24,983 bases of DNA from a virus. The DNA lies in IMG/VR virus record IMGVR_UViG_3300015360_000186, positions 1-24,983 of that record; one strand, 5' to 3'. Shown here piece after piece: positions 1 to 24,983 of this stretch. Within the stretch, counting starts at the first letter, position 1. The number at the start of each line of letters is the position of its first letter. Both the position numbers and the translations under genes were made by a program. Under the pieces are notes generated by a model that saw nothing but the letters and a program-made list of their open reading frames with translations, was not told where the DNA came from and did no database searches.

Positions 1-737
1 GATAGGTACTCTAGGACTAGATCAGACCCAGATATACTGCCTTGGAACTCTATACCAGAGGCTCCTGGGGATGTACTAGCTACGGATACATCTACAAGTG
101 TTCCATCCGTAGACATGAATATTTGACCTGTTTCATGTGTAGCTCCTCTAGTAATAGAGAAGTTTATAATCATGTGCTCACTGCCAGCATAGGGTACAGA
201 GAAGATCTCTCCGACAAAATTATTAATGATATCAAGAGCTTGGATAGAACCAAGTTCCCAGAAGCTAGAGCCGTTAAATAGTCTAACAACATTATTAACC
301 TTCCACTCAGTACCATCAAACTGTGCTGTCTGATTGGCAAAGAAGGCTCCTTTTGTAGCTGTGACCATATCTCCGTCTGTTGGGTCTTCGTCTAATGTAG
401 AGCTAGGGCCAAAGAAGTCTTGTGCACTCCAGGCTGCGTTAACTCCAATACCAGAGAGTAGATAAACCCTGTTATTTCCACTATTTAGGTTAGTGAACAA
501 GATTAGATCCCCGTTTGAGGCTACTACATCGTCAATAGTGATAGATGGTCCTGAGGGTAGTGATGTTGATACTGGGTCAATGAAAGTTACTTTAATGTGG
601 CGAGGTGGGTTGTTTTCTAAGAATAGAAGACGTGCATCGCTATCATTTACAGCAGCTTCAATTTCAGTCCAGATCGTCTCTATTTGTGTGAAATATGGAT
701 CTAGATTCTCAGGAATTCTTGTAATTATTAGGCTCAT
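1..737 (-). CDS. Tail fibre-like / baseplate-distal protein, partial (C-terminus off the left edge)
   Basis: The reverse frame is open from an ATG at 737 to the window edge (245 codons, no stop). It starts MSLIITRIPENLDPYF. A GGGGGA site lies about 8 nt upstream and the ATG overlaps the stop of the J-like gene (TAATG), indicating translational coupling. The middle resembles modules common in phage fibre and structural proteins: DDVVASNGDLILFTN, then a Trp-containing FDGTEWKVNNVVRLFNG stretch. The visible end (DGTLVDVSVASTSPGASGIE) resembles beta-rich fibre domains. Position directly after the baseplate J gene is where fibre genes usually lie. I infer a fibre or fibre-attachment protein; the receptor-binding part, if any, is not visible. 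Confidence 0.72.
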   Translation of the reverse strand, partial: MSLIITRIPENLDPYFTQIETIWTEIEAAVNDSDARLLFLENNPPRHIKVTFIDPVSTSLPSGPSITIDDVVASNGDLILFTNLNSGNNRVYLLSGIGVNAAWSAQDFFGPSSTLDEDPTDGDMVTATKGAFFANQTAQFDGTEWKVNNVVRLFNGSSFWELGSIQALDIINNFVGEIFSVPYAGSEHMIINFSITRGATHETGQIFMSTDGTLVDVSVASTSPGASGIEFQGSISGSDLVLEYL

Positions 738-3430
738 TAAGAAGTTCCCCCGATAGCATTAATCACTAGATCTGTGTCTGTGTCGATCTGCAGAATCTGA
801 ATATCTGAAGGAATAAGGTCTCCAACTAATTCAGATACATTAAAATGGAACTCATCTCCATTTTCGCCGTTAGAATCTATTACGGTAGAAAACACAATCG
901 TCTCAGCGTCATCTTCATAGTTAAAAGATACTTCAAACTCATCATCATGTGATGGAGCATTTGGAAGTCCATCCACGGTAAAGTGTCCTGTGGCCGAGAC
1001 GTAATCATTTACTCTTCTGACAATGCCTTCATTACTTCCCGTCAGGAATTTAACGACAGATCCATTGTAGTAATCATCTCCCTTTCCAATGAGTAGAGAC
1101 GACTCAAACTCCGTACTTGTTGCGGGGAATAAAGATGTGTTCACCGCAGAATCAGATCCCATTATATACTTTGGAGAACATATATAAGCGTCTGAAGCTG
1201 AAGGTTCTGTAGTGATAGAGCTAGGTCCACCAAGAGTAAATATACCCGATACTCCAGTGTAGTCTAGAACGGTAGTCACTTCGTACTGTCCATTTCCATC
1301 AGTTAAGATATATTGGTATCCATTAAACGCATCATCAGCGTATACGCCAGCTAGAGCTGAATCGGTCACACTATTGAGTGTTCCACTTCCGTAGGTATAG
1401 GAAGTAATCGTACCCGTAGTTGCTGGTGCTGTGTTAGCCAGTGGGTTAGTGCCAAACTGATTTGTTTCAGGTCGGTAGATTCTATACTCATCTCCCGCAG
1501 AAGTCACTGCGCCTAGTCCACTTGCTACTGAGACCGAGCTTCCAGTATTGGCTACAATATTAAAGACATCGCTTCTTAATGTATTTGGATTTAATTTATA
1601 GCCGACTAATCTCTCTACTACTTCATAAGCACCATCAGCTGGAGTTCCAGCGGTTACAGTAATTGTGTCTTGTGTGTTAGACGCAATGAGGAAGAACGTT
1701 CCTGCAGAATCAATAAGAGTCTGTCCAGCAAATACGTTAGGCTGGAAATATTGATTAGAGTCTTGTAAGAAAGTTGACCCTGCATCTGTACTTGTGCCAG
1801 ACTCTAATGTTAGATCTAGGTTTGGGTCGGTAATAGTTGTGTCATTTAATGTAGCAGAGTTTCCGATAATACCTTTTTGTAAAATATAGTCAGTATCTGT
1901 GTGCATGAAAATCTTATACTCATAGTTCCTGGCTGGATTTCTGATGACAGTCCCTCTGGAACTCAGGTGTGCGGTACCGGCATTTGAATCAAGTAATTCA
2001 TACATAGCTGGCTTTAGAGTAAATTTGTTTATCTTAACTTTACTTATTCCTGCAACACTCTCTAGATATTCATTGAAGTCGAATAAGTCGCTGTCAAACC
2101 CAGTTGATTTTAATAAAACTGGGCGGCCAAATTCCATATTATCAAAGTCAAATAAATCGTTTACGGCCGATGTAATAGCTATGACAACTTCAGACTGTTT
2201 GGATGTATCTTCAACAAAAACTTTCAGGGAGATTTGAACTGGCTGGTATATTGGGTCTTTAGCAAAAATAGTTGTCTTTGCCATTTTTTTATCGTCAAAG
2301 AAAGCAACTACGGAATTCTTGAGCGTGGTGCTTGGGAATCCGCCACCGTCTGGGGCAACATGTATTACTACATCAAAGTTACCTTCACCGGCTCTTGCCA
2401 GAGCCTTTGCTACTCCTGTAACAGTCTTAGCTAGAATAGAGTGGTCCATCAAAGACACGGCTCTATTTAGAGCGGATAGGCTGGCTGGAGCATTAATCTT
2501 TATTTCTTCTAGAGACTCTTTAGGGCCACCCCCAGTCATTGGGGAATCATTAGATACAGCCAGTACTCCAGTTCTAGAACTGATTAGTTGTATTACTGTG
2601 TCAATATTTAAGTTGCCATTATTTTGTAGAGCTCTCTGATCTTCATCAGCAAGTACTCTATAGGTAGCGTGGATCACTGATCCATCTCCTGGTATTACTC
2701 CAAACTCGCCATTTCCAAATGTAATGACGGTCTCATCAGAATCGCTGGTCCTACTCGTATAAACTTTGTCTGTAGATTGGGCTGTAGATAGTGTTGTGGT
2801 AACGTCATATAAGTCACCGTCAACTGTAACAACTAATTCACTATTGTCATTAATCTCGGCTATAGTCCTAGATAAAATTACATTCTTTCTACTCAGTGTG
2901 TATGATTGGAAAGGCGAGCCGCTGCCTATAGCTAGAGGGCCAATTCCAGAAGTAGTTTCTGCAATTGTTTCACCTTCTGTTACATCGAGCGTAATATTCG
3001 CTGTATTAAATAAAATGCTCTCAGAGTCGTTAGTTTCAAAAATAATTCCGTTGCCGTTACTTACTTGAAATCCTTTGAGTAGTGGAGTTCCATAATCAAA
3101 CGTGCCCACATCTAGAGATAATGTTATTTCTCCTGTGGCTGGGCTAGGATTTCCAGGAAAATAATTAATCAGTGCCGCTAATTCAATGGCAGCTTGGCGA
3201 TCTTTTGTAGTAGACAGAAAATTATCTTGTGTTTGTCTGTCAATATAAAAGTGTAAGTTATCTCCAAGATACGCTACAATTTCTGCGATTGCAGCAGCGA
3301 AAGAACCTTCGTTATAGTCACTCCAAATGTCCGAGAAGTTAGCTTGACTATACTCGAAAAACGCTTGTCTTAGCCCTTGGAAATCACGAGTGCTTAAGTT
3401 TACTTCAGAATTTAATATTAAATTTGACAT
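737..3430 (-). CDS. Baseplate wedge protein, J / T4 gp6-like
   Basis: An 897-residue protein. The N-terminal ~95 residues have the pattern of gp6/J-like wedge proteins in myoviruses: FQGLRQAFFEYSQANF, DYNEGSFAAAIAEIVAYLGD, FYIDRQTQDNFL, then AAIELAALINYFPG. The central part (ALNRAVSLMDHSILAKTVTG to about residue 480) fits the Baseplate_J core. The last ~120 residues contain DDYYNGSVVKFLTGSNEGIVRRVNDY, a beta module repeated in many phage structural proteins. J proteins form the wedges that surround the hub and transmit the contraction signal to the sheath. It lies 2 nt after the gp25-like gene, the standard order. It is longer than P2 J (about 300 aa) and nearer T4 gp6 in size. Confidence 0.9.
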   Translation of the reverse strand: MSNLILNSEVNLSTRDFQGLRQAFFEYSQANFSDIWSDYNEGSFAAAIAEIVAYLGDNLHFYIDRQTQDNFLSTTKDRQAAIELAALINYFPGNPSPATGEITLSLDVGTFDYGTPLLKGFQVSNGNGIIFETNDSESILFNTANITLDVTEGETIAETTSGIGPLAIGSGSPFQSYTLSRKNVILSRTIAEINDNSELVVTVDGDLYDVTTTLSTAQSTDKVYTSRTSDSDETVITFGNGEFGVIPGDGSVIHATYRVLADEDQRALQNNGNLNIDTVIQLISSRTGVLAVSNDSPMTGGGPKESLEEIKINAPASLSALNRAVSLMDHSILAKTVTGVAKALARAGEGNFDVVIHVAPDGGGFPSTTLKNSVVAFFDDKKMAKTTIFAKDPIYQPVQISLKVFVEDTSKQSEVVIAITSAVNDLFDFDNMEFGRPVLLKSTGFDSDLFDFNEYLESVAGISKVKINKFTLKPAMYELLDSNAGTAHLSSRGTVIRNPARNYEYKIFMHTDTDYILQKGIIGNSATLNDTTITDPNLDLTLESGTSTDAGSTFLQDSNQYFQPNVFAGQTLIDSAGTFFLIASNTQDTITVTAGTPADGAYEVVERLVGYKLNPNTLRSDVFNIVANTGSSVSVASGLGAVTSAGDEYRIYRPETNQFGTNPLANTAPATTGTITSYTYGSGTLNSVTDSALAGVYADDAFNGYQYILTDGNGQYEVTTVLDYTGVSGIFTLGGPSSITTEPSASDAYICSPKYIMGSDSAVNTSLFPATSTEFESSLLIGKGDDYYNGSVVKFLTGSNEGIVRRVNDYVSATGHFTVDGLPNAPSHDDEFEVSFNYEDDAETIVFSTVIDSNGENGDEFHFNVSELVGDLIPSDIQILQIDTDTDLVINAIGGTS

Positions 3431-3432
3431 AA

Positions 3433-3828
3433 TTAATCCAGGTAAAATGGGAAAACAAGATTTTGTTCTACGTTTTCCGGTATTACAGTAAAGCTGATTT
3501 TAATAAAAACAACTCGTTCATTATTTGGTGACGATTCCACGTTTACTTGTAGGTCTGAAATTCTCGGTTCCCCAGTTTCCACAGTCCTGAGGATCTCTTG
3601 GGCTAGTAATGACCTTAGCTGGGGGCTATTAGATTCATGTTTAAAGTCCATCAATCTAGACCCAATAAGTGGGCTATGGACTCTTTCGCCGATCCTAGTA
3701 TGTAGCAAGAAGATTATAGAGTCTCTGACCTGGTCAGTATTGTCTCTGTTTTTAGAGAAATCGCCGTCTTTTCCAACACTTAGCGGGTATTTGAGACCTC
3801 TCCCTAAAAAAGCTTTGCTTATTGACAT
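3433..3828 (-). CDS. Baseplate wedge protein, gp25 / GpW family
   Basis: A 131-residue protein from the preferred start, matching the gp25-like family: RDSIIFLLHTRIGERVHSPLIGSRL, then RSLLAQEILRTVETGEPRI and a beta-strand C-terminus. The family links baseplate wedges to the first sheath ring. An upstream in-frame ATG at 3840 would add MESI, but that ATG has no clear ribosome site, whereas GGAG lies 6 nt before the ATG at 3828 (MSISKAF). I therefore prefer 3828. Its neighbours are the spike-lysozyme upstream and the J-like wedge downstream, the usual T4/P2 arrangement. Confidence 0.9.
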   Translation of the reverse strand: MSISKAFLGRGLKYPLSVGKDGDFSKNRDNTDQVRDSIIFLLHTRIGERVHSPLIGSRLMDFKHESNSPQLRSLLAQEILRTVETGEPRISDLQVNVESSPNNERVVFIKISFTVIPENVEQNLVFPFYLD

Positions 3829-3854
3829 TATACTCTCCATTCTACCATATATTA

Positions 3855-5003
3855 CTACTTTACTTTGCTGATATCGCTCAATTGCCCTGACCCCATGGAT
3901 GATGTCGGAGGTGATGTAGTGGTTGTAGGGCCCGGACTTCCTGGAATATAATTATGAACATGGGAATTAAAAAGGCTCTTGAAGCTATCCCCTAAAACGA
4001 TTGGCTCTGTTGCGCCTTCACCTAGTTCTATGGCTTCTGCATCTAGGATGATTTTGTTGCCATCCTTACGTAAGATTATCTTAATGGGGGGGTCTGAGGA
4101 CTCTGAGGCGGCACTTGGGCTGTTCCAAAGAGCCAGTTCTCGGGCTCTCCGAGCCACTAACCCCCTTGAAACTACCCCGCGTGCTAGCCTCCAGCTAGCG
4201 AATTCAGCGGCAGACTGGGTATACTTACCCGCATTAAGTAACTTAAGTTGGTTACTTTCCGCAAAGTTTGGAATTCCGATATTATATACCAGAGACATTA
4301 GAGCATTGAACTGGTTCTGGTTTAACGGTACTTTCACCAGAGCTGATAGAGATGTCTCGAAGTCTGTCTTATCTACAGCAAACAAATCATCTGCTTGGGT
4401 TTCGTCAATAACCTGTCCTTCGTATACATCTGGCCCGGTGTGGCCATATCCAATTGTCCATACATCCTTAATAGTGGCTCCGGTTTTCGGGTGAACCCCT
4501 ACAGTGAGCTGGTATGCATTTAGCTTCAAACCACCCTCTTCTAGTTTCATAAATGCTTCGCCTTTAGCATCTAGTGTAGCAGGGCCTGGTACTAGAACAT
4601 TGGCAGTGGTATTAGTTCCCTTGATTTGAATGTGTATTTCATTGATGGAATCATCGAGGCTTACTTCTAAATTATTGGCAGTTTTAATGCTTCTATTTAG
4701 AGGGGAGGCATTCTTAGCGGACACATGGGGCTCAGAAGACTTCAAGAACGATCCTATATAGATAGGAGAATTGGGATCTCCTTCCTCAAATGCAATCCAT
4801 ACTTGAGACCCTACTGTTGGTACAGTAAATACTTCGTTACTAGGAAAGGAAGGTTCTGCCCAAGTAGGGTGTACTTGTTGGTTCCAAATAGTTGGAATCT
4901 TTACTTTAATTCTGCCTCTGGACTCTGGGTCTGTATTAACAGCCACTAGTCCCTTGTAGAGCCCGAATAAATATCTTCTGCCTTCTTGTCTTATCCCAGC
5001 CAT
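3855..5003 (-). CDS. Baseplate central spike with embedded lysozyme domain (gp5/GpV-like)
   Basis: A 382-residue fusion. Residues ~12-90 are an OB-fold like the gp5/GpV spike N-terminus (LYKGLVAVNTDPESRGRI, WIAFEEGDPNSPIYIGSF). Residues ~150-295 are a GH24 lysozyme: Glu155/156 in EEGGLKLNAY, then VWTIGYGHT (Thr183, His188), then the helical part QFNALMSLVYNIG and ARRARELALW. Residues ~305-382 form a beta tail with a His-rich FNSHVHNYIPG turn and Pro/Thr-rich end. The role is to pierce the envelope and locally cut peptidoglycan during injection, as T4 gp5 does. The usual catalytic Asp position after AY is Leu166; a ~10-residue insertion precedes WTIG and Asp180 might substitute. AAAGG precedes the ATG. 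Confidence 0.88.
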   Translation of the reverse strand: MAGIRQEGRRYLFGLYKGLVAVNTDPESRGRIKVKIPTIWNQQVHPTWAEPSFPSNEVFTVPTVGSQVWIAFEEGDPNSPIYIGSFLKSSEPHVSAKNASPLNRSIKTANNLEVSLDDSINEIHIQIKGTNTTANVLVPGPATLDAKGEAFMKLEEGGLKLNAYQLTVGVHPKTGATIKDVWTIGYGHTGPDVYEGQVIDETQADDLFAVDKTDFETSLSALVKVPLNQNQFNALMSLVYNIGIPNFAESNQLKLLNAGKYTQSAAEFASWRLARGVVSRGLVARRARELALWNSPSAASESSDPPIKIILRKDGNKIILDAEAIELGEGATEPIVLGDSFKSLFNSHVHNYIPGSPGPTTTTSPPTSSMGSGQLSDISKVK

Positions 5004-5005
5004 GG

Positions 5006-6523
5006 TTACCGGCCTTTCGCCACATCAGGTATTATACGGCCTAGTTTATTAGGCTTTTTCTGTTGTGTCTTGTTAATTTTCTGTTGAAATTTCTTAATGT
5101 CTGATCTAAAGAATGGGTTTTCTGGTGACGCAGCCATTAATTTTAACGTAGTAAAGTAATTATTCGGGGTAATATCGTGTTCCACTGACTGTACATACCA
5201 AGTGCCACTGTAGTTTTTGGGCATATTACCGGCTATGTTAACTAAATTACCATGTCGTATCAATGGGTTACCGAAAATCTTTACAGTTGCAGTGGTCTCT
5301 TTCAGCGTCAAATCAGTAAGTTTTTGTCTCAAGATAGCCTGGCCTGCTTTTTCCATTGCTGAAGGTGAAGGCTGTTGTAGAATTGTAGATACTTCTTGCT
5401 GTGTGAAAAATGAGGGTTTGCTAAAGAAAGTCTCAACTCGTTCACTTATGATAGCATCATTTAAAACTTCCTCTGCTTTTCCAATTGGTATGTTCAATTG
5501 TTTTGAGTATTCTGTGGACAGAGGAGCCGGTCTAAAAGGGACAGTCGGCTGTCCTGAATCGATATCTAGTGATATAAGTAAAATCTGGCTCAACTCACTA
5601 GCTAAAACTTGGCTGACATCTACGACTCCCGTTCTTTTATCTTGTGTAGGGACCTTATAGGCAACACCTTCTACTGCAAGTTTTCTCTGAATCGACATAT
5701 CTAACAACGGGACCACTCTTAAATCTTCCTTAGACTTTACATCAAATACGGTTTTATCAGAACCTCTTAATATTGTAGCGGCAATTTTATCTCTTGAAGG
5801 CATCTTCCGAGCTCCGAAAAATAAGCGTCGGTTTTCGACATAAAAAACACTGCCCGTTTCTTCGGCAAGATATTTGAGGTATGAGGCTAAAGACTCTCTG
5901 GGAATAGCTAAGTTTCCGCCTAGTTCAACAATTGTATTACCTTGCGCGTCTTCGAAAATAACTCTTCCCGATTCATCTAACTCAAGGCCCCCAATGCGGG
6001 CAATTTCCATGAGTGCGGCTTTAAAAGGTGTTTTCTCAGCAGCACCAGCTCCTCTTCCATCAGATAGTTTAGTGTCTAACAGTATGGATGTTATGAATCT
6101 GTCTAAATCAGCAGACCGATCATACGCTGTAACAGTCAAGGTACTCATTGATGAATTAAACTTGGGCTCTATCTTAACAATTCTGAATTCTCTTTCCACT
6201 AAGTCTGGTTGGACTTTTTGGCCCTTGTCGCCAATGATCCATCCATACCTTATATACAAGAGGTCATCCACTTCAATTTCCTTGCTATCACTTAAAAAGC
6301 CTTGAAGCTCGGGGACTTGATCGATGAAGGTAAAGGATACTATATCTTTTCTACCCTTACGATTTTTGTCGATATCATCTCCATCGCTTTCTTCGAAACG
6401 AAAATTTACCAGACGGGTATCTAAGATTGATCCACCAGAGCCCCCAAAGATATGTGACTTTCTAATATTTTTAGAATTAGTACTCGCATTTTTTCCAATT
6501 AATAATTCTAAATATGGTCTCAT
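5006..6523 (-). CDS. Baseplate hub protein, GpD / gp27-like
   Basis: A 505-residue protein with the features of phage GpD/VgrG-N-like hub proteins: an N-terminal beta domain (SFTFIDQVPELQGFLSDSKE, LLYIRYGWIIGDKG, FRIVKIEPKF, LTVTAYDRSADLDRF), a second domain with ESLASYLKYLAEETGSVFYVENRRLFFG, and a C-terminal strand pattern (LIRHGNLVNIAG, YSGTWYVQSVEHDITPNNYFTTLKL). The trimeric hub caps the tube and holds the spike. It is coupled to the LysM-like gene upstream (TAATG) and lies 2 nt before the spike gene, so hub and spike are co-translated partners. The C-terminus is Lys-rich. Confidence 0.87.
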   Translation of the reverse strand: MRPYLELLIGKNASTNSKNIRKSHIFGGSGGSILDTRLVNFRFEESDGDDIDKNRKGRKDIVSFTFIDQVPELQGFLSDSKEIEVDDLLYIRYGWIIGDKGQKVQPDLVEREFRIVKIEPKFNSSMSTLTVTAYDRSADLDRFITSILLDTKLSDGRGAGAAEKTPFKAALMEIARIGGLELDESGRVIFEDAQGNTIVELGGNLAIPRESLASYLKYLAEETGSVFYVENRRLFFGARKMPSRDKIAATILRGSDKTVFDVKSKEDLRVVPLLDMSIQRKLAVEGVAYKVPTQDKRTGVVDVSQVLASELSQILLISLDIDSGQPTVPFRPAPLSTEYSKQLNIPIGKAEEVLNDAIISERVETFFSKPSFFTQQEVSTILQQPSPSAMEKAGQAILRQKLTDLTLKETTATVKIFGNPLIRHGNLVNIAGNMPKNYSGTWYVQSVEHDITPNNYFTTLKLMAASPENPFFRSDIKKFQQKINKTQQKKPNKLGRIIPDVAKGR

Positions 6524-6852
6524 TATCTTAGTGACTCAAAATCATTCTTAAGCGATGGCAGTATTGAGTTAAATAGTGTTTGTGGGGAAGGGACGATTAT
6601 AGTATCTAAGCTTTTTAATTCTTCAAACGGCAGTTTTAAATTGTTGAATTCTGCTATAACCCAATCATAGTGTGAGGTGCCATAAAGGTTGAAGCTCAAG
6701 GTATCTAATCGATCAGAGTCTTTTAGTCTGATAGTTATATTATCAGGATAGTCCGTTTTTTGAATTACCTTGAAATAAGGGATTCGCACGACAGGGCCGT
6801 CTTGTTCAAGCGGTTTATACTGATACCGACTGCCTCCAAATATAAGTGCCAT
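6523..6852 (-). CDS. LysM-like baseplate protein (GpX / gp53-like)
   Basis: A 109-residue protein. The segment LDTLSFNLYGTSHYDWVIAEFNNL followed by LKSLDTIIVPSP is typical of the LysM-like tail protein X and T4 gp53 group, where a LysM-type fold clamps hub and wedge parts together. It overlaps the genes on both sides by TAATG and lies between the tube adaptor and the hub, where gpX-type proteins occur in P2, Mu and eCIS clusters. Assignment to gp53 or gpX specifically cannot be made from sequence alone. Confidence 0.78.
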   Translation of the reverse strand: MALIFGGSRYQYKPLEQDGPVVRIPYFKVIQKTDYPDNITIRLKDSDRLDTLSFNLYGTSHYDWVIAEFNNLKLPFEELKSLDTIIVPSPQTLFNSILPSLKNDFESLR

Positions 6853-7517
6853 TAAAATCTCCCGAATTGATTGTTCTTGCCTACTTGAAATAAGGTAATT
6901 TGAACTTCGGCAAACATTGTTCTGAGTTGTTGGTCCCAGAATTTTTTGTTTACTTGTATATTTTCTATGTAAAAATTCATCCCTTCATACACAGGGTATC
7001 CAAGTAACTTAACTGGTGAATGTGTAGTATTTCCATCTTTAGGAACTTGCATTTTAAACAGGTCTGAAATTTGTTTGTCTACGTTTAGGTAGTTTGTACT
7101 TTGCTGTGGAGTTGGGTACTCTGGTTTACTCGATATACTACCTATTACATCCTGGATAGTCTGTATGCCTCTTATTATATTGGCTGAAAACGGCACCAAA
7201 GATGTTGCAGCAGATATGAAAGTGCTTGAGTTTCCACCAGAAAAGTTTAACCCTGCTGTACCTGGCTTTGCCATCCCATGAAGCAGTAGAGTAAAAGTCA
7301 CAGTCCGGCCCTTTGTTCCAGATACAATAGATCTTGGCAAGTTGTTGTTTATCAGTTGAACTTTATCTATGTTCAACGCAACTGACTCACTGATAGACTC
7401 TGGGTTAATAGAGCAAACAATTGATAAAGCACTCGGGTCTTTTTGAGTTATATCTGACAAGGGTACTTGTTGAATCGTCACTTTGTTTGCAGGATATTTT
7501 GTAAAATCGTATGCCAT
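6852..7517 (-). CDS. Baseplate hub/tube adaptor-like protein
   Basis: A 221-residue protein with no motif I recognise with certainty. The N-terminal pattern (SIVCSINPESISESVALNIDK, GTKGRTVTFTLLLHGM) and the end (FYIENIQVNKKFWDQQLRTMFAEVQITLFQV) resemble the proteins preceding the LysM/hub genes in contractile injection systems (Afp7/PVC7, XkdP group), which adapt the tube to the hub. The central ~60 residues (about 90-150) are a Ser/Ala-rich insert of low complexity. The gene lies just downstream of the tape measure and is coupled to the LysM-like gene by TAATG. The functional call rests mainly on position. Confidence 0.6.
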   Translation of the reverse strand: MAYDFTKYPANKVTIQQVPLSDITQKDPSALSIVCSINPESISESVALNIDKVQLINNNLPRSIVSGTKGRTVTFTLLLHGMAKPGTAGLNFSGGNSSTFISAATSLVPFSANIIRGIQTIQDVIGSISSKPEYPTPQQSTNYLNVDKQISDLFKMQVPKDGNTTHSPVKLLGYPVYEGMNFYIENIQVNKKFWDQQLRTMFAEVQITLFQVGKNNQFGRF

Positions 7518-7525
7518 ATTACCTC

Positions 7526-9232
7526 TTAGGGCGCTAGGATAAATCCGAGTCGTTCAGTCTCTGTCTTATTTATTTGGTTAACTGTGTTTGAGACAACCTT
7601 ACCATCAAGCATGACGTTATTATTTATGTCAATAGGTCTGTTGCCTAGTTTATTAAGATCCTGGCGCATTTCTTGAAAAGAATCTACTAAATCTAGTAGA
7701 CTACTGTTCATTGAACTTTCTCCAGAAACTCTTGTCATTGAAGAAGTTTCTTGCTGTACAGGCAGGGTATTCTTCTGAAGTTGTTCTCCAGAGTCTGTTA
7801 GGCCACTTAATCCAGCAAATGTTAGGCCGAATCCGCCGAGAGCTCCTGCAATAGCTCCTGGGATACCGCCCAGAGCAAATCCCGCTACGGCCCCTACAAT
7901 TCCTGAAATTAAAGAAACAATGAGGATTAAAGAGTTTATAATTGTCCCTAGAGTAACCCCTAGCATTTTAGCCCCTTGTCCAAATCTATCCATAAAGTGG
8001 GGGAGTTCATTTATTGATAGTAAAAGCCCTAAGATTCCGCCCAGTGCAAGTCCAAGTAGTGCAATACTGGCTGGATTAGTGGCTGCCTGTAGTATTTTTA
8101 AATTTAATGCGAAAAGGCCCGTTGCTGAGCTTGCAGCAGCCAGTCCAGTAGTCAGTTTTCCTACAGATAGGCCGAGGAGTGCTACTGATGACGCCCCGAA
8201 AATTATTAAGCCGAATACACCTAAAAGTGCTCCCCCAAATAATGTAGTCAGTACAATTCCAGTAGTAAAATTTGGGAATGCTGCAATAAATTTTACTAGG
8301 CCAAGTCCGATTTGTACTACGATCTTTAAAACGGAACTGGCTATTTTTGCAAGACTGACAAATGTTTTGTTTAAAGCTGCAATAAATTTTTCGTCGTCTT
8401 TAAGCTTTGTGAGCTCTGCTCCTAAAGTCTGGAATACAGGGGTAAGACTCTCTAGAGCAGGTAAGAATGCTCTGTTTATTAAATCCTGTAAGTTTTGGAA
8501 AGCTCTAGTGGCAATAAACACGAAACTTCCACCTAGGCCCTCTGGACCGAAGATGCCGCCAAATCTTTGATCTAAAAATCCTAGTACTATATTAAATTTT
8601 TCAGCATCATTCGCTGCGGAGGAAAATGCATCTTTAATGGATTGTGGCACAGTTGTATTTAATAGTCTATTAACAGAACTTAAGTCCTGAAATATGTTCG
8701 CAATACTGGCCAGTGCTCTAGGACGTTCAATTGAGGATAGGGAGGAAATAGCCGCAGCAATATTTACAATCCCTGAATTCTGTGCGCCCTTTACTTTTTT
8801 GAAAACTTGGTCGGCAGTTAGACCTACTCCAAGTAATCTTCTGGACATATCAACAATTGATTGTGTAGATAGGTCCGTAGATGTAGCAAGGCGATTAACT
8901 TCTTGTTTTGCAAAAGTGAACGATTTTCCTGTAGCAACCCTTAAGAAGGCCAGAGATTTCTCAAACTCTCCTGCAGATTTTACACCAGCAGTGAAGGCAC
9001 CGACTATCCCTCCTACGATTCCAAAACCCAAAGAGGCGAAAGTAGTTGCAAATTTAGTTATGACGAATAGTGATGATTGTATGGCTAATAAACTACCCAG
9101 AGATCCCTCAGAGGATCTTTTCAGCCTGTCTACAGCATTGGAGGCATTCCCCAGTGCGCGAGCGGCTTGGTTGGCAGCTTGGTTTACGTTGCCATTAATA
9201 GTAATATTTATACCAAGCTCTAGATTTTCCAC
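7526..9232 (-). CDS. Tail tape measure protein
   Basis: A 568-residue, Ala/Gly/Leu-rich protein between the tail chaperones and the baseplate genes, the fixed position of tape measures. It has an amphipathic N-terminus (NQAARALGNASNAVDRLKR), hydrophobic stretches at residues ~55-84, 300-355, 385-408 and 425-475 able to form membrane helices, and a polar C-terminus. The protein spans the tube lumen and sets tail length; by the rule of thumb of about 0.15 nm per residue it predicts a tail near 85 nm, short for a myovirus. The start codon is GTG, with an AGGTG-like site 8 nt upstream. Some homologues help DNA cross the inner membrane; the hydrophobic segments would allow this. Confidence 0.88.
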   Translation of the reverse strand: MENLELGINITINGNVNQAANQAARALGNASNAVDRLKRSSEGSLGSLLAIQSSLFVITKFATTFASLGFGIVGGIVGAFTAGVKSAGEFEKSLAFLRVATGKSFTFAKQEVNRLATSTDLSTQSIVDMSRRLLGVGLTADQVFKKVKGAQNSGIVNIAAAISSLSSIERPRALASIANIFQDLSSVNRLLNTTVPQSIKDAFSSAANDAEKFNIVLGFLDQRFGGIFGPEGLGGSFVFIATRAFQNLQDLINRAFLPALESLTPVFQTLGAELTKLKDDEKFIAALNKTFVSLAKIASSVLKIVVQIGLGLVKFIAAFPNFTTGIVLTTLFGGALLGVFGLIIFGASSVALLGLSVGKLTTGLAAASSATGLFALNLKILQAATNPASIALLGLALGGILGLLLSINELPHFMDRFGQGAKMLGVTLGTIINSLILIVSLISGIVGAVAGFALGGIPGAIAGALGGFGLTFAGLSGLTDSGEQLQKNTLPVQQETSSMTRVSGESSMNSSLLDLVDSFQEMRQDLNKLGNRPIDINNNVMLDGKVVSNTVNQINKTETERLGFILAP

Positions 9233-9246
9233 TTTTGATACACCTG

Positions 9247-9486
9247 CTATTTTTTACGGCTTTTGTTTAGTTCCTGGTTCTCAAAAGTCTTTTGCTCTTT
9301 TAAAAATTCCTGGAACAACATCCGCTTTTTTACGGGCATTTTATAGACATCACTTATGGGAGTGTGCATGTGGTAAGAAATGTCGAAAGCTGCCTTGTCC
9401 AAAGTCGTAGCTCCCATATCTAGTGTAAGGGAGTATGTATCTTTCCCGTAATCGGATGACGTTAGTCTACGTCCTCCGTTAAGCAA
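9247..9486 (-). CDS. Tail assembly chaperone frameshift extension (GT-type T part)
   Basis: A 79-codon frame with no ATG at its 5' end; its first in-frame codon after the slip site is TTG at 9486. No ribosome site precedes that TTG, but it is exactly the codon reached if ribosomes translating the upstream chaperone slip -1 at the T-run (9486-9492). The fused product would be 243 + 79 = 322 residues. The peptide has DMGATTLDKAAFDISYHMHTPISDVYKM and a basic C-terminus, as in T parts of lambda-type G/GT chaperones. It lies immediately before the tape measure, which GT products load with tube protein. An independent TTG start is possible but less likely. Confidence 0.8.
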   Translation of the reverse strand: MLNGGRRLTSSDYGKDTYSLTLDMGATTLDKAAFDISYHMHTPISDVYKMPVKKRMLFQEFLKEQKTFENQELNKSRKK

Positions 9487-9494
9487 AAAAAATT
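9453..9494 (-). promoter_or_regulatory. Programmed -1 ribosomal frameshift signal (slippery site plus hairpin)
   Basis: On the minus strand the 0-frame codons AAT TTT TTT TGC (9494-9483) contain the slippery heptamer T TTT TTT (9492-9486). After a 7-nt spacer there is a hairpin from 9478 to 9453: CGGA pairs with TCCG, a G/A mismatch follows, then GACGT pairs with ACGTC around a 6-nt loop AGACTA. The 0-frame stop TAA (9464-9462) sits at the loop. Slippery site, spacer length and hairpin match the known architecture of tail-chaperone frameshifting. Efficiency cannot be inferred. Confidence 0.85.
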
Positions 9495-10214
9495 CTGGTC
9501 AAACGGCAGTTGTATTTTCATTTCATGCCTGCAATGATAGCAACTAAAGTCTATCATTGTTTCGGCATCCCCCTCAGATTTTCTCATAAATTCACGGAGA
9601 AATTTTCGGTCTTCCCCCGGCAAAGATTTGACTACCATTTTAGGGTATTCAACACCTTCTTTAGTCAGTTCAATAATTCTGTACATGAGTAACTGCGAGA
9701 CTTTGTCTTTGGCACCCTTTTGAATCTTTTGTAGACTTCCTTGGTCTTTTCCTTGATTCTTCTTGAATCTGACAGAAACACCGGTATTTGGTAACTCTAT
9801 AGTCTCTTCAAGTGATTTAGGGTTACTTGATCCTTGGAATTTCAAGGAACTAAGTTCTAGATTAACTCTGGAAATTTTTTGGCACGCTTGGTTTGAACAA
9901 AGTTGATCAAACTTGAATGTATCTCCATATGTCAATGACCGGGTCTGTACTAGTAAATACAGTTGATCCACCATTAATAAATCGGAGACAAATTTCTGTG
10001 TGGGTTTGTCTTTAAGCTTACACACTCTATTTAGAATATTAGTGATTGTGGTGCCGTTCTTTGACTCAGTTTCATCTAAAAGGATATCTTCTTCTTCTCC
10101 AGAAAGTTCTCTTACGTTAACTGCTCTATGCAGTACTCCGTCAGAATCTAAGTACCCATTGGGAAGTTCAACTTCCTTTTCTCGGTACTGAAATAATTGT
10201 GAAATAGGTTCCAT
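9462..10214 (-). CDS. Tail assembly chaperone (G part), with Cys4 zinc-ribbon-like motif
   Basis: A 250-residue protein upstream of the tape measure and downstream of the tube genes. The N-terminus (VELPNGYLDSDGVLHRAVNVRELSGEEEDIL) resembles the T4 gp26/gp51-related group found at this position in myoviruses. Cys106-x4-Cys111 and Cys225-x2-Cys228 form a likely four-cysteine metal site. The gene ends in the frameshift signal (Phe242-Phe243 are the slippery codons), so it makes a short product and a 322-residue fusion, as lambda G and GT do; these bind tape measure and tube subunits. A good AAAGGA site precedes the ATG. Calling it chaperone rests on the frameshift and position; the zinc site is an unusual addition. 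Confidence 0.8.
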   Translation of the reverse strand: MEPISQLFQYREKEVELPNGYLDSDGVLHRAVNVRELSGEEEDILLDETESKNGTTITNILNRVCKLKDKPTQKFVSDLLMVDQLYLLVQTRSLTYGDTFKFDQLCSNQACQKISRVNLELSSLKFQGSSNPKSLEETIELPNTGVSVRFKKNQGKDQGSLQKIQKGAKDKVSQLLMYRIIELTKEGVEYPKMVVKSLPGEDRKFLREFMRKSEGDAETMIDFSCYHCRHEMKIQLPFDQNFFCLTEDVD

Positions 10215-10227
10215 TTATTTTCCTTTC

Positions 10228-10767
10228 TTAGACAAGAATTCCAGCAAGAGAGGTAGTGTCTACTGCGAAATCCGATAAAATTCCAGAACATGATAGTGTG
10301 ATAGACTCAAAGCTTAGTTCACTACGGGATGCATCTAAGTTACTGATATTGTAACCCTTTACCCATGCTTCTGTCAACACCCATTTTTTCATTACAATGC
10401 CTGCTACGGATAGCTGGCTAATAGTTACATCAACCTTATAAGTGTGTGGAAGTACTACACTTTGTTGTTTAGATTGGTGGCCAAACTCAGTTTGCTGTGA
10501 ATATTCGTCATAGATAGCTACGGCATGATTAGCCCAGTCGTATAACTGTGCTGACCTACTCATGCCTCGACGAAGAGTCACATCATGATAGTCTGTTCCT
10601 AGATACAATTCGGCAGACTGGAAAGTGCCTCCAGAGATGTACTTCTGGACTCTGTGGGTAAAACCCATTCCTTCTACGGCAGAGAAATTCACGGACCCAA
10701 ATCCTGGTATTTCTACTAAGAATTTGTAGGATGGAATTATATCATCGAAAGTCTCGAATACTGGCAT
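10228..10767 (-). CDS. Tail tube protein, gp19 family (paralogue 3)
   Basis: A 179-residue protein of the T4 gp19 tube family: IPSYKFLVEIPGFGSVNFSAVEGM, then GTDYHDVTLRRGMSRSAQLYDWA, and the C-terminal MKKWVLTEAWVKGYNISNLDA followed by LSFESITLSC. The family forms stacked hexameric rings of the inner tube. It is coupled by TAATG to the preceding tube gene and is the third of three tandem homologues. It is the longest and lies next to the chaperone gene; it may form the tube-initiator or baseplate-proximal ring, as gp54/gp48 and Afp5-type proteins do. Which paralogue builds the main tube is inference. Confidence 0.87.
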   Translation of the reverse strand: MPVFETFDDIIPSYKFLVEIPGFGSVNFSAVEGMGFTHRVQKYISGGTFQSAELYLGTDYHDVTLRRGMSRSAQLYDWANHAVAIYDEYSQQTEFGHQSKQQSVVLPHTYKVDVTISQLSVAGIVMKKWVLTEAWVKGYNISNLDASRSELSFESITLSCSGILSDFAVDTTSLAGILV

Positions 10768-11246
10768 TATATGTCCACACCTATTCTAGAAAAACCTTCA
10801 TGAGCTAAAGTGAGTTGCTCGATTGCGTAAGCTGAAGTATTCGCATCTAAGTTGTTGATCTTATAAGATTTAATCCAAGCATTCTTCACAAAGAATTGAA
10901 CCCTGTCGTTCCCATCATGATCCATTAAAGTGATTATAATAGTAAATTTATAAATTGGGGATGATATTCCAAATGCACCTGCGGTGGGTTCGAATACTAA
11001 TCCCAGCGAAGCCCATGTAGTAAAGTCAGCTTTATAGATGTGTTCGATAACTAGATCATCATACTGGGTCAACCCTTTTTGTTTTCTAAGAGTATCGCCC
11101 TCAGCTCCGCCTCTATATGTAACTACGTCTGTCGTACTGGAAAGTCCATCAATTTTGGAAGCTTGTCCAATGGATAATCCTTGTACGTCTAGTCTGAACA
11201 TGAAACCTGGAATTGCGCCAGGAACTGTAGAAGTAAGTTTAGGCAT
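10767..11246 (-). CDS. Tail tube protein, gp19 family (paralogue 2)
   Basis: A 159-residue gp19-type protein: IPGFMFRLDVQGLSIGQASKIDGLS, RKQKGLTQYDDLVIEHIY, and the C-terminal FFVKNAWIKSYKINNLDANTSAYAIEQLTLAHEG. It shares the family end pattern (Trp-hydrophobic, Asp-Ala/Ser, Leu-x-Leu-x-His-Glu-Gly) with the protein at 11322-11789. No Shine-Dalgarno sequence is visible before the ATG; instead a long hairpin with repeated arms sits 14-57 nt upstream, so its translation or mRNA level is probably set differently from the other two tube genes. It ends in a TAATG overlap with the third paralogue. Confidence 0.87.
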   Translation of the reverse strand: MPKLTSTVPGAIPGFMFRLDVQGLSIGQASKIDGLSSTTDVVTYRGGAEGDTLRKQKGLTQYDDLVIEHIYKADFTTWASLGLVFEPTAGAFGISSPIYKFTIIITLMDHDGNDRVQFFVKNAWIKSYKINNLDANTSAYAIEQLTLAHEGFSRIGVDI

Positions 11247-11259
11247 GATGTTAAACTGA

Positions 11260-11303
11260 ATTGGGACAGATTGGGACAGAATATAGAGTCTTTCTGTCCC
11301 AAT
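11260..11303 (-). repeat. Hairpin with tandem 10-bp direct repeat between tube genes
   Basis: The unit ATTGGGACAG occurs twice in tandem on the plus strand (11260-11269 and 11270-11279), and an inverted copy lies at 11292-11303. The second unit and the inverted copy form a perfect 12-bp stem (11270-11281 with 11292-11303) around a 10-nt loop. In the minus-strand mRNA the spare third arm can compete for the same partner, giving two alternative hairpins. No T-run follows on the minus strand, so this is not a canonical terminator; RNA processing, mRNA stability or translation control of the next tube gene are possible. Confidence 0.75.
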
Positions 11304-11321
11304 AATATTTAGAAAGGTCTG

Positions 11322-11789
11322 TTAGGACTTCTTGGCGTAGCGTAGGCCTTCATGCTTCAAAGTCAAAGTAGAGAACTGTAGTGCTGAAGAGTTGGAATCA
11401 TAAGAATCGATTTCAACAGAACTGACCCAAGCATTTTCTAATGTCCATTCAAGAACATCGGCACCGCTTTGGTCCATTTGAACAATTCGAACTTCTCCAT
11501 AAACATACTGGGAAGCTTGTGCAGTACCAGATTCAATGTTGAATGTGGTAAGAGCTTCTTGTATAGCGACTCCGTCTCGAAGTAACCCTTGTTTTAAGGT
11601 TACATCTTGAAAGGTAGTTAAGCCTCTGAGTTTATGCTGTCGAGTTGCTTCGTCGCCATTTCTGTAAAGGATTTCTTCAGTTTCCTGTTTTAATCCTGAA
11701 ATTTCGGAAAATCCGATTGACAAGTCGCCTAGTACTACTCGAAATGTAAAAGCAGGTAGACTGCCATCTGATGCATTCATTTTTGCCAT
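11322..11789 (-). CDS. Tail tube protein, gp19 family (paralogue 1, probable main tube)
   Basis: A 155-residue gp19 family protein: LPAFTFRVVLGDLSIGFSEISGL, HKLRGLTTFQDVTLKQGLL, and the end LEWTLENAWVSSVEIDSYDSNSSALQFSTLTLKHEGL. It directly follows the sheath gene, the standard sheath-tube order, and has a good AGGAG site 8 nt before its ATG (GGAGATATTTAACATG). A second ATG three codons in is possible. Its distance from the other two paralogues and the hairpin downstream fit a highly expressed main tube subunit; this is inference from order and ribosome site. Confidence 0.88.
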   Translation of the reverse strand: MAKMNASDGSLPAFTFRVVLGDLSIGFSEISGLKQETEEILYRNGDEATRQHKLRGLTTFQDVTLKQGLLRDGVAIQEALTTFNIESGTAQASQYVYGEVRIVQMDQSGADVLEWTLENAWVSSVEIDSYDSNSSALQFSTLTLKHEGLRYAKKS

Positions 11790-11804
11790 GTTAAATATCT
11801 CCTA

Positions 11805-14243
11805 TTATACTAAACCTTGTGATGCGAGTTCGGCGTTTAAGGCTCTCTTGTCGACCGTGAACTCAAGGACGATCATCTCCGCTGGTTGTAGAGCTGCAAG
11901 ACCAATCTTTACATTCACTTGTCGTTTATTAACAGATGAAGGTGGGTTATTGCTATCATTCACTATTACAAAGAATGCATCAGAAGCTTTAGTTCCTCTT
12001 AGTCCACCTTTTCTCCAAAGGTCTAGTAAAAAGGAAGAATAGCTTGATCGCATTTTATCAAATAGCTTGCTGTCAATAGGCTCATGCTTATAAACTTCAG
12101 AAGCGTCTTGTAGACTTTCTTCAACAAATAAGAACAATCTTCGGACCGATACTCGATCAAAATCCGTTCCTAAAGGAGCTAGTGTAATTGATCCATCAAC
12201 GTAAACTCCGAAACCAGCTTGGTCCCGGATCGGGTTGATCTTGTTATCATACATCAAATCTCGTTCAGCTTGAGAAGTCTTTCGAACTACTCCAAGGGCT
12301 CCAAAAAGTCGTCCATCCTGGACGCCAGCAGGAGCTTTCCACACACCGCGAGCTTCGTCTACTCTGGCATACATACCGGCTAGATGCCCAGAAGGTGGGA
12401 CTGCGATTCTGATGCCTGTTACAGGATCAGGAACTAAAATCCAATAGTCATAAATAGCTCCATAGCTGGAATTTAAAGCAGCTTCATCACGAACTAGTTC
12501 AACTAATTCAAGTGGTGTATCTGTGCTACTATCTCCAGGGGCTTCAAGTATAGCCATTCGATCTGCTTGTCGCTCACAGTGACTTAACATACCGTTGTAT
12601 ACAGCTTCAGTTCTGATCCCAGGGATAACTACAACGTTAACTTCATCTGGTAGGGCTTCTAGGCCAGATAGTGAAGCTTCACTTCCAACATAATCATTGT
12701 CATTAACGGAAGATGTTACGTATAGGCCTCCAGAGAGACTTGCTGAAACAACTTCGATAGGTCGATTGTTAGGAGCAGTAGTTGCATTCGCCAATACTGA
12801 AACAGCTACATGTGCTGAATTAATAGACTCTGCGTAGCTAGCTAGGGAGCTGTCTTCTACTTGCACGTTATCAAAAGACTCAACTTCAGTACCTGATAGC
12901 AAGACTGAAAGTTTAAACAAGTCTGAGGCGGGTAAGGCGTGGTCTAATGAAGGATAAGCCGATGAATAGTCTGTGGTAATTCGTGCTCTAACAAAATAAA
13001 AGCTTGAGCTACTGTTGATAGAGGTCTTTCTCCAATCACTTGGGGAATCCCATCCAACAGTGCCAGATGCTCGTAAGTGTTGTGCATTGGCAACAGTCTG
13101 TGTGATGTTTTGTAGTGCAGACCAACTTTGACCATTCCAGTATTCCCAAGCTACTATTCCTGAAGAATCTCCAGGGGTTAGTAACGAAAGTACGGCATAC
13201 TTGAAAGGTGAATTAGAGCCAAGATACATAACATCATTGACTGCTGTGGCAGCGGCTGTTTCAGTTACATTACTTGCTACAGCTGTGAAGGCACCAAAAG
13301 GTTTGTCTTCACTTAAGCTTACTCTGTTAATTTGTGGGGCAGTGCCGCTGAACACTGTCGTAACTTTGTATCGAACCCAGTAACCTAATGAACTATTTAT
13401 GGAAACTCGTTTCCAGTCAGCTGGAACACTAAATTGTACTAAAGCATTAGCATTAACTGCGGCTCCAAAAGTGATTCCACCAGAAGTGATCTGGTCAGTG
13501 GTAGGGCTTAGTGATTGCCACGAAGATCCGTTCCAATACTCTAATTGGGCAACACCCGCAGTCGTAGCCGGCGTAGAGATTCCGAAATACATGGAATCAA
13601 AAGTTCGTTCTTTAGCTCCAATATATAAAGCATCATCAATAGCAGGAGCGGCGCTTAATGCATTAAATGGAGTTCCGCCACCTGCAGTAGCAGCGGCAAC
13701 AGTAGAATCTGAGAAAGATCCACCATCATCTACCATAGCCTTGAAAAGGGCGGCAGATCTAGCAGCTGATGTATTGTCTGTGTATACTCCCGCATCAGAA
13801 CCAAATACTTTATTGAAAGAAGAAGACTCATTTGAAGCTCTGCTAATTTTAATGGCTAGATCATTTCCATGATCTCCTTCGCTAAGAGCGTCTACTTGGA
13901 GAATCGAAGCCGATTCATTTCTATCAACTATAGTTACAGTCGACTTGGCATTTTCAGTAACTTCTAAAATACCATTGGCTAAATTGCTGTAGTGTCCAGT
14001 TCTAACTACGAAGCATGATTGTCCGCCGTTCTGGAAAAATCCTAAGACAGCGTGAGACAAATATGAATCCGATCTAAAATCGCCATATTCTTGTGTGTAT
14101 TGTTCGAAAGAACTTACAAGTTGAGCTTGGCCGATAGGGCCTTTGTCTGCTAAGCCAACAAAACCAGCAACTGAGGTGCCTACACCAACAATTGTATTAG
14201 TTCCTGACTGAACTTCTCTTATCAAGACTTTAGGAGCTGCCAT
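11805..14243 (-). CDS. Tail sheath protein with two tandem inserted domains
   Basis: An 812-residue sheath protein. The N-terminal ~130 residues (VLIREVQSGTNTIVGVGTSVAGFVG, GDFRSDSYLSHAVLGFFQNGG) and the region from ~530 to the end (VNVVVIPGI, ERQADRMAILEAPG, SGHLAGMYARVDEARGVWKAPAG, RRLFLFVEESLQ, LRSSYSSFLLDLW-type end) match contractile sheaths. Between them are two similar modules, residues ~204-310 and ~337-437, each with an EYWNG-x-SW motif, then a P-x-DW motif and a SINSS plus aromatic VR motif. These are probably beta-sandwich domains on the outer surface. The role is contraction, driving the tube through the envelope. A strong GGAGGA site precedes the ATG. Most phage sheaths are shorter (about 380-660 aa). 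Confidence 0.93.
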   Translation of the reverse strand: MAAPKVLIREVQSGTNTIVGVGTSVAGFVGLADKGPIGQAQLVSSFEQYTQEYGDFRSDSYLSHAVLGFFQNGGQSCFVVRTGHYSNLANGILEVTENAKSTVTIVDRNESASILQVDALSEGDHGNDLAIKISRASNESSSFNKVFGSDAGVYTDNTSAARSAALFKAMVDDGGSFSDSTVAAATAGGGTPFNALSAAPAIDDALYIGAKERTFDSMYFGISTPATTAGVAQLEYWNGSSWQSLSPTTDQITSGGITFGAAVNANALVQFSVPADWKRVSINSSLGYWVRYKVTTVFSGTAPQINRVSLSEDKPFGAFTAVASNVTETAAATAVNDVMYLGSNSPFKYAVLSLLTPGDSSGIVAWEYWNGQSWSALQNITQTVANAQHLRASGTVGWDSPSDWRKTSINSSSSFYFVRARITTDYSSAYPSLDHALPASDLFKLSVLLSGTEVESFDNVQVEDSSLASYAESINSAHVAVSVLANATTAPNNRPIEVVSASLSGGLYVTSSVNDNDYVGSEASLSGLEALPDEVNVVVIPGIRTEAVYNGMLSHCERQADRMAILEAPGDSSTDTPLELVELVRDEAALNSSYGAIYDYWILVPDPVTGIRIAVPPSGHLAGMYARVDEARGVWKAPAGVQDGRLFGALGVVRKTSQAERDLMYDNKINPIRDQAGFGVYVDGSITLAPLGTDFDRVSVRRLFLFVEESLQDASEVYKHEPIDSKLFDKMRSSYSSFLLDLWRKGGLRGTKASDAFFVIVNDSNNPPSSVNKRQVNVKIGLAALQPAEMIVLEFTVDKRALNAELASQGLV

Positions 14244-14246
14244 TTT

Positions 14247-14564
14247 TTATTCCTCCGAAGACTTTTGCTTCTTTTTATTTTTCTTCGAATTACTACTCAA
14301 AGAATTATTATCACTAGTTGAGAAAGCTTGACCTCTTTCGTAAGTCTCTAAGCCCTGTAAGGCATTAACTTGACTTTCTCCGTAAACTCTATCTTCCTGA
14401 ATTATTACAGCCCTTTCGTCTTTGACGTACCGCTGTAATTTTTTAGAAAGGTAAAAATCTTGCTCAGAAATTTCGATATTTTCGGCTAGTGGGTACAAGT
14501 AAAGTGATTTACCACTCATAAGATTAAAACTTCTAATTTGATTTTTTAGATGTCTTATTTTCAT
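14247..14564 (-). CDS. Small protein of unknown function upstream of sheath
   Basis: A 105-residue protein I do not recognise. Residues 1-75 look folded (MSGKSLYLYPLAENIEISEQDFYLSKKLQRYV); the last ~25 are disordered and highly basic (SSNSKKNKKKQKSSEE). It lies 3 nt after the tail-terminator-like gene and 3 nt before the sheath gene, in the operon. Small genes at this position often help tail completion or sheath assembly, but nothing in the sequence shows this. Only a weak ribosome site (AAGAT) is visible; coupling to the upstream gene is likely. Confidence 0.75.
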   Translation of the reverse strand: MKIRHLKNQIRSFNLMSGKSLYLYPLAENIEISEQDFYLSKKLQRYVKDERAVIIQEDRVYGESQVNALQGLETYERGQAFSTSDNNSLSSNSKKNKKKQKSSEE

Positions 14565-14567
14565 ATC

Positions 14568-15173
14568 TTAATCTTTTACCACTACCTCTATGTTGACCTT
14601 GCTGAGGTCTATATTACTCTGATCTAGGGTTGGAAGACTTGTTAGTGAACTATAGTCAAACAAGTAGCTTTCAATCCGATAAGTATAGATGCGATGAAAG
14701 AATACATCTTCCACAATATCCGCATTTATACTTGGCTCAGGTCTCTGAACCGCTAAACGGTATTTTCCATCGTTTAGTATAAACTGGTAACCAAAAGAGG
14801 GTATCCTTCTATTGACCTCTGTTACCAACTCTATTGTATCATCAACACTCTCTGCATACAAATGAACACTGAAGGAGGCAAAGTATGCATCAGGCTGTTT
14901 TATCCTAACCGAATCTGCGTAAGTTCCATCAGATAACTGGTTAAAGGCATAGTCTATTGTACCAGAAAATTGCCGGTCGTCAGCACGTTCTAGGTCTAAA
15001 AATTCAAGATATATACATGGGTAGGTCTCTTTAAGCTCTGAACTTTCAGGGCTTTCCCACTGAACTGGGACGTGTCGATCTCTAATGACGATATCTGACA
15101 GCCTATTCTGTAGTAATTTACTTACAGTTTTAGGGCCTAGGTCTGGAAATGGGCTTGAGTCCATACCATTCAT
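14568..15173 (-). CDS. Probable tail terminator / tail completion protein
   Basis: A 201-residue protein without an assured family match. The order (connector, HK97 gp10-like, this gene, then sheath) is that of tail terminator or neck proteins such as lambda gpU and T4 gp15. Features: an alpha N-terminus (LGPKTVSKLLQNRLSDIVI), then strands alternating with a helix (ASFSVHLYAESVDDTIELVTEVNRRI), as in small terminator domains. The start at 15173 is preceded by GGAT and lies 3 nt after the stop of the previous gene; an in-frame ATG three codons in is an alternative. The role is inferred from position. Confidence 0.7.
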   Translation of the reverse strand: MNGMDSSPFPDLGPKTVSKLLQNRLSDIVIRDRHVPVQWESPESSELKETYPCIYLEFLDLERADDRQFSGTIDYAFNQLSDGTYADSVRIKQPDAYFASFSVHLYAESVDDTIELVTEVNRRIPSFGYQFILNDGKYRLAVQRPEPSINADIVEDVFFHRIYTYRIESYLFDYSSLTSLPTLDQSNIDLSKVNIEVVVKD

Positions 15174-15176
15174 TAC

Positions 15177-15698
15177 TTAGATCCATCCCCAAATAGTTAC
15201 AACATCGTGTATAGCTACTCTAATCTCACGCTTAATCGTTCTAGAGTATTTAGGCAGGGATGCCTTTAAAAGTGGGGTATATACAGCCCGTGGCGGTTGT
15301 TTAGGTGTTCCAAATTCAAAATAACGTGCGTATTTAGGAATTGCGGTCTTTTGTACAGTCTTAGCTCTACCCAAAGCATTTTGACGTCTGACACCGACAA
15401 AGAATTTACGCTTAGAATTTTTAAAGAATTTAATAGCTTTGACCATAGACTTAGTCCTAAATCCAATGCGCCGGTCAAAACCTTGTTTTATCTTTTGTTT
15501 TTTGTAGTCTGCGTTTAAAGCAGGTAGAGGTAGGGCTTGATTTTCGAATGTACGAACTACAGTTTTAGCCAACTTACGTGACTCAGCTTCAACAGACCTG
15601 TTTATAGCCCTGTTTATAGCCTTTGTTAAATCTTGCATGAAATTAACAAGGCCTCCGCTCTGTTCAACGGCTTTACCACTTAAAGTGATTTTAACCAT
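15177..15698 (-). CDS. HK97 gp10-like head-tail / tail completion protein
   Basis: A 173-residue, very basic protein. The C-terminal motif KYARYFEFGTPKQPPRAVYTPLL is the signature of the HK97 gp10-like putative tail component family (Tyr/Phe-x-Glu-x-Gly-Thr, Pro-Pro-Arg, hydrophobic). The N-terminal half is helical (LTKAINRAINRSVEAESRKLAKTVV). Family members lie between the head connector and tail terminator genes and act in tail completion or head-tail joining. TAATG overlap with the upstream gene. Confidence 0.8.
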   Translation of the reverse strand: MVKITLSGKAVEQSGGLVNFMQDLTKAINRAINRSVEAESRKLAKTVVRTFENQALPLPALNADYKKQKIKQGFDRRIGFRTKSMVKAIKFFKNSKRKFFVGVRRQNALGRAKTVQKTAIPKYARYFEFGTPKQPPRAVYTPLLKASLPKYSRTIKREIRVAIHDVVTIWGWI

Positions 15699-16123
15699 TA
15701 ACGGTCCCCTAAGTTGCCGAAATCCTTCATCTTAGTTCGTTGTCTGGAAAAGCGGCTCGTTTGGGAATTGAGGTTTTTTCTGGATGATTTTTTCTTCTCA
15801 ATTTCAGCAAGTCCATTACGGGAATCTGAAAGAAATCTTTCCAGTAAATCTGGAGAAACTCTTTTGGAAGAGCCTCTTAGTACTAAATATATTGAGTAGT
15901 CTGCTTCGATAATGCGTTTGTCGTTATCTAAAGCGAAAGTTTGAAGCTCAAAAGCTTCTAGTTGATTGTTGATCCATAAATGAGATTGGTTTCTCATTTC
16001 GTTGAGGTAGTGCTCTACATTTTGATCGGACCAATTGGAATCGAGATAGTTTTTGATATCTGGAAAACGGAGTCTTAGGTCAGAATTTTTGCAGTATGTA
16101 ATTGTGGTCTTCCGCTGTAACAC
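15698..16123 (-). CDS. Probable head-tail connector protein
   Basis: A 141-residue protein. Its opening (YCKNSDLRLRFPDIKNYLDS) resembles the N-terminal part of gp6-like or DUF1320-type head-tail adaptors, helical proteins that bind under the portal. A basic tail follows (EKKKSSRKNLN, RFSRQRTK). The start is GTG with a GAGGGG site 6 nt upstream. It is the second gene after the capsid gene and overlaps the HK97 gp10-like gene, so the connector role is mainly contextual. Confidence 0.65.
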   Translation of the reverse strand: MLQRKTTITYCKNSDLRLRFPDIKNYLDSNWSDQNVEHYLNEMRNQSHLWINNQLEAFELQTFALDNDKRIIEADYSIYLVLRGSSKRVSPDLLERFLSDSRNGLAEIEKKKSSRKNLNSQTSRFSRQRTKMKDFGNLGDR

Positions 16124-16148
16124 TTAAATCCCCTCGATTTCACGACTG

Positions 16149-16493
16149 TTACTCAGCTTCAGAAGACTCTAGTTGTTTTGCAACAACTTCTTCTGTCTTA
16201 GCTTCTTTCTTCGACTCAGATTTTTTGTGAGTCGGCTTCTGAGACTTCGATACTGTTTCAGGAGCAGGGCTTACAATGCCGAGATAGTCAGATATTTTTT
16301 TAGAATAATCAGCTGTCTCTAATCCATATTGTGCTGCTGAAGCAAGAATATGTTCTTTTGGTAATTTAGACTCTACCATCAGTTCAAGTTTTCTGATAAA
16401 TTTAGCGGCTGCTTTCTCAACCATTCGTTCTCGGTTAAGTTTATCAGGGCTCGCTTCATCAGACGAAGGAGATTGTTTACCATATCGAAGCAT
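16149..16493 (-). CDS. Small protein of unknown function downstream of the capsid gene
   Basis: A 114-residue protein I do not recognise. The middle (residues ~20-75) is predicted helical (MVEKAAAKFIRKLELMVES, HILASAAQYGLETADYSKKISDYLG); the last ~40 residues are Lys/Glu/Ser-rich and disordered. It lies between the capsid gene and the connector gene, after the MCP terminator. An AAGGA site lies 7 nt before the ATG. Genes here are often head decoration, head completion or a C-terminal adaptor; none of these is shown by the sequence. Confidence 0.7.
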   Translation of the reverse strand: MLRYGKQSPSSDEASPDKLNRERMVEKAAAKFIRKLELMVESKLPKEHILASAAQYGLETADYSKKISDYLGIVSPAPETVSKSQKPTHKKSESKKEAKTEEVVAKQLESSEAE

Positions 16494-16509
16494 TTGAGGT
16501 CCTTTCTAG

Positions 16510-16545
16510 AAAAATAGAAGTGGGGTATTTTACCACCCCACTTCT
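16510..16545 (-). terminator. Intrinsic terminator after the capsid gene
   Basis: A 10-bp perfect stem (16516-16525 with 16536-16545; AGAAGTGGGG pairs with CCCCACTTCT), 10-nt loop, then ATTTTTC in the minus-strand RNA (T-run 16514-16510). It is 18 nt past the capsid gene stop. Because tail genes continue on the same strand without an obvious new promoter, it is probably leaky and lowers tail-gene mRNA relative to capsid mRNA. A weaker T-rich stretch on the plus side could also act in that direction. Confidence 0.85.
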
Positions 16546-16563
16546 TTAATTTTCAACGAACTA

Positions 16564-17601
16564 TTAGTTCAAGTCGTAGATAGCTGCGTGAGCATTTGGT
16601 TTCTTGGCTACGAGATTTTCGAAAGCTTCAAGATACATTTTCTCAGTTGGTCCATCTTTAGCAATAGCTGTTAAGGAAGGAGATTTTAGAACTCGCTTTT
16701 CGATAAAACGTCGATCAAGCAAGAACACATCGCCAGGTCCGGCAGCGTCATTTACTAGTGTAGCACCGTTCGTATCCGAACAGTTTACTGACACAACGAT
16801 TGGAATTCCACGGTAACTTTGAACTACAAATCCGGCTTCGATTTCAACTTCATTCATGAAGCGTTGTCCAGCGGAAAATAAGTCATTGATACTGTCGAGT
16901 TGCTCAGGTTTCGTAATCCAAAGAGAGCCACGAGCTCCATCCGTAAATACGTCACGCATCGCTGTATCTAACTTTTGTCGTGTAATAGCTTCTGGCGTTC
17001 CAGGAACTGCGCCGTATTGGGCATTCGAGAAAAGAACAGTGCTAGCAGTTCTATCAAGTCCATAAAGAGTATCCGTGTCCGTAGGAGTAGGAGTACTATC
17101 TTGGATGATATGTCGTAGTCCGGTAAAGTTTTGTGCACTTTCACCAGCAATGGTTCCAGAGTTGATAGCAAACAATTGTTTTTCTTCCAAATCTCGGAAG
17201 TCCATTGTCGCGCCTTCAATTTCTTCTACCATGATATCTAGCCCGCCTGCGCCGGAAGCCGAAGCCATCATATAGTCAGAAATTTGGATACCGATTTGTA
17301 CAATTTCAGCTAAAACAGCAGCTCGTAATCGGTCTTGATTTCCGAAGTTAGCGTCTGTTTGTGAGAACGAACCATCAGCAGGTTCTGCCTTCATTGCAGC
17401 GGTAGCGTTGCGACCAGTTCGTAGCCTGATTCCGTATGGGTTTCCGACCATAGGTAATTCAGGTAGAAGTGTTCGAAGTAAGTTATCATCGTTAAGCTGG
17501 TTAGTAACTGCATCTTCGAAAAGATCGTTAAGCTCAGCGCGGTTCGCCCCAAGTGCAGGAAGAATACTTCCAGAACTCGGTGTAAAGCGTAATATTGACA
17601 T
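16564..17601 (-). CDS. Major capsid protein (HK97 fold)
   Basis: A 345-residue protein directly downstream of the scaffold gene. Features of HK97-type capsid proteins: an early segment NQLNDDNLLRTLLPELPMVGNPYGIRLRTG, alternating strands and helices (AEIVQIGIQISDYMMASAS, EEKQLFAINSG), and the C-terminal domain pattern (GSLWITKPEQLDSINDLF, FVVQSYRGIPIVVSVN, DVFLLDRRFIEKRVL, KMYLEAFENLVAKKPNAHAAIYDLN). It builds the icosahedral shell. It has a strong GGGAGAGGG site, its own candidate promoter (17627-17655) and its own terminator, consistent with high expression. No N-terminal delta domain is obvious; the separate scaffold fills this role. Confidence 0.92.
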   Translation of the reverse strand: MSILRFTPSSGSILPALGANRAELNDLFEDAVTNQLNDDNLLRTLLPELPMVGNPYGIRLRTGRNATAAMKAEPADGSFSQTDANFGNQDRLRAAVLAEIVQIGIQISDYMMASASGAGGLDIMVEEIEGATMDFRDLEEKQLFAINSGTIAGESAQNFTGLRHIIQDSTPTPTDTDTLYGLDRTASTVLFSNAQYGAVPGTPEAITRQKLDTAMRDVFTDGARGSLWITKPEQLDSINDLFSAGQRFMNEVEIEAGFVVQSYRGIPIVVSVNCSDTNGATLVNDAAGPGDVFLLDRRFIEKRVLKSPSLTAIAKDGPTEKMYLEAFENLVAKKPNAHAAIYDLN

Positions 17602-17626
17602 ATTAGTCCCTCTCCCTTAGTTAATA

Positions 17627-17655
17627 ATTATAAGTGCACATTCAATTAAGTACAA
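17627..17655 (-). promoter_or_regulatory. Candidate promoter for the capsid gene
   Basis: On the minus strand, TATAAT (17632-17627), a perfect -10, lies 17 bp downstream of TTGTAC (17655-17650, 3/6 match to TTGACA). It is in the 60-nt gap between the scaffold and capsid genes, about 26 nt upstream of the capsid ATG, leaving room for a short leader holding the GGGAGAGGG site. The perfect -10 and spacing make it credible; the -35 is weak. Confidence 0.55.
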
Positions 17656-17661
17656 GGAGAA

Positions 17662-18291
17662 TTAACCGACAAACTTTTTATAGAGAGCGTCTTTCGCTTC
17701 TTGAAAGTTTTGAGGTTTCTTGCTTCCCGTTTGCTGTCCTTGAGGTTGTACACCTTCTTTTGTTCCTGTTTCAGTACCAACTTCTCTAACTTTATTAATA
17801 ATAGTAGTCTCAGACTCTCTATTACTTCTAAGATGTGCAGCTAATTTCTTAGCCTTGGCACGAATCTCTTCTTCACTGTCTCCGGTAACCATATCGGTTA
17901 GGTCGGCAGGAAGTCTTTCTTCATGAGCTACTTTAATACGAGTAATCTCAATGCCTTTTTGCTTTAGGCTAACTTCTAAGCCAGAAACTTTTTCTTTTAA
18001 CTTAGAGTTTTCTTCTGAAAGTTGTTTCTTTTCAGAAGCTTCTAGTTCTTCCTTACTCATTGATTTCTTCTTCAAGTCATCAAATTGTTGGGCAAGGGCC
18101 TTGAATTGGTCTGCAGTTTCTTGCAACTTAGACTCGGTATCTTTAGCACGAGTTTTAGCTCGGGCCAATTCTTGCTCTAATTCGAGCTTTTCTTCAAGTT
18201 CTTTCTTAATAGCCGCTACGTTTGCTGAATTTTCAGAACCTTCTGAAACTTTAGCTTCGGGCTTTACTTGGTCTTTATTTTCAGTACTCAT
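17662..18291 (-). CDS. Capsid scaffolding protein
   Basis: A 209-residue acidic and Lys-rich protein, first gene of the minus-strand operon. Residues ~25-125 form a nearly continuous coiled coil (KKELEEKLELEQELARAKTR, EEELAQ-type heptads, SEENSKLKEKVSGLEVSLKQ). The C-terminus is Gln/Lys-rich and ends EAKDALYKKFVG, a short helix that may bind the capsid protein, as in DUF4355-like and other coiled-coil scaffolds. It lies just before the capsid gene. AAAGGAAG precedes the ATG. No protease domain is seen, so it is either ejected intact or cut by a protease encoded elsewhere. Confidence 0.87.
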   Translation of the reverse strand: MSTENKDQVKPEAKVSEGSENSANVAAIKKELEEKLELEQELARAKTRAKDTESKLQETADQFKALAQQFDDLKKKSMSKEELEASEKKQLSEENSKLKEKVSGLEVSLKQKGIEITRIKVAHEERLPADLTDMVTGDSEEEIRAKAKKLAAHLRSNRESETTIINKVREVGTETGTKEGVQPQGQQTGSKKPQNFQEAKDALYKKFVG

Positions 18292-18339
18292 TGATCTTCC
18301 TTTCGTAAACTTGTAAAAGTTTAAATAGAACCAGAGTTT

Positions 18340-18348
18340 AGTGTACCA
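18340..18348 (-). promoter_or_regulatory. Extended -10 promoter for the leftward virion operon
   Basis: On the minus strand TGG-TACACT (18348-18340) is an extended -10 (TGn followed by a -10-like hexamer) facing the scaffold gene. The start site would be near 18333, giving a ~40-nt leader. No good -35 lies 16-18 bp upstream. The motif resembles TGATATACT (18387) and TGGTATACT (20924), suggesting a shared phage promoter class. Confidence 0.55.
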
Positions 18349-18379
18349 TGAAATATTTACATATTGGAAAATATTTCAT
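18348..18379. promoter_or_regulatory. Inverted-repeat operator candidate between divergent promoters
   Basis: ATGAAATATTT (18348-18358) and its exact inverse AAATATTTCAT (18369-18379) flank a 10-nt AT-rich centre. Each arm lies immediately upstream of one of the two divergent extended -10 sites in the same orientation relative to it. A dimeric regulator bound here could control both leftward virion genes and rightward terL. It is too AT-rich and lacks a T-run to be a terminator in either direction. Confidence 0.5.
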
Positions 18380-18386
18380 AGACTTG

Positions 18387-18395
18387 TGATATACT
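18387..18395 (+). promoter_or_regulatory. Extended -10 promoter for terL
   Basis: TGA-TATACT (18387-18395) is an extended -10 with a 5/6 match in the hexamer (TATACT for TATAAT). The TSS would be near 18402 and the leader before the terL ATG at 18419 only about 17 nt, with a weak GAAAGA ribosome site. A TTGGAA (18364-18369) is 20 bp upstream of the -10, too far for a standard -35. Confidence 0.55.
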
Positions 18396-18418
18396 GGCTT
18401 TAAAGAAAGATCCCCACT

Positions 18419-20068
18419 ATGTCAGACAATGAAAAGGAAATTCCCCCTTCTTCTCCAGAGCCGGATACTCCAGACGAGAATTTCCTAGGGGACCCTAATG
18501 CCTATTATCATTCACTTTTATCCAAACCTCTGCCAAAAGAAGTCTCAGAATACTTGATTAAGCGACATAAGCTTAATACTGAAGAAAAGTATATAAACTA
18601 CCTACAAAGTGCTGATTTTATTGAAGAAATCTCTGAATTTGACTACCTATTATTCTTTGAGCAAGTACTACATTTCACTGTAAAGGACTTCCATAGGAAG
18701 TTCGCAGCACAGGTATACGCCGACCGGGCCATAACCCTGGCACCTCGGGGGGTTGGCAAGTCCCATTTCTTTAGCGTTTGTTTAAGTATCTGGCTAGCTT
18801 TTTACCAAAAGTCCAAGTTTACCATGATCTTATCTGAAACAGAGGATCAGGCAAAACGGATTCTAGAAGAAATAAAGCAGATTATCGAAGATAATGAGGC
18901 CCTAAAGGACGCTCTAATGATCGAGAAGACCTCTAAGGACAGCGTTTGGAACAAGAACGAGGTCAAGTTAAAGAATGATTGCATTATCAAGGTAAAGAGC
19001 TTTACAGCCAAGTTAAGAGGGAATCACCCAAACTCTATCATTCTGGACGATGTTCTATCAAACCAGAACTCTTTGACTAAACAGCAACGGGAAGACCTGT
19101 TTAACTACTATGCCCAGACTATTAGGCCGATGGCTACCAAGAATGCCAGGATCTTATTCGTTGGGACAGCTCAGCATAAAGATGATTTACTACATAAACT
19201 CGGAGCTTCCAGCTCCTTTAAGTTCTTGAAATTAAAGGCATATGATGAAGAAACAGCAGAATCCATATGGCCTGAACAGTTACCTGAGCATGAACTTGAG
19301 GACTACAGGAAGACCTACGGGATCGTATCCTTTGAGAAAGAGTTCCAGAATAACCCTATGTCCGATAAGCTCAGCCTATTTCCCCTTTACATCCTAGAGA
19401 AGTGCCTAGATGAGCGCGCTTCCTACGTTAAAGACTACTATGGAAACCAGAAGGTCTTCTTGGGAGCTGACTTTAGTATGCCTGGGACTAATCAGGGAGA
19501 CTACACGGTCATATCTACCGCTCGTATGGACGGCAATGGCACCCTCACGCTGTTAAACTATGATCGGTACAGAGATAGCCCAGAAAACCAAGATATGTTC
19601 GTAGACAAGCAAATAGAGACGATCTCACGGTTCTGTAGACAGTTCAACGTAACTCTTGGCATGTTGGAAAGTAACTCCTTTCAAAAGATCTACTCAGACT
19701 TCTTCAAAAAGAAGACTAACCTACCTTTAAAGTCTAACGTGGTAACTAGGTCTGGGAAGAATAGCCTACAGTCTGGTATCCCTGCTTTACGTATTCTTAT
19801 GGAAAATGGGAAGATCAAATTCCCTTACAAGACTGCAGAAGATAGATTAAAGACTGAGGAAATCATTAGAGAATTCAATGGGTTAGTTATGACTGAGGAT
19901 GGTAGAATCAGTAACCAAACCTCGCATGATGATATACCGATGAGTTGGTTACATTTACTCGCAGCTACCCATAATGTGGCTCAAATGACCACTTTTGTCC
20001 CAAGCGACAAACTACTTAAGAGTAGTCGATCTCATAATCTAATAGGTCGAAGAAAGAAACGGTTCTAG
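18419..20068 (+). CDS. terL: Terminase large subunit (packaging ATPase/nuclease)
   Basis: A 549-residue TerL. Walker A is APRGVGKS (108-115), Walker B SIILDD (206-211), and the coupling motif FVGTAQH (247-253). The C-terminal nuclease has LGADFS (Asp351), MLESNS (Glu417) and SHDDIPM (Asp504/505), the three acidic groups of the RNase H-like fold. It drives ATP-dependent DNA translocation through the portal and cuts the concatemer. It is transcribed rightward, away from the capsid genes. The C-terminus is basic (GRRKKRF). The stop TAG is immediately followed by TTGACA. Confidence 0.95.
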   Translation: MSDNEKEIPPSSPEPDTPDENFLGDPNAYYHSLLSKPLPKEVSEYLIKRHKLNTEEKYINYLQSADFIEEISEFDYLLFFEQVLHFTVKDFHRKFAAQVYADRAITLAPRGVGKSHFFSVCLSIWLAFYQKSKFTMILSETEDQAKRILEEIKQIIEDNEALKDALMIEKTSKDSVWNKNEVKLKNDCIIKVKSFTAKLRGNHPNSIILDDVLSNQNSLTKQQREDLFNYYAQTIRPMATKNARILFVGTAQHKDDLLHKLGASSSFKFLKLKAYDEETAESIWPEQLPEHELEDYRKTYGIVSFEKEFQNNPMSDKLSLFPLYILEKCLDERASYVKDYYGNQKVFLGADFSMPGTNQGDYTVISTARMDGNGTLTLLNYDRYRDSPENQDMFVDKQIETISRFCRQFNVTLGMLESNSFQKIYSDFFKKKTNLPLKSNVVTRSGKNSLQSGIPALRILMENGKIKFPYKTAEDRLKTEEIIREFNGLVMTEDGRISNQTSHDDIPMSWLHLLAATHNVAQMTTFVPSDKLLKSSRSHNLIGRRKKRF

Positions 20069-20097
20069 TTGACATTATCAATAATAACAGCTAAGTA
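20069..20097 (+). promoter_or_regulatory. Candidate promoter of the structured RNA
   Basis: A perfect TTGACA (20069-20074) begins at the base after the terL stop codon. At 17 bp spacing the hexamer is TAAGTA (20092-20097), and at 18 bp AAGTAT; both are weak -10s. The exact -35 directly abutting the coding end is suggestive, but the -10 is poor, so the RNA could also be read from the terL promoter and be processed. Confidence 0.4.
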
Positions 20098-20099
20098 TG

Positions 20100-20573
20100 A
20101 GATACACCCTAGATAAAAGGTCTAGGGGACATAACCTGGTTAAGCCAAGAGAATCGAACCTATACGAAAACGTGCTTGGTGGCTTCAGGATAGGGTAACC
20201 TTAGGAATAAATTAGAAAGGATTCTTAAGGCTATGACAGTACCCAGTAAAGTGGGCTTAAAGCAACTACTAGTATATTAGATATATAGATATACTAAAAA
20301 ACATATACAATAAAGAAAAATAAAATAGAATAATAACAAAATATAATAAAGAAAAAGATATATACATACAACTAAGAATACAACCTTTAGTATTAAGAAA
20401 ATACGTAGAAATCTCTGACGGATTATAAGAATAAAAACATAATACAAAAGCATATAACCTGTTTAGCCCTGTAAAGGGCTTTAAATGGGAAAGAATCAGG
20501 TGTAAGAACAATAGTTCAACACTAAAGCTATGACTCTTTATGGAAGCCCCACTAAAAATGGGGCTTCTTTTTT
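20100..20573 (+). ncRNA. Candidate large structured non-coding RNA
   Basis: About 470 nt with no credible plus-strand ORF but many local helices: CCCTAGA/TCTAGGG hairpin (20107-20127); AGCC/GGCT with flanking GGTTA/TAACC; a 10-bp hairpin 20199-20208 with 20221-20230 (one G-U); CCCA/TGGG hairpin; an AT-rich, weakly structured middle (~20270-20450); then ACCTG/CAGGT enclosing AGCCCT-GTAA-AGGGCT (a GNRA-type tetraloop hairpin) and GTGT/ACAC enclosing GAAC-AATA-GTTC. It ends in an intrinsic terminator (20543-20573). GCTATGAC occurs near both structured ends. No known class (group I/II intron, tmRNA, tRNA) is identified. It could be a new or known large phage RNA (ROOL- or GOLLD-like); this is a guess. 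Confidence 0.6.
20543..20573 (+). terminator. Intrinsic terminator at the end of the structured RNA
   Basis: GAAGCCCC (20543-20550) pairs perfectly with GGGGCTTC (20560-20567) around a 9-nt loop, followed by six T (20568-20573). The stem can extend by one G-T pair. It ends plus-strand transcription of terL and the structured RNA; no T-run exists on the minus side. Confidence 0.93.
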
Positions 20574-20749
20574 GCCTCATTACCCATCCTACTGAACTCC
20601 CCCCTACACTTTTTATGGTAAAAACACCCTCCTATTTGACACTTTTTACGGCTGACCCCTAAAAATACCCGTTTTTTACCTCCTTTTTTGAGAAAACCAG
20701 TTTTTAGACCCCCCTTGTAACCCCTTGATATTATTCAAGTGAGGCAGCT
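20574..20749. other. Gene-free pyrimidine-rich tract with short repeats
   Basis: About 175 nt without a credible ORF. The plus strand is rich in C- and T-runs (CCCCCC, TTTTTT) with recurring units: ACACTTTTTATGG (20606-20618) and ACACTTTTTACGG (20639-20651), 33 nt apart; TTTTTA-TGG-TAAAAA hairpin near 20611; GGTAAAAAC near 20618 can pair with GTTTTTTACC near 20671. ACCTCCTTT near 20678 matches the 16S anti-Shine-Dalgarno. A packaging (pac) or terminase binding site is possible because it lies between terL and terS-like genes, but nothing proves it. Confidence 0.5.
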
Positions 20750-20777
20750 TTTCTACATAGCGATTATATAACTTTTT
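20750..20777 (+). repeat. 28-bp direct repeat, copy 1
   Basis: Identical over 28 bp to 21971-21998 (starts TTTCTACATAGCGATTATAT, ends AACTTTTT). Similarity continues downstream: a run to GGG-TCAAAAAATGA here against GGAGCTAAAAATGAGC at copy 2, so the repeat reaches the ribosome-site and start-codon region. Here the ATG at 20791 opens only a 19-codon frame (20791-20850) and overlaps an intrinsic terminator. The unit is promoter-like (TATATAA) or a translation leader; copy 1 looks like a truncated or regulatory version. Confidence 0.85.
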
Positions 20778-20780
20778 CCA

Positions 20781-20804
20781 GGGTCAAAAAATGACCCATT
20801 TTTT
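20781..20804 (+). terminator. Intrinsic terminator just downstream of repeat copy 1
   Basis: GGGTCA (20781-20786) pairs with TGACCC (20792-20797) around five A, followed by A and six T (20799-20804). The stem is short (6 bp) but G/C-anchored and the T-run is good. It would end any RNA begun at repeat copy 1 after about 30 nt, or block read-through into the terS-like gene. Confidence 0.7.
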
Positions 20805-20815
20805 AGCCTATTTCA

Positions 20816-20923
20816 GGCAACTCCGTTGCCGAGAAGACGAAGCACTCTAAACCCACTTCCAGTGAGTGTGAAGTGCATCATTGATTCACTGCACACAGAG
20901 ACACATGATTTTCTTTATTTTTG
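20816..20923. other. Gene-free structured stretch before the terS-like promoter
   Basis: Holds a GGCAAC-TCC-GTTGCC hairpin (20816-20830), a CACTTC/GAAGTG hairpin (20854-20859 with 20870-20875) and a competing GTGCA/TGCAC pair (20873-20877 with 20890-20894). No T-runs follow the first, so they are not terminators. They may be part of a small RNA, a pac/TerS binding site, or an operator for the promoter that follows. I see no gene. Confidence 0.45.
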
Positions 20924-20932
20924 TGGTATACT
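20924..20932 (+). promoter_or_regulatory. Extended -10 promoter for the terS-like operon
   Basis: TGG-TATACT (20924-20932), the same form as the terL promoter. The start would be near 20939, giving a ~40-nt leader with AAAGGAG at 20966-20972. No standard -35 is visible upstream. Confidence 0.6.
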
Positions 20933-20979
20933 AAAAATTGTTATAGTTACTAGTAGTTAGATGTGAAAGGAGAATTGTC

Positions 20980-21681
20980 ATTCTTACCCTAGATGCCATT
21001 ATAGACCGTATCCCGCGCACTACGCGTGTTTCTACATTTCCTAGACCAGTTCTTACTGAGATGTATGAAAGGAAGTTTAACGGCGAATCCACCGAGCAAA
21101 TCGCTTTGTGGTTACAAGATTCTCATAACCTTAATATCTCATCTAGACAACTCTGGCGTATCTTCAAGAGCACTATACCCGATTTCGTTATGGAAGCTGT
21201 CAAACAGCACAAGAACATTTTAACGGAAGACGAGAAGACTTTAGATCAGATTAGAGAATTAGAAAAAGTTGCTGAGATGCAACTAGAACGTATTAGAGCC
21301 CAGAGATGGGATGAGATGGATCAAGAAGGTATTGCCAGAACTAATCTTCAGACTGGTGAAGTGGAATACTCAGCCACCAATAAAAACTTAAACGACTCCC
21401 TACGCACATATAACGGCCTTATAAAGAGTATTCTCGAAATGAAGTCCGCTGTTGGTCTTGTAAGAAAACAGGCTGAAGTGATTGAAGTAAAGACTTCAAT
21501 GAATACTATTACCCGCCAGGCATTGACTGGAATGATTCAGAATGCACTTAGGACGGACCCATCACTTAATAAGTTTATACAAGAAGGTACAGAAGAGGCC
21601 GTAGAGGTCGAATACACTGAGGTGGAAAGTAATGAAATCGATATGGAAAGCCCTGAAAGGGCTGAAATTGAAAATAACTAG
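20980..21681 (+). CDS. Terminase small subunit-like DNA-binding protein, apparent ATT start
   Basis: A 233-residue protein from the preferred start, or 206 from ATG 21061. Around 21061-21180 is a helix-turn-helix (MYERKFNGESTEQIALWLQD, then LNISSRQLWRIFKS), followed by a coiled coil (DEKTLDQIRELEKVAEMQLERIR) and an acidic C-terminus (EEAVEVEYTEVESNEIDMES), the build of TerS proteins that recognise DNA and recruit TerL. No canonical start has a ribosome site: AAAGGAG lies 7 nt before ATT 20980, the frame is open from there, and the added 27 residues (LTLDAIIDRIPRTTRVSTFP) read as normal protein. The ATG at 21061 has no Shine-Dalgarno. Separation of terS from terL by ~900 nt is unusual. Confidence 0.7.
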   Translation: MLTLDAIIDRIPRTTRVSTFPRPVLTEMYERKFNGESTEQIALWLQDSHNLNISSRQLWRIFKSTIPDFVMEAVKQHKNILTEDEKTLDQIRELEKVAEMQLERIRAQRWDEMDQEGIARTNLQTGEVEYSATNKNLNDSLRTYNGLIKSILEMKSAVGLVRKQAEVIEVKTSMNTITRQALTGMIQNALRTDPSLNKFIQEGTEEAVEVEYTEVESNEIDMESPERAEIENN

Positions 21682-21886
21682 TAAATTCGAAGGGTTCTCC
21701 TTTTCAGAGTATCTCTTTAGAATGACGAGTCGTAAGCTTGGAGTCATTATGACCTTTGCAGGTGCTGCCTATTACCTTAATGAGAAGGGCAGACTAAGCC
21801 AAGCAATGGCAGATGTACTAGTTGGACTGGCTCTAGCTTACTGTGGTGCGAACATTTTAGGCAAGAAGATGAGCAAAGATAAATAA
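21632..21886 (+). CDS. Small membrane protein, possible holin
   Basis: An 84-residue protein that overlaps the end of the terS-like gene by 50 nt. After a basic N-terminus (LKGLKLKITSKFEG) come two hydrophobic stretches: KLGVIMTFAGAAYYLN and ADVLVGLALAYCGANILG, with a Lys-rich C-terminus. Two membrane segments and a charged tail fit a class II holin, but the family is not recognised. The ribosome site before ATG 21632 is weak (GTGGAAAGT). A 24-codon frame follows in TAATG overlap. Lysis role is inference. Confidence 0.6.
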   Translation: MKSIWKALKGLKLKITSKFEGFSFSEYLFRMTSRKLGVIMTFAGAAYYLNEKGRLSQAMADVLVGLALAYCGANILGKKMSKDK

Positions 21887-21960
21887 TGCCTAAAATTGAC
21901 CTCAAAAAACGGGAAATAGTAAAAAACAGTGAATTTTTTAAGTCCAATGATTTCAGGTAG
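21886..21960 (+). CDS. Possible 24-residue peptide
   Basis: ATG overlaps the stop of the preceding gene (TAATG) and gives 24 codons ending TAG: MPKIDLKKREIVKNSEFFKS and four more residues. It is Lys-rich with no recognised motif. The TAATG coupling seen throughout this phage supports translation; nothing else does. Confidence 0.3.
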   Translation: MPKIDLKKREIVKNSEFFKSNDFR

Positions 21961-21970
21961 TTAATATAGG

Positions 21971-21998
21971 TTTCTACATAGCGATTATATAACTTTTT
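21971..21998 (+). repeat. 28-bp direct repeat, copy 2 (upstream of small gene)
   Basis: Identical to 20750-20777. Copy 2 ends directly before TAGGAG and the ATG at 22011, so its transcript would have almost no leader apart from the ribosome site. The TATATAA core suggests a promoter of a class different from the extended -10 group, or a translation-leader element. Confidence 0.85.
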
Positions 21999-22010
21999 TA
22001 GGAGCTAAAA

Positions 22011-22214
22011 ATGAGCATGATGAAAGTACCCACAAACAAGCAAATCGCTGCCGCTGCTAAGCGTAAAGTTAAGCCGGGAGACCTACTAGATAAGGCTACC
22101 CATTACCAAGCCAATTGCGGCCTACCTATCAGAAAGATGAACCTAAAGACTGGGGAAAACAAAGTGTTTGAATACTTCCAACAAAGACCCTTGAAGCCGA
22201 AGGGCAAGAAGTAA
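22011..22214 (+). CDS. Small basic protein of unknown function
   Basis: A 67-residue, strongly basic protein (KQIAAAAKRKVKPGDLLDKA, RPLKPKGKK end) with a Cys at residue 36. AGGAG precedes the ATG by ~7 nt and the 28-bp repeat lies just upstream. TAATG overlap with the next gene. The basic charge suggests nucleic acid or acidic-protein binding; I do not recognise it. Confidence 0.65.
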   Translation: MSMMKVPTNKQIAAAAKRKVKPGDLLDKATHYQANCGLPIRKMNLKTGENKVFEYFQQRPLKPKGKK

Positions 22215-22702
22215 TGAAAACCCCTAGTTACATAAGCATGGTTCTAGAGAGCCTGAAGAGTCTCAATAGCGACGTTAAACTCCTCACTGACCGTATTAGC
22301 AACATAAATGTGGACGTAGCAACTGTTAAAGTTGAAATGTCTCGTAACAATGAGCATATGGGACAATATAACCAACAGCTAGAGATTCACATACAAGGCG
22401 TTGAGTTAGCCCATAAAAGATCGGACCTCCAAGAACAGAAAATTATTGGCATGGAATCCGATATAGCTTTAGTACAAAAAGAATTGACAACCAAATTAGA
22501 TTTGGTGTATAGTCATATTGAAGAAGAACGGCAGGAACGAGAAGTTCGCAGAAAAATTCAAGTTGAAGCTCAGTTTAAAAAAGAAGCACTTTATAGAAAT
22601 TTAAAGGTTTACACTTTAATTCTTGGTGCACCTTTAGCTGGATATGGGTTACTTAAGTTTCTTGCTCAAATTTTTGAAAAATTCGCATTTCTATTTCACT
22701 AA
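22214..22702 (+). CDS. Coiled-coil protein with C-terminal membrane segment
   Basis: A 162-residue protein. Residues ~10-125 are predicted coiled coil (VLESLKSLNSDVKLLTDRIS, MESDIALVQKELTTKL, EEERQEREVRRKIQ). Residues ~131-152 are hydrophobic (VYTLILGAPLAGYGLLKFLAQI). It has the build of XhlA-like or spanin-related membrane-anchored helical proteins. Coupled by TAATG to the gene before. It sits among other small membrane proteins, so a lysis or membrane role is plausible but unproven. Confidence 0.68.
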   Translation: MKTPSYISMVLESLKSLNSDVKLLTDRISNINVDVATVKVEMSRNNEHMGQYNQQLEIHIQGVELAHKRSDLQEQKIIGMESDIALVQKELTTKLDLVYSHIEEERQEREVRRKIQVEAQFKKEALYRNLKVYTLILGAPLAGYGLLKFLAQIFEKFAFLFH

Positions 22703-22707
22703 TCATT

Positions 22708-22920
22708 ATGGACTTATTGAAAAAAATCTGGTATTATTTAGCAATCGTAGGCCTAGTTATCTTAGGCGTTGCTATTTACTCAGCATTTTTTAAGTCCAGT
22801 GAACTCAAAGACTTACTTAAACAAAGGCCTATCAGAAAGCCAGGTAGTCTAAAACTTCCAGAAGCCCCTTCAATTATCGACTACGTCGATTTATACCGTA
22901 AAAAATTAAAGAGATTATAA
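22708..22920 (+). CDS. Small single-membrane-segment protein
   Basis: A 70-residue protein with an N-terminal membrane segment (KIWYYLAIVGLVILGVAIYSAF) and a basic soluble tail (KQRPIRKPGSLKLPEAPSII, RKKLKRL). No ribosome site is clear. It has the topology of a small inner-membrane protein, conceivably a spanin-like or holin-associated partner; not recognised. Confidence 0.55.
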   Translation: MDLLKKIWYYLAIVGLVILGVAIYSAFFKSSELKDLLKQRPIRKPGSLKLPEAPSIIDYVDLYRKKLKRL

Positions 22921-22935
22921 AAAGGAGTATACTCA

Positions 22936-23772
22936 GTGTCTAAAATTACTCCTACTACAGGTACTGAAGGACCTTTAGCCCAAGGTGTGCAGAAACTGAA
23001 CTTGCAGTATGGCAGGTCCGTTTCCGGTGTAAACCCATCTACTAACATTTCTCTTGGAGCAGACTATAAGTTTAATATTACAGTTAATGGGGACGGGCCA
23101 CATCTAGTATCCATTCTTGGCTACCAAGTTTTGAAAGACCCTAAAGCCATAGCTCTGGCGCTGGCTACTGCAATAAATGGAGTAGAGGCAACTGACCCCA
23201 CACTAAACTTAGCGTTTAGACAGTTTACATGTGATTGGCTTACAGACCATTATGAGTTAAGATCTGGACTTTATGGGGATAACTCCTCAGTTGTAGTCAC
23301 GGATGCTGGCTCTGAAAATATAGCAGTAGCTCTTAAGATTGGCACAGCCAATGGTGGGACTGAAGGTTCATTCTACCCAAAACAGTCTGCTGTAGCTTCC
23401 CTTGTTCAAATTGTTGAAAATCCAAACCCAACTCGGGTCACTCTTGTTGGGATAGACGAAGTTAACTTGGACGGCGCACAACTTGATGTTGACCTTACTC
23501 ATTTAGACAACTCCCCTAACGCTGGAGATGTTGCAGACTCTGTTAGAATAGGAGATGGAGTTACGGAATTAAGTCTAGCAACAGATGGTTCAATAAAAAC
23601 TATCCAGCTATTTAAAAAACCATACGACTCTATAACTGCCTCTTATCCCACATCGACTCAAGAAGTATATTCCTCTCGTGTAGGTGGAATTGCGGGAACA
23701 ATTCAGGAAACCGTTACTATAAATTATACTGATTCTACCAAGAACTTTTTATTGGACCTCTCTAGGACTTAA
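22936..23772 (+). CDS. Phage structural protein of unknown role
   Basis: A 278-residue protein that starts with GTG, 8 nt after AAAGGAG. The middle has strand-rich flagellin/structural-type phrases (NISLGADYKFNITVNGDGPH, ATAINGVEATDP, SVVVTDAGSENIAVALKIGTANGG) and the end ETVTINYTDSTKNFLLDLS, a pattern found in phage virion proteins. It starts the rightward group of virion/fibre-type genes. Whether head or tail cannot be told. Confidence 0.65.
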   Translation: MSKITPTTGTEGPLAQGVQKLNLQYGRSVSGVNPSTNISLGADYKFNITVNGDGPHLVSILGYQVLKDPKAIALALATAINGVEATDPTLNLAFRQFTCDWLTDHYELRSGLYGDNSSVVVTDAGSENIAVALKIGTANGGTEGSFYPKQSAVASLVQIVENPNPTRVTLVGIDEVNLDGAQLDVDLTHLDNSPNAGDVADSVRIGDGVTELSLATDGSIKTIQLFKKPYDSITASYPTSTQEVYSSRVGGIAGTIQETVTINYTDSTKNFLLDLSRT

Positions 23773-23773
23773 T

Positions 23774-23983
23774 ATGCCATTTCGATTTAACCCCACAACT
23801 GGACAGCTAGATTTAGTAGGAAGTTCTTCCTCCGCTACAAGTTCTGATAATATTCTTATTAAACGAACTATTATCCAAGATTTTACTGTACCAAATGACT
23901 ATACAATGTTAGGAAGAGATACTATAATTGACTCTGGAATAACTCTTACTATCGATATTGGTGGAGAACTATTAGTTTTATAA
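23774..23983 (+). CDS. Small fibre-associated protein
   Basis: A 69-residue protein. Its start, MPFRFNPTTGQLDLVG, is a pattern seen at the N-terminus of small phage proteins near fibre genes; the end (TIIDSGITLTIDIGGELLVL) is a short beta-helix-like strand array. It lies 1 nt after the preceding stop, with AGGA before the ATG, and 9 nt before the fibre gene. Confidence 0.62.
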   Translation: MPFRFNPTTGQLDLVGSSSSATSSDNILIKRTIIQDFTVPNDYTMLGRDTIIDSGITLTIDIGGELLVL

Positions 23984-23992
23984 GGAATATTT

Positions 23993-24983
23993 ATGTCAAA
24001 AATAAACTTAAAAGAAGGAACAGCCCCTACTACTCCAGCAAGTGGGGAAGTGTCGGTCTATGTAAAGACAGATAAACAATTATACATAAAAGATGATACA
24101 GGAACTGAGTCTGGTGTTACGTCTGACAATAAAGTTAGAATCAGTGCAACAGACACTACTAATGATTATCTAAATGGAAAAATTCCCTCTACTGCAACAA
24201 TTACTACAGCAATTTTAAATCCTGGTGCTAATGAACAGATAGAATTGTCCGTTGATGAGTCTGGATTAACTTTAGATAATTTAGGTGGGACACTCAGCGT
24301 GTCCAAAGGTGGTACTGGACAAACAACTTTGTTGCTTGCTTTTGATAATCTTTCTCCTTTAACAACCAAAGGAGATTTGTTAACAACAGATGCTTCTAAT
24401 AATATTAGATTCCCAGTAGGAACCAATGGTCAAGTATTATCTGCAAATAGCGCACAAGCTAGTGGTCTTGAGTGGATAACTGGAGCAGGAGCTGTTACTT
24501 CTGTAGCATTGAGTGCTCCTGGACTTTTATTTTCAGTAACAGGGTCTCCAGTAACAACTACTGGTACTTTAACTCTTGATTTAATTACTCAAACTGCCAA
24601 TAGAATTTTAGCTGGCCCAACAACTGGAATTCCCGCTAATCCAACATTCAGATCATTAGTTGCTGCAGATTTGCCTCTTATTTCTTTGACTACTGGAGTA
24701 TCTGGAACACTTCCAATTGCAAATGGTGGAACAAATGCTACAACGGCTGATGCTGCTTTTGATAATCTTTCTCCTTTAACAACCAAAGGAGATGTACTAG
24801 TTTATTCAACATTAAATACAAGACTCCCAGTAGGAACCAATGGTCAAGTATTATCTGCAAATAGCGCACAAGCTAGTGGTCTTGAGTGGATAACTGCATC
24901 AGGAGCTGGATTTGATCCAACAACTACTATTACATTATATGACGATTTTATAGGAAATGATCAATCAGCAGCGGCTGCATCTA
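23993..24983 (+). CDS. Tail fibre-like protein, partial (runs off right edge)
   Basis: Open from ATG 23993 to the edge (330 codons, no stop); AAGGA lies 6 nt upstream. The protein has fibre-type low-complexity beta repeats: LGGTLSVSKGGTGQTT, then LSPLTTKGDLLTTD, VGTNGQVLSANSAQASGLEW, which recur about 138 residues later (LSPLTTKGDVLVYS, VGTNGQVLSANSAQASGLEW). Such GGTG/NGQVL units are typical of receptor-binding tail fibres and side appendages. The C-terminal, binding part lies beyond the window. Its gene is on the opposite strand to the fibre-like gene at the left end. Confidence 0.75.
   Translation, partial: MSKINLKEGTAPTTPASGEVSVYVKTDKQLYIKDDTGTESGVTSDNKVRISATDTTNDYLNGKIPSTATITTAILNPGANEQIELSVDESGLTLDNLGGTLSVSKGGTGQTTLLLAFDNLSPLTTKGDLLTTDASNNIRFPVGTNGQVLSANSAQASGLEWITGAGAVTSVALSAPGLLFSVTGSPVTTTGTLTLDLITQTANRILAGPTTGIPANPTFRSLVAADLPLISLTTGVSGTLPIANGGTNATTADAAFDNLSPLTTKGDVLVYSTLNTRLPVGTNGQVLSANSAQASGLEWITASGAGFDPTTTITLYDDFIGNDQSAAAAS
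24338..24376 (+). repeat. 39-bp repeat in fibre gene, copy 1
   Basis: Identical to 24755-24793. Encodes AFDNLSPLTTKGD. Confidence 0.9.
24411..24482 (+). repeat. 72-bp repeat in fibre gene, copy 1
   Basis: Matches 24825-24896 over 72 bp. Encodes PVGTNGQVLSANSAQASG and the following LEWIT. Confidence 0.9.
24755..24793 (+). repeat. 39-bp repeat in fibre gene, copy 2
   Basis: Second copy of 24338-24376, 417 bp away. Confidence 0.9.
24825..24896 (+). repeat. 72-bp repeat in fibre gene, copy 2
   Basis: Second copy of 24411-24482, 414 bp away. Together with the 39-bp pair it shows recent duplication within the fibre; the intervening DNA has diverged. Confidence 0.9.

Follow-up and report, generated by a model that had tools for sequence, protein, structure and literature searches.

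Phage-borne RNAs and packaging elements provide the closest described parallels to the stretch considered here, a candidate non-coding RNA directly behind the terL gene of a phage. As set out in part of PMC12286853, ROOL (RF03087) is a phage-borne RNA of approximately 500–660 nt in which structured parts stand beside a disordered linker (positions 414–464 of a 659-nt RNA), GOLLD (RF02032) is a phage-borne RNA of two regions and a variable linker, and RNAs of these types often lie near tRNAs. The pRNA of phi29 (RF00044), a known RNA working in phage packaging, is 174 nt long and is called unique to these phages in an excerpt of PMC11476376. PMC8081044 describes MalH, a characterised bacterial RNA that is a remnant of an mRNA 3' end, and passages of PMC4737164 describe SPP1-like pac sites, DNA elements at the small-terminase gene where the small terminase selects intrinsically bent DNA. 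A sequence-only reading of the locus had raised ROOL, GOLLD and a packaging-linked RNA as possible kinds for the candidate, though it settled on no class. The candidate resembles ROOL and GOLLD in its predicted layout and ROOL also in its size, a likeness that is an analogy only, and it shares with pRNA only the idea of a packaging-linked phage RNA.

The window, by which we mean the whole stretch of DNA that was analysed, is a 24,983-base virus record from a contractile-tailed phage. Its minus strand encodes tail sheath, tail tube, baseplate and major head proteins, and its plus strand carries terL, the product of which also matched terminase large subunit and DNA maturase B sequences in PDB (both E approximately 1e-6). 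Three aspartates, D351, D504 and D505, which we take to be a putative nuclease site, are invariant among four aligned TerLs, and their retention here would set the phage apart from phi29. Two other IMG/VR contigs are nearly identical to the window. One of them, G002 (64,847 bases), matches window positions 1–20068 at 99.945%; its end thus falls at the terL stop, and it covers none of the candidate. The first 1000 bases of the other, G001 (45,568 bases), equal positions 19297–20296 at 100% and include 228 nt of the candidate, all identical, before the match ends within the A-rich linker. Positions 21061–24983 gave only 15- to 18-base matches to these two contigs. Two contigs of the same population thus break at 20068 and at 20296, a pattern that may stem from strain variation, from assembly problems or from the end of a genome.

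We tentatively read the candidate as a lineage-specific, terminated non-coding transcript of approximately 470–505 nt that forms the terL 3' UTR and is putatively functional. Three parts of this reading were shown computationally: the sequence of the terminator, the lack of a coding signal and an excess of hairpins. The candidate belongs to a non-coding gap of approximately 910 nt, measured from terL to where the next gene plausibly starts (992 nt if its first ATG is used); among the 27 genes used, the next-largest gaps are 229 and 127 nt, and the terL gap is by far the longest in a fragment that is otherwise densely packed. The earlier statement that the stretch holds no credible open reading frame on the plus strand was borne out, with a longest stop-to-stop frame of 36 codons and 12, 19 and 16 stops in the three plus frames. 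None of these frames carried a codon signal (z 0.71, 0.03 and −0.93), compared with a mean z of 2.08 (sd 1.15) for 77 pieces of 33 codons from phage genes, the same genes having trained the score. Two open frames were considered and rejected: the 33-codon frame at 20097 as a gene (codon z 0.23, no evident ribosome-binding site, no family in Pfam or PHROG and, among phages, a single match at E 7 attributable to chance), and a 103-codon minus-strand frame as a coding remnant (codon z −0.16, nothing in Pfam and one weak PHROG match at E 0.047). The plus strand is A-rich as far as the terminator and pyrimidine-rich behind it. The long gap, the absence of codon signal, this change in composition and the identical 228 nt in G001 all favour a non-coding transcript.

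Table 1 Features of the terL–downstream region, with positions in the window
Feature	Position	Strand	Basis
terL, large terminase subunit, 549 aa	18419–20068	+	phrog_38 terminase large subunit, E 2.3e-67
Candidate non-coding RNA / terL 3' UTR	20069–20573	+	No ORF or codon signal; fold z below shuffles
Predicted 5' hairpin domain	20105–20262	+	Fold of 20087–20264, z −2.33, 3/200 shuffles; identical in G001
A-rich linker	20266–20450	+	A 105, T 45, C 18, G 17 in 185 nt
Predicted 3' hairpin domain with GUAA-loop hairpin 20465–20480	20458–20539	+	Fold of 20450–20541
Intrinsic terminator (10-pair stem 20542–20568 plus T run)	20542–20573	+	Scan; 6/10 pairs GC
Stretch rich in pyrimidines, A/T tracts in helical phase (candidate bent DNA)	20590–20705		10.5-bp phasing score 5.67
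First copy of exact 28-nt repeat, promoter- or operator-like	20750–20777	+	25-nt core exactly twice; shuffles mean 0.00
Gene called terS-like by position	20980–21681	+	Open frame 20947–21681; ends non-coding gap

The intrinsic terminator that had been placed at the end of the stretch was recovered by the scan as a ten-pair stem followed by T, and its strength also argues for a terminated transcript. At the other end, a TTGACA is indeed present directly after the terL stop (20069–20074, terL ending at 20068), but it did not hold up as a promoter: the best hexamer at a legal spacing matches at three of six positions, and the site is absent from the promoter scan. The window contains 16 copies of TTGACA. 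Weak promoter-like sites (9/12) were found within the linker at 20304 and 20415, the scan giving 15 sites in total compared with 9.1 expected. Read-through from terL is a likelier source of a transcript than a promoter at the 5' end of the stretch, and the absence of an evident promoter there, with only two weak sites inside the linker, weighs against the candidate as a functional non-coding transcript.

The predicted fold agrees with the architecture described in the sequence-only reading. Stems of the 5' domain were predicted at 20107–20127, 20135–20189 (nested), 20195–20234 and 20242–20255, the third of which contains the 10-bp hairpin claimed at 20199–20230. The AT-rich middle separates two structured parts as described, and the linker region (20269–20468) folded at −14.1 kcal/mol with a z of −1.24. 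In the 3' domain, the AGCCCT-GTAA-AGGGCT hairpin and the enclosed stems near the 3' end were both predicted. The 472-nt fold without the terminator consisted of local hairpins, with no helix between the 5' and 3' domains, and in the 512-nt fold 5 nt paired with the tail behind the terminator. Copies of GCTATGAC do occur at both structured ends (20230–20237 and 20527–20534), but this is near chance, with two shared 8-mers compared with 0.82 expected; across the whole stretch, repeated 8-mers numbered 17 compared with 9.0 in shuffled sequences. A two-copy motif at 20131 and 20454 was not counted, 41 of 300 shuffles having scored as high.

Folding energies were compared with those of shuffled sequences. 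The candidate gave a z of −3.90 over 512 nt including the terminator and of −3.66 over 472 nt without it (0/100 shuffles in each case), and shuffling within three segments, which removes the effect of uneven composition, left a z of −3.1 (0/100). For the 3' part (20450–20541) the z was −3.85 (0/200), with limits that were picked after the fold had been seen. The minus strand of the candidate folded almost as well as the plus strand (z −3.39), and as single-stranded DNA the candidate reached −5.37 (0/100). Among 49 background plus-strand windows of 472 nt (mean z −0.97, sd 1.29), three scored −3 or lower; those starting at 20521 (−4.29) and 20021 (−3.52) overlap the gap, and that starting at 16021 (−3.41) lies over other genes. 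The candidate scored lower than all 47 windows not touching the gap, which again favours an RNA. Plus-strand windows of 200 nt had a mean z of −0.57 (sd 1.33), with five of 124 below −3; the minimum, −5.37, came from the window at 14669, where a minus-strand gene lies. The background plus strand is antisense to genes up to 18291. Among 361 windows of 92 nt spanning the whole window, four scored −3.85 or lower, one of which (20494–20585) overlaps the 3' domain and holds the terminator.

As a yardstick, a genuine ROOL RNA (one copy, from plasmid pMP118) gave a z of −1.09, with 16 of 100 shuffles folding as well. Folding energy does not track function, given that this known RNA scores so weakly, and it is a weak witness in either direction because the antisense strand, the 5' part and the true ROOL score −3.39, −2.33 and −1.09, respectively. 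In view of the background windows, the antisense and single-stranded DNA folds and the ROOL yardstick, the hairpin excess, though real, is modest and falls short of identifying an RNA. Structure beyond chance is thus partly borne out, in that the whole stretch beats its shuffles, whereas the 5' part alone, the antisense strand, the background window over a minus-strand gene and the ROOL control leave it a slim edge, and these same comparisons tell against a non-coding RNA.

On a plainer account, the stretch is an ordinary 3' UTR followed by spacer, with only the terminator mattering and the other hairpins and the A-rich filler being products of chance or drift. We regard this account as possible, if somewhat doubtful. 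It is consistent with a 5' domain that is unremarkable against the phage's own background, with shared 8-mers near chance and with the lack of a homologue in the searches made, and it sits well with the closest other phage among the matches listed, in which the next ORF follows terL after 12 nt. It accommodates less readily the 3' domain, which without the terminator still beats all 200 shuffles, and the result of segment-wise shuffling; nor does it account for approximately 910 nt being kept here when, among the gaps used, just two others in this phage exceed 125 nt.

Known RNA families were sought with Rfam models, and none reached its gathering score in the window or in contig G002. At E ≤ 10 the region gave 10 and 11 sub-threshold matches, most of which owed their score to the terminator; the remainder, among them Phe leader, aspC and CopA, were short and were rejected as chance matches. 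The ROOL model (gathering score, 99.1 bits) matched nothing in the window at E ≤ 10, and it found the L. salivarius pMP118 copy at 130.4 bits as a positive control. Matches at E ≤ 10 were likewise absent for GOLLD (gathering score, 150 bits), for which the control genomes gave none over the cut-off either, for the group I intron (RF00028), for which the built-in control exceeded the cut-off in two of 14 genomes, and for phi29 pRNA, for which the control also lacked a match. Unlike a gene interrupted by an intron, terL has its own stop ahead of the stretch. Neither tRNA nor tmRNA was found in the window or in G002, and no reverse transcriptase of retron or diversity-generating type was found in G002.

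These searches bear most directly on the possibility that the candidate is a large ornate RNA of the ROOL or GOLLD kind, with two folded domains around a disordered linker and possibly multimeric. In its favour is the predicted arrangement of structured parts and unstructured linker in a phage, as in the portion of PMC12286853 cited above. Unlike ROOL, however, the candidate lacks a model match, nearby tRNAs and a helix joining its 5' and 3' domains, and its linker contains up to 70% A in 60 nt compared with at most 38% in one ROOL control copy (read on the complement); many GOLLD members also differ from it in exceeding 800 nt. An octameric RNA cage is a further character by which ROOL is recognised. 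With a ROOL model that does detect the pMP118 copy, no tRNA in either the window or G002 and a fold of local hairpins, membership in these families is very improbable. An RNA as such is plausible, and a large ornate RNA of the sort raised in the sequence-only reading is hypothetical.

Relatives of the stretch were sought in several ways. No homologue was found in the searches made beyond the two contigs of the same population, so that no covarying pairs could be counted, which tells against a functional RNA. A blastn search of phages at E ≤ 10 returned 30 records, all with less than 80% of the query covered, and the best 20 of these 30 all had an E of 6; plasmids gave nothing at E ≤ 0.1. In a DNA search of eight phage records, three had matches at E ≤ 1, of 19–31 nt and all within query positions 244–384, a segment made up of the linker and its margin. 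Viral contigs contained an exact 24-base pattern once (same population) and an exact 26-base pattern not at all. A gapped helix pattern detected 43 stretches in viral contigs, comprising G001 and 42 others, the latter being rejected as relatives because their flanks, judged by eye, are unlike the window. Two identical copies of the 5' domain served to build a covariance model; across the window plus 46 of 166 loci, only the copy in the window itself exceeded 9.5 bits. The model gave no match in 10 records, one of which, G002, lacks the region; this search had no positive control.

In searches based on proteins, TerL relatives were found at eight loci, with 80 kept of at least 240 and eight in a further search; none was found in genome contigs, and the 424 phage records with TerL matches were all below 60% identity, with none covering 80%. 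The head protein matched no phage record and, among viral contigs, only the same population, and no relatives of the next gene were found. Peptide-pattern searches may miss relatives, and absence judged by TerL holds among the matches listed. The closest other phage by TerL among these matches, the one with the 12-nt interval behind terL, is IMGVR 3300042049_000003 (38–40% identity); its TerL (L034, 2260–4254) appears to have its ATP-binding region interrupted by an intein-like insert. Among the open-licence PMC papers listed, no title or opening abstract lines described such an RNA behind terL. In the searches made, the region is an orphan.

Downstream of the terminator, the phased A/T tracts attained their score of 5.67 in windows starting at 20586 and 20591, which nominally rank second in the window after 3401–3411. 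For the window as a whole, A-tract phasing at 10.5 bp peaks within 3356–3520, around the start of the baseplate gene (737–3430). The tracts at 20590–20705, behind the terminator and ahead of the next gene, may possibly mark a packaging site. This possibility leads to a third account, in which the region would be a cis-acting packaging or replication locus with its palindromes and phased A tracts serving as protein-binding and DNA-bending sites. Its position between terL and a gene read as terS-like, the second-best phasing of the window, the choice of intrinsically bent DNA at pac by SPP1-like small terminases (passages of PMC4737164) and the low z of the candidate as single-stranded DNA all point that way, as do the contig breaks at 20068 and 20296, which could occur near a genome end. 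The putative site, however, lies outside 20069–20573, downstream of the candidate and its terminator, and sequence of low complexity or high variability may be all that made the contigs stop there; the virus records list no terminal repeats. The neighbouring gene, moreover, gave no convincing family match in Pfam or PHROG, and its product was not significantly similar (E 1.7) to that of the gene ahead of terL in IMGVR 3300042049_000003, a possible TerS. The name terS-like rests on position. Overall we consider a DNA locus unlikely.

The next gene itself shows codon signal both ahead of its first ATG at 21061 (20980–21060, z 2.0) and behind it (21061–21678, z 5.27). An AGGAG at 20968–20972 has no in-frame ATG, GTG or TTG close behind it, and an ATT at 20980 is well spaced. 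Upstream of this gene lies the first copy of the 28-nt repeat, and the second copy (21971–21998) precedes another plus-strand gene, directly before a Shine-Dalgarno sequence and ATG. The 25-nt core was found twice in the window within three mismatches and not in G002 within eight, and the repeat is probably a promoter or operator. Directly behind its first copy is a second terminator-like hairpin (20781–20803, six pairs and then T-rich), which may be attenuator-like in the leader of the next gene; the leader (20774–20980) had a fold z of −1.95. Farther along, a direct repeat of approximately 160 nt (24337–24494 and 24754–24908) is 87% identical between copies, and the gene that holds it, running off the end of the window, reads as possibly tail-fibre-like.

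To return to the terminated terL transcript, the reading we tentatively favour, we infer both its transcription and its release or stabilisation as a separate RNA. Read-through of terL would make a transcript ending at the terminator, in which the 5' and 3' hairpin domains would be tethered by the A-rich, mostly unpaired linker. The folded domains might then shield the terL 3' end from decay, with the product persisting as a stable phage RNA, and such an RNA could act as RNA on gene expression at the packaging stage, and not by forming a cage or part of the motor. The proposed origin from an mRNA 3' end is that described in PMC8081044 for MalH, which is a characterised RNA, whereas the candidate is predicted from sequence alone. 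A bolder proposal, that the stretch represents a new class of large phage RNA behind terL in which a long single-stranded tether rich in A joins two folded domains, strikes us as quite unlikely. Such an RNA would be produced along with the packaging ATPase, would have its role in packaging or in late expression and would be unrelated in sequence to ROOL, GOLLD and pRNA.

If no RNA is made, the locus serves as a caution: a folding z of approximately −3.7 in a single sequence does not identify a large RNA, given that a true ROOL scores −1.09 and that −5.37 occurs in a 200-nt plus-strand window lying opposite a minus-strand gene of this phage. If the transcript does prove to be a stable RNA, the phage would possess an unclassified RNA of approximately 500 nt tied by its position to the packaging ATPase.
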